From: Antitrichia curtipendula
Lineage: Eukaryota > Streptophyta > Bryopsida > Hypnales > Leucodontaceae
Direction: 5' to 3'
Length of the DNA: 64,000 nt
Assembly (NCBI GenBank): GCA_951230915.1
Contig: OX579635.1
Span: 18,290,001 to 18,354,000, forward strand
Position numbers and translations under genes: made by a program. The notes beneath the pieces were generated by a model. That model was not told where the DNA came from, ran no database searches, and was given only the letters and a program-made list of their open reading frames with translations. Positions 1 through 64,000 of this stretch are shown here, piece by piece; positions within the stretch are counted from its first letter, which is position 1; each line of letters opens with the position of its first letter.

Positions 1-287
1 AAGTGCCCAGAACTTTATCATTAAAAAAGAGAGGTGTATCGACAATAAGTTTTTGTGATCAACCATAGATTCCAATTGTTTTTTCTATTTTTTTGGATTG
101 GCCGGATACTTAGGGACGAATTCATGGTAGCCTCAAAATTGAAGTGGTGGAAGTTCTTCTTGACTGGACGTGAAGAAGCATACAATACTGGAAACCATTT
201 CAGAATTTACATGAACAGGCACAGTCCTATGGGGTTCGTAAACCACTCCTGGGAAATGTCCCGTTCAATCGGCGGGAAGCTTCTGTG

Positions 288-335
288 CCGTAATCCCCGA
301 TTACGCGGGCAAAACCGCGTAATCGGGGATTACGG
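288..335. repeat. Perfect 20-bp hairpin with 8-nt loop
   Basis: The arm CCGTAATCCCCGATTACGCG (288-307) is followed by the loop GGCAAAAC and the exact reverse complement of the arm (316-335). There are no mismatches. Such a structure can cruciform or fold in RNA. It lies about 70 bp left of a second foldback, so the two may form one foldback element. No gene is associated. Confidence 0.9.
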
Positions 336-405
336 ATTTTTCATCCGGTTCTGCGTTTTCATCGTGATTTCGTCGTGATTTACGTCGGGCAATACCCTTA
401 TCGTC

Positions 406-481
406 GGGCATTGCGCCAAATAATCAGCCCTCCTCGTCGGGCTCCACCCTCCTCGTCGGCCGATTATTGGGCGCAATGCCC
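406..481. repeat. Foldback repeat with 20-bp arms
   Basis: GGGCATTGCGCCAAATAATC (406-425) pairs with 462-481, with one mismatch and a 36-bp spacer. The spacer holds two copies of CCTCCTCGTCGG. Shorter mirror-like words (GGGCAATACCC near 388, GGGCATTGCCC near 494) flank it, so the whole 288-505 interval looks like a compound foldback. The stretch from about 510 to 1660 shows no gene or repeat I can support. Confidence 0.75.
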
Positions 482-1660
482 TCCTCTGCGGGCATTGCCC
501 TATACTACACAACCAGGGTTTTAAGATTATGCTGCACTGTTTCTGATTGTTGCCCACACACGACCTTCACAGACTGTTTGGTTTTACAAGGGAATCTTCA
601 ACTTGCTCTGCGTTATGACAGTAATTCATGATTTCATGTCCTTAACTTTCGTTGATTATTAGAGAGCCCAGACATGATCCAGACCCTGGAACGTACATTT
701 ATTAACAATCTGAAATTCTATTCTATTCTTCGGGCATAATTATATGGCTCTGATAATGGTTCAACGCTTATCAGAGGAGACGTGTGCAGGACTGCAGGAT
801 TTTCAATTGTTGCTGTTCCCAGTTGCTGGTCTGCTGGATAAGAAGCATGCACATTGCTTGTACACCACTTTAACTTATCGACATTCCAGAAGATTGCTCT
901 TGATTCTAGAAGGTAGGTATACCCAAAGCAACAGGGAACCTACACCAGCAGTCTAGCACGATGTGATCGAGAGACGTACATTTGCGGACCTTCAATTGAA
1001 GGCTCTCGAATCTCGATCGTAGTCTTTTACGAAGTGCTACAATATCTTTTCTCGATTACCTTTTTCTTCCTCATCTCATGATGATTGATGAGAGTTGAAC
1101 TTTTGTTGTGATGGATGATTTAACACGACTGTACTGAATTCCAGTGACTAATTAACTGAGTTAAGTAAAGCGGCATTGACCACCCGAAGTACGGAAGGAA
1201 TTACGGCCAAAAAGATCTGGAGCAGCCAGGTGGGTCCTTTTCCGTGCAACTGAATGATGGAAATCTTCAACGTTACTAAATATGGAATCACGACTCTACT
1301 CACTTGGAATCTCTTCCAGCAATCATGGGTGTGATTGTCATCACTCTTCAAGCTCCGGGGCAAGCTCGATCGGGTGCTCTGCTGGAGCTTGGCCCAACAA
1401 ACAGCTGCGCGAAATGGGGAGCTGAAATTAGCAGGCCTTCTTTCGGGAATCTAGATTCCTCGGTTGCTCGGTTGCTCGGTTGCCGAGAGTCCGTCGAAGC
1501 TTTTGGCGAAACTTCATAAGCGGGCTACAATCGAACAAAGCGTGGTGGCAAGTGCGGAGATAATTGCCACCGAGGTCACCTTCGTTAGGTAGAGCAATCT
1601 GAAACTGTTCTTGTAGGTGATGTACATAGTTACAATACTTAGAGTTACACTTAGGGTGGC

Positions 1661-2230
1661 TTTACATACTGGTCCAGTGGGCAAAGCTCCACCTAATACA
1701 AGCAATAAGATTAACTTGCCTCAACTGATTGTCTTGCCGAGGTGGGCAATGGAAAAGGAGGAGCAATGGCAATGGTGGAGGCTAGTCAATCTTGAGAGAA
1801 TCTAATGTGTGTGAGTTTTTTTATTGTATGATTCCTTCCCACCCATCAGGTTCACATGAAAGTGCAATGGCTGCTTTTTCTTGTAGCACCTGCTGAAAAA
1901 TTTCCTCAATGACCGATACATGTAGGGCAGCCTTAGGGCCTTCTACCATGTGAGACCGGTGGGCAAAGTTTGTAGGGGAGCTACATGGTCCAAGTTTGCA
2001 ATTGTAGTGATATGTGGAATTGGTGGGTGGGATAGAGATTAAATATGAATTCCCTATATATTGATTATCTCAAGATTGATCAATCTTGACCAACAAGATT
2101 GTCCATTGATTTTGGCAAAACATAAAATCCTCCTTTTTTGCTCATTGAAGTTGACAAGACAATCAATATTCACTTCTTGTCTCCTAGTCCTTTTTTTGCC
2201 CACCAATCTCACATGGCAAGGCTAGAGGGC
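1661..2230. repeat. Degenerate inverted-repeat element, possible MITE
   Basis: Sequence near 1935-1975 (CCATGTGAGACCGGTGGGCA) is mirrored at about 2190-2215. Blocks at 1714-1800 (TGATTGTCTTG, TCAATCTTGAGA) are mirrored at about 2060-2170. The arms are diverged and gapped and no clean target duplication is visible. This suggests an old foldback or MITE ending just left of the piggyBac insertion at 2233. It has no coding potential. Confidence 0.4.
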
Positions 2231-2251
2231 CTTTAACCCTAGAAGGACCAA

Positions 2252-2270
2252 GTGGACAGATTGTGTCCAC
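2252..2270. repeat. Subterminal palindrome of the piggyBac left end
   Basis: GTGGACA (2252-2258) and TGTCCAC (2264-2270) form a perfect 7-bp inverted repeat around GATTG, 15 bp inside the element end. piggyBac transposases are known to need internal repeats next to the terminal repeats, so this is a candidate transposase-binding site. That role is inferred. Confidence 0.55.
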
Positions 2271-2868
2271 CAGAAATCAAAAAAAGGCCTCTCTAAAAAA
2301 GAGGAAGTGGTTTCCATCGTGGATAATTTGCAGATTAAAAAAATGGCCTCATTCAGAACACACTTAGATTTTACACAAGGACAGCTTTATCAAATCTGCA
2401 CTCTTACAGAAGGACAAATCATGAAGAGGTAAACACAGGACAAGGCAGTTGGGCCAAATGTCCTGAAAATGACCGGCCACCGCCGGTGATGGGCCGTTGG
2501 TCTTTGGATTCTGAAGACTGAGGAACAGTGGCGTCGGGTTCAGGGTTCCGCACAGATCTGTGCAACGTGGGAGCGAATGGAGCCAAATTCTACACGGTCT
2601 TGTAGATGGCGACGGGCGCTGTGATCTCGGTCATTAGGCGGGCAACTCTGTGATGTGGGCTCACGGATTGCAAGCTGTTGCGAGGACTCCCTTGTACAAA
2701 TCACTCATACTCTGTTGTGGGGGAGTAGGGAGTAGAGGGGGGGTGTTATCATTTTGGCAATTGGGTTGTGGGTTTTGGCGAGCTCATTGTCGAGAGCTTG
2801 ACGGCGCACTACTTGCACTGAGGGCGCAATTGAGGCGACAAGTTTTCTCCCGCGTGCTTTTCAACAAT

Positions 2869-3336
2869 ATGGCAACTGCTGTGTGCTCTGGGCGTGCGTC
2901 AAAGGAAGAGCTATCGGAGGTAGAAGATAAATTGTTCCACTGGGCAGTCACTAGAGGTGCCTCACGACCAACTGCTCTGAAGGTGGTGAATTGTTTGCAC
3001 GAAGGTTTTTTGTTGTCCTTACCACAACCACAGCGGAAGCATCATTGGACTACCAATCCTACTAATCGGAATTGGCGATACCTTTGTCGCCGCCACATTG
3101 GGAGGTTGCTTGGCTGGAAGGAGCATTATGCAGAAGGAGATTCGAGAGGAATTCCTGACTTCTTGAACGTCTTCCTCCGAAGTAAGCTGTGGCCCGATTT
3201 TCAGGACAGCCATGATGATGAAGAACAACGCCAGACTAAAGGCCGCAGTGGATCTGCAGGCACGAGCGCCACGCCAAAGGGGGAGAATTCAGAGAGCCCT
3301 TGCTGCTGCGAAGGCAATGGCGGACAAGGGAAATGA
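2869..3336 (+). CDS. Hypothetical 155-residue protein inside the piggyBac element
   Basis: The frame opens with ATG at 2869 (context ACAATATGG) and ends at 3336, overlapping the transposase frame by 125 bp in another phase. In-frame codons extend further left (an ATG at 2653), but that stretch has lower-quality composition. The product has a predicted helical part (SKEELSEVEDKLFHWAVTRG), a Trp- and Arg-rich centre, and an acidic, Gln/Ser-rich tail. I do not recognise the family. It could be a second element protein, or the 5' exon of the transposase. I tried the GTAAGC donor at 3182 with the acceptor ending at 3292, and the phases do not match, so no splice is claimed. A chance frame in transposon DNA remains possible. 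Confidence 0.4.
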   Translation: MATAVCSGRASKEELSEVEDKLFHWAVTRGASRPTALKVVNCLHEGFLLSLPQPQRKHHWTTNPTNRNWRYLCRRHIGRLLGWKEHYAEGDSRGIPDFLNVFLRSKLWPDFQDSHDDEEQRQTKGRSGSAGTSATPKGENSESPCCCEGNGGQGK

Positions 3337-6139
3337 AGCCGCGAACCCGACGTTGCCAGTAGCGGCAATCGCAACCTCCATGGCAGGCGAAGCTGATCAA
3401 GTTCTGGGAGAAGAAATGGCAACAATAGTAGAGGGTGCTCAGGATAGGGTGGTCGTCCATAGGCGAGGAGGTGGGAGTAAATCTCCTCAGGTAGGGATTG
3501 GTCCTCAGAGGGGGAGAGATCTTGGGTTGGGAAAATTAGGGTTACAAGATTCAGGAGGTCCGAATTCAAATTTTTGCACAGTCTCCACTGAGGTTGGAGA
3601 GTGCTCCGGGTTTGTTGAACCGAATTTTGACATGAGAGGTCTTGTAGGGTCACAAGGGCGGGGGCGTGGCACTCGTACTAGAAAGGCACGGAGACCACGA
3701 GGGTGGATACCGCCAGAGGTTGTGGTTGATAGGACCTCGCCAATTCATCTTCGATCAACAGTACGAGGTCAATCGGCACTGTTGTTCTCTCCAACACAAT
3801 TGCAATTGCAATTTTCAAGGTCGCCATCGAATTCACCACATGGTAGCGGCCACAGACAATCTCGTGTGAGGCGTAGCCCAATTGGCAAAGATAGCCCAAT
3901 TGTAGCAACACGAGCAACTACCAGTATCGCACTGTCTCCACTGGCTGCCGCACAAAATTCACCTACAGAATCGATGCTGGAGGTCCGACCATCTACTGTG
4001 CGGGTAGTAAATCTACAGGGAGCATTTGACAGTGTTGCTAGGACATCGCAATGGGTGGAAGAAGTCACCGACTTACATGCGGAGGAAGGAGGTGTGTTAC
4101 CAATCGCTACTGCAGAAGGGGACCTCAATGTCGGTAGAGGTGATTGTTCACTCTTTGCAGAGGATGCTGTTGGGTCTTCCATCGATACCACATCAGGCAC
4201 CATAGGGCACTTGCTGAACCAAGCGGCAGTAGGAGCCACCACCTTCGACGATACGAATTCACAAGAAGACATTGAAGGCGGTTACATGACACCCGTGAGA
4301 CATGGAGCAGCTGCAGCGGATACCAACCTCATCGATGGTATGGACGATTGGACCTCAGATTCATGCGGCAGTGCATGGGCACCCGACTTTGCCGATTACA
4401 CAGGTAATTCATCAGATGAAAATAATTCTGATTGGCTGCTACTTGGTGATGAGGACTTAGAGAATCTTCAGGACGTGCCCTTTGACATTGATGACTACTA
4501 TGAATATACGTTTGTTGATCCCATCCAGAAGGCTGCTGTTGAGAGAATTCGACATCTGTACCGCGATTCAGAGTGGGGCAATACCCAACCCACTTTGGTA
4601 GGTGATCGAGTTACGTTCTCAGGCCCTTTTCCTGGACCCACGCAGCGATTCACTCGGAATAGACCGACTGCTTGCTCCTTTTTTGATCGATGGTTCGATA
4701 ATGCAACCATTGACCGCATTGTGTCCGAAACAAATGCTTACGCCTTACAAGCACCCACCCACACTACCGATGGACTACGAAGGAGAAGAGTAGCAACCAC
4801 GAACGGTGGACCTCGCTGGATTCCAACGACAAGACTTGAACTGCGGGCCTTTTTTGGCGTTACCATTCTCATGGGATTGAAGACTACGCCTTGCATACGT
4901 GACTATTGGAGAGAAGATGTGTTCTGGCGATGTGGAGTCATTCCCAGGGTGTTCTCGAGGGCTCGATTTGAATCTCTGCTTCGGTGTCTTCATTGCACTG
5001 ACAACGCCACTGCGGTCCGTGAGAAGGACAGTCCATTGTATGACAAGCTGTTCAAGATCAGATGGTTGCTTCAGCATTTTGTTTCGGTATCACAGCAGTT
5101 GTACAATCCCGAGAAATGGCTCACATGTGACGAAATCATGGTTGCTTATCGTGGCTTTCGATCCCCCTGTCGCCAGTATATGCCAGCAAAGCCCACGCGC
5201 TATGGATTTAAATTTTGGGCTGCTGTATGTGTAGATTCAGGGTTTATATGGAATGTCATTCCCTACCTTGGAAAAGTTCCAGGGGAACCTGATACTGGCT
5301 TAGCTGAACGAGTTGTTTACCAATTGACGGAAGGCTTGCAACATCGCGGCCATTCAGTGTGCGTAGACAATTTTTTTACGGCACCTAGCTTGTTCGATGG
5401 ACTCTTGCGTCGTGGCATATGGGCAACAGGGACAATAAAGGTTGGGCGCATTGGATTTCCTTCCATGCTGCAGGGTTATAAGAAAGGTGAACACCCTCGA
5501 GCAACCACCTTTTGGGCCACGCATTCCAGTGGTAGAATGGCTGCCTCAGTGTGGTATGATTCAAAACCTGTTGCATTTTTGAGTACGTCGGCTGATCCGA
5601 CAGGACCTGCAGTGGCCAAGCGGTGGCTGAAAGGCGTGAGAGAGGACATCCAATCGACACCCGCCCAAGTGGAATATCAAACTTATATGCGTGGTGTCGA
5701 TTTGGTCGATCAAATGCGAACTCACTATACTACACAGTTCCACAGCCACAAATGGTGGCATAAGTACTTGATGTTTGTGGTTGATTCCATTATGCACAAT
5801 GCCTGGGTCTGCTACCGTCGTGATCGCCGGTCCAGGGGAGAGAGGAAGGTCCGCCGAGCCAATTTCATGTATGAAGTTGCATTTGCGTTGATTATGCCAA
5901 AGATCTCTCCACCTCGGACTTGTACAGTGTGGAATCGGGCCCCGTCCGCGTTGCACTTTGTGCAAACAGATCACGACATCCGCCGTCGTTGTTGTGTGTG
6001 CAAGCGAAGACAGGCTGATTATTGCTCCGCTTGTGGGCATGTCTTCATGTGCAAATATCCGTGCTTCCCAAGGGTGCACAACTCCAAGAAGTGGGCTTTA
6101 CGTGCGTCGGATTTTGCTCTACGGTTCCATCGCCACTAA
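3212..6139 (+). CDS. piggyBac-family transposase (DDE_Tnp_1_7), intact frame
   Basis: The 975-residue product would cut and paste the surrounding element at TTAA sites in the nucleus. The N-terminal 400 or so residues are low-complexity and charged. The catalytic core follows, from about residue 440. The three aspartates expected of the family are present: D640 in CDEIMVAYRG, D719 in CVDNFFTAPS and D830 in GVDLVDQM, with spacings of 79 and 111, close to the family pattern. HKWWHKYL follows the third. The C-terminus (about 920-960) has the Cys/His-rich zinc-binding end (CCVCKRRQADYCSACGH). The frame has no stops or frameshifts. The first ATG of an ATG-ATG-ATG run is taken as start. At 975 residues it is longer than classic piggyBac (about 600), owing to the N-terminal extension. 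Possible upstream splicing is not excluded. Confidence 0.9.
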   Translation: MMMKNNARLKAAVDLQARAPRQRGRIQRALAAAKAMADKGNEAANPTLPVAAIATSMAGEADQVLGEEMATIVEGAQDRVVVHRRGGGSKSPQVGIGPQRGRDLGLGKLGLQDSGGPNSNFCTVSTEVGECSGFVEPNFDMRGLVGSQGRGRGTRTRKARRPRGWIPPEVVVDRTSPIHLRSTVRGQSALLFSPTQLQLQFSRSPSNSPHGSGHRQSRVRRSPIGKDSPIVATRATTSIALSPLAAAQNSPTESMLEVRPSTVRVVNLQGAFDSVARTSQWVEEVTDLHAEEGGVLPIATAEGDLNVGRGDCSLFAEDAVGSSIDTTSGTIGHLLNQAAVGATTFDDTNSQEDIEGGYMTPVRHGAAAADTNLIDGMDDWTSDSCGSAWAPDFADYTGNSSDENNSDWLLLGDEDLENLQDVPFDIDDYYEYTFVDPIQKAAVERIRHLYRDSEWGNTQPTLVGDRVTFSGPFPGPTQRFTRNRPTACSFFDRWFDNATIDRIVSETNAYALQAPTHTTDGLRRRRVATTNGGPRWIPTTRLELRAFFGVTILMGLKTTPCIRDYWREDVFWRCGVIPRVFSRARFESLLRCLHCTDNATAVREKDSPLYDKLFKIRWLLQHFVSVSQQLYNPEKWLTCDEIMVAYRGFRSPCRQYMPAKPTRYGFKFWAAVCVDSGFIWNVIPYLGKVPGEPDTGLAERVVYQLTEGLQHRGHSVCVDNFFTAPSLFDGLLRRGIWATGTIKVGRIGFPSMLQGYKKGEHPRATTFWATHSSGRMAASVWYDSKPVAFLSTSADPTGPAVAKRWLKGVREDIQSTPAQVEYQTYMRGVDLVDQMRTHYTTQFHSHKWWHKYLMFVVDSIMHNAWVCYRRDRRSRGERKVRRANFMYEVAFALIMPKISPPRTCTVWNRAPSALHFVQTDHDIRRRCCVCKRRQADYCSACGHVFMCKYPCFPRVHNSKKWALRASDFALRFHRH

Positions 6140-7270
6140 CTTCATCTTCTGGTGTTGTTGCTTGTAGTGTGGACAGTCGCAACAAGCCCGTTGATGGAGC
6201 CCGGGTCGTTGAGTTTCAGAGGACGGCGCTCAAGAGTGAACCCCCCCCACTTCACGCCACTCTTCGATTCTGATTATTGGGCGGGTTCTCCACCGCGAAG
6301 TCCGAGGGACGATTGAAAGTGTCATCAGTGACCTTCGGCATCGAAGTCTCATGCGATGGAGCACCACTTTTTGGTTGATGGGTCTGGGAGAGCAGTAGCA
6401 GTCATCCCCTCCCCAGCGTCTGCTTTTTGTGGAAGTAGGAAGTTACATTTTTGTTGGTATAGGCAAGTGCGTTCAGTTACATTGTTTTCGGTTTAGGCAG
6501 CTGCAGGCATAGAACCGATTTTGCAGGAAATTGGCGACTGTATGGAGAGACTCTGTGCTGCAAGCAACGCCCAATGCTTTGGCAGATGAATAGAATTGGA
6601 TTTTGGAATTTATTGTCTCCGTAATTCTATAAGCTTGTTGAGATTCTTGTGTCCATGTCTCTGCAAGACGCACTTGCACTCTACGCTAATCGATCGTGAA
6701 CACCGTGGTTGAAAATACGCCTGAAGCCATGCACGTTCAGCATGGTCTTCCTCGAGATGGGTGCGCCACTGCGCCATGCATGGCACTGGGTCCCAACGCA
6801 TGACCGGCAGTAGCCAGTCCAGCATGCATGCATCTTCCGGTTGAAACCGGTCACCTGCCCCCCTGCTTCGTCGTTGCAGACAACTTTGAAGTCTAACCAA
6901 TTGCACGTTTCTGTGCAAAATCCACCAATTATTTCCGCACAAAGTCGCTTGTGGGGTCCAGGAGAATACTGTGGAAGCCTGATTTTTTCTAGAATTTCTG
7001 TGGTCCTCAAGCAACGTGAAATTGAGCACCACACCCAAAAAAAGGGCGTTCTAACACTTGTTTCGCCCAAACTTCGATGCCATGATCTGCACATCTAGGC
7101 AGCTAAATCCACCTCCGTCTATGCAATGCGGACCGCTTGTTACCTGCCTACAATCTCTCACGATTACCCTCACAAATTCTCCCGAGACTGCTCGCATAGG
7201 CAAATTGTTTCCACTGTGCGGCAACAGTGCTCTTCCTCATGTGATTCGGGCGTGGACGCTCTAGGGTTAA

Positions 7271-9440
7271 AGGTTGTTTTTTACGTGTAGATAGTAAAAA
7301 TCATAAATTTTACACTTACGGGGACGATTGGAACTGGATTTAATTTGTTACATTGGAGAGGGTTTTTCTGCTCCAGTAGTCTTTGTCTTTGTAACTGGTG
7401 ATTAGTCCATGTTCTCACTACTAGTATCACCCATTTTGCTTGAGATTCCCATTGAGCCTTACTTGAGATTTCTATGTTCTTTTTGCACTTAATTGGAGAG
7501 TCACTTCTCCTACAAACAAGCAAAAAAGAAAGTCACTAATTTTTAAAGAAAATTGATGTTTTTAAAAGTATTTTTGACCTTTTGTGAATTTTCAATATGA
7601 TGACTTGAAGAAACTTTAGAGTCTCGTATAGGACTATAGGTGCATCTTTGAATGGTCTTCAAAAAAATTCTTAACCACTCACTAAAGGTTTTTTAGTTTA
7701 AAGCCTTATTGCACAATAGAATTGAGGATGTAATTAGAATTAATCTAGAAGCGGATTGAACTTTGGAAAGCAATAATAAGCTAAACTTAATCTTTATTCC
7801 CAACAATAATTGCATTTAGTTCCATTAGCTGAGTAGTCAATCTCAAATTTAGCCATGATCTCAAGCTTTTCAAATTGACTTACGTTTTTTTGGCATACAT
7901 GCATTGTGCTTGTGAGCTCTCACTAGTTGAAGCCACACACTATAGAAACCAAATTTAAAGAAGCAATCTATTTTGAACCCCAAAAATGAATTTATATATT
8001 CATTATAATATTTACAATCAATGAAATCCCAAAGATTAATTTTATATTTGAGTGAAGGCCTAAAAGATCATAGTGGTAATGTTTCAAGACTCTCAATGTA
8101 AAAGAAATAGAAAGCAAGATTGTCTTATCAAACACATTTTTGAGTTTTGGTGACATGTTGGACGTCCGCCGTTGCGTTCTAATGGACAATGTGTCAAATA
8201 AGCATCTAATAAGGTCATTAGCCACCCACTTAGATAATTTGAAATCTCACCATAAATATGAACTTAAAGTTAGAATGTAATATGTGTTTATCATATTGAG
8301 ACACCTTACTAAAATGAGATTTGAATATGTCAAGTTAGCATAAATGAAGGGTCGTTTATTTGAAAGTCAAACTTAAAGTTGACTTATTGGATGTCGCAAG
8401 AGTTCTATTAGACGTTGTTTGACATCTATTTATTATGTTGTCGCGATGTCCACCAGAACAAGCATGAAAAGAAAGGGATTGATGTGATTGTTAGACAATA
8501 CATCTATCTTAAGAATGATGCTTTTACTCTAGTCCTTTTCATACTTCCTAGTAAAAAACATCCCTAACTATGTAAACAAAAAATTTAATGAAAATTGTAT
8601 TGAGGTGTAAATGTCCAATCTTTATTAAAAGGTAGTAGAAATAATATCCAGGAGTTGAGGTTCATTGGCAAATTTTTAAAACTGATTAGATGTGTCAATT
8701 GTGCAAGTTGCATTGCAAAATAATGAGCTTGAAAAATTAAAGAAGAACAATTTGTCCATGATAATTGATAAATAAGTAATTGACGAGTATTGTTGCACTT
8801 GTGGAAAGTTTTGAGGATGGTATATATTGGGCTAAATATTTTCTTCCATTCTCGCCATTAGGGGTGAGTTACACCTTCTTCATTGCGCATCCATTCTTTA
8901 GAGAATGGAGACGTGCTAGCTTCCCATTGTCTTCCCGTTGCCTTTTCGTGGCAGAACATTCTTCTTTTGCAAAATCTTTTCCACGTCCATTATTTTCTTT
9001 TAGAGGTGAATAATGGGCATCAAGAAGATTTCTTCGTAGAAGTATATTTCCTTGCGCTCCTTGCGCTCCTAAGTTTCATCCCTCTGCTGCCAATTTTGGA
9101 AAGTTGTCATTGCTGATTTCACCCTTGTCGTCGGTGGTTGCACACATCGCTTGCCCCCGCACTACAAACAATGAGCAACACCTATGATTCTGCTAGCCAA
9201 CTTGTTTATTTTAGTTCAAAACAAATCATTGATGCATGCAAGAGCTCATTCCATTGTTTCGATTGAAAAATACTGCATGAAAGGTATCATACGTGAATCT
9301 ATTCTTCATTATCATCCTCCACACAATGCAGGATGGGTGTCACACCTTCTTAACCCGGGACTGCTCCCCATTGGCTCTTGTTTTTCTCACCAACTTCTCA
9401 TTCTTCTTAGAAACTTGCTTGGTGAAGAAGGTGCAACTAA
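7271..9440. other. AT-rich gene-free stretch
   Basis: No frame with protein-like composition, no structured repeat and no RNA gene was found here. Short open frames are AT-driven. Confidence 0.6.
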
Positions 9441-9751
9441 GATAGGAGGTCCATAAACCGCTCATTTAAGAGATGAAGCTGAATTTTGGGGAGGTAAAAC
9501 TTCTTTAAATATTTTTCAGTAAATTTTCCTTGAAAGGCAAGAGAAATTGGCATCTAACCCAAGTTGTTTCATATTTTTTGAAGCTTTGTGAAATTAGTTA
9601 TGAATTTCTGAAGTTGCAGAAAAGTGTATTTTTGTGGGCTCTAAAACCGACCACCTCCTCAAATGCACACCACTTGTACATTGGAAAGTGAAAAATGTAC
9701 CTCTAGAGCTTGATTGGTTTTAGAACCCGCTCCATTTTAGGACCTCCTACC
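9441..9751. repeat. Possible small inverted-repeat element
   Basis: GATAGGAGGTCC at 9441-9452 is mirrored, with one mismatch, at 9740-9751, giving a span of about 310 bp. Similarity continues weakly into GCAACTA/GCAATTG outside. No target duplication is clear. This is weak support for a MITE; chance is possible. Confidence 0.3.
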
Positions 9752-10497
9752 TTACCCCAATTGCAATCCAACACCGTCAACTCGGAAGAAAAAATAAAAA
9801 GCTTGCTGCAACTTCCGAGGTTAGAGGACAGCATTCACACGATGGTCGTTCCGTTCGAGTTTTGTTGCGATGGAATCCCCAGCCTGAAAATGTTTGCAAA
9901 GAGCATCCGATCCCAGCTTGCAGGGCGGCCCTTCCCTCTGAGGCTCTGACCGGAAATAGGAAATAGCAAATTGCAAATAGGGTCCTCAAGATTGGAGATG
10001 CCTGATTGTCTGGAGCTTTGGAGGAACCAGGAAAGCTATGAATCCCAGAATTTCATGATCTGTTTTCCTTCTAATCACGCTTGACTGCCTGTGAAAAAGA
10101 GAATCAAAGATGGTTAAAAAATTGAGTTGTCTTGAATTTAGATTTCTCAACTGGTGAAATCCGAATGTACCGTAACTTCCTTGGCTCAGTCACCAACTGT
10201 CATATCTGGAGAAATCTCATTTGTTTTATGGTGCAATCTCATGGAACGAAACTTCAACTGTACCCTTTTTTTTTTATTAAAACAAAAAACCGTCAACTGT
10301 ATTGCAGTAAAGTAATCTTTATTTGTGTGAAAAAATATTTTTTTTAAAAGAAAAAGAAAAAGCTTCAACTGTAATAACTGGCTGGTGCGACAGAATTCAT
10401 GCCGGATTGAGTGATGTGGCTTGTCAAAGACAACTTTCAAAGTGCTTCCAGAAACTACTGGTTGGGTTTGATTGATTACGGGCGCGCCCATTGGGAT

Positions 10498-10713
10498 GGC
10501 CGGGGTGGATTGACCCCCTTGCTCGGCCCTGCGGGCAAACCATGTTTTTTTGCACATGATTTTTTTTTCAAATTTTGAATTCATATTTGCGATCATAGAC
10601 CCCAAATTTGTTCAGTGAAGTCATGAATATACCCTGGAACGGTCCAAAATAGGGGGCTTTTTTTTTACATGCACCCTTGGTAAGGCCGAGTGAGGGGGTC
10701 AATCCACCCCGAT
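10498..10713. mobile_element. 216-bp MITE with 9-bp target duplication (Mutator-like)
   Basis: The ends carry inverted repeats of about 28 bp sharing CGGGGTGGATTGACCCCC and CTCGGCC. The 9-bp direct repeat CATTGGGAT occurs immediately outside each end (10489-10497 and 10714-10722). Nine-base duplications are the hallmark of Mutator-type transposition, so a non-autonomous MULE is the best reading. The interior is AT-rich and non-coding. Confidence 0.75.
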
Positions 10714-12376
10714 CATTGGGATTTAATGTGCAAACTCAAGGATAGACACCTTCTCTGTTGGAAGTTGGCTAAAGGACGGTTTGAGTTTGAAATGGACCTG
10801 GCGGAGCATTGTTTTTGACATTGTGGATGGCTGCCTTAGATGGGCACTCTCCAGCCCGCGGGCCAATTTCGTGTACCAATCGCCATAGGCCGTTGGCGCC
10901 GTGGCAAGGCGGCCCCGCCACGCTGCATGGTGCTTGTTTTGTATTTTGTATTGGGTTGTTTGGTCATGTGCCCTTCTCAAGCCGCTTGTGGCTAAGTTTC
11001 TTTGTACCATTTTTTCTTGCAGTAAAGATTCCTTTTGCTTGTGTCAAAAAAATAAAAATAAAAACTTCCAGAAATGTGCAAAGGATCATGCAAACAATTT
11101 GTTTTGGGATTTAATTCCACTTGGTGTAAAAACAATGGGTTGAAATTGAAATTGTAGAGGTATGAGGGCGGACTTCCATGCACCTACAATCTCTCCAACC
11201 TTGCATAAAAGACTTTTAAAAAATTGGAATTTTACATGGAAGCGTGCACTGGTTGCAAGAGGGAATCAGAATCAAAACGGTTGGCTAGCAAAATTTAGAG
11301 GAAGACTTGTGAAAAGTGGGGTTTGGCAAGTGTCCAACTTTTGGAAAACTATAAGAAACATTGGATTTGAATTTTTTTGATTGGTTTTGGTTTGACAAGG
11401 CAAAGCTACTTGTAAGATATAGTTTCTCCCTACCTCAAAGAATTGAAAGCATCATTAAAGTTTGCAAAGGCAATTCTAACTTTAGAAAACTGAGAAAGTA
11501 ATTTCCAACTCCACCACAACATGGAAATTTGTTGTGATTGTGAGTTATGATGATTTTAAAGACTGTAAATCATTTGAGTTTGGAATCCTCATAGTATGAA
11601 GATATCTTTATTTTTTGGATATTTTTCAACATTTTATATAATTAGACACTTCTAATTTCCCCCCAACTTTATAGTCTAAAAATTGTCAAGTTCAAGAATT
11701 ATTCATCAACACTATATTTTTGCTTTGGATGTAGGAGTTAAAACGTTTTATCCTATGCGACTCAGTGTACATACCTTTGACCAATCTCAGCTCTCTAAGT
11801 ACATAAAAGAGGTTAAAGGCTATTATTTATTACAAAAGATTGCCAATTGTAGTAGAAAAATTTAGATGGTTCACTTGACCATACTTAATTGAAGCAGGCA
11901 AAAGAATGTAGAAGAGAGTCCTCTAATTAATTGCATAATTTTTCATCCAAAATTTTGTGTAGTGAAGGCATTCTCTTGCATTGGTGACAATGCTCCAACT
12001 ACATGGAACTTTCAAAGTTTCATGCACTAGTACTTTAGTGCTTTAATATACACTAATGCTAATATGTGAGCATAGAATTGCTAGCATAATTATGAGCCTT
12101 AAGCCTAGGTATAAGTAGATATCTTACAACCATTGAAGGTGCTTATAACATAAACAACTATAATGTAGGTATCTAAAATATATGTATCCTATAATCATAG
12201 AGATTTCTATAATATAGGCACCTATATCATAGGAATCTAGACTCCTAGATTCATGTACTCATGATCCTAGGTTCACATGATAGCACCCCTCCTTTAGTAC
12301 ATAGAATCTAAAACTATAATTATACAAAAAGAAATCCAACAAACTTCATTGAATCAAAATAAAAGAAAGTTGCTTA
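10714..12376. other. AT-rich gene-free stretch
   Basis: No supported gene, RNA or structured repeat was found between the 216-bp MITE and the 12.4-kb inverted-repeat element. Confidence 0.5.
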
Positions 12377-12656
12377 ATGCCACATTTAACTACTTCTTAA
12401 CTTTCAAAGGATCCAGAATTAATAGTAGAAAAAAAATGGTCATTTGGAGATAATGCAAAACATTAGGAGATCTTTGTAAAACATTGGGAGATCAATACCA
12501 AACATTGGGAGATCAATACCAAACATTGGGAGATCAATACAAAACATTTGAAGATCTATATAAACATCTAGAGATCTCCAGTTGTTATTATCCAGAGATT
12601 TCCGAATGTTTTGTCTAGAATTCACGTAAAAGTCCAAAAGTAGTTAAATGTGGCAT
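12377..12656. repeat. 280-bp inverted-repeat element carrying a 21-bp tandem repeat
   Basis: ATGCCACATTTAACTACTT at 12377-12395 has its exact reverse complement at 12638-12656. Between them, from about 12460 to 12560, a 21-bp unit (CATTGGGAGATCAATACCAAA) recurs, three times almost perfectly, with diverged copies on both sides. The 21-bp length is a multiple of three, so a repetitive frame on the minus strand stays open; it is not a gene. The structure fits a MITE with an internal minisatellite. Confidence 0.7.
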
Positions 12657-15600
12657 CTTAGTAATGAATTGGAAAAAAATTAATTAATTACTAAATGTAA
12701 TGCCAAGTTATTACATTGGATTTTAATTGTATACTTTTATGTTTTTTAGTTGATAAAATGAGTCATATAGAGCATTAGACCAAAAAAAATTCAAGGGACA
12801 CACTCAGCAACATTATACACAACATTGTGTAGCTAACCAACAATGTGGTAATGTAGTTGTTGCAAATTTTAGACTTGACATTATATGTAGAAATAAAATA
12901 ATATCCTATTAGAAAATCACTCTTTAGTATAATAAGTTTGAATCATAGGACTAATCTATTCTAATAGATTCATTTCCAAACTAGATAACATACATATAAT
13001 CCATAACCCAACAAACTTCTAATTTCTTATAATTCTAACTTGGCAACAAACACAAGTCAACAAATATTGATAATTTTCAACTTGGCTACAAAACATTCAA
13101 ATCACATAATGCACGTACATAGTCACAACTTCATAATCAACACTTTGACAGAATTAGACTAATATCCACCACAATACACGCATTTCAAGTCTGCACAAAA
13201 GCTCCATCACATTGATCACAAAAGAAAATTGCACAACCTTGCTAGGTTAGGACTCATATGCTCATAATAGCAGTGGGTCAAAAACAATTGGGTAGAGAAA
13301 CACCTAAATAGGTTGTACCAGTTGACAAACATCAACCACCAACTTAGATTTTCAAATCAAGATTAACAAGCAACTAGGCAATTAGTCAACTAGGTTTAAC
13401 ATAATATTAATGCCTACTAGGATTAACCATGTCCTTTCACACTAGAGTCATTAGACTAACACCGATTTGGATGCTTAAACAACCAAAATAGGAAAAAGAC
13501 ACCCAAGTTGAAAGAATTGACATAAAAAAAAAGTGCCATTTGGAGTCTTTTTTACATTATGCATATTCATTTGAATAAAACAATACTATGTTGTAATAGA
13601 TTACAAAAAATTAGATGAATAATTCAAAATTTAATTTAATACTTAGATTAGGTTGTAGTAATTGTAGCAATGATATTAATTATAGTAGTATGATAATGTT
13701 ATCTACTAATCCTTCATGGAATTTAAATTGAATATTATTGCATTATTTTCAATACTCCAATAGATATTATAAAAATATTAAATAAATTTAAATGACATTA
13801 ATCACTATTATAATTAAACGTAAGTAGTCTATAAACTAAATGAACTATTCATAGGACTTATTTATTATATTATCAAAATTTGAATAAATTTTTTTTAAAT
13901 ATATTTTTAATATGAAGCATAGAAAATCTATTATTTGCACCGTCTTGGTCAAAGTCATACTTTTCATAGATTTTATGTGTTAGTATATTTAAACTAGCAA
14001 CATATTACATTTGTCACAACACACAATTTGCATCATGTAATAAAGATACTTGATTATGCCATATGGATATTCCTATGTTGTAAGATGTATCCAAGTAATG
14101 TACTAGTCAAGAAAATTTGGAGCCTTACTTCTCTCTCTCTCTAATTCGTGTAGTATCTTTGGTGATGTTGAAATGTTACATATGCTTCTTGAAACATTCA
14201 AATATATCTTCAAACCACAAATACGGCTCTCAAAATGATCTTCAGGTGCTAAAATGTTTGTACAAAACCACATAGGCCCCTATAATCATAGAAGGTGTCT
14301 ATAATATATACTCCTAGGCTCATGGGCTCATAGATTCTTTACTCACATGCTAGCACTCTCCAAACACACACACACAAGGTGAGTTTGAATGTGGAATGTC
14401 CTTGAATACCTCCACTATAATCTCTATTATTTATAAATGTAGAATGTCTTTGAATACCTCCACCGTAGTCTCCATGGCAATTAGCCAAGCATAATCAAAC
14501 AATACCCCCACGGCAAACCTTATCTTTGCATGTTCTCACAAAAAACATGCATCCTAGATAAGAAGTTTGTTTTTAGAGCTCACAATTGGCTTTGCAACCA
14601 TTCACAATGACCTCCAAGATTCCAACCTTGTATAGTCTTATATTTTTTGATTTAACAATGATTACTTACTTGAAAGCCTTCAATGCTTCTTTAGGTCTTT
14701 CAAATCTTTTGACAAGTCCATCAAGTCAAGCTCCCCATCTTCTTCTTGATTTCTTCAACTTGTTGCTTCTACATTTCTTTACAAGACAACAATAACTCAC
14801 TCATGTCCATCATTACCTTAACCCAACACATTTTCTTCACCAAAATCACTCGCATCCCCCCAATACTTCTCCTAACTTTTGAAATCTTGTAGCAAAGCTT
14901 CCTTAAGAAACTTGTTGTAAATCAACATATAAGTTTATTCACTCTTCAGTAGTTCAAGTCCTCCTACAGTGGAACATTTTGTGTAAATAGCAATTGGTAC
15001 ATTGGCAAAATAACACAAGGTAATTCTATGCTCCCTCAAAGTTCTTGAGTTGTAGCACAACTTGCTACCATGTTAAAAAATGAAGAACAAAGGCAAAGAA
15101 GGATTTTTTTTATTCATCTAACAAAAATATTTCATTGAAATTTGAATATGATTTAAAAGGGTAATTGGAGCTTAGAAACAAAGTTTGATCATATGGCAAT
15201 GGAATTGGTTTTCATTATGATAGAGAATGAATTTCTATGGCCTTTAATTATTTTAAAAAGTTTTCTTTGTTATTATAATTTCTTAAAATTTTGAACTTGT
15301 TTCTATTTTGGAAGGACTCCAACACACTATTATATGCATTGATTTTATTTTTTTAATATGTTATGATTTTTCAAAGTACTGTTCACAAAATGAATATAAC
15401 CAAGAGTAACCTTTAACTTTTTGCTTATTGCACATTTTAAAACCATTAAGATAATAAATATGTACTTCTTAGCACCATTTTTTGGCATGTTATTTATTTG
15501 AGATAATTAATTATAAAAATATATAGTATTTATACAAAAAAAAAATATTTACTACCTTATATTGTACAATAAATGACAGTGTTTTATGTCTGCAAGAATG

Positions 15601-17367
15601 TCCTACCAAATGAAGGGGGGGGGGGGGGGGGAACTTCTAATTACATGTTGGTTAAGGTAAGGGCCAGGTTTAGACAATGATCTCCAAAGGCAAGGGTTTG
15701 GATAAGGAATCCCTTTGTTGACACACTCCTAGAAACGGTGACTTTCTAGGAAGTATGAAAATCCAAGGTCTCTTTGTTGTACATGCACCTTCATTCAAAA
15801 CTTTGTAATTTTTTTATAGCAATGAGTCCTCCAAAGTACCTTCTTCAGTTGAATGTAGATGAACTTCTTGTACAAGATCTATTATGTGATGAAATCTCGA
15901 CATGCACCTTCAAAGTATTAAGATAGTGAAACAAAAAGTTCTCTAAAACAAACTGAATGATTCATGGTTTGTTTCATGATTTATAAGATTTTTTTGGTGG
16001 TTACAACGATCATACACAGCTCTCCCAAGGATTTCTATTTTCAAGGATTTTTTTTAAAGTCTTGAAGAGCTAAAGAAAGTTCTAGAAGGCATTTTTGTAT
16101 CCCAAAACTCATAAGGCTAACTAGATAGAATCTTACGGCTCATGAGTAAAAGGCCTCAAACAAGTCAAAGTGTTTGAAACCAAAGCTTCACGTCTCCATA
16201 AGTGTCTTGAAGGATATGATGAGGATGGGAATGTCCTTCATTGGAAGATTATATGACATCTGGGAATGTCTTTTGGTCACTGGAAGGACTGAAGAATAAG
16301 TCAATTGCTAAATTGCTTCCTCAATTAAGAAATCCTGTCAACAGGGAATTGTTCTCATGATGCAGTTGCTGGTGGATGCAACAGGCTGTAACAAAATTTT
16401 ATTGCAGCAATGGTCAAATCTACACAATCAAATTGGAGCAATAATAAAAATGAATGTCTAAGAAGTCGTAGCATTCGTCTGGAAAGTCCTAAATAATGCA
16501 CTATTTATTGCTCATCGAGAAAGTATTTTCAATTTATAACTGGTTATTATCATCACTCATACTTCGTTTTCCAGGTATAAAATTCAAAGGGAGGTGCTTA
16601 ACAATCAGGAATAACATCGAAGCCAAACCACCCACGTTACCGTATTTGTACTCTCGGAGAGTTTGGTTGGCAACGCAGCAGATCGATCAGGGTTCAAGGA
16701 AGTCACGGTACTTCTTCGCCTGCAATTAATTGTTGATTCTCCAAAGCTAATCGGATAATTTTGTCGTGAAAGATTTTGGGTAGCGATGGTCTTGTTTAGT
16801 AGGTAGCGTATCAATTCAACTATGAAAACTACGAAGAGTTAGTCCAAGATTTATTCCTGCAGTACGTCACTTTAAGAGTTTCTAGAGACTGAGCAGACAC
16901 AAAATTAATATCCATTGGTTGTAATGACATCACCGAGAATGTTTACGCTGTTTACGCTGGAAGAATGGCATAACCTTCAGCTAGCTCGTCAATGAGAAGA
17001 GTACAATGAAGCAGAGGTTCCAAATCTCATTGGCGTGCAAGTGGAGATGGAGACCTGCTCCTTCGAGGAAAGGGTGATTCAAGTCGGTAACTTCAGTTGT
17101 TAGAAATCGGGACTCAAGATTCTTACTTGGTCGAATACGTAAATGCACAGCGTGGAAGTTGAAACTACAATAAACAGACACTAGCTAGGACAAATGAAAG
17201 CCAGGTTGTGGAGGACGTACAATTGTTTGTGCTAAGTGCTAACGTCATAGATTTGGAGACTTGGAACTCTTTCAGCTTGTAGTACAGCCATGAAGATTGT
17301 CTGCAGAGATATAAGGTAAACCATCCTATTCCCGCTAGCTTCCTATTTCCGACATCTTACTTTTGGC
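12657..17367. other. AT-rich gene-free stretch with a G17 run
   Basis: Nothing gene-like is supported in these 4.7 kb. A run of 17 G bases lies at 15615-15631. Short CT and TA simple repeats are scattered (for example near 14130). Around 16.3-17.3 kb the composition is less AT-biased, but no frame longer than about 80 codons has protein-like sequence. Confidence 0.5.
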
Positions 17368-17719
17368 CCCATTACCACCCTGAAACTCATCTAAGTCCAT
17401 CTATTTTTCTGACAAAATCAACTCATTAATTTCAGCTTGGGTAACGTGTCTACCATTGATTGGTGGGTATCCAAGTACTCATAGATACAATCTATGGCGG
17501 TAATGGGTTGTTGACCTAACTTTTATAAATTAATCCATGGGCGGATTTGTAATTTCAGGGCAGTCAACTTCAACAATTCATAGAAATTTCAGTTTTCATT
17601 AGAAAATTATAATTCCACTTGGGTTTGATTTGTGAAACATGCATACACCTTTGAAAAATAGGTGACCCCATTGAAGTTGACTCCAACATAGTCAGATCGC
17701 GACTCAGGGTGGTAATAGG
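17368..17719. repeat. MITE-like element with imperfect 16-bp terminal repeats
   Basis: CCCATTACCACCCTGA at 17368-17383 is mirrored at 17704-17719 with one mismatch. An internal inverted pair AGTCAACTTCAA/TTGAAGTTGACT (near 17561 and 17673) supports a folded element. No target duplication is convincing. Confidence 0.5.
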
Positions 17720-17940
17720 CTTGTCTACCTTATGGGAGCTATAACAATGTCTGCAGAGATGGGTCGGGAAGTTTCTGCACTCGGACTCTGACCCCGCAAT
17801 GTGTGACTGCAATCCATCTTGTTGCAGCATTTCAGGTTAGGCAAACCATCCCTTTACCACCACTCTTCACAATTCCGCCCTCAAATACATGTGCTGTGTT
17901 GTATAGTGGGCTACAGTTCATTTACAAATTTTAGGATCCT

Positions 17941-18498
17941 CCTAAGGTCCGCTTCACACTATAGCCAACCAAGTCGAGAGGCCGTGGAAGTGAGAGTCCA
18001 AGCTTTGGTGAGAGTCCAAAGAAATGGGCAATAAATAGGCCTTAAAATTTAGGAATTGGAGCCTTTTGTCAGCCATAGTGTGAAGCCTCCAAAGGCCAAG
18101 CCCAAAGTCCAAACCTCACCCGTGTGTCAATTTTTTCAAGCAAAAGATAAAAAAACATGAGAAAAGAGTCCAAAATGGCCTTGGAAAAAAAAATCACAGC
18201 ACATGCTCTTATCATCAAACAAGAAATATGAAGGACATAAATGGAATAAAAGGGTGGCATTGGCCATTGAAGGGAAGTAGGTTAAGGGAAGTAGGTTCAT
18301 TAAATGCAAAGACTCCCCATTGTAATGGTGGAGACTAGGTTTCAAATAACAAATGTAGGGTGACACGAGGGTGATGGACTTTGGACTGTGCCGCCCTAGT
18401 GTGAAGGGCCGAGAGTCCAAATTCCTGGTTCTTTGGAATCCAATTGGTGGAAACCGACAAACTCTCGATTGTGCCACCTAGTATGAAGTGGCCCTAAG
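17941..18498. repeat. MITE-like element with diverged ~45-bp terminal repeats
   Basis: The left end (CCTAAGGTCCGCTTCACACT, then GTCGAGAG) matches the reverse complement of the right end (CTTAGGGCCACTTCATACTA, then ATCGAGAG) over about 45 bp, with mismatches and gaps. TTAGGA lies outside both ends and may be a target duplication. Internal words such as TAGTGTGAAG recur in both orientations near 18080 and 18390. Confidence 0.55.
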
Positions 18499-18934
18499 AT
18501 TAGGAGAACTTTAGAATGCCCATGTGCGCTAAAAAATGAATGGAATTTCAAATTTCAAATTGCTCTAGAATCACCTTGAAGTCTACTTTATCATCATTAT
18601 AAATACAATTGCTTTAGAGATACTTATTCTTATACCAATTGAATTGCTTGTATGATTTGTTGCTTGTTCTTCATCCAAATGCAATTTTTTTTTACTATCC
18701 TCCAAAGGTTTTCTATGAAATGGTAGATAGTGTATAAAAGGAACCCAAATTGTTGTAAAATTTTACATTATTCATTTCTCACTTGTTATGAAGTTGAAGT
18801 GCACTTCATTGCAATTCTAATGCAATTTGTGGTTTCAAAATTGGTTCATTTTTGAGCACGCTAGAGCTCTCTAAAATTCTTGAACTTTCTAGTGAAAATT
18901 GAATGAAAATTTCATAAATGAATTGTAGCCCACT

Positions 18935-21160
18935 ATAAAATGGGGTACCAATCAAAATGGCATTTTTGCAATCCCAGGGAAAGAAATTTTATTACTGCCA
19001 ACTTTGAACCCCTCCCGAGGTCTAAAAATTGTTCTTTAATCATAATTTTTTTTGCAAAATGTCACATTTATGTTAATAACATGCGTGCAAAACTTTATGT
19101 CCAAAAGATCCACACAAAAAAAGATATTCAAAATCTACCAACATGTGTAGTTGTGAGAAACAATCGGGGAAACCATTTTACTACTTCTAACTTCGATACC
19201 CTTTCTAAGGCTGAAAATTTGTTAATTTACCATGAAATTTTGGGCACAAGATCATCTCTATGTTGATAATAGGTGTGCCAAATTTCAAGGACAGAAGATT
19301 AATACAAAAAAAGATGTTCAAAATCTACCAACGTGTAAGACCTCCTTTAGCTTCAATCACTACTTGTAACCAAGAGGGATAGAATGACATAGTTGAAAGA
19401 GCTTTTTATCACTAATTGACCTCCACTCTCTTTCAATAACTACCTTTAACTCATCTAAATTTATAGGGCATGCCTTGCCATGTTGCACAACATTTTTTAG
19501 AATCTTTTAGAGTTTTTTGAGTGGATTGAGATTGGGAGAGTTTGCAAGCCAATTGAGCTTCTCAAGAAGGCGTGTTTGTCTCTATTCTTCACATAGTTTG
19601 TTGCATAGGATAGGTGTGCCATCTTCCATGAGCAATCCCATAATATGAAGCAATTCACCATTATAGACTACTTCCACAAAATCCTTAGCAGAACGTTGAT
19701 TTTAGGGGTAATGACAAGTTATGACTTTTGCCTCTAGCAACTGTGCCCCAAATCATCAAAGAAGTCTGTCCACTTTTGAAAGTAGGAACTACACAACTTG
19801 ATGAATAGCGTTCATATGTAGTTCTCCAAACATGAACTTATCTAGAATTTTTTCTAATTTCAAAGATAAATTAATTTGTCCAAACAATATGCTCCCACTC
19901 TTTTGCACTCCATCCACAATACTTCTAAGCAAAAGCCAATCGTTGAGACATGTGACAAAGTGTCAAAAAAGATTTTTTGACTACAATTCGGTTGAAAATG
20001 CCACTTCTATGTAAGGTTCTTCGAATAGTACTTCTATTCATTTGAGTAGGGCATATATTGGTAATCTTTGAAACTAACAAGCGATGATGAATTTTTGAGT
20101 ATTGCACTATAATACTAACATCTTTACCACTAAGGCTTCCTAGTGTGACTTCCACCACAAGGGTTGCACTTCTAAGTTCCATCTTTTTTGAATTTGTTCA
20201 CTAACCTCTAAATTGTTCTAACATAAATTCCAACAATGTTTACAATGTGAATCTTGTAGTCCCTGGCTCACTCAAACCTATAATGTAAGAACAAATTTCA
20301 TCTAAAATTGTCATCATCCACTCTCTTTTATAATACTAATAAAATCCAAAAATCTCAGTAGCCAACCCTCATGCACTCACCCATCATCTAACCCTTTAGG
20401 TCATTACACATCACACTCTATAATGCTCAATTGAAAATGCAAGCATTGATATTCACAAGAGAAAGCTTCTTAATGGGTGTACAATACACAGTTTATAAGC
20501 AAGTGGATTCTTCTAGGTGAGACAACTGTACACTTCTAGATTTAGATGTCACTAATTTTTTTGAGAAGCATTTAGCTTTAAGAATTGCGTTAGATGGGTA
20601 ATTCAGTGCGGAAGGATGAGATATCAAAGATATTTTAACATTTTCAGTATGTTTTTAAAATTGTTTTTCATAGTTATATATGTTGGTAGATTTTAAATAT
20701 CTTTTTTTGTATTTATCTTCTGGCCTTGAAATTTGGCACACATGTTATCAACATAGAGATGATCTTGTACCAAAAATTTAATGATAAATTAACATTTTTT
20801 CAGCTCTAAAGAGGGTGTCGAAGTTGGCAATAGTGAAATGGTTTCCCCGATTGTTTCTCACAACTACACATGTTGGTAGTTTTTGAATATCTTTTTTTGT
20901 GTGAATCTTTTGGACTTGAAATTTGACACATGTGTAATCAAATATCTTTTTTGTGTAAATCTTTTGGCCTTGAAATCTAGCACATATGTTTTTAATATAA
21001 AGGTGATTTTTTTTTTTAAATTATGGCAAAAGAACAAATTTTCAGCCCTTGAGAGGGTGTCAAAGTTAACAATAGTGAAATTTCTTTCCCTAGGAATGCA
21101 AAAACGCCATTTTGATTGGTATCCTACCTGTACATTCCCCCTATGAAATGTACCCCATAG
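18935..21160 (-). mobile_element. Dead Tc1/mariner-like transposon with long inverted arms
   Basis: Two arms of roughly 400 bp (about 18938-19345 and 20680-21157) are inverted copies of each other. Each contains two tandem copies of a block with CAAAATCTACCAAC and CCAATCAAAATGGC near the outer end. Between them, on the minus strand, are remnants of a Tc1-type transposase. The left end seems to have lost a short segment between GGGGTAC and ACCAATC that the right end retains. Long arms with internal repeats resemble the IR/DR organisation of some Tc1 elements; that comparison is inference. Confidence 0.65.
19346..20182 (-). pseudogene. Tc1/mariner-like transposase relic
   Basis: Read on the minus strand, the N-terminal part contains RSTIRRTLHRSGIF and KKSFLTLCHMSQRLAFA, the typical end of the Tc1 DNA-binding region (HTH_Tnp_Tc3 type) leading into the catalytic core. 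About 200 codons on, near 19550, NWLANSPNLNPLKKL matches the family signature usually read as W-P-A-N-S-P-D-L-N-P-I-E. Between and after these there are several in-frame stops and frame changes, so no functional protein is made. The final glutamate of the DDE triad appears to be replaced in that signature. The 5' end is uncertain; the only open N-terminal block begins at 20182. Confidence 0.65.
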
Positions 21161-22106
21161 ATACATGAGGGCAGAATTGTGAAAGGTGGTGGAAATTTGC
21201 TAGTTCACCTTATCTTGAAGGCCTAATTATCATTCATTGTTACATAAGAGTTTTTTGAACCCATGAAGGATAGTGGGTGTTTTTTGAGAGAAATTGTCAA
21301 AACTGCCATTTTTTGGTGCATTGGTCAAAATTGAAAGTAAAATTCTTTTTTTTGAACATCATCCACCTAAAGGTGTGGTAGACTTCTATGAAATTGTAAG
21401 GAATAAATTTTAGTCCATTTGTGAGTATAGATTGAAATATTATAATATTTAAAGTAAATAAAATAAAATCTATTCATCTTACATAATAGGGTCAACTAAC
21501 TTTGAGCCCTCTTGGAATAAATTTTTTGCTCTACACAAAATTGTCCCTCTGCACCACTAACACATCTTGTTAGGTACACTCATGTGAAATTCTAGAAGCA
21601 AATAAGAGATCCACTTTACTCTAAATCACCTTGCAATACAAGGAGGTCAAGTGAATTGGCAATATACTAGTCAATTTTGATGATTTCTTGTGCAACAACA
21701 ACATTTTCTTTTTGACATCCAAATGGAGAAAATTTAGAGACAAACATTTGCCATTTCTAGATTTCAAAATCTCAATTGTTTTGAAAATAGAGATTTCAAG
21801 ATAACAATGTTTGTAATTAAAAAGAAATGTTTTTATTTCAAACTTGCTTGGTGAAGTTAGTAGAATATTGACTTCTCTTAGAATGAGATTTTTGTTCTAA
21901 AATTATTATGTTTAATTACACATAATTATATCACATTAGTTACATACTTACTCATACATGCCAAATTTAAAAAGTAAATGAGCAAATTTAAAAAGACACC
22001 AAAATTATCCAACCTAAATTTGTTTAGCCAATCAAACTTTGGCTATGGGCATTTGATTAGACTTTTTTAACATCTCTATAAAGGGAATGAATTTTTGCAT
22101 CTTGTG

Positions 22107-22457
22107 TCAAATTTTTAGAAACATTTGTTCTTTTTTGACATCATCATTACCACTATCTAAATTCCAATTGTCCCTTGAATATACATTTGGTCCTTTATAA
22201 GTTAATCTTGAAAGGACAAGACCTTCACCAAGGTACTTTGCAAAAGATGATGTGATTTTTGGACCAATTATAGTGCATTCTTCATCTCTATAGTAATTAG
22301 GAAAGTCATCCATAGACCACTTTTGGGTTGCTACAAAATTTCTTTTGAAAGATTCTCTTCACAAATAGAGCTTGCCCATGAACTTGTATTTGTATTCACA
22401 AAAATGTTGAAACCAAGGAAATTGCGTTTTCAGAAATGATGAGTCATGATAAATCTT
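22107..22457 (-). pseudogene. Unrecognised gene relic with one in-frame stop
   Basis: A minus-strand frame reads about 115 codons of protein-like sequence, including FLKTQFPWFQHFCEYKYKF, then a TGA at 22359-22361, then KRNFVATQKWSMDDFPNYYR and a C-terminal acidic stretch ending in LDSGNDDVKKEQMFLKI. Its aromatic and charged composition differs clearly from the AT-driven frames nearby. I do not recognise the family. It could be a fragment of a transposon protein or of a host gene. Confidence 0.4.
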
Positions 22458-22679
22458 AACTATAGGAATTATTTTCTCCTTAGTATACAATGTCTACCCC
22501 CCCAAAAAAATTTCCTTGTGTTGAAAAAAGGGGATGGAGATGATTGCAAGAAAGATTGATACTATTTGGCATCACATTTAAAGTAATAAAGTTGTCATTT
22601 GTAATACCTTTTGAAGGATGAATACGATGGACTTGAATTAATTAATGGATGATGGCTAATTTGATTGTAATTATATTCT

Positions 22680-23000
22680 TTACTTTTCAAAAAAATTTAA
22701 AACTATATTATGTTTAAAATTTATTTTTTCCAATTTATCACAATTTGAGGTTTAGAAGGTTTTTGTACAAGAGAGTACCCAAAATAAATGATCTAGAGTA
22801 AATTTTTTGTAGTCTATTTCTACAATTAATAGGCATGTACCTACCAAAGATCATCTAAAAATACATTATTTTATGTCCTCCACATTTGTACAAATAGGGA
22901 TCCCTTGCACATGCACTTTTGAACAATGAAGGTGATTTCAACGTCATTCTTTTGGTGAAATCTAATTACCATCAAGTCTTTACAAATTTCCAATTTTTAT
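22680..23000 (+). repeat. Dispersed repeat R2, copy a
   Basis: This stretch aligns by eye with 26380-26450 joined to 27040-27290, sharing words such as CATCTAAAAATACATTATTTTATGTC and the following GTGCACTTCTAAAC-like block. It also matches the minus strand of 27290-27560. Copies are 70-80 percent similar. It is non-coding. Confidence 0.5.
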
Positions 23001-23601
23001 TTTATTTTTAAAATTTAAATTTTTTTATAATTAATTTATACCTTGTTGTATCTACTTTTTGTGAAAATTAAACACTTTTTTCCCCCACATAGTGCTGTTT
23101 TAGTACTCGCAAGTAGTCTATAGTAATTGCAACAATATTTTTAACCGTTGATTTTTCTAATCAATAGATGAAATTGATATGCTACAAAGTACTTGTAGTA
23201 CTAGCCAACAAAATCCTTGTTTTTGCCAAACACTAAAAAGAATGGTCAGTCTTTCTTCTAGCCACCAAGGGTAGAGTTTTTTTAGGTGAGGGCATTGTAT
23301 GTAGGTGGTTTTTATATGATTATTGGGCTTCTGCAAAAAAAAAAAATTATTTATTTTTCCTGCACTCCCCTTCTTTGGCTACATTTTTCATGATTACTCT
23401 TATAGAAAGTGATCAAGTAATACAAATATTATTTTATTCTAGTATAGACTCTTAGAGTCACCACCCAATTGACCCAACCATAGGGAATGCATAACTTGTG
23501 TACTGCTTCCATCCTCACCACCTAAAACACTTATGCTACTCAAACCCAAGGTTCGATAAGTTTGTAGTTCCATATTAATCTAAGAAAAAGAAGTTTCTTA
23601 A

Positions 23602-24525
23602 CCCCTAAAGGACCAAGCTGTATTTTTTGGCAACATAGCAATTTTGGGTAGCTTATTATAAATGGAGTTTTGGATTTTGGTTTTCTTTGAAATTTTCATA
23701 CAATGTGGGGACAAGTTTTTTCTTTAAGGCCCAATAATTTTCATAACTTTTGATTACTTGGTTAAAAAGTTATTGTATGCTAAATAGTTTTTTTCTTAGC
23801 CAAGTAGTCTGGGCATATTAGAAAAAATCACTTTTTTAAGAAATAACAATTTGAAATAGAATTTCTAAATTCATATATACATGAAAAGCTTTGAATCATT
23901 ACATTTTATTTAATGACATGAAAGTTACGAGGAGTTTTAGTTTGCAAGCAACTATAGATTCTCTATTGTAAAACAAACTTTGAAGTCCTTTATTTAACTC
24001 AATTTCTCAATATTTTGTGAAAAAAAACAAAATCATAGGATGCAGATTGTTTATTATAGCACTACAATTATTGGAATTGGCATTTTTCAACTCTATAATG
24101 AAATTCTTATCAATTTAGTATTTTGAATCATACTCTACTTCTTCCTACTTACTATTTTTTTCCTATATGTTGTACAATTCCAAATGATCTGAAAATTTTC
24201 AAGCATGTAGCTAACTTGCATCACTTGAGTCTAAAGAAGCACCACCATTTTGAACATTTTTTCATACAAATGTGAACTTGTGAAGTGCAGCTATTCAATT
24301 ATTTGGAGGGCTAAGAAAAGGATTTTTATCACTTCAAACACTAATATCTTGCAATCTATACAATAGAAATTTTGAAAATTTTTTTACATCTTTTCAAACT
24401 AGTGTACTATAAGATCCTACAGTTATATGTTTCCAAAAATGTTTTGTTTCAAAAATTTGCTACTTATATTAGAAATGACAGTTTCGAGCATTTTTGGTGA
24501 AAACATAGTCAAGGAACTTTAGGGG
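23602..24525 (+). mobile_element. Non-autonomous TTAA element A (924 bp, piggyBac-like ends)
   Basis: TTAA lies at both borders (23598-23601 and 24526-24529). The left end reads CCCCTAAAGGACCAAG and the right end, reversed, CCCCTAAAGTTCCTTG. No coding frame exists inside. The interior is closely related to the right part of element C (about 46500-47372). The end sequence resembles that of the intact piggyBac at 2237. Confidence 0.75.
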
Positions 24526-24529
24526 TTAA

Positions 24530-26194
24530 CCCTTCAATGCGTTTGGAGTCAAAAAGTGTCTTGTGAATGATTTCACTTGCAAATGTTTGGATGAAGGATT
24601 GTGATTTTTCATCCAATTTTTTTATAGAGTTCATTGAATGTGTCTATAGTAGATGGTGGTGATGAATAATCTTATTGAGGTATTAATGAATGATTTCTCT
24701 ACATGAAAAAAGATAAAAAAAAATGGATGATAAAAGATTCTTTTTTAGTATATTTTTTAGTATACCTAGCTACATAATCTTGTAACAGACTAGCTCAAAA
24801 ATATGTAGAAGAAATTTCAAAAACTTTGACTACGTAGATTGCAAGACATTTGCATATAAAGTGGAAAATACCAAGTCTTTTTGTGCCTTGTTGAACTAGA
24901 TTTTTTGGCTTTGAATCTTTTTGATTTAAAACTTTTCACTAATGATTTTGAGTTTATAATTTTTTATGATGAAGAACTGAATTGAGGGTCTAAAAAAACA
25001 ATTAAAAATAGCCCACTTAATTTTCATTCATTAAAAAATTGTTAAGTAGAAGTAGATTTAAGATTGAAGGAAAAACTCAACCATTAATAGCTCTAGGATG
25101 GAATTGAAATACACTGATTTCAATGGTGAGATTGTTCTAAAAAGAGATATCAACCTTGTAAAAACTTTTTTTTTTTTAAATTGTGAAAATTGAGTTCAAA
25201 AATGAGTCCTACAAGTGTTTTTTCAAAAAGATGCTCTGATTATTTAAAAAATAAGATTGTCCATAACTTTCTCATAAAAAATCTAAATGGAATGAATAAA
25301 AGCTTTCCATGTAGATAAAAATACAATATATGAGGGAAAAAAATAGACTTTTAATTTTAAGTTTTTGTGGGTTTTTTTCCTTGCCTACTAAACTAAAAAC
25401 AACAACTTTTTGTGTATTCTACCTCTTAATCTCTTATGCACCTTAACCCTGATTTATAAACAGCTTGTGCCTTGAAGCACCTCACACTTTGACCAAGTTG
25501 TGGTAACAAAATAAATGTTAAAAATAGTCCAATTACCATGTACCATCAAGAATTTTTGTGATGGCATTGCAAAAGACTTATTTGATTGACAATTGGAAGG
25601 TGAAGAGGTGGTTTTTATAATGAAATCAATTATCCATCATAATTCTTCAAAGGACATGGGATAATTTTCAAATGAGAGTTTGATTGGTCATTGTCAAAAC
25701 ATAGGAATTGTGCTCAAAATATAATGTTAGACCTCATTTTATCATGGTAGAATAACTTATTTTTAAAAACTTTGAACTAAAAAAAGTTGGTGAATCAAGA
25801 TAGCTTCAATTTTCAAAAAATCAATTGAGGTTTAGAGCCTTTAATAAAATGTTATGGACAAAATTCAGAGAGGGTGTTTGAAGATGTCAAAGAAAATGTT
25901 CTTTTCAATCCCTCTTTGAAATTTGTTAATAACTTTTAGTTGGAGTCTCAAATCCTCATGTGGATTTTTGAAGATGAATTTAGCTTATTTCATCAAATTT
26001 TATAGTTCAAATATTTTGGAAAAAAATAATTCTATTATGCCTAAATGAGGTTTGAAATTTCACTTTGAACACAATTCCTGCTTTTGACTTAACTATGAGT
26101 GGTTGTGCTCCTATTAATCATAATTTACATATTCCACATAAATTGCTTTACTTACTACTATTCTACTTGTATAAAATAGCTTCTCTTCTCATCA
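24530..26194. other. AT-rich gene-free stretch
   Basis: No gene or well-bounded repeat is supported. Scattered words resemble the R2 repeat but without clear borders. Confidence 0.45.
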
Positions 26195-27725
26195 TCAAAC
26201 ACACCAAACAAAGTGACTTTTGAAGCTAGTTGGAAGACATTAGAGGGGTTGTTACAAGAAACACCTACCAATTTTTGTAGTATTTTACAAAACTAGTTTT
26301 TGTCCAATCTATAACTTTTGAATTTTAAATCCAATTTTGAAAAAAAATCTATTTCTAGATGTTTTGATTGTAATTATTAGGGTTTTTAAAATTTTAAAAT
26401 CATTTTATGTTTAAAATTCAATTTTGCTAATTTATCACATTTTTGGGTTAGGGACTTGGGGAGGTCACTTAGAGTGTCCATTAGAAACCACTTGTGATCA
26501 AAACTTTGGACCCCCTATTTACTTTTTGAATTTTAAATAAAAATAAATAAAACAAAAATGAATAGATTTTCCTACTTTGAAAGTTTATGTTTTGAATTAT
26601 TGATATTTTTATTTGTTAATGCTAATTAGTTACAAATTTTTGAAGTAAAAAGATACACTATAGAACTGAAAAATAACTTTCACTCCCCTATATTATATAA
26701 GAAAAAATTGTCTAAAAAATGAAAAAAAAAATTCCTAAAAATAACTCTCTATTGAAAGCTCATTTTGAGTTGAATATTGATTCAATGGTCATCTAAATGT
26801 GTTCTCAATAATTTTTTGAGTTGAAAAACATGCCATTTTAGTTCATTTTCAACTTCTTCTAGAAATCATTTCATATTTCATTTGAATTGGAAATTTTGGC
26901 AATAGAAACTTATAGTCATTATTAAACAATGCTCAAAATTTTTGGTTGAAATTATAGTTTATTAGAAACCACTTGTCGCACTTGGTTTGTTGTAGTAGAA
27001 CTAAGTGACCTCCCCGAGGTTAGGGATTTTGAATACTATTGAGTGGTTAAATTAATGGTTTTTAGCTCAAATTTTTGTGGTATATTTCTATAGTAGGCAG
27101 ACATGATTCTACTTAAGGGCATCCAAAGATACATTATTTTATATCTTCTAGATTTGAAGAAAAGAGACCTCCCTGGCAAGTGCACTTCTAAACATGAGAA
27201 ATGATTTTGACTTTGTTTTTTTGGTCAAATCTCATCACCATTAAGGCCATGCAGATAAATAATTTTTTAATTTCTTGGAATTTTGGAATTTTTGTTTTCT
27301 ACAAATTAAAACGTCAAAGTATGTATTTTCTAGGAAATAATGTATCTTTAGATGCCCTTTAGTAGGATCATGTCTGCCTACTATAGAAATGTACCACAAA
27401 ATTTTGAGCAAAAAGTCATTAATTTAAACCACTCACTAGTATTCAAAAATCCTAAACCCAAAAGTGTGACAAATTAACAAAATTGACTTAAAAATATAAA
27501 ATGATTTAAATTTTTTTAAAAGAATAAAGAATACAATTACAATCAAAACATCTAATAAAATTCTTTTTTGTTTTTGGCATTGGATTTAAAATTCAAAAAT
27601 TATAGCTTGGACAAAAACTAGTTTTGCAAAATGTTACAAATATTAGCAAGTGTTTTTTGCAGCGACCTAACATTCTCAAATTTTTTTGGCAACTAGCTTT
27701 AGAAGCCACTTCATTTGGCTTAATT
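26195..27725. repeat. Large imperfect inverted repeat (R2 copies b and c)
   Basis: Left arm 26195-27310, which contains an inserted 564-bp element, and right arm about 27340-27725 are inverted copies. Shared blocks include ACAAAACTAGTTTTTGTCCA, AGATGTTTTGATTGTAATT and ATTTCTATAGTAGGCAGACA. The right arm lacks the insertion and therefore supplies its empty site. The palindrome centre is near 27320. It is non-coding. Confidence 0.65.
26455..27018 (-). mobile_element. hAT-type MITE copy 1 (564 bp, 8-bp duplication GTTAGGGA)
   Basis: The ends are CTTGGGGAGGTCACTTAG (26455-26472) and its inverted counterpart (27001-27018), matching at 17 of 18 positions. GTTAGGGA flanks both sides (26447-26454, 27019-27026). 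The uninterrupted equivalent is seen in the opposite arm of the surrounding palindrome at about 27440-27460. Eight-base duplications fit the hAT superfamily. The interior is homologous to 31946-32523 and to the interrupted copy at 44477-46474. Confidence 0.8.
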
Positions 27726-28119
27726 TGACTTAACTTGTCAACTAATCTGCCAATTAAACACTATGTACTTTGATTCACTTGATTATTAAACCTACCTTTG
27801 CTACATCTTCATTATTAACTCTTGACATTTTTGTGAAAGTCAAACAAGGTAAAATTTCAATTAATAGAATTCTATAGGACCAATAGTGACGTGCAAATCT
27901 TTAATGATGTCATTGCAATGCGGCCCTTAGGAAGCTTCATATTTCTTCTAATGCCAAAAATGAGCACCCTTGACATTGAGGCTTTCAAACTCTAGAAAAT
28001 TTCTAACAGCTAGAGTCAATGAAACTAGAGTTTGATGGGTCACCTATAGTGATCATAATTGTTAAATTGGCACCCAAGGTAAAGGATTATTAGAATTGGT
28101 ATTGGGAATTCTGTTAAAT

Positions 28120-28400
28120 GGCAATATTCCGTGCCATTTTCAAACCGCGTAGTCTAAATTGCAAAAGTGCCATCTAAGACTTGTACAAATTTCAAACTTT
28201 TAAGACATATATAGGTTTCAGTCTTTCAGACATCTAGGACTCACTGGTATACATTTTAGAATACGTGGTCTAAACCATAAAAGTACCATCTGGGAATGGT
28301 ATAGATTTCAGAAATCTAGGAAATAAGTAGGATTGCTATATATTTTAGACATCTAGGACTAACTGTTTAGATTTCACACTGTGTGGTCTAACCTTTGACA
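28120..28400. repeat. Degenerate copy of the palindrome-bearing array
   Basis: ACCGCGTAGTCTAAATTGCA (near 28144), GTGGTCTAAACCATAAAAGTACCATCT (near 28266) and GTGTGGTCTAACCTTTGAC (near 28383) recur about 120 bp apart, with TCTAGGA-type spacers. They resemble the CAGACCGCGTGGTCTG units at 43021-43360 and appear to be a decayed array of the same family. Confidence 0.45.
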
Positions 28401-29636
28401 AGTGCCAAAGTTGTGGAATGGTTGCCATTTTAACAAAATTCATCAATGGTGTAGAACTATAGGTTTTGGTTACCCAATTGAAACTTTTTCTTGAGATCTT
28501 GACATTGACCAATTGAACCCCAAATGTATGCTTAACTGCTTAAATAAAATGCCAATTTAACTGCAATTTAGTTAAATTGGCAATATTCCAATACTTCAGC
28601 GTTTTTCAGGATACTAAGCTAGAACTCAAAAATCTATACTTGTGCTGTCTTGGTTTGTGTGACCTGAAATTAGACCTTTCTGAAGATATATTTGCCAATT
28701 TTTTGACTATGCAAGCATTGCCAATTTAACGAAATTGACGTTTCATACTCAGTATTTCATAGCTCTAGCCACTTGCATGTCACAGTTTTGGTGCTATCAG
28801 CAATGTGCATTTTGAAAAAACACGACCAAACTTGATGGCAATCTGAAATGTGCAAGCCAATAATAACGAGATTGGTACTCCTAGCTACAGCAGTCGTAGC
28901 AAATTGAGGCATCCAAATTATACGTCAGCTAGGAATCCGAGAACTTAAGTTAGTTAGAAGTCCACTGTCTCGCCTAAAAGCAAGATAGATTGACATCACA
29001 ATGCCAAGTAATCAGTACACAATGACTTCACCATGTATTGGCACCCAATCGATTCAGAAATAAGGTCATTCCTCAAAGACCTTGAATCCGGCCATGTCTT
29101 AGAATGCAACTGATTAAAAGCATGCATCCATTCAGCTAAGATTTGTAGAAACCAAATCGGCTAGTCATCGTTAAAATCGAAACATGATTCAAGAAACCGA
29201 TGCTTGTCCAACCACCTGTGTGGAAGTGTGCAAACACCATCTGGATTGATTCTTGCTCCGAGCTTTCACAGCTCCGTGTACCAGAACTGAATGGAACTTA
29301 CCATAATCCCCCAAATATTAATTAAGCAGAATTCGCCAGAGCGGATTTAAGGTAGAATCAAGGACGCCATTTTTTGAACCACCTAGATCAGCATTCAAGT
29401 GCACCGAGCTCTAAATTCAAATTCAAGTCTCGGTAGTGGCTGGCGAGCGAGTATGTGCAACACTTGCAGCAATGCGCACCACCGAGGCTTGAATTGTGAG
29501 CTAGCTATCGTCTGAATTCAGTAGCGGTACCAATTCAACCATACCGCCGAGGCTTCAACTCAGACCGATCGAACTCATTTCACCAGTTCTGAAATTTCAA
29601 ATCCCAAGTGATGCACCCGACCACCGAGCTTCATCA

Positions 29637-29679
29637 ACGTCACCCAAAAGGGTTATATAAGCACCCAGGCCCTGGGTGC
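29637..29679 (+). promoter_or_regulatory. H4 promoter: ACGTCA hexamer, TATA box and palindrome
   Basis: ACGTCA, the hexamer known from plant histone promoters, lies at 29637-29642. TTATATAAG follows (TATA box 29654-29661). A perfect palindrome GCACCCAGGCCCTGGGTGC (29661-29679) directly adjoins it and covers the likely start region. Upstream, CCGAG-containing words with a C-A-C-C or C-C-G-C lead (near 29408, 29483, 29548 and 29623) repeat in both orientations. Confidence 0.6.
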
Positions 29680-29950
29680 TCCAAACACAACTTCAACATC
29701 TCCGCTTCGTCTTCAGAAGCTTTGACCGATCGAGGTCTTCTCCTCTGATCGAGCTAGCTTATAGTGCGCGAGGGTGATCTGGGACTGAGTTTGCTTGCAG
29801 TGTCTCGATCTCTCGCCAGTTACGGACGTCGTTGCTGCGCTGTGAAATAGCTAGTCGATTAGCGCGGACGGACCGAGTGATCGATCGAATTAAGTGAGCC
29901 TGCAGCTAGCTAGTTCAATTCGCTCGTCGGGCACACTGTGTATCATGACC

Positions 29951-30262
29951 ATGTCAGGTCGCGGCAAGGGCGGCAAGGGCCTGGGCAAGGGCGGCGCCAA
30001 GCGCCACAGGCCGGTGCTGCGCGACAACTTGCAGGGCATCACGAAGCCTGCGATCCGGCGTTTGGCCAGGCGCGGGGGCGTGAAGCGCATCAGTGGACTG
30101 GTGTACGAAGAGACTCGCACGGCGTTGCGGAGCTTCCTGGAGACGATGATTGGGGATGCTGTGACATACACGGAGCATGCCCAACGCAAGACCGTCACCG
30201 CCATGGATGTGTTGTATGCTCTCAAGCGCCAGAACCGCACCTTGTTGGGTTTCGGAGGCTAG
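29951..30262 (+). CDS. Histone H4, highly divergent variant lacking K20 (copy 1)
   Basis: The 103-residue frame has exactly the length of H4, and would form the H3-H4 tetramer of the nucleosome. The tail is canonical through R19 (K5, K8, K12, K16 and R3 kept), but residue 20 is proline, so the K20 methylation site is absent. Further differences from canonical plant H4, numbered without Met, are I26L, I50V, G56T, V57A, K59R, I60S, N64T, V65M, R67G, R77Q, V87L, G94N and Y98L. K79, K91, R92 and the C-terminal GFGG are kept. ATG at 29951 is chosen because it gives the standard tail; an in-frame ATG six bases upstream would add Met-Thr. There is no intron in the frame. The GC-rich third positions contrast with the surrounding DNA. 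Confidence 0.93.
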
Positions 30263-30802
30263 CTCGTTTGCACTCCTTCAAAAACTGTTGGACGATGGAG
30301 CGAGGATCGCACGCCTTCAAAAATATGAAAAGGATTGTTGCAAGAAACACTTGTGGATTTGAGTGAGTGGGTCAGCCAAATGGAGTAGTACTCAGATGGA
30401 ATATTGGGTTTTGGGAAAAGAAGACTTACAAAAATTTATGTATTGAAATATTGTATAACAATAGAAATCATTTTTATGTTCGATAGCTAAAACTTCCAAA
30501 ATGATTTATCACTAGAAGTTAGGCACTAGCTAGAAGGGTCCATGGGACATTTCAATAAAATAGATCCTTTCAAATGCCATTTGAATCATTTCTATAAAGT
30601 AGTAGTAAAAAAAATTCAATAAAAAAAGTACCAACCATGATATTTACAAGTCTAGTTGCAAGGACGGTTGTGTATTAGAAAAGCAAGTAAAAATATTTTC
30701 TCCATTTTTAAAATTGTGGATAGGAGAGACCCTAATTTTGTGGATGCCTACAATTTGTCTAATTAATTGTTTGTGAATAATTTATAGAAAAGAAAATTTA
30801 AT

Positions 30803-31108
30803 TTTTTAGTTTTCTACTTGCACCTATATACATACGTCTTCTTGTTATAATGAAAATGTAGAAACAAATATTAGTGACAATCTAATTTGATTATCAATTT
30901 TACTTTCTTATGTTTCTTTTTTTCATTAGTAGTTTAGTTTTGAGTGATGTGCATAAAAATTGTAAAGAAGAAATGTATCATATATACAACATGAATTTGA
31001 ATACTATCCTCCTATTTCAAGATTTTGGCAATGAAGGATCTACAATGCTTACTACAATACTAAAAAGAAGAAAACAACGTTGCTTCAATTATACTACACA
31101 ATAAATGT
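30803..31108. other. Spacer left of the scaffold gap
   Basis: AT-rich, unique to the left side of the palindrome spacer. No gene is supported. Confidence 0.5.
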
Positions 31109-31523
31109 CCAAAGAAATTAAAATAAGACCTTGGATCACATTTGAAAATTTGGGAGATTTTAGTACTATTTAGTGCCCCAAAAAACAAATTTGAAAGTAA
31201 AATTGGAGGAAAAGATCTTCTAATAGACTTATAGCTTTTGCTTGAAGGAATTCTAAAAATAGTTTATCGTATGTTGCACGGAAGATTGGAAGTCTACAAA
31301 AGAAGTTTTTTTTCTTCTTGCATTTAGAACTTGAAGGGTGCACTTAATTTTACTACAACAAACCACATGCGAACAAGTGGTTTCTACTTTCTAATACACT
31401 ATAATTTCAACCTAAAATTTTGAGCATTGTTTAATAATGAGTATAGGTTTCTATTGCTAAAATTTCCAATTCAAATAAAATATGAAATGCTTTCTAAAAG
31501 AGGTTAAAAATGAACTAAAATGG
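31109..31523 (+). repeat. 415-bp contig-end duplicate, left of the gap
   Basis: This block, ending exactly at the first N, is repeated in the same orientation at 31724-32139, starting exactly after the last N. I see a single one-base length difference (TTT versus TTTT near 31150 and 31765). It includes a truncated copy (from 31330) of the MITE that is complete at 31946-32523. Confidence 0.9.
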
Positions 31524-31723
31524 NNNNNNNNNNNNNNNNNNNNNNNNNNNNNNNNNNNNNNNNNNNNNNNNNNNNNNNNNNNNNNNNNNNNNNNNNNNNN
31601 NNNNNNNNNNNNNNNNNNNNNNNNNNNNNNNNNNNNNNNNNNNNNNNNNNNNNNNNNNNNNNNNNNNNNNNNNNNNNNNNNNNNNNNNNNNNNNNNNNNN
31701 NNNNNNNNNNNNNNNNNNNNNNN
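31524..31723. other. Assembly gap of 200 N
   Basis: Exactly 200 N bases. The sequence on both sides is the same, so this is very likely an unmerged overlap between contigs and not missing sequence. Confidence 0.98.
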
Positions 31724-31945
31724 CCAAAGAAATTAAAATAAGACCTTGGATCACATTTGAAAATTTTGGGAGATTTTAGTACTATTTAGTGCCCCAAAAA
31801 ACAAATTTGAAAGTAAAATTGGAGGAAAAGATCTTCTAATAGACTTATAGCTTTTGCTTGAAGGAATTCTAAAAATAGTTTATCGTATGTTGCACGGAAG
31901 ATTGGAAGTCTACAAAAGAAGTTTTTTTTCTTCTTGCATTTAGAA

Positions 31946-32523
31946 CTTGAAGGGTGCACTTAATTTTACTACAACAAACCACATGCGAACAAGTGGTTTC
32001 TACTTTCTAATACACTATAATTTCAACCTAAAATTTTGAGCATTGTTTAATAATGAGTATAGGTTTCTATTGCTAAAATTTCCAATTCAAATAAAATATG
32101 AAATGCTTTCTAAAAGAGGTTAAAAATGAACTAAAATGGCATGTTTTTCAACTCAATAATTATAGAGAACACATTTAGATGACCATTGAATCAATATTCA
32201 ACTCAAAATGAGCTTTCAATACAGAGTTATTTTTAGGAATTTTTTGTTCAAATTTTAGACAATTTTTTCTTATATAATATAGGGGTGTAAAGGTTATTTT
32301 TCAATTCTATATTATATCTTTTTACTTCAAAAAATTGTAACTTATTATTATCAACAAATAAAAATATCAATAATTCAAAACATAAACTTCCGAAGTAGGA
32401 AAATCTATTCATATTTTATTTATTTATTTATATTTAAAATTCAAAAATTATATAGGAGGTCCAAAATTTTATTTGCATGTGGTTTTCAATGGATACTCTA
32501 AGTGCCCCCCCCCTCCCTCCGAG
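31946..32523 (+). mobile_element. hAT-type MITE copy 2 (578 bp)
   Basis: The ends are CTTGAAGGGTGCACTTAA (left) and the inverted GCACTTAG...CTCGGAGGG (right), with C-run expansion near 32507. The flanks ATTTAGAA (31938-31945) and ATTTAAAA (32524-32531) form an 8-bp duplication with one mismatch. The interior matches copies 1 and 3. The TTAA at 32047-32050 is the position occupied by element B in copy 3. Confidence 0.7.
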
Positions 32524-32531
32524 ATTTAAAA

Positions 32532-33140
32532 ACATATAAAATATTATTTTTGTGGTCCAATTGGTAGATGCCCATCTCCATTTCCCCAATTCCCCATAGA
32601 ATTGTTACCAATGGATAATTTAAATTTTAATAATTTAAATTTTTTTATTTTTTTCTAATTAAAACATTGAAATATCTGTTTTCTTTGAATCCATGATCTA
32701 TTTTTTCAATGATTTTCCTTTGATGGTTACCTTCATCTTAAAGGTGTATACATTGGCCATATTTTTATTGTTTTTAAGAAAAATTATTCTTTAAACTCTA
32801 AAGTACTCTAAGAAACTAACGAGCTGAAATTTCAAATCACGTGTTTCTTACAATCACCTGCTCATATAAATTAAATAAAGATTACAAACAAAATGCCCCT
32901 CCCAAAATTCAAAACTATCATAGTCATCTCTGAACTCATTCAATAGTAAGAGATGAAAACCAATACCTTATAATCCAAAGTACTAATTATATAACATCAA
33001 TTTTGTTTAATTGCCAATACTTCATTACTTGGACGCGGGTTCCAAAATATTAATCAATGCTCCTCCTAAGAGTTAGACCTTCATGTCGATATATATGTCA
33101 CAATTTCGGATAAAAGAACCATTCCACTTTAATAAAATAG
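32532..33140. other. Spacer right of the gap
   Basis: AT-rich, with no gene or bounded repeat, between MITE copy 2 and the inner end of the right H4 arm. Confidence 0.5.
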
Positions 33141-33680
33141 ATTAAATTTTCTTTTCTATAAATTATTCACAAACAATTAATTAGACAAATTGTAGGCATC
33201 CACAAAATTAGGGTCTCTCCTATCCACAATTTTAAAAATGGAGAAAATATTTTTACTTGCTTTTCTAATACACAACCGTCCTTGCAACTAGACTTGTAAA
33301 TATCATGGTTGGTACTTTTTTTATTGAATTTTTTTTACTACTACTTTATAGAAATGATTCAAATGGCATTTGAAAGGATCTATTTTATTGAAATGTCCCA
33401 TGGACCCTTCTAGCTAGTGCCTAACTTCTAGTGATAAATCATTTTGGAAGTTTTAGCTATCGAACATAAAAATGATTTCTATTGTTATACAATATTTCAA
33501 TACATAAATTTTTGTAAGTCTTCTTTTCCCAAAACCCAATATTCCATCTGAGTACTACTCCATTTGGCTGACCCACTCACTCAAATCCACAAGTGTTTCT
33601 TGCAACAATCCTTTTCATATTTTTGAAGGCGTGCGATCCTCGCTCCATCGTCCAACAGTTTTTGAAGGAGTGCAAACGAG

Positions 33681-33992
33681 CTAGCCTCCGAAACCCAACA
33701 AGGTGCGGTTCTGGCGCTTGAGAGCATACAACACATCCATGGCGGTGACGGTCTTGCGTTGGGCATGCTCCGTGTATGTCACAGCATCCCCAATCATCGT
33801 CTCCAGGAAGCTCCGCAACGCCGTGCGAGTCTCTTCGTACACCAGTCCACTGATGCGCTTCACGCCCCCGCGCCTGGCCAAACGCCGGATCGCAGGCTTC
33901 GTGATGCCCTGCAAGTTGTCGCGCAGCACCGGCCTGTGGCGCTTGGCGCCGCCCTTGCCCAGGCCCTTGCCGCCCTTGCCGCGACCTGACAT
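33681..33992 (-). CDS. Histone H4, highly divergent variant lacking K20 (copy 2)
   Basis: The coding sequence appears base-identical to the plus-strand copy at 29951-30262, so the same divergent H4 with proline at position 20 is encoded. The two genes converge tail to tail. ATG at 33992 gives the standard 103-residue product. The upstream order of ACGTCA hexamer, TATA box and GC-rich palindrome is also conserved, so both copies could be expressed. Identity of the coding regions beside a diverged promoter suggests gene conversion or strong selection. Because the scaffold gap lies between the copies, the existence of two copies still needs an independent long read, although the differing flanks argue that both are real. 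Confidence 0.9.
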
Positions 33993-34263
33993 GGTCATGA
34001 TACACAGTGTGCCCGACGAGCGAATTGAACTAGCTAGCTGCAGGCTCACTTAATTCGATCGATCACTCGGTCCGTCCGCGCTAATCGACTAGCTATTTCA
34101 CAGCGCAGCAACGACGTCCGTAACTGGCGAGAGATCGAGACACTGCAAGCAAACTCAGTCCCAGATCACCCTCGTGCACTATAAGCTAGCTCGATCAGAG
34201 GAGAAGACCTCGATCGGTCAAAGCTTCTGAAGACGAAGCGGAGATGTTGAAGTTGTGTTTAGA

Positions 34264-34305
34264 GCACCCAGGCCTGGGTGCTTATATAACCCTTTTGGGT
34301 GACGT
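34264..34305 (-). promoter_or_regulatory. Promoter of H4 copy 2
   Basis: On the minus strand the order is ACGTCA (34300-34305), TTATATAAG (34282-34289) and the perfect palindrome GCACCCAGGCCTGGGTGC (34264-34281). The palindrome is one base shorter than in copy 1 yet still perfect, which hints that symmetry is maintained. Confidence 0.6.
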
Positions 34306-34990
34306 TGATGAAGCTCGGTGGTCGGGTGCATCACTTGGGATTTGAAATTTCAAAACTGGTGAAATGAGTTCGACGGGTCTGAGTTGAAGCCTCGGCGGTA
34401 TGGTTGAATTGGTACCGCTACTGAATTCAGACGATCCACACGATAGCTAGCTCACAATTCAAGCCTCGGTGGTGCGCATTGCTGCAAGCGTTTCACATAT
34501 TAGCTCGCCAGCCACTACCGAGGCTTGAATTTGAATTTAGAGCTGGGTGCACTTGAATGCTGATCTAGGTGGTTCGAAAAATGGCGTCCTTGAGTCTACC
34601 TAAAATCTGCTCTGGCGAATTCTGCTTAATTAATATTTGGGGGATTATGGTAAGTTCCATTCAGCTCTGGTACACTGAGCTCTGAAAGCCAGGTGAGAAT
34701 CAATCCAGATGGTGTTTGCACACTTCCACACAGGTGGTTGGACAAGCATCGGTTTCTTGAATCATGTTTCGATTTTAACGATGACTAGCCGATTTGGTTT
34801 CTACAAATCTTAGCTGAATGGATGCATGCTTTTAATCAGTTGCATTCTAAGACATGGCCGGATTCAAGGTCTTTGAGGAATGACCTTATTTCTGAATCGA
34901 TTGGGTGCCAATACATGGTGAAGTCATTGTGTACTGATTACTTGGCATTGTGAAGTCAATCTATCTTGCGTTTAGGCGAGACAGTAGACT

Positions 34991-35633
34991 CCAACAACGT
35001 CAATTTCGTTAAAATGGCGGTATTCCATGTGCCATTTGTACATGATGGTCCAAGGAGGTGGTTTAGTGTTGTGCTTTGTAGTTGGTTGGATGTCATCAAT
35101 GGTGGTGTGTAGCAAATTGAATCCCGAAATATCAATGGCTATTTTTTTGACATTTAGCAAAGATAGTGTCTGGACATGTAGTTAGTATTGAAAATTTGAG
35201 GGTTGTACTCATGGACAAGACATGGAAGAATCTTTGATGATTGAAGCGTGTGTTGTTGCCCCCCCAAAATAAGAGGGGGGGGGGGGGGGGGCATTTGGTT
35301 TACGGTTTCATAATGGTTTTAAGTTTGGGTGATTGTTTAGATTAGCATTGTACATGAGTGCAAGGTTAGCAAATAACGAATCTAGAATGTGCGGAGTTGG
35401 AACAGACAAGAAGTAGAAGGAAAAACACTTGTCTTTTGGATTAAACAACAATGAAGGTACAAAATATTGACGAGCATGCAATCCTTTGCTTGTCGAAGTT
35501 TGCAAAACAGTTTGCAATCAAAGGTAACAAAATTTGTTGTGTTCAATGCAAAGGTCTATCTTCCACAACGCATGGTATACTTGCAATTATCCATTGACGA
35601 TGTTGTTTTCGAGAGCCTTCAAAGAATTCATAT
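34991..35633. other. Intergenic stretch with a G17 run
   Basis: No gene is supported. A C7 run (35259-35265) and a G17 run (35275-35291) lie close together and could pair. Confidence 0.5.
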
Positions 35634-38600
35634 TCACACTCCGCGTTGTTCTTCGGTTGCAATTCGACGTAAATGATCGGCTGCAAATTGAACTTGTTGC
35701 TGGGGTGCAATGAAAGTAGACCCTTCGTTCTTTTTGGGTTTCCACGATGCCATAATGCTGTCTGTGGAAACATAGTCGGCTTGTACGGCCGTGCGGTCAA
35801 TCTTCCATCTGAAACCGGTCTTTGTGTCCCACCCTGCATACAATTGTCGCATGTCCTTTGATGATCCACATGGGATGTACCATTGCACGAGAACTTCACG
35901 AAAGTGCTCCGCTGATGGATCAAACTGTGGATCCTCTATTGCCCTACCGACCCACACGGGCTCGTCACAATCCAATCCCGGTCTCACAAACAAGTAGAAT
36001 CCCTCACGGAGATCAGTGGCCACGTTGTAAGCTGGCAGTGGTCTCTCCTCCAGAGTACCAATGTAGGGATCTTCCCCCTCGAGTTCCTCGCGTGTCCTTC
36101 TGTCTTGCATGAAATCTGTCGAAAGATCCCCTGGTTGGCGAGTTCGGGGCCAAAATTGGTGCTTCAATTCTTCGGATTGTGGGAGGTCTCCATCACCTCC
36201 ATTATGGAGGGCATTTCTCACGACAGTCCAATATGTGACCAAGTTTGACATGTGTTCCTTGTACTCTGCTGTCCTGTCTTCTTTGGACACGTCTGTCCAA
36301 TATTGGATGTATCCTTCAAGTCCACGTAAAATCTCAGCTTCATTGGGCATTTTCCTGGGAGTCACGCGATTAGGATCACCTTGTGGAAGGAGAGGTTTGT
36401 GATCCTCACCCGCCTTCCATAGCTGCAATCCTTGTTCAGGCAACCACGGAATGTCGGTACACGCCATTTTGTATTGCATGATTGGCCAACCGTTGTCATC
36501 CATGAAGAATTTGTATTGCCTTCCGTTGGAATGGCCCACCAATTGCTTCTTCTTCATCCCAATGTAAGGTTTGACGTAGGCCTTGAAATCAGGCACTTCT
36601 TCTATCAAGTGTGGAATGAAGGGGCCTTGCTCCATTTCCATGTATGATTGCATCAGCGATGGCAAGGTGGGATGGTCTTTTTTGCGGAGTTGCATGCTCC
36701 ATCGCCCGAATGATGCGTCCAAGTCGTCGTGCGTGTGTCCCACTATCATGAAGGAGACGACCACTTCTTTCACGATCCGCCTTGCAACCAAAAGGGACCA
36801 AAAACAAAAGACGTACCGATTCTTGTTTTCCCTCCACGAGTTGTCCATTTGAATGTGCAGCACCGGTGGTAGTGGTCGAACTTCCAGTGGTTGCGATGGA
36901 ATGTCTCCCAAAGACTGCACACAAATATCACTATCGTTGAGCAACGCTCGATACAATTCGGTGCTGCCGGCACCTCTAAACAAAGATCGCGAAGACTTTG
37001 CAGGCGGCTCTTCCAAATCTCGTAACAACTTGGCAATGGAGCCCACCGTGAAGTTGCTGTCGCTCGGAAACACATCCAAATTGTAATGTGCGTATTTGCC
37101 ATCACCATACCCATGTGCAAAAATTCCTGACACTTTCACAGGTAATTTCTTGAATCCATCTAGTGCCTTTGTTTTTCTCGCCAATGCGGGACATGCGGTT
37201 TTCGAATGGTCCATTTTGTCGTGCATGATGGATAACAGTTGTGTCGGTCGTAATTTGGACAATTGTCTACTGCGGTAGTAGGCATGACAACAAGCTTCTT
37301 GCAAGAACAAGTGTTTCTCAAAACGCCTTTGAATTCGTTGATAGTCCTCTGATCCGGGAGCAAAAGATGCTTGTAATTGCTTCAAGTTGTCGCAAATGCT
37401 ACATCTGGCAAAGGAATCTCCTCTTCCCTTGATGACATATTCTGCAAAATGTCTAGTTCGGATTTTACTAAAACATGATTGCGACACTGGAGGGAGCCCA
37501 AGTGCCGAGTTTGCCTGTAAACAGTGGAAGCCACGTGGCCACTCTTTAGTCTTGGCATTGAACAAGTGTTATTGTGAGTATTAATGAACTTCAATTCTAT
37601 GTCGGGAGTGATGGAACATTGCGACCATGTCCTTGTAATATTAGTCACATGGACATTGCATGCATGTGTCGGTCTTACCTCATTCACGGTGCCCAGTAAT
37701 TGCTTCCATTCAGTACCAGCGGGGAGAACCTTCAAGCCAACTTTCTCGCCGGTATGCAAGGTGCGTGATAAATGGGGCATGTGGTCGGCCGCCGCCTCCA
37801 GTAATGAGTGCAAAGTCTCGATGGCCTGAACCGTTGCATTCCTGGACTTTGCTCGGTTCAAGTTGCCATGTGGAGCGCCTCTGATGCCGGCCTTGGCCTT
37901 GGCCTTGTACCTCTCGAAAGTGCGGAGAGGGATGTTGTGGAGAATCCTCCATGCAGTCGGACAGATGTCTATGCCTTCGATGGTGACAAGCTGCCTTTGT
38001 CCTTCTGGAACTTTGTGCATCGTCCTGTGGACATCAAGATTTTTGGAGGATTTTACTTGAAAGGACTGCATGTGCATTTCTGTTCGAAGTGCACGAATGG
38101 TGGAAGGAGGGAATTTCCTTGTGCACTCTAGGTTGCAGCAAAGTTGCCCGAAGACGTTTGCAATGGATTCATGTGATACCATCTTTGTCTTCTTGTTTAG
38201 AGCCGTCTTAGCTCGAGTTCTCCTGTCATATTGATATTGTCTCACGCCCTTTCTTTCCCGATTTCCACCCAATTGCTTATCAATGGCTAGACGCTTGCGG
38301 GCGTGATCATAAACACTCACATAGCCGTTCTCGCCTTGATAGAACACTTGGCGCATAGGCCAGCGTAGACACATGTCACAGACACGAGGATCCCCGTTGT
38401 GGACTTCCAGGACGACAATGCCGACATCGTCCTTCCCTAGCTTGCTCACTCCATCGATACATGCGTTGGAATCGGCACTGATTATGATCACATCGGCAAA
38501 GTCGGAGTCGTCCGCATGCCTTGCAAGAAGGGCTTTGCCCGACCATCCATCACGGCCGATATCCTCGCAATCTGGAATGGGACTCGTGTCCTCGTCCAAC

Positions 38601-38825
38601 GTGATGAATGTCTCTAAGTCGATATCTTCCTCTTCGAATTCCTTGAACCCCTACGCATCAAACGTCCAAGAAATGACATTTCTAAGACGATAATAAAGCG
38701 GAATGCAGAATTGCGAATGATAATGAATTTATGAGGGAACAAATGAATGTTGAGGAGATTACCACATTGCCGTCGGATTCGCTTGAAGAAGACTCACTCG
38801 AAGAAGACTCACTCAAAGAAGACAT
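35634..38825 (-). CDS. DUF7869-like protein, three exons, 971 residues
   Basis: I model exon 1 as 38825-38763, exon 2 as 38650-37679 and exon 3 as 37514-35634. Both introns (112 and 164 bp) are GT-AG and phase 0 (donors G/GTAATC and GAG/GTAAGA; acceptors GCGTAG and TTTACAG). The product starts with a Ser/Glu-rich tail, then CxxC pairs (CDMC, CCNLEC), then CSIC near residue 385. Next come MDHSK (about 446), MDNSWRENKN (about 568) and VGHTHDDLDASF (about 603-614). The last two are the signature of a eukaryotic family I know as DUF7869, thought to have an RNase H-like, transposase-related fold. The C-terminal 120 residues (EPVWVGRA, VQWYIPCG) resemble a BAH/chromo-like end. Function is unknown; it may be a transposon protein or a domesticated one. 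Confidence 0.75.
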
Positions 38826-39472
38826 AAGAGAATGAACTCCAGAGGGATATGCATTACATAAACAAATTTGGCTTTCCAGAGAGGATGATAGCGGTACAGG
38901 AGTGAAATGTCCAGCAATTGGGACTCGCTATTTCATGGAGGCGCTAGTGATTGTGCGGCAGTCTGATAGACATAAGATGAGTGGAAGCGATGTCGCATTA
39001 AGATAGGCAATAGGCAAAACATAGAGCTCCAACATTCAATTGGACATGGTAAAAAATGATGGACATCCCATAAGGTAAATCAAAATGCGCGGCATGAACT
39101 CCTAGGATTTTAAGAACTGAATCCGAAAGTGGATGTGAAAACGAGATTCATGGCAAGATGATCCCGAGAAACCAAGGAGGACTAACTTCCCCAAACATGA
39201 AGAGCGACGAATTAATAAAGGACGTGCCTTGTCATCCAACTGAAGACCGACGCACTAAACCTCTGGGATTGCGACTTCTGACGAGGTTCGCAAATTTCGG
39301 ATTTGTGCTTGAAAATACAAGATGGAGACGGAGATGATGGATTCGGTCCTTCAGTGACAAGTTCAGGAAGACCTCTTTGATCCGTGAGGACAGATTTGGG
39401 ACCCATGACATCCTGACCAAAATTCCGTATATCAAGCCAGAAGAAACCTTTGGAAAAATCTCACTATTGAAT
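38826..39472. other. Region upstream of the DUF7869-like gene
   Basis: Probable 5' leader and promoter of the minus-strand gene. I see no clear TATA box and no other gene. Confidence 0.4.
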
Positions 39473-40245
39473 TCTCATGAGAGACCTCCTTGAATCAAAT
39501 AGACAGAATTTAGATTCACGTGAATTCATTTCAGAGCGACCCCTCTGAACCGATTGGATAATGCCCAGACTCATTTGAAATCGATTTAGAGAGACCTCTC
39601 TGAACCGAGTGGACATAATATAGACTCATGTGAATTCATTTCAGAGCGACCCCTCTGAACCGAATGGATAATATCCAGACTCATTTGAATTTTGTTCAGA
39701 GAGGCCTCCCTGAACCGAGTGGAGGACAGAATATAGAAACGTGAATTCATTTCAGAGCGACCCCCCTAAACCAAATGGACAATACACAGATTCATTTGAA
39801 TTCGGTTCAGAGAGACCTCTCCGAACCGAGTGGAGGACAGAATATAGACACGTGAATTCATTTCAGAGTGACCCCCCTGAACCGAATGGACAATACCCAG
39901 ACTCATTTGAATTCAGTTCAGAGAGACCTCCCTGAACCGAGTGGAGGACAGAATATAGACACGTGAATTCATTTCAGAGCGACCCCCCTGAACCAAATGG
40001 ACAATACACAGATTCATTTGAATTCGGTTCAGAGAGACCTCTCTGAACCGAGTGGAGGACATAATATAGACACGTGAATTCATTTCAGAGCGACCCCCCT
40101 GAACCAAATGGACAATACACAAATTCATTTGAATTCGGTTCAGAGAGACCTCTCTGAACCGAGTGGAGGACAGAATATAGACACGTGAATTCATTTCAGA
40201 GCGACCCCCCTGAACCGAGTGGAGGACAGAATCAAAACTCATGTC
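39473..40245. repeat. 111-bp tandem repeat, about 6-7 units
   Basis: GTGAATTCATTTCAGAGCGA starts at 39520, 39630, 39741, 39852 (one change), 39963, 40074 and 40185, so the period settles at exactly 111 bp. Each unit carries two half-palindromes, TTCAGAGCGACC...CTGAACC and GGTTCAGAGAGACC...CTGAACC, related to the GCGGCCGC palindromes elsewhere. Because 111 is a multiple of three, long repetitive frames stay open on both strands; I do not consider them genes. Confidence 0.9.
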
Positions 40246-42940
40246 AATCTATCAACCTCCATGTTTGAAGTACAATATAGTTGAGAGAGAAGAGAAATCG
40301 ATCTCTGAGACCCATTCCAAGAAGACCGCTCTAAACTGAAATCATACCTCTGTGCCTGAACTACGCAGTGACAGAGGAATGTATGAGTAGGTTAATTTGA
40401 AGACCACTTCAGGGAGAAGCCCTCTTGAAGTGGTACCTCCAGGACTGAACTACAAGACCAGATAAAAACACGGTGGAATTGTCCTTCGAAAACCACTTCG
40501 AAGCGACCACTCCAAAGTGGTATAGGATTGATCACTTGGAGATTAGTCCTACACAAAATATCATGCCAAATGCAAGGTCTACAAGTGTTGGTCACAAGGT
40601 CAATAATTTACGAAAAGGGAACACTAATTAGCATAATTGAACTTCGGCGTACCGCTATAGACACTAATGTTGCAATATCGGTGACTGAGGATTGGAATCT
40701 AGTAGTAGATACGACGAAAATGGAGAATGAATTGTACCACTATTTCAGGAATGAAGGGAGTCCATGCCACGATCGCATCTCCAATTTGAACTACTCAAGG
40801 TCAAAAAATTCACTTCTACGACTGAACAACTTCCGAACTCAAGGTTGCACCCTGTCCACAAGTCTATCCAACGACATACATCAATGAACTCAAAGCTCAC
40901 AGCGAAAGAACCTAACCGTACATTTTTCAAAAGGAGACTCCTAGCGCACACACAAATTGAAGGTCTTAGGGCGAGCGCATCATACCTAAAACGAAAGCGC
41001 TCTGAGTCCGGTGATGTAGCAACGTCGCCGTACTCAAGCAGCTTTGGAGCAATGCAGCGGGTGCTCAAGAAGCGAACCGCAGCCATGAACAATAACAAAA
41101 GAAGAAAAACACGACAAAAATAGTATCCGAGAAAAATGACACCAAAAACAGCGCAACCACGATAGCATAATCCGACGAAGAAGAAAGGAAGAATGCACGG
41201 GAAAGAGAGCCTCTGACCAAAGGCATTTGAATGCAGCCGACGTATTTTGGCGGCTGCCACTGACATAGGGTCTGCACTTCATAGGGAGACTAGGTCGGCC
41301 TACATTAATTTACTCACATCCTCTGCTATATAAATCTGTATTGTTTTGTTTTTCTTTATTCTTATTTTCGACTTCAATTTTTCTGTAATTTTGGCTGAAA
41401 AAACAATTCCATGTCTATAAACTACAATATGTGTAGAAAAATCTGTTCACTTTGGTGGCTTGTAACTTAATTTCCTCAAGCTTAGAGAATCTAGTTGCAA
41501 AGGCAACGTTATTCTTGAATTTGGTGTACGTGTCATGGCGGTAATCAATGAAAATTAGGTTAACCCTTCAATTTCTATATCTACACATCGACTAGACCCA
41601 AATCCAGTTTTCATTATATTTGCTCATTTTTAAATTTTAATGGGGAGATTTCATGTACCTTTTCCCACAAAAAAGAAAATTCATGGTATTAAAATGAGAA
41701 GGTAGGGGTGGTCGTGAAGGCACCCTCAATTGATGAAATAAGCAATTGTGGACATGAAAATATGGCACAAACAAAATTTGGAGGGTGTATGATCACATGG
41801 ATTGCAAAATGTTTGCATTTACCCTAAAAAAATAATTCTTGTACACCACAATATATTAAAGTCACGAGGCTTTGAATGTTTTTCATTTGATGGTCCAATT
41901 TTTTTAGGTAAAAAAACAGAGTTGAAAATGGTGGGCATAAAATCCAACAAAAATACATTTGATTTTCATATTGCCTTCAGTAGTTGTTCAAGATTCAAGG
42001 AAATCTATCAATTATTAATAACTGTCTGTTGGAATCAAAACGCACCACTATGAATACTGACATTATTCTAGCAAGCATATTTAACCCTACACGTGTGTTT
42101 TTTTGGTTTAATTCTACGAATTGAGCTTCAAAACAAATGTAATTCATTATTTTCTCTATAAGTTCTTAAGATTATTTGCAAATCAAGGAGCTCTATAATT
42201 TTCAAACCTCTAGTTAGAAGTAATGAATCAAAACTTTTCATTGAGACAAAAATATAAACTAGGAGGGAATTTTTTTTAATTTCAATATTTTGTGATTTTT
42301 TTAAACGTTGGATTGTCTCCCTTGCTTTGAAGTTATTATGGGATAATTTTTACTTCTCTGAATCCATTGAAATAAAACTAATGCTCCTTTAAAGCTAATT
42401 GTTATTCTATATTATAAAAAACAATTCAAAGATATTGTTGAAACATGAGGTTACACAAGCCTATACAAAATCTAATTAATTTTCTACATGTACATTGGGA
42501 CTTTAGAGATTAAAATAGTGAATTCATACAATCAAATAATTATTCAGACTCCTTGCCTAAATGAAGATCACATATTTGTTGATTTAAAGGCATATTAAAT
42601 TTTTATTGAAATTGGAAGTAATATGATTGTATTAGCAACACTCTCACCAATATCTTTTCTCGCATCTTCTCGCTGGGATAATCTCCCTTTAAAATTGGAT
42701 ACCACGTGCGATAATGGGATAATTAAATGGGGGGTATTTAGATTTTTCAAGGTAATTTCTTCCACCCTTTCTTAAGATAAAAAGTTACTTTAGGATATAT
42801 TAGGATATCCTATGTTTATATCGAAATGGTTATATCTCTAAATGGTTACCGGAAAAAGCAGAAAATAACATTACTCTAAAGCAAACAAATAATCTCATTC
42901 CGAAGGAAATTTTGTTATATTCGCGGGAATCCGTGTGCCA
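40246..42940. other. Gene-free stretch with two palindromes
   Basis: Imperfect palindromes with ACCACTTC/GAAGTGGT arms lie at 40403-40434 and about 40494-40523. A minus-strand frame at 40745-41264 has a TATA-like word upstream (41324-41331), but its composition is not convincing. From 41.3 kb on the DNA is AT-rich with no supported gene. Confidence 0.45.
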
Positions 42941-43458
42941 TGTTCAGAGCGGCTGCTCTGAACTGCTAAAGTGACATCGAAGAAGGATATAGATATCAAA
43001 AGTCTAGCACCAATGTACATCTCAGACCGCGTGGTCTGAATTATGAAAGAAACATCTAAAACTATTGACAACTAGAACTGAGAAATATGAGACAGTTTCT
43101 ACAGTTCAGAGCGGCCGCTCTGAACTGCTGATGTAACATCTAAGAAGGGTATAGATTTCAAAGTTCTAGCACCAGTGTACATCTCAGACCGCGTGGTCTG
43201 AATTTTGAAAGAAACATCTAAGACTCATGTAGAATTCAGACATATGAGACAGTTTCCACAGTTCAGAGCGGCCGCTCTGAACTGCTATTGTGACATCTGA
43301 GATGGGTACAGATTCCAAAGGTCTAGAACCAATGTGTACCTAAGACCGCGTGGTCTGATTTTTGAAAGAAAAAACTAAGACGCTTGAAGATTTTAGACGT
43401 ATGAGACTTCATAAATATAGGCCCGATTTCACAGTTCAGAGCGGCCGCTCTGAACTGT
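42941..43458. repeat. Palindrome array with ~160-bp period
   Basis: TTCAGAGCGGCCGCTCTGAA occurs at 43105, 43262 and 43435, and with one change at 42943. The three perfect copies extend to 26-bp palindromes with CAG/CTG outer bases. A second palindrome, CAGACCGCGTGGTCTG, lies between them (near 43023, 43185 and, varied, 43343). The intervening sequence (GAAAGAAACATCTAA, AGATTTCAAAGTTCTAG) repeats imperfectly, giving units of 157-173 bp. Confidence 0.88.
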
Positions 43459-43732
43459 GAAAACTGCCTAAGTTACTGAATTTTTGCATTCTAACAAAAA
43501 TTATCAAAGTTCAACAACACGTTCAGGATTAAGCAGATAGACAAACAACGATTCTCATAATAAATAGATACAATCCGACAACAAGACTACACAACAGATA
43601 TAAGTCAATAAGATCATTTTATTTCCCAAACCAGTAACAACAGATCATGTATTCATGTATTCCAAAAACACAGAGCTACATCTATGGTCGGATATTATTA
43701 AAAACGTAATGCAGGTACTACACCCAAATTTG

Positions 43733-44263
43733 CTATTGTGCAACTACACGATCCGCAGGAGTGATCCACGTGAATCTAGTCAACTTCATCCCCCGGATGC
43801 TTTCTTTCTCGAAAGAATGAAGCTTGTATTCTTGGAGGTGAGCCTGAAGTCCTCTTAGATCTGCCAGAGTGAGGTCCTTCAATGCACAGGTTCGCCAACG
43901 ATCATCTGCGAGAGGCTGCTTCAGGTGCCAGTTCTGAACGAGAAGGGACTGATGCTCGTAAAACTTTGACACCACAAACTCGTACTCCGCCATCCATCGG
44001 GGCTGCGGCAACATCCGGAAGTCCTCTCGCGCCAACTTCAACGCCGCCCACTCCACCCTCCCATTCACGAAGTCACGCCAAGGCTTGCAAGTTTCGCGAA
44101 CTCTGTGCATAGTAGCCAGGTCACTTGCACAATCCTCTGGCGCACAATACCAATCCCATGGATTCGGTTCGTTTGTCCGGGCCATCACCACCGGCAGAAA
44201 CAGGTCTCGAAAGTAACCGTCCAGGGCGTCGTCTCCAGCGATTCCTCCTCCGGCATTGTTCAT
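43733..44263 (-). CDS. Uncharacterised 176-residue protein with a weak F-box-like segment
   Basis: ATG at 44263 is the first in-frame ATG; open codons continue upstream only through a CAA/CAG-type simple repeat that I take to be the 5' leader. The product begins MNNAGGG, has an acidic and hydrophobic block (DGYFRDLFLPVVMA), then MHRVRETCKPWRDFVNGRVE, whose R-x-x-C-K-x-W-R pattern recalls the end of an F-box. After this comes EWAALKLAREDF and a charged, Trp-containing C-terminal half with a predicted helical stretch (DLTLADLRGLQAHLQEY). GC content is far above that of the flanks. A TATA box lies 120 bp upstream. Assignment to the F-box family is tentative; function is unknown. Confidence 0.6.
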   Translation of the reverse strand: MNNAGGGIAGDDALDGYFRDLFLPVVMARTNEPNPWDWYCAPEDCASDLATMHRVRETCKPWRDFVNGRVEWAALKLAREDFRMLPQPRWMAEYEFVVSKFYEHQSLLVQNWHLKQPLADDRWRTCALKDLTLADLRGLQAHLQEYKLHSFEKESIRGMKLTRFTWITPADRVVAQ

Positions 44264-44383
44264 GACTGATGGACCAGTCAACACCAGCAGAAGCAAAAAA
44301 GAAATGCAGTAGCAGCAAAAAACAACAGTAGCAGCAGCAAAAAACAACAACAAACAATAACAACAACAGCAAGTCACGTCCTC

Positions 44384-44391
44384 TTATATAA
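44384..44391 (-). promoter_or_regulatory. TATA box abutting a transposon end
   Basis: On the minus strand the sequence reads CCTTTAGGGG, then TTATATAAGAGG. The first part is the terminal repeat of element C and the second is the TATA box of the 43.7-kb gene. The expected TTAA border appears here as TTAT, so the box overlaps the insertion site. Confidence 0.6.
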
Positions 44392-44476
44392 CCCCTAAAG
44401 GACCAAACAACATCTTCTGAAATCATAGTGATTTGGGGCAGCCTCGAGGGGTGAAATCATAGTGATTTGGGGCAGC

Positions 44477-46474
44477 CTCGAGGGGTGGATTTAGTACTTC
44501 TACAACAAACCACATGCAACCAAGCGTTTCCTAATAAACTGTAATCTAAAACCTAAAATTTTGAGCATTGTTTAACCCCTAAAGGACTGGAGGATTTTTA
44601 GGGAGACATTCCAAAATTTGCGACTTTTGAGTATGTTATTTAAAAAAGAAAATCATTTTTTTGTTTTGGAACTTCAACCGTACAAAACTAAAGTAAAGTA
44701 TTTTACCAAATTGCCAAAAAAAATTCAGCCCTTTTCACCACGCGGATTGAATGATTATAGCATTTGAAGTGAGAAAAAAAACTTTCTTCCAATCCTGCAA
44801 AACAGGGGCAGCAGACCTTGGGCTCATTTGGAGAATTTGTTTGTTCTACACAAACATGATATTTTCTGACCATTCATAAGTAAGGTAAAAAAGCCCATTA
44901 CGGACTACTAGAAATGACCCCATTATGGTTTTCATTTAATGAATCATGGTTTTCTTCCAGTGAATTCAATCTGCGCCACAATCAATGGGTTAGGTAACTG
45001 GAATGGAGGAATTAGTAACCACAATAGGAACTTCCAGCTTTTTAGTGTTAATTCATTGTAGGATGTGATTTTTTCAGGCCTTCTATTTAAAAAAATATTG
45101 TGACGGCAATAGGTGAGTTAGATGAGTGTTATGGATATAATTTTTGTTGGTTTTGGGGTAGTCTACAGGCTCTTTTAGCCATGATGGGAAGAACACTTCA
45201 GAAATTTATAACAAATTCACACTTTATCAAAACAATATAATTTCAAGTGCTCTCACCATTTTTATCACTTGTGTTTGTGTGAGAAAAAAATCAAAAAAAT
45301 TCAGTAATGATATGAGGGCAAACCCCCCATTTGGTCCGTAATGGGCTGTTTTACCTTATATGATATTAGGTTCACTCACAAAAAAATTTATAAGAAAATA
45401 TAGTGTCTACCTTATTCTAAATCACCCTGCAATGCAAGGACGTTAAGTGAATTGGAAATACACTAGTCATTTTTGGGAGCAATAAGGAAGTATTTTATTT
45501 GAAATCCAAACGGTGAAAAATTAGAGACAAACATTTGGAATATTTGGCAAAAATTTCAAGAATTTTGACTTCACTAATTGCAAGATAATAGGGTTTGAAG
45601 TTAGAAGAAGGTGTTTTTTCTTGAAACTACCCCAACATCGCCAACAAAGTTTGACTTCTCTTAGAATGTGATTGAAAAACTAAAAATTTTATTTGGGGGG
45701 GAAATTGTATGACATGTTTTTATTAATAATGTACATGCCAAATTTAAAAACTTGATGCCATTTTTTGCAAAAGACTCTTCGAAGGTTACCAAATTACCCA
45801 AACTGACCAAAAAGTTCAGGGCAACATAACTATTGATTTGGACATATGATTGGAAAAAAAATTAGTTTTTCACGAAGCAGGTACATGTTTACACATTGTG
45901 TCCAAATTCCATGAACGTCCAACCAAAAATGACTTTGTAGAAACCTACCCGAGATTTCTTGCGTACATTGAATAGACATTGTTTTGGTCCTTTAGGGGTT
46001 AATAATAACTAAAGGTTTCTATTGCCAAAATTTTCAATTCAAGTCAAATACAAAATGATTTCTAGAAAAGGTTGAAGATGAACTAAAATGGCATGTTTTT
46101 CAACTCAAATAATTATAGAGAACACATTTAGATGACCATAGAATCAGTATTGAACTCAAAATGAGCTTTCAATAGAGACTTATTGTTAGGAATTTTTTGT
46201 TCATTTTTTAGACAATTTTTCCTTATATAGTATAAGGGTGTGAAAGTTATATTTCAATTCTATAGTGTATCTTTTTACTTCAAAAATTTGTAATTAATGA
46301 TTATTCACAAATAAAAATATCAATAATACAAAACTTATACTTCCAAAGTAGAAAAATTGATTCATGTTTTATTTATTTATTTATTTAGTTTTAGTTTTAA
46401 TTTAAAAAGTATATAGGAGGTCCAAAATTTTGTTCGCACGTGGTTTCTAATGGATACTCTAAGTGCCCCTTGAG
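44477..46474 (+). mobile_element. hAT-type MITE copy 3, interrupted (571 bp without insertion)
   Basis: The ends are CTCGAGGGGTGGATTTAG and the inverted CTCAAGGGGCACTTAG. The 8-bp duplication GGGGCAGC flanks it (44469-44476 and 46475-46482). The left duplication and end were themselves copied once in tandem (34-bp unit at about 44416-44483). Subtracting element B leaves 571 bp, between the 564 and 578 bp of copies 1 and 2. Confidence 0.8.
44576..45998 (+). mobile_element. TTAA element B (1423 bp), inserted in the hAT-type MITE
   Basis: The left end is CCCCTAAAGGACTGGAGG and the right end, reversed, CCCCTAAAGGACCAAAACAA. TTAA lies on both sides (44572-44575, 45999-46002). The flanking words GAGCATTGTTTAA and TTAATAAT join to the uninterrupted GAGCATTGTTTAATAATGAG seen in copy 2 (32037-32055). 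There is no transposase frame inside. Confidence 0.85.
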
Positions 46475-47598
46475 GGGGCAGCTCACTACGACCTAAATTT
46501 TAATTTTTTTTCTTTCAAAGTTTCATACTTATTCCATATGTGCCCAAGGAGTAGCTTTAAGGCCTAACAATTTTCATAACTCTTAACTACATGGTTAAAA
46601 AGTTATTACATGATATGTCTTTTCATTGGTTGGCGAGTAGCCCGGGCAGTTGAAAAAACTTCTTTAAAAATCACTTTTTTATTAAATAAAAATTTGAAAT
46701 TGGTTATTTAGATTTATATATATATATTTGGGAAGCTTTGAATCATTCCATTTTGATAAATGAGATGAAAGTTATGAGGAGTTTTAGTTTAAGGGTAGTT
46801 ATAGAATTTCTACTCTAAAATAAACTTTGAAGTCCTTTATTTAACTCAATTTTAATTATTTTTGAAAAAAATTAAAACATTGGGTGTAGAATGTTTATTA
46901 TAACATTACAACCGCTGGGATGGGAATTTTTGAATTCCATATTTAAATTCTTAACAATTTAGTGTTTTGAACAATCACTACTTCTTTCTGCTTACTATTT
47001 TTTCCTATATGTTTTACAATTCCAAACGATCTAAGAATTTTCAAGCATGTAGCCAACTTCACTTCAAGAATGAATCCAAAGAGTAACCACCATTTTGAAC
47101 ATTTTTACGTACAAATGTGACCTTGTGAAGTGCAGCTGCCCGAATTTTCGCAGGGACAAAAAAAGGATTTTTGTCAATTTAGACGCTATTATCGTGCAAT
47201 CCACATGGTAAAAATTTCGGGAAATTTTTCCACAACTGTTCAAACTAGTATAAAACAAGATCATAAGGTTAAATTTTTCCACAAACATTTTTGTTCTGAA
47301 ATTTCATACTTGCATTAGAAATAGCAATTTTGGAGTGGTTTTGGTGAAAATATAGTCTCTAACCTTTAGGGGTTAAACTTACCCTATTAAACACTTCCAA
47401 AGGGATCCTATTTTTACTACCCTGATTTTTTTATACCATATAGTAAAGTGGGGGTATTATTCCCTACCCTATTTTTTAAATACTGTAGCAATACACATAT
47501 TGTCAATGCTAATTATGGTAAATCTAGAAAATATATAAAATTTATTCCATATGAATAAAAGTGATCCTTTTTTTATCTCACGTAGTTTTCTAAAAACC

Positions 47599-48035
47599 CA
47601 ATGGTGACCTCCTTAAGTGCATCTTATATTACAAATAATAAATTTCAATATTTTGGTTCAATGTTTAATAAACATTGTAGATCATTGGACTCAACTATAA
47701 TTTCAAGACAAATGCCTTGTTTTCCTTCCTCGAACAAAATTGATGATGAAAGCATCACTCAGTTACTTGTTGTAGAAGATAGTGAAAAGTGAAAGGAATT
47801 GTTCACATTAGAGTTCATTCACTTTTTGAAAAGTAAAACAAACCTTTTACATTAACGGACATATCATTTGAATTGACAATTTTCTTTGAATTTGTAAGAA
47901 TTGTTTGCAAAACATATTGCTTCCAAACTTTCAAATGAATTATGTGCATGGTATGAATCAAATCTTTACAAATTATATGAAGAACTTGGAAATTGGAAAA
48001 AAATCCCTAAACCTAATTTTCAAAGTTCTCTCTAA
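47599..48035 (+). pseudogene. Degenerate coding relic, unrecognised
   Basis: A plus-strand frame opens near 47601 (MVTSLSASYITNNKF, then a Ser/Asp-rich part) and stops at 47790. After further stops and frame noise, protein-like text resumes from about 47897 with ELFAKHIASKLSNELCAWYE and NLYKLYEELGNWKKIPK. The second block is amphipathic and unlike chance AT-rich translation. A further short frame (48310-48513) may be related. I cannot name the family; it might belong to an element whose TTAA-type end is at 49287. Confidence 0.3.
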
Positions 48036-49270
48036 ATTTTCTTGTAACTATCAGAGGTTAGGACCTTCAATTTTCTACATTTTCATTTTTAGAGAACACA
48101 TATGGAATAATAGAATCTACTTGTTCTAGATACGAGTTGTAAACTAATTTTAGACTCCATATCCAAAAATAACAAAGGGACAAAAAACAAATGTTTTATC
48201 ACTTAGTTTATCTCTATATAGATGTATGTATATAGTTTCATTTTACATTGACATGAAATTTTTATCTTTATATATTTGTTTATACTAAATTTGCTTTAGG
48301 AATTTTGGCATGCTTCCAAAGTATGTGGGGTGCATTGTGGGAAGGATGACTTCCAAAGGATTCCCACATACCGGGAGGGCATACATTAGAGCAACTCTTT
48401 TTTGGGGTTATTTCTTGGAAACAAGAGACTATGTGTTTACTAGAAATTATAAAATTTTCAAAAGTTTTGGGAAAAAATTTGAAATTATTATGAATCCGTT
48501 AAGGAAAAAGTGAAAAAAAATCATATAAAAAAAACACGTAATCAGAAAATCTGAAATTTACATGGTAGATCTTTATTACAGTGTATAACATCATGGTATA
48601 ATCCAAAGTTACCAAATCACTCTAAAAATATAAAATGAACAAGTCATGGTTACAGACCCAGCGTTCATATTGATATAAAATAGTGAAATTTATGGCTTTT
48701 ATAATTTTTTAATTGGAATAGAAACCACACCTAGTAAGCTTGGTTTAATTTGTTCAACTACAATAAAAACAAAAACATTTCTATAGCGAAAAACTCACAT
48801 AAAGAAGAAATAGCAAAAAATGGCCAAAATGCAACATGGGTGATCCGTAAATTGAGCATCTTCTTCTTTAAGAAATTCAATGAGAACACAATGAGGGAAT
48901 TTTCCATCCTTGGGATCCCTATTCTCAGGCCCTTGATGCCAATAATGTCATTTGCCAAAGGGAATGGAACCCATTTTCCAGACCCTTAGGATCCCTGCCC
49001 TTAGCCTTGCCCTTAGCCCTACCTTTGAAGCCTTGGGCAAGTCTTCCAAAATTTCAGGCACAATGTAAACAATCGTACCCGTGCTGCCCTCCAAATGTTG
49101 AAAGCCACTTTAGGCATAATAACCTTTTCTGTACAATTCACATACGTTTGGAAATAATTGCCCCCGAAAGATACCCTTTGGGTGCTCATGCTCTCAAAAT
49201 TTCATACCAAAACGTTCAATATCCTATGAATGGTGGCGTACCCCCCAAAACTATGTTGTCAATCAACACT

Positions 49271-49291
49271 GTTTGGTCCTTTAGGGGTTAA
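49271..49291 (-). repeat. Solo TTAA-element end
   Basis: TTTGGTCCTTTAGGGG followed by TTAA (49288-49291) is an inverted copy of the CCCCTAAAGGACCAAA end found on elements A, B and C. Its partner end was not found to the left, so the element may be truncated or its other end decayed. Confidence 0.5.
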
Positions 49292-50518
49292 GGACCAAAA
49301 AGAATAGACAAGGGCAAATGGGCAATCACAAGAAAAAAATAAAAAATAAAAAGAATTTGATGTTTTTTCCGGCTTATAGAATATGATGTTTCTATATGGA
49401 AAGGTTTAGTTGTTTTCATTTGCAGAAGTGATGTGAAAGTTACAGAGCATCTTGTATTGTGGACAATCTAAACAAACCTTTGAGAAGAGAACGTATTGAA
49501 TCCATTAACGAACTCAATAATTATATTTTTTTGAAAAAGAATTTTTTGAACAATTTTGTTCTTTTGCTACAACAATCTTATTATTGGGACTAGCGTGTTT
49601 CAATTATGTTTTAGAACTATTCACAATTAGGCAATAGTCAGCTTTGGGATCCAAAAAGGACTGTCTAAAGAAAATTTCAGCTTACCCCTTACCTTTTGCC
49701 ATTGAATACTCCAATTTTCATGATCGTTTAACCACAAATTAAATGGTTTCCAACAAGGTATAATCTTCATGTGTACAATACAATAAATTTTAAACCAAAC
49801 AAAGAGGTTTTGCTTCTCCTGATTAGTCCATTCATACTAAGAAAGGAAAACTGTCCCAGTACCCTAAAAAGAAGAAAAAGAATGATCTGGACATGTAAAT
49901 TCAATTTTTGTATCTCCAAATTTGGACCATAAGTGTGGATACAGGTACATAACAAATATCTAACCTTATGAAGTGCAATGCAATAATAGGTATTGAACCA
50001 CCCATTACCCAAACTTTAAACGTTGGATTTTTATTAAACACACACTAATTTGTAGTTAAATACATCAAATGATCAAATGGACATTTTCTTTTTCAAAACA
50101 TGTTCTACATGATTGTGTAGAGGTGCCCATTATATCAAAATGTAATAAAGTATGTTAAATCAAAGTGTATAGTGATGGTATGAAAATTGTCCATAAAGGA
50201 CTTTAAAATTGGTACAATCACAGTAGAAGGAGCCATTGAAATTATAACTACACTAAATAGTGAAATTAGATTGCCTTAACAATTAGGTTTCCTAACCCCA
50301 CTAAAAATTATAGTACCCGCCATCAAAGTCAACACATATTTCTATATATATTTCAATTTGCACACATAGAGGTTCATGAGTGGCAATTACAAAAACAATC
50401 TAATTCAGAATTAGTACATTTTTGTATAGTTACTGTAAAAATTTATATACTGTCAAATGACAATAAATTTTTATGCAGTACAAAAAATAGATTATAATGT
50501 AATTGAGGTGAAATTTAC
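49292..50518. other. AT-rich gene-free stretch
   Basis: No gene or bounded repeat is supported here. Confidence 0.5.
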
Positions 50519-51042
50519 TTGCATAGTTGCCTTGTCAACGAAAGAATCAAACCGCCAACCAATCATGACCATGTCTCTTCCACTTTTTTCTTTCCCACGT
50601 TCAACAAATCCTCCATGATCGTACGTAAAATTTAAAAGGTCATAATATTCTTGACACTTTTGATTTGAAAAAAAATTATCAACATATATACCTAATATTT
50701 CCTCCCCTTCCATGAGCACACATGGTTCTGATAATTCAGTCATTTTAGATATATCAAATTTAGAACTTTGACTTTCTAGTTTTTTACATTTAATAATATT
50801 ATTTACAACTCTAGGAATTGATATTCCTGTTGCTCTTAGCTTTTGTATATCATCACTGATGCTATTATTATTATTAATATTGAAAGTGACTTGTTTTTTC
50901 CTTGGATTTTTTCTCTTAGAGTTATCTCTAAAATAAATTTTTTTTTTTTGTCTCCTTCATGAGCTTTCTATTGCTCTTCAGAATTAAAAGTTTTATTATA
51001 AGGAGGACAAATGTGAAAATAGATTTGTGTATTTGAAGACAT
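50519..51042 (-). pseudogene. Broken gene relic: one stop, one frameshift, unrecognised family
   Basis: From ATG at 51042 the minus strand reads MSSNTQIYFHICPPYNKTFN, then EEQ, a TAG, and KAHEGDKKKK. It shifts frame in a long A run (near 50935-50950) and then continues without stops for about 140 codons. This part includes a basic stretch (KRKNPRKKQ), RATGISIPRVVNNIIKCKKL, and IGWRFDSFVDKATMQ. It ends at a donor-like CAA/GTAAAT (50519/50518), so it was probably the first exon of a longer gene. The family is unknown to me; a transposon accessory protein is possible. Confidence 0.55.
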
Positions 51043-51307
51043 TTTTTTAATTATAAAAAACTATATTTATAAAATTCTCTAAGATTCATGAAAAGTTAAT
51101 CAACAAATATAAGATATGTTCTAGGAATCATAAATGAATAAAAAATATATTTTGACTCTTCCAAACTTATAAAAAGTTTATTGAGTTACTTCAAAGTAAA
51201 AGAACTGAGCTAAAAGTAATTCCTTTGATTTGATTTGATTTGAATTATTTCTAAAAATTGTAGTTAAAAAATAAAAAATAAAAGAATTTTTTGTATTTAT
51301 TCCTTAA

Positions 51308-51878
51308 GGACCAAAAGGACACAATGTGCCATCTTTGAACTACGAGTAACAAGTTTACATGCATTTTTCAATTCTCAAAATTTGAATGAGTGAAGTATTT
51401 AAATATTTATTCAAGAAATGTAGACTAATAGAAAAAAGAACACACTTAACGTTTTCTCAATGAAAGGAATATTAGGGATGAAAAAAAACATTTTTTTGGA
51501 CAATTCTAATCTTCATTTTGCATGAACAAATTGGATCCCGAGAATTTTTTTCAAATTTTTATTTTTAAATTAAAAATAAATAAAAGGTCTAATTTGGTGA
51601 GATAAAGAATATAAAATAATAAAAATTATTCCAATTTTTTGAAAAATGTTCCGAAAAATATGTTGATAATATCAATTGCAAAATTTCAATAGAAGATGGG
51701 AACAAAGAACATATTTCATTAAACATGAATTTCATTAAAATGGCACTAAATTACAAAGCATTAAGAAATATGAATAAAACGTTATGGCCTAATATGTTGC
51801 TTATATAAGAATTTGGTGAATGTACTAAAAATGGAAGTGTTGGAGCATTTTGGGGGCATTGTCAAAGAACTTTAGGGA
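51308..51878 (+). mobile_element. Degenerate TTAA element D (571 bp)
   Basis: TTAA (51304-51307) is followed by GGACCAAAAGGAC, and the right end reads CAAAGAACTTTAGGGA before TTAA (51879-51882). The right end matches element A (CAAGGAACTTTAGGGG). The outermost CCCCTAAA of the left end is missing. It is non-coding. Confidence 0.45.
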
Positions 51879-51882
51879 TTAA

Positions 51883-52500
51883 GTATTGCACCTTTCTTTA
51901 TTCTATTTTTATTTATTTTTTCTTTTCTATTTTTTCTAATTTTATTTTCTATTTTTATTATTACTTTGTGTATCAAACTAGTATAAAAGGAACATGCTTC
52001 TAATGAATTTGTATATTTTGAATTCATTTGCAAGTCATTTTTTTCTTTATATTTCTACTAAAATATTTATATAATAGCTAGATGTTTATGCTTTGTCTTT
52101 TCTATCAATTGATATTTGCAAGATACTTTTGCAAGATGTATACATATTAATAACTAGTATGTACAAAATTGCATTATATTAATTTTGCAAATAATGTTTG
52201 CAAAATCATTGATTTAGAAAGAATTGAATGACATACAAAATATGGCTTTTAGTGTACACTAAATAGTGAATCTAGGTTGTTCCAAACTAGTTTATTGACA
52301 TTCTTCTCTATATAAAATATTTGTTGTTTATTTACAAGAATTTGCTATTTTTGAATTTAGTATTGTTGTAATTGGGATTCATGTATCTCCATGTGAATCA
52401 TCCATGTGTACAAACATAATAATTTGTACGGTCACAATGTAAAAAAAGAATTGAACTTATGAAAATGTTTTATATGGTTTTCAAATTCAGATGAAATTGC
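51883..52500. other. AT-rich gene-free stretch
   Basis: Nothing supported. It precedes a sharp rise in GC content at about 52530. Confidence 0.5.
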
Positions 52501-52529
52501 AAGAAGCTCAAAACAGGCTTTTGGCATTC

Positions 52530-53280
52530 TAGTTTAGGGGCACGTGGAGCTTCGGAACTGGCTTGGTACTTCGACGGGTCCGACGATAGGTTCGGTTTAG
52601 GTTCGGCACAGGTTGGTTCGGGGAAAAGTTGGCTTGGTTGGTCGCCTCTCCCATTCCAGGGTTTCGTTTGCGTTTCTCCCGCTTTTGCTTTCGTGTTCGT
52701 GTGTTCTTCGTTTGTGCTCGTCTTTGTGTTTCGTGATTTCTCGTCGTCGTTGTTGTTGTCAACTTCCGAGTTGTTTCTGTATGCGCGCGCCTTGAAACTC
52801 CGGATTTTTTAATGAGATGACTGTGAGATCTTCGTAGTTCTTCATGGAACTTCTGGAGAGTTTTTTTTCCTCCGCGGCGGAAATTTTTGGGTGCGCCGCG
52901 ACTGTGGAATTGTCGTGCAAGTGTTCGTGGCCGCTTCATCCCCCACGAAGGCGTCCGCAAGACCGCGACTTGCAAATCTGCAAAATCAGGTACACCTGCA
53001 CTATGTTTATTGCAATTTCATGCTTTCCAGAATTTCTAGGGTTTTAGTTCTTGCACTTCAAATGCGTCTTTGTGAATGTGCTTTTAGAATTGCAATAACT
53101 TTCTGATTTTGATTGGAACTTTCTGATTTCGATTGCAATTGGAATAGCACAATCATTAGAAAATTGTATAGTTCGAAGATCTTGCGGCTGTAGCATTTCT
53201 ACTTCCATCACCCCAATCAATTTCATTACACTGTAGAATGTGCTTGCATTCATCGCGATTCATTGAATTCATAAGCAAAC
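52530..53280. other. GC-rich island with a possible leader exon
   Basis: Composition changes abruptly at about 52530. A plus-strand frame from ATG 52844 (MELLESFFSSAAEIFGCAA) ends at an AG/GTACAC donor-like site (about 52990). This resembles the AG/GTACTT donor that closes the exon at 53281-53381, so it might be an alternative or duplicated first exon. The minus-strand frame here is Arg/Thr-rich low complexity. No firm gene call is made. Confidence 0.3.
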
Positions 53281-53464
53281 ATGTGCAAGCAGATTAAGTC
53301 GCAGAAGAAGTGTAGTCCAAACGCGGGTGGAGATTTCAGCGGTGGGACGCTGCAGTTGAAGAAACGACTCATCAAATTCAGGTACTTCAACTAAACACTA
53401 CTCCCTCATGTCTACAATAGGTAGATTCTAGAAAGGGAACCTATAACCGCGCACCAAACCACGA

Positions 53465-54064
53465 GGTTCAGAGCAGCCGCTGTGAACCTTATCGAGTTAT
53501 CGTTCAAAAGACAGATAACTATTGAATAGGTCTATCATTATCGCATGAACTTCCCAGAGATACATCACTGATACACAAGTTCATAGCGGTCGCTCTAAAC
53601 CAGATAACCGATTGTATAATGTTGCCAAGGTCTAGAGAGGTCGCTCTTAACCATCTAAGTATGCAATGTCAATGCAACATCTAGGTTCAGGGCGACCGCT
53701 CTAAACCAATCCACACAACCTACTGAATCACGAATAGGCTGTTCAACGACGACAACACTCCCTAAGAACACAACAACGGAATGGACTCAGAGTGGGGTCG
53801 TACACCTTGAACAGATATATACTTGGTCACATCTGTGGTTCAGAGCGGCCGCTCTGAACCATACCATGTCAAGTGGTAACGAGACTGGTCTCAGAGAGAC
53901 CGCTCTAGACCTCATTATTGTCTAGCCACCGTAACATAGATTCCAAACTCCTAGCGTACCATAGAAGACTTAAATCTGTCAGTTACCAATAGAAACATGA
54001 CGTAGCCAACATGTAAGTCTTATGCGGGTATCATGTCCGTGGTTCAGAGCGGCCGCTCTGAACC
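53465..54064. repeat. Palindrome array inside proposed intron 1
   Basis: Perfect palindromes with core TTCAGAGCGGCCGCTCTGAA and GG/CC outer bases lie at 53837-53860 and 54041-54064. Diverged copies are at 53465-53488, about 53579, 53629, 53684 and 53890. Spacing is irregular (50-150 bp). It belongs to the same family as the array at 42.9-43.5 kb. Confidence 0.85.
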
Positions 54065-56427
54065 ACTCGACCACATCTTTGGATATGATGATGAGAGTAT
54101 GAAAATCCCAGATTGCATCACACAACCTGATGTACACCAGTGTCTGTGGACAGTGGCATGGAGTCCTTTTTGATGACCAAGCCACCCTTCACAGGGTACA
54201 TTACAAGAATGTCCCCCGACCGGGTGCACGAGTCTTGGAAATCTCACATCGAGGACAAGACTCCGCTGCAACTCACAACGTCCAAGGCCTTGTGGTCCGT
54301 CGAGATGACTTATCTTCACGGCTCCCCCGTGTTCAATCTAGAGCTAGGATTCAGGAAGAATGGGGACCCTAGGTGGAAAACCTTCAAGGAGTTGGTAGTG
54401 ATTAACATGACTGTCCTGCAAGAGGCCATGCTCATAGACATAGTTAACGCAGTGAACAATGCGTTTGGAGTCATCGTCATTCGTGTAGAAGATGAAATGA
54501 CGATCTCCAGCGATAGAATAATTAAGAACTATGATCACGTTCCCCACATGTTTCAATCCCTCATGATGGACATGAAGTCAAGGTGCGAGTCGCTCGACGG
54601 AAATTTTGTGGAGACAGCCTGAGCAGTGAAGGCGTACCTGACCGACGCAAACAAAATCCACGTTGCGTCACTCACATCCAGGACCATGTCGCAGGATACA
54701 GGGACCTGTCAAATGGAGTCGCAGGGAAGGCTCCAAAAGAAGAAGAAGACAGGCGCATCCACTTCGGGTGCCAACACCCGCGCATGGCCTCCTCCGGCGT
54801 CCGCTCTTCCGGGAGCAGCTCCCACGGCTCCCACACGCGTCGAAATGACTCCTGCAGGAGTCGTTCGTGGGACTGCCTCCACTGAGATCCCACTATCTTC
54901 CACGGCAGCAAGCGAGCCAACCACAAAGGTAGCAAAAGAGCGGGCTCGTCCGAAGGCAGCACCCCCTGTGACCCAAGAGGCTCCCGCAACTCCGACTCCG
55001 GAATCGGACCCCGTCGGACAGCCGCAGTCTACAGCGACGACGGAAGATCCAGTCGCAGCGGGAACTCAAGGCCGTCCCAAACCGACGTCATGACCCAAGA
55101 AACCGGTTAGGAAGAGGAAGGCCCAACCCGAGAGTAGTGCCAGGACTTCAGCTGACAGAGAGGAGGAAGACGGGCGGTGGCGCCGGCAACGTCGAGATGA
55201 AGCTCAACCGGAGGACACTGAAGGGGCTCCAAGCTCGTCGCAAATTAGCGACATCCCCGCGTTCTCCGACGTATCCGAGGAGGAAGCAAAGAAACAAACC
55301 ATGAGGAAGGTGAACGGCCGCTGAGTGGATGTCGCACGCGTAGTTAGCGCGTAAGTATCTTTAACACAAAAATGTGGTATGATGACACGAGTTATCGTCC
55401 CAGGGAATTCTAGTATGTTGCTGCAAGTTTTGGGTATCCGGATCACTTCCAAAAACACCCCAAGCAATCCGTACACTCTATTGCTATCTTCCGGAAACTA
55501 GTATTTTCCGGATTCCAATCCGGTTCCGCCCTATTCCGGATTCCGGTTCCAACTCTCTCAAGTAACTGGTTTTAGATACCCCTGTTTCACCCTCAGGGGG
55601 TCCACTATTGATCTTTCCGAGGGGCAGGGACTCGCCACTCTTGGTTCACACTCTCTATCCGTAACAAACAAAACAAAACACCCAAGAATTATACAGTAAT
55701 AGCAAAGGGAGAATCCGTACCCTCACAATCTTCCAGATGACGTATCCGGAAAGTAGGTCACACAGGGCCCGGTTAGATCCACCTTACTACAACGACAGAT
55801 CCAGACTTTCCGGATTGTAGTGCTGACTTTGTATCTCTCGAGTGCTCTAGAGGTTGGCAGACCTTCCGATGGCTGGGATAATTCCTCAGGCGGTTGCTTA
55901 TCTCCGCACGGAATCCTCCCTAGACTTCCGGACTCGCACCCTCACCCGTAACAGGCTTCCACCGGATCACCGTTCCAGCAATTTAAAGGCACCATGCACA
56001 GCTCCTCATTCACACATCTAAAGCTCTTCCGTCACAGCATATGTATCCGTCAACCCAAGAATCCGGACTCCCTCTCACACACTCTCACTCACAAACCAGT
56101 GTACGACTCAATCATCAACGCGATACGCAAAGAGATGATCAAATTGATCTCCGGTAAGCTTCGATTAAATGACAAGAAAGGGAATGACAGGCCAACAAGC
56201 CGGCTTGCCCTTAAAAGCAAACAAAAAGCGGCCAAAAGGCCCACACAAAACCCGGCCAATGGCCAACTAAAAATCCGGCTAACGGTCCTAATAACCGTTC
56301 CGGCAAAACCGGAAAGCCGTTTGACAGCCTAAAAGTCCGGAACTAGGGGCCCACAGTCCGGGTTACCCGTTTCCGGAAATAACTAATAAGTCAAAATCCT
56401 AACTAAAAAGACATCCATCCGCACTAG

Positions 56428-58335
56428 TCATTTGCGGGGCTTCTTTGTCGATGGTCCGGCCCTAAGATTCGCTGGAGTGGACTTCCGGGCAGTTACCTTT
56501 GCTGGAGTCCTCTTCGTTGCCGACCGAGTCCGGATTTGAGGCGGATCAGAATCCGTCCCTTCCGATTGGGAGTGAGACTCCGCAGATTCCTCTTCCGTCT
56601 CATCGATCTCCAGCGGCTCCTCGATCCTCGTGTGTCGCTGCCGTGTCGTCTTTGTCTCCGTCAAATTAATGACGGTGTTGCCCGGATTCGCTGGTGGTGG
56701 AGTGTTCTGCATATGCATAAACCTGTCCGGATCGGTCCGGGCAGGATTCCGGACACTTGCTGCTGCTATGGCCTCAGCTTCTGTCTCCGTCAGCTGGAGA
56801 GGCGGAAATAGGTTTACCGCCACCTGTCTTCCGGCTGTCCCCTCCTGGACGGTGGTCTGTGTGCTTGCTTCCTTCGGCGTTTTAACCTCCGGATAAGTGA
56901 CCACGTGAGTCGGGATTTCCGGATTCCTCTTTCCCGTTGAAGTTTCGGCTCTATGGGTTTCTTGGAACTCTCCTCCCGGAAGATCAGCGAACATTGCTTG
57001 GTCAAGCAGGTTCGGGTCGAGGCTTCCAATCAGCTGTCGCATCTCCTTCAGCACCCCCTCCATCCGGGCCTCGAAATCCGTCAGGATGAGCACGACCTTC
57101 GTTCCGGTAATGTGGCCTTGGGCCACCATCTGTGAGTTCCAGAGTTGGGCCCTCGAGATGGTGCTGGCCGGAAGGTCGATCAGTTCTCCCAGCTTCCGTA
57201 CTAGAGCCATCGCTTCCGTGGACTTCCGGTTTGCGATGTGCATCTCCCGTTCCGACCACTGGTGCTGGCTCCGGAACTGATCCCGTTCCTCCTGAAGACT
57301 CCGGATCTGATCGTACAGAACCTTGACGTCTTCCGGATTCGGTCTTCGTGCGATGGCGGCCAAGATCTCTCTCTCGTCCTTCACTCCTAACGAATGGCAA
57401 ACGTCTTGGAGTACTGCTGCCATCCGGTCGTTCACCGTCCTCGTCGTTCGCAGCCAATGTATGGCGTTCTCGACTGGATCCACCTCCTCGTGTGGGCTTT
57501 CCGGCTGGACGGAACCTTCCGCCACTTGTTTCCCTCGCACTGTCCGGTCGGTGGACTTCCGCCTACTGGTTCCGGCCTTCTCCGGAGTGGTCTGTGTTTC
57601 CTCCGGAACGTCCTCCTCCTCAGATTCCGGCTCCTCCGGCTGCGGTTCCGGTCTCAGCCCGTACTTGAGGAGATTTTCCCCTTTCTTGTACATAAGCTGC
57701 TCCGGCTCGCTCAGGGTTTCCATCCGGTGGTACAAGTGGAACAAGTACGGGCTAATGTAACTGGTCTTCCGTCCTGAAATCCCATTCGCTAACTTATCCA
57801 CAATCGTGTGAATAAGTCCGCCCCAATTTACGGGTCTTGGGGGCGGATTAACCCTGTTTCCTAAAGCCCCCAAAATGGTGTTGGCCACCGTGGTGGTCAC
57901 CCGGCTAGGCTTTTCCGGATACAGGATGGGGATCAGGAACTCTAAGAGTTGCTGATCCCGGGCATACACGCAATCCGTCGCTGCAAACCCCTCTTTTGGG
58001 TCGGCGGAGTTCCGGAATCTTTCTGCCGCAAACTTCTCCGTCCGGCCGGCCCATCCATGCCCCCGGTTCAGTGCAAAGTACGTTCCGGCCCAGAGCTCTT
58101 GTGTCCACGCTCTCGGGCGGCCCCTCACCGTCAACTCATACTGATTGGGAACTCCGTAAAGGAGTTCTTCAATCATTCCTTCACTCTTCAAGTCCCATGG
58201 GCGGTGTAAGAATCCGACACAGCCCATGGTCTCTAAATCCTCTTGCAACTCTCTATGGCGATCCGTATCGAACGGAATCACCGGGCTGACAGTCCGTGCG
58301 GTCACCGCCAGTCTACGGGCTCGAGTTTCCGTCAT
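56428..58335 (-). CDS. Uncharacterised 635-residue protein, gag-like in layout
   Basis: The start is ATG at 58335 (MTETRARRLAVTARTVSPV); open codons continue a few triplets upstream without another ATG, then meet TAG. Residues 20-225 form a folded-looking domain (WAGTYFALNRGHGWAG, VNWGGLIHTIVDKL, SYISPYLFHLYHRMETL), whose layout recalls the putative plant transposon/gag-type domain proteins. An acidic low-complexity linker (EEPESEEEDVPEE) follows. A coiled coil comes next, near 335-400 (LYDQIRSLQEERDQF). The Pro/Thr-rich tail ends in TKKPRK, a possible nuclear signal. No zinc knuckle, protease or polymerase is seen. The frame is open and uses many TCC/CCG/CGG codons unlike neighbouring genes. 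Gag of a non-autonomous element is my best guess, at low certainty. Confidence 0.6.
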   Translation of the reverse strand: MTETRARRLAVTARTVSPVIPFDTDRHRELQEDLETMGCVGFLHRPWDLKSEGMIEELLYGVPNQYELTVRGRPRAWTQELWAGTYFALNRGHGWAGRTEKFAAERFRNSADPKEGFAATDCVYARDQQLLEFLIPILYPEKPSRVTTTVANTILGALGNRVNPPPRPVNWGGLIHTIVDKLANGISGRKTSYISPYLFHLYHRMETLSEPEQLMYKKGENLLKYGLRPEPQPEEPESEEEDVPEETQTTPEKAGTSRRKSTDRTVRGKQVAEGSVQPESPHEEVDPVENAIHWLRTTRTVNDRMAAVLQDVCHSLGVKDEREILAAIARRPNPEDVKVLYDQIRSLQEERDQFRSQHQWSEREMHIANRKSTEAMALVRKLGELIDLPASTISRAQLWNSQMVAQGHITGTKVVLILTDFEARMEGVLKEMRQLIGSLDPNLLDQAMFADLPGGEFQETHRAETSTGKRNPEIPTHVVTYPEVKTPKEASTQTTVQEGTAGRQVAVNLFPPLQLTETEAEAIAAASVRNPARTDPDRFMHMQNTPPPANPGNTVINLTETKTTRQRHTRIEEPLEIDETEEESAESHSQSEGTDSDPPQIRTRSATKRTPAKVTARKSTPANLRAGPSTKKPRK

Positions 58336-58471
58336 CCTGTCGATCTTCCGGAGTTGCACCGACCTTACTTCCGCTTCCTACCCCGATCCTATCTCACCAC
58401 TCTTTCTCTCACTAAACGTACTCGCGAAAATGCCGCAGAGAAAAGAGACCGAATGAGAATGGCGGCGGGGT

Positions 58472-58478
58472 TTATATA
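58472..58478 (-). promoter_or_regulatory. TATA box of the antisense gene
   Basis: The minus strand reads GCCGCTATATAAACCCCGCC. The box lies about 137 bp before the ATG at 58335, giving a leader of roughly 105 nt. Confidence 0.55.
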
Positions 58479-59527
58479 GCGGCACAAAATCCTAAGTTCC
58501 CGAACCGGTGGAGTTCCCGTAAGTTCCCTAGCCGGAACCCCTACGATCCGGAACTTCCGACTATCCGGCTACTGGTTCCGGAACACTGTTTTAACCTAAT
58601 TAGAGTTTTAACTTTCCTACGAAAGAGATCTTTTCTAATGTAGGTTTCTAGTGTCTAAACTTCTATACTTATGCAAAAATTTCAAAGTTCTTCTCCTATA
58701 TATTTCTATTTTATGTATTAAGTTTAGTTTCCGGACGTTCCGTAACGTTACAACCTCCAGGAGGAGTTGGATGAGTTGACGGCTCGACTTTCGGTGGAGC
58801 AGAAACAGCAGCTTCTCCAAGTCAGGGAAGATCTCCAACGCGTCTCTCCCGCGAAAGGCACAAAGGCGTCAATGGAGGTCACAATTCGAGGATCGCGGGA
58901 GACGCTGCAGAAACTATTGTCCCTCCGACCAAAGTCCGCCGTTGCTACGGTTGAGAGCGTGAGCAAGCTAACATTCGTGCAGATCGCCGTGGACAACTTG
59001 CAGTCGGAACTTGGTCCCCCGACCGAAGGAGAGCTTGCCGCTGCGTTATATGCTTGGTCGATGGAGAAGAAACTGGCTCTCAGGAACTCCCAGGACAACC
59101 CGATTGACCTCGACGAGGAGGACGAGGAGGAACTGGAGAATCGGCTGGCAACCAAAGCACAATATAGGCAGGATTACAGTGTCTTTGTGAATGCCAAAGC
59201 TGAGAAAGGAAAGGGCGGATCCTTGGACACGGGGGCCGATGGGAGCACTGGCGCGGTGGCTCAAGATGAGAAGCTGTCGAAGGCGGACGTAAAGGTCGAG
59301 GTCGGCGCCGATTATTTCAAGAGGGTTTCGGAACGGGCAAAGATGAACCAGTCGGGGATGCTTACCATGTACACCGAGACCATCCAGACCCTCAAAAAGG
59401 CCAATGAGGAGAAAGACCTTATCATGAAAATGACGATGGAGCAAGCTGAGAAGAGGAGTCGGGAAGAGGAGGAGAAGAAGGCCAGACGGAAGGCCAAGAA
59501 GTTGGAGAAGGAGAAGGAGCGCCAGGA

Positions 59528-59542
59528 GGAGAGAGAGAGAGA
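59528..59542 (+). other. GA-repeat frameshift site
   Basis: The coding frame before the GAGAGAGAGAGAGA tract runs into a stop at about 59600. The phase that continues (KDKKYEADRFAQMHF) is open until the next splice site. A length change in this tract is therefore the likely cause. Confidence 0.65.
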
Positions 59543-61008
59543 CAGGAGGAGAAGGACAAGAAGTATGAAGCAGATCGTTTCGCTCAAATGCATTTCATGA
59601 AGAACATGCAGGAACAGTTCGCAGCTTCACAGTTGGCTCGGACAAAGGGTCTTGCACCGGCCGTGGCGACTCCGACCCCCCCAAGCGAAGTCCAGAACGT
59701 CTCCGGCGTCTCCACGACGAACTCGGCGTCCGCCACTCAGACTGCAGCCTCGGGCCTTCGAATGCTAGGGTCCGTGGAGCCTGCAAATATCTCGGTGAGT
59801 CTCGCTTGCGACCCAGAATTCGATGACCTCGCCCTCAGTCAATTTCCGTTTGTGAATGTCGTGCATCATCCGAGCATCCACGATGATGACCCTTATGCCC
59901 TGGACGTTGACTTGGGAGATGTGGAGGTCACCTTCGCTAACCTCACGCAGCAATATGCTCCATTGCAGGCCGAAGGCGTTCCGCCGCAGCCCATGGTGAA
60001 TCTAGAGGATCCCGCCCCGATCGACACTCCGGCCAAGGGTGTCGACGCTCCAACGGTGGGTAACCCCTCCACATAGCTCCCATCTTTGCAGTCGGTTGTT
60101 TGGGTGTGGACGCTATATGAGAGCGTTACCTGGGCGGCCGGGTCAGTCGAAGGTTGTCCCGACGGGGTTGAAGAGCCCAACGCCCATAGATGTAGGGGCT
60201 CTCGTCTTTCTTAGGATATTTGTGTCTGTTGGGCATAGACGTGGGCCGTAGGTTGCACGAACAATTTTGAACACAATTTTGACTCCGCGTGAAAAAAATT
60301 GTATGCATTCCTTGAGATTTTAGTTTGTAAAATAATGTATATATATTTGTAATATATCCGTTCCGATTCCTGTAAAAACGTCTACCTCGTTCCGGTGAAT
60401 GCCTACTCCACACTTTGTATATCCTCGTGCAAGTGGTTTACGATTCTTGTGCATTCTAGTTACGCGCTTCTCATTCTGCATTCAGGGTGACAAAGCTTTA
60501 GTGGTGGATGACAACTCTCCGGTGCCTCTGCCTGTTCCGGATGCACAACCCTGTCCATCAAATTCAACTCCTCGACAACAGAGAAAGGAAGTCGGCCTTT
60601 CATTCCACTTGGAAGTCGGAACTCCCTCCCCGGCCGTGGTCGTCTCTCCTGTCAAACTGGATGTGGCCCCCGTTGACGTTGTGAAGGTGGTCGCTGACGT
60701 CCTCGAGCCCCGCGCTGCAAACGTGCCCGTGGTCCATCCTATCGCCCCCCCCGCTCCCACCGTTGTAAGGAAGGTGCGGCTCGATTTCTCGCTCTCTCCC
60801 TAGTTAGCGCTTGCGTGGACGGTTCGCAGGATTCGGACATTGATATCCTTCTAAAAATCAAAATAGGGTCAAATGTTACAGAGTAGGGGGATTCAGGTCT
60901 TTGTATTCACACGGCACGCCCTTGGGTTGGGAGAGTCTCCTCTGTATTGTTGTGGACCGGTCCATTATTAAAAAATTAGACTTTGAGCAAGAGGTTTCGC
61001 GTACGCAG

Positions 61009-61991
61009 GCTCAGTCAGCGGAGCCCGGGACTCCTGCTTCCACTGGGTTGCCCTTCTTCAGTTACTTCTTGATCCTGGAGTTAGAGGGGGTCCTGGGGCA
61101 AATCGAGAACGTCGGGCACATCCTGCCCAATACGATGCCCACGGTAGATGTTCCTGTGGTAGACGTGCCCTCAGAGGAGGAATACGACTTTAGGAGGCAA
61201 CACGTCTTCGGGCAGTACACCCTCCACTGTCGTCCGGACGTGCGTAATTTCCTAAAGGGCGCGGCCAAGAGGTTCCGCTTGTTCGTCTGGACTAGGCTGC
61301 CATCCGAAATCGCCAAACGCATTGTCGGGTTCCTCTTCCGCGGCATAACGTGCACGACCATGATCGTCCTCGCGTTGGAAGACTGCCTTTGCATCGTCGA
61401 GAGGCGTCCGGCTAGGTTTTGCACGTGCAACCCCCCCCCCCCGACCTTCTCGAATGTCCCTGTTGAGCACACCCGGCCAGCCCCTACTGTGACCCTGAAC
61501 TCCAAGTGAACACTTACGTCCAGTTCCCTAACCATCCGGAGGGGCAGCTGCGGTTGAAGGTGCTGCACAAGGTTGTCTGGGGCGGGGACAGGTTCAGATC
61601 GAATCAATACAGGGCCAATTCCTCGAACACCCTCCTCATTGATTCCTCCCCCGAGAGCAGCATCCTGAATCCCGTGCACAACGCCATCTTCCCCCTGCCG
61701 TATGTGGGTAGCGAGTACCATTCCATCACTACGTCCTTGCGCCCATACCTGTCCGGCCTGCTGCTGTCGGGTCTTAGCGTGTCGCAATACGTGTCGCAAA
61801 ACCCGTTCTTTGGGAGCCTTGTGGTACCCCTCAGACAAACGGCCTTGGAACTCAAAGTCCGGGCTTGTGCTCCTTGGCAGGACCGTTCCCTGTTGCTAGA
61901 TTATCCCGACTTCGTCGGCGTGTATACGATGGACGGAAACAATTATTTCACTACGCGAAGGGCCCGACAGAATGGAAAATTGAAAAGTTGA
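61009..61991 (+). pseudogene. FCP1/HAD-like phosphatase domain exon, catalytic residues replaced
   Basis: The exon follows the acceptor GTACGCAG. The expected motif I (D-x-D-G-[TV]) reads FLILELEGVL, with Glu in place of both aspartates. The RPDVRNFL, FRLFVWT and PSEIAKRI segments match the FCP1 homology domain around motif II. After the C12 run the second half reads LKVLHKVVW and NTLLIDSSPESSILNP, then AIFPLPY, LRPYLSGL and YVSQNPF, as in plant FCP1-type proteins. The usual Asp-Asp of the last motif is Asp-Ser. With three acidic positions altered, phosphatase activity is unlikely, so this is a pseudophosphatase or its relic. Frameshift and TGA breaks lie at 61431-61466. Confidence 0.72.
61431..61442 (+). 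other. C12 homopolymer at a frame break
   Basis: Twelve C bases separate the two halves of the FCP1-like domain, which lie in different phases. A one- or two-base length error here would restore one phase, leaving only the TGA at 61464. Confidence 0.6.
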
Positions 61992-62024
61992 TGCATGGGC
62001 ATGTATTTTTTTGATTGTGCAGGG

Positions 62025-63490
62025 CCGCCTTCGCGTTCGAGCTCCCGAGGGGTGCGCCGACGCCGATTCGCCACGATCCACCTGGCGCACGAAGCGACAA
62101 CGGGCCCGGATGACAGAAGGAGTGGGCTCCTTCGAGGGATGCGTGGCTCCCGAAGGAGCGGGCGCAGACGTCACGTCCACTCGAACGTGAAATCTCCCGT
62201 CATCCACGTTGGCAAGGACATGCATTCTTCAAGGTGGATTGTCAGCTACCATGGATGGATGGCTAGTTTGAGGTACGCAGGCAGCGACGGACCACTCCTA
62301 TACGGGAATTAGATTCCTCCATCGGATAGTCAATCGCTCTCTATTTCCACTGTTTCGCATGTAATAGTTTTGGGTAGTGTCGGGTCATCCACAAGTCCGT
62401 GATTCTGTTGGGTAAGGACCTCACCGATGGCTACCCTGTACAGGTTTTTACGTACTCCAATCAGATACGCAGAACCGGACTCCTCTCAAAGTAACCAACG
62501 GGACGATTGAGCAAGTGTGTCTCGACATGGAAATGTCCGTCACACAGATTCAGAAGGGGCGCTCTGAACCGTGGGCGGATAAGAATCCGCAATTCATTTG
62601 CGGAGGACATGATGGAAAGTCTCCGCACGCTTCTGCCTTCCACTCCAGGGCGACCACTTCAGTCTCTTGGGAACTAGCTTTACACCGGCTCTCTTCTACC
62701 TTCCACTTTAAGAATACACTTTTTTTTTTTTGAAAAATAGCTTTGGTCATTGATTGTCGTTTACACTAGTGATGACACTTGGACGACTCCGTCGTACATA
62801 GAATGAAATATAGAATTGAGAACCAAGTATAGAGGAAATTTAGGAATGTTAATGACTGGGATTCATGAACATCGGCTCATTAGGATTCACAAAGAAGAAT
62901 TCATAAACTATATACTCATGTGCATTCCCTTATTCAATATTAATATCCCTTATTCAATATTAATAGACATGCGTACCCCCACATTGTTCAAACATTAGTC
63001 GTAAGTATACAACGTCGCCGCCCTAATTATAGCATACTGTCCCCCTCCCTCGATGAGAAGATGCAGTGCTCTTGCAATGAAGAAGAATGATCTACGGATC
63101 ACCATTTCATCAACGCCAGCAAGCTTTTACTTGCCAACCATGACGTGGGCAGTTCTTTGCAGGGCACTTTGGGAACCTTGATCAATTGTTCGTCAATCGC
63201 ATTTTCGCTCAATGTTTACGCCCCCCCCTTGCCGGACGGATCATTGTTGAACTTGTGTGTGCGGAGCAGAAGCGAGAACGATGGTACTAGCCCATCATGT
63301 GTTCGGTCAGGAGTATTCATAGGGGATGTCGGGCTCCTCTCTGGATTGGGCTGATGCATGTGGTCTCAATCCAGGGACGCACTACTGGGTAGGGTGCTTT
63401 TGACATTCACAAGTCTTCTAGATACAACGAGGGGAGATGTTTTCATGTGAGTTCTCTTCCAGCAACTCAAATTCTACGATGCAAGCAGCG
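62025..63490. other. Mixed-composition stretch, no firm gene
   Basis: An acceptor-like TTGTGCAG ends at 62024 and is followed by about 55 open codons (GRLRVRAPEGCADADSP), which could be another exon. A diverged TTCAGA...GCGCTCTGAAC palindrome lies near 62550. From 62.7 kb the DNA is AT-rich and nothing is supported. Confidence 0.3.
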
Positions 63491-63876
63491 TCTATCCCTC
63501 ACCCTCCTCCACACATCTTGCGTTTGTGTCGGCATGGGCCGGAACCGGTCTACTAACATTGGGACTGAAGTTGGAGGGGAAAGTGTTTCTACCTATGCAC
63601 TTACTGGATGCCCATAATAGAAGCCCTGGGATAGCAGTGGATCTTTCATATACTCCTTGGCACATTCCTCGCAAAATGGTGGATGGTATCGTGCAAGGGA
63701 TTGTGCACTGTTGGATATGAATGACCCCACTTCCACTCGAGGGCTTTTGTTATGAGCAGCCAATAGGTACTCAAATAGAAACATTCTTTGCACTACCTCA
63801 CGTCCCAGCATTAATCGACCGGTTCTAGTTCCAACCCTCATAAACAAAGGATGTGGGGAGGGAGGAGGAGGGATAG
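63491..63876. repeat. Inverted duplication of coding-like sequence
   Basis: The left arm (about 63491-63645, plus strand) and right arm (about 63876-63735, minus strand) are around 70 percent similar by eye. Both translate in the same phase to related peptides: LLDAHNRSPGIAVDL on plus and LLAAHNKSPRVEVGS on minus, each preceded by GLKLEGKVFLPMH or LGREVVQRMFLFEY. The spacer of about 90 bp is open on both strands. The parent gene is unknown. Transcripts across it would form an imperfect hairpin. Confidence 0.6.
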
Positions 63877-64000
63877 TCGCCGCACACGTCATGTAATTTT
63901 GAACCGCTGGATGAGAATTTGCATGAGAACGCGCCTCCTCCATCCACCGAGTAGCTCCTTGAATGTTGGAGGCACCCTGTTTAGTGATGGGTTCCTAGAT

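What the first reader, a model, noticed from the sequence alone, without database searches (positions are those of the whole stretch)
29951..30262. Histone H4 variant without lysine 20 and with about 14 substitutions
H4 is among the most conserved eukaryotic proteins; plants and animals differ at about two positions. This frame keeps full length, the acetylatable tail lysines and K79/K91, yet has proline at position 20 plus clustered changes at 56-67 and 94-98. A K20-less H4 could not carry K20 methylation and may define specialised chromatin. The frame is open in two copies with promoter elements, which argues against simple decay.
Basis: partly seen in the sequence, partly recalled or inferred. 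Interest (0 to 1): 0.88.

Follow-up and report, generated by a model that had tools for sequence, protein, structure and literature searches.

The report
Moss histone H4 variant lacking lysine-20
A plant genome, very probably a moss, carries a small family of altered histone H4 genes that have lost the usual lysine at position 20 and changed surfaces that hold the nucleosome together, and they look like working genes, which is rare for the most conserved of the histones.

Summary
Window 29951-30262 is a complete 103-residue histone H4 with 14 substitutions against the canonical H4 of the same genome, K20P among them. The two copies are one inverted duplication with identical coding sequence, so they are not independent evidence. 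A third gene on contig C10 is: same clade (100/100), 93% identical, serine at 20. Two proteins from unnamed contigs share the signature. Between window and C10 the coding sequence differs at 4.8% of aligned bases and the promoter block at 7.7%, against 19.4% in the other flanking DNA; dN/dS is 0.29. The genome also has nine canonical H4 genes encoding one protein, and a conserved H4 whose tail is replaced. Best reading: a functional, lineage-restricted H4 variant family, probably for a restricted cell type, giving nucleosomes with altered H2A-H2B docking (G94N, Y98L) and no K20 mark. Expression is untested. Rice H4.V also lacks K20, so the kind is known; this is a separate variant with an otherwise intact tail and a changed core.

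The parts
29951..30262 (+). Coding sequence of the K20-less H4 variant, copy a (103 aa plus stop); an in-frame ATG at 29945 would add Met-Thr
33681..33992 (-). Copy b, coding sequence identical to copy a
28949..30808 (.). Left arm of the inverted duplication
   Evidence: about 98% identical to the right arm; 29 substitutions in 28957-30807, none within 29769-30802
33133..34998 (.). Right arm of the inverted duplication
29450..29659 (+). Proximal promoter block conserved with the C10 paralogue (92.3% of 209 aligned bases; 61 gap columns left out)
   Evidence: conserved above untranslated and downstream DNA, Fisher p 2.5e-5
29479..29493 (+). Promoter element CCRCCGAGGCTTSAA, first copy
   Evidence: 7 exact places in the 400-Mb genome, 6 of them in the promoters of the three variant genes; reversed control pattern 1
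29544..29558 (+). Promoter element, second copy
34384..34398 (-). Promoter element of copy b
34458..34472 (-). Promoter element of copy b
29637..29642 (+). ACGTCA, recalled from memory as the plant histone-promoter hexamer; not present at this place in C10
29654..29659 (+). TATA-like box; different in C10
30554..30559 (+). AATAAA polyadenylation-type signal, present in the aligned C10 sequence too
31524..31723 (.). 200-N assembly gap between the arms, with a 416-nt near-identical direct repeat on its two sides (31109-31523 and about 31724-32139), as when two contig ends overlap unmerged

Best explanation
The window holds two copies of a functional, lineage-restricted histone H4 variant gene of a plant, very probably a moss; a third member lies on chromosome-scale contig C10. 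The proposed working: from a promoter without detected similarity to those of the nine canonical H4 genes, the variant is made in a restricted cell type or condition, pairs with H3, is loaded by the ordinary H3-H4 chaperones and replaces canonical H4 in some nucleosomes. Changes at 94 and 98 (the H4 C-terminal stretch that docks H2A) and seven changes along helix 2 would make these nucleosomes looser or quicker to exchange H2A-H2B. Loss of lysine 20 removes that acetylation or methylation site, while K5, K8, K12 and K16 stay available. Shown: intact genes, clade, coding and promoter constraint, members elsewhere. Inferred: transcription, incorporation, cell type, looser docking.
For: Full-length H4 in three genes of one genome, plus P0125 (S20, seven tail residues missing) and the fragment P0126 from unnamed contigs, all sharing V50 T56 A57 R59 S60 T64 Q77 L87 N94 L98. 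Variant clade split off with 100/100 support. Window against C10: nonsynonymous changes 7 in 228 sites, synonymous 8 in 80, untranslated and downstream mismatches 145 of 747; dN/dS 0.29. Coding sequence (p 7e-11) and promoter block (p 2.5e-5) are more conserved than that flanking DNA. No difference between the inverted arms over an inner 1,034 bases where the outer rate would predict about 34 (bounds chosen after seeing the differences): recent conversion or constraint. Residues 94 and 98: G94P destabilises octamers, Y98 lies at the H4-H2A interface and Y98H fails to form octamers (PMC3439350, passages seen). A model keeps three histone-fold helices with positions 56-67 on the long one (mean pLDDT 63).
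Against: No transcript or peptide evidence was available. Constraint (dN/dS 0.29; nonsynonymous against synonymous p 0.03 on few changes) is far weaker than in the nine canonical genes, which encode one protein. C10 lacks the window's TATA-like box and ACGTCA hexamer, has two upstream ATGs within its presumed leader, and has K79M. Synonymous change (10%) is also below the 19% of the flanks (p 0.05), so gene conversion may explain part of the coding conservation. In yeast G94A grew like wild type, so G94N may be mild. The only two signature-bearing hits among the 120 listed are unnamed; no named-plant hit there exceeds 80% over residues 44-103. The two window copies sit on either side of an assembly gap.
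Confidence: 0.62

Rival explanations
1. A relaxed, mostly dispensable H4 duplicate on its way to becoming a pseudogene: the frame is still open because the duplication is fairly young, and the substitutions are drift.
For: Weak constraint next to canonical H4; position 20 is P in one gene and S in another; R67G, K79M and Y98L hit positions fixed in the nine canonical genes. P0125 lacks seven tail residues.
Against: Seven nonsynonymous changes in 228 sites against 19% divergence of the flanking DNA (p 3e-11). In 20,000 neutral simulations at 10% divergence on one branch, none had four or fewer amino-acid changes (mean 21), though 33% stayed open. Eleven derived residues are shared by window and C10.
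Confidence: 0.25
2. Coding similarity of window and C10 reflects recent gene conversion of a dead gene, not selection.
For: Synonymous divergence is about half that of the flanks; the inverted arms show a stretch without differences.
Against: Nonsynonymous change is lower still (0.031 against 0.107), and the upstream promoter block is conserved separately from the presumed 5' untranslated stretch between them (92% against 80%), which one conversion tract over the coding sequence does not explain.
Confidence: 0.08
3. Assembly artefact or contaminant: the second copy, or the locus, is not really in this genome.
For: A 200-N gap with a 416-nt repeated overlap lies between the arms.
Against: Locus on a 50-Mb contig with a related gene on a 25-Mb contig; the arms differ by 29 substitutions plus indels and have different outer flanks.
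Confidence: 0.05

Closest known systems
Rice H4.V (LOC_Os05g38760; PMC7617672)
   Same: Plant H4 variant of 103 aa beside nine identical canonical H4 genes; lineage-restricted; also lacks K20 (two sections and passages seen)
   Different: Rice H4.V concentrates its changes in the N-terminal half and loses K5, K8 and K16 as well; here the tail is otherwise intact and most changes lie in helix 2 and the C-terminal docking stretch. Not compared residue by residue.
Soybean H4 variants (PMC2732622)
   Same: The authors report two H4 variants in soybean by mass spectrometry (passage seen)
   Different: Their sequences were not looked up here, so no comparison was made
Oikopleura dioica H4t (PMC3156773)
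   Same: A second, divergent H4 gene beside canonical H4
   Different: The passages name three changes (21, 22, 69), none at 20; it is testis-specific and found in sperm; expression here is unknown
Human H4G and trypanosomatid H4.V
   Same: Lineage-restricted H4 variants
   Different: Known here only from passages of PMC7617672 and a search listing; sequences not compared
Canonical plant histone H4
   Same: Length, tail lysines K5 K8 K12 K16, histone fold; 89 of 103 residues
   Different: 14 substitutions including K20P; no detected promoter similarity; much stronger constraint on the canonical genes

Membership tests
Histone H4 | Full-length alignment to H4 with the histone-fold helices | tested here: met
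   Residues 1-103 to H4 chains, best E 4.4e-54; model helices 32-40, 44-76, 84-93 (mean pLDDT 63, pTM 0.39)
Histone H4 | Near-invariant sequence, K20 included | tested here: not met
   14 changes, K20P; hence a variant, not canonical H4
Histone H4 | Incorporated into nucleosomes | not testable with these tools
   Needs chromatin fractionation or reconstitution
H4 replacement variant (as rice H4.V or Oikopleura H4t) | Separate gene kept under selection as a distinct protein | tested here: met
   Clade 100/100; nonsynonymous change far below flanking DNA, p 3e-11, though against synonymous change only p 0.03
H4 replacement variant (as rice H4.V or Oikopleura H4t) | Distinct expression | not testable with these tools
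   No RNA data; the 29400-30800 search matched the nine canonical loci only over and right beside the coding sequence, which suggests, not shows, separate control
Rice H4.V orthologue | Shares the H4.V tail changes (K5, K8, K16 lost) | tested here: not met
   K5, K8, K12, K16 kept against H4.V as described
CENP-T / CENP-S (Pfam names hit) | Kinetochore protein rather than H4 | tested here: not met
   Best matches by sequence are H4; most of the 120 H4 homologues listed carry the same PF15511 label (P0009 and P0055, for two, do not)

The most novel reading that the evidence does not exclude
Some mosses run a set of H4 replacement variants with at least two branches: a K20-less H4 with altered H2A docking (window and C10 genes, P0125) and an H4 whose acetylatable tail is replaced by an unrelated sequence (C4 gene, P0187, P0188). 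Together they would build a chromatin type, perhaps in the germ line or spores, that lacks the H4 tail code in part or whole; H4 variants would then have arisen in land plants outside the flowering plants.
Probability: 0.35. Interest if true: 0.82.

Novelty: new variant of a known kind. Interest (0 to 1): 0.62.

Why it matters
H4 is the core histone for which variants are rarest; [quoted passage not shown] A natural H4 that keeps the acetylatable tail but drops K20 and alters the H2A-docking residues separates tail marks, K20 and docking stability in one protein, and with the tail-replaced H4 of the same genome gives natural test pieces for what each part of H4 does. If a moss is confirmed, it also puts H4 variants outside flowering plants.

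Tried and rejected
Contamination and artefact: rejected for the gene, since the 50-Mb contig C3 and the C10 paralogue agree; open only for the exact structure round the gap. Two open copies as evidence against decay: rejected, coding sequences identical. Promoter motifs as evidence: the hexamer and TATA box of the window are not found in C10, and none of the octamer, hexamer or nonamer strings (recalled from memory) was found in the 700 bases upstream of the nine canonical genes, so these motifs separate nothing; the conserved block does.

Species name: not reached. C303 carries two plastid-type Photo_RC genes and is 115,000 bases; C302 is 106,513 (not tested for mitochondrial genes); C1-C10 are of chromosome scale (lengths of seven seen; C7, C8 and C9 carry matches beyond 22 Mb) and C11 is only 27 kb. 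Size and pattern resemble the tree-moss Climacium dendroides genome note (413.1 Mb, 11 chromosomes, mitochondrion 104.86 kb; passages seen) but are not it: its plastid is 124.96 kb. Searches for the assembly size or chromosome lengths found nothing.

A slip: my slice of copy b in the scripts was one base off, which gave false identities of 73-84 in 309 for 'win_b'; corrected. The Nei-Gojobori table gives small nonzero dN between canonical genes that encode the same protein, an effect of averaging paths, not real changes. IQ-TREE's codon run printed no omega. The C8 place of the promoter element lies in a stretch whose open frames I did not recognise and did not search. Several histone loci were printed in the wrong strand and were not read again.

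Literature: 'H4 variant' + bryophyte + histone gave 0 papers. Listings (25 of 38 papers; 4 of 4; 1 of 1; 9 of 9) showed no title or abstract start on an H4 variant in mosses; one search was too loose (10 of 5,494 shown, none with the words 'H4 variant') and says nothing. Subscription papers and preprints are not in that library, so absence from print is not shown.

Full report
OBSERVATION. The frame at 29951-30262 encodes a complete H4 of 103 residues. Against the canonical H4 of the same genome it has 14 changes: K20P I26L I50V G56T V57A K59R I60S N64T V65M R67G R77Q V87L G94N Y98L. K5, K8, K12, K16 are kept. The best solved-structure match is histone H4, E 4.4e-54, over the full length.

THE SECOND COPY. 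Copy b (33681-33992, minus strand) has an identical coding sequence. Both lie in the arms of an inverted duplication, 28949-30808 and 33133-34998, about 98% identical. Within 28957-30807 there are 29 substitutions, none within 29769-30802; the rate on the outer left would predict about 34 there (the bounds were chosen after seeing the differences). The inner part is thus either very recently converted between the arms or constrained. Between the arms is a 200-N gap with a 416-base near-identical direct repeat on its two sides, which looks like unmerged contig ends. The duplication is probably real, because the arms differ and have different outer flanks, but it is one event, not two tests of function.

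THE GENOME. The window is C3:18290001-18354000 of a 400.2-Mb assembly of 303 contigs. The protein search gave 13 H4 matches from 20 scored candidates. Nine encode one identical canonical H4 with K20 (9 of 9 translated). Two are the window copies. One on C10 (19979188-19979496) is 93% identical to the window protein, with S20, F51, V65, R67, G69, A71 and M79 where the window has P, Y, M, G, A, T and K. One on C4 is a different H4 (below). A DNA search with 29400-30800 gave 14 matches: the same 13 places and one of 37 bases; besides the window's own two, only C10 matched over a long stretch outside the coding sequence. The organism is very probably a moss: ten chromosome-scale contigs, a contig with plastid genes (C303, 115.0 kb) and one of 106.5 kb (C302), near the 104.86-kb mitochondrion of a published moss. 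This is inference; C302 was not tested for mitochondrial genes and no name was obtained.

RELATIVES ELSEWHERE. A search with residues 44-103 had 7,821 candidates, of which 7,818 passed and the best 120 were listed. Two stood out by identity over that region: P0125 (93%, source jgi, 1,244-base contig) and P0126 (92%, source ena, a 60-aa piece on 510 bases). No other listed hit exceeded 82%, and no named plant exceeded 80%. I read 14 of the 120. P0125 has S20, begins MTMSGRG and lacks seven tail residues. So S20 is likely the older state and P20 a one-base change from it (TCG to CCG).

IS IT UNDER SELECTION. Window against C10: 8 synonymous changes in 80.5 sites and 7 nonsynonymous in 228.5; dS 0.107, dN 0.031, ratio 0.29. 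Aligned outside the coding sequence, the presumed 5' untranslated and the downstream stretches mismatch at 145 of 747 bases (19.4%), the coding sequence at 15 of 312 (4.8%, p 7e-11) and the promoter block 29450-29659 at 16 of 209 (7.7%, p 2.5e-5). Gap columns are left out (61 in the promoter block). Upstream of the block, 29036-29430 aligns to C10 at only 64%. The element CCRCCGAGGCTTSAA occurs at 7 places in the whole genome, 6 of them in these three promoters (two each); the reversed control pattern occurs once. As the promoters are copies of one ancestor, that is evidence of retention, not of independent use. Against: nonsynonymous versus synonymous alone is only p 0.03, synonymous change is itself below that of the flanks (p 0.05), and C10 lacks the window's TATA-like box and hexamer and carries two upstream ATGs. 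The tree of 13 H4 genes separates window copies and C10 from the rest with 100/100 support; the C4 gene is not placed reliably.

HOW IT MOST LIKELY WORKS. Shown: intact variant genes with a conserved promoter block of their own. Inferred: restricted expression, H3 pairing, chaperone loading, and nucleosomes with weaker H2A-H2B docking. The docking inference rests on yeast work: H4 G94P destabilises octamers; Y98 lies at the H4-H2A interface, its substitutions range from viable to lethal, and Y98H fails to form octamers; but G94A grew like wild type (PMC3439350, passages seen). G94N and Y98L are none of these substitutions. Net charge falls from +18 to +15. A monomer model keeps the three helices, with positions 56-67 on the long one (mean pLDDT 63, pTM 0.39, so only the helix layout is used). 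[quoted passage not shown] If the upstream ATG at 29945 is used, the protein would begin Met-Thr-Met-Ser and lack the SGR N-terminus that human NAA40 recognises (PMC12265263, start of abstract in a listing); this is a guess.

COMPARISON. Rice H4.V is the closest kind: nine identical H4 genes plus one variant, 103 residues, 72.8% identity, K20 lost with K5, K8 and K16, tissue-specific expression, nucleosomes that are less stable yet hold their entry and exit DNA more firmly (PMC7617672, two sections and passages). The window gene is not its orthologue by its tail: K5, K8, K12 and K16 are intact and the core is changed. Soybean H4 variants have been reported by mass spectrometry (PMC2732622) but were not compared. 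Oikopleura H4t is a testis-specific H4 with three changes (PMC3156773, passages), a precedent for germ-line use. The known kind is therefore 'lineage-restricted H4 variant'; this is a new variant of it.

THE TAIL-REPLACED H4. C4:39283060-39283341 (minus) encodes a 95-aa H4 beginning MAVVRKEKTAAAGREKSPLEGITKP, without the acetylatable tail. Two proteins of source jgi, P0187 (on 18 contigs, up to 34 kb) and P0188, match it at 91% over the full length, odd start included; I read 10 of the 120 hits listed. It shares L26, A57, L87 and N94 with the window family. It is not what the finding was about, but it makes it more likely that this lineage uses H4 variants.

VERDICT. Real, probably functional, lineage-restricted and unusual; function unproven because no expression data could be reached.

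Noticed in passing
G000:C4:39283060-39283341 (-); locus L010: A 95-aa histone H4 whose N-terminal tail is replaced (MAVVRKEKTAAAGREKSPLEGITKP...); proteins P0187 and P0188 from unnamed contigs are 91% identical over the full length, unusual start included.
   Followed up: partly
G000:C3:7730873 (+) and C3:7745234 (-); loci L057, L055: An H2B-like pair in inverted orientation about 14 kb apart; the one read in frame (L057) differs from the five other H2B copies read in frame.
   Followed up: no
G000:C7:23504637; locus L056: Matched exon looks like a CENH3-type H3 with a divergent tail.
   Followed up: no
window 3212-6139 (+): Open frame of 975 aa with a PF13843 (DDE_Tnp_1_7) transposase domain, piggyBac-type by recall.
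   Followed up: no
window 35634-37565 (-): Open frame of 643 aa with a DUF7869 domain.
   Followed up: no
window 56428-58359 (-) and 58767-59600 (+): Open frames of 643 and 277 aa in opposite orientation without a Pfam match; the first looks gag-like to the eye.
   Followed up: no
window 39502-40223: Tandem array of a 111-base unit, 6.5 copies, 91% matches.
   Followed up: no
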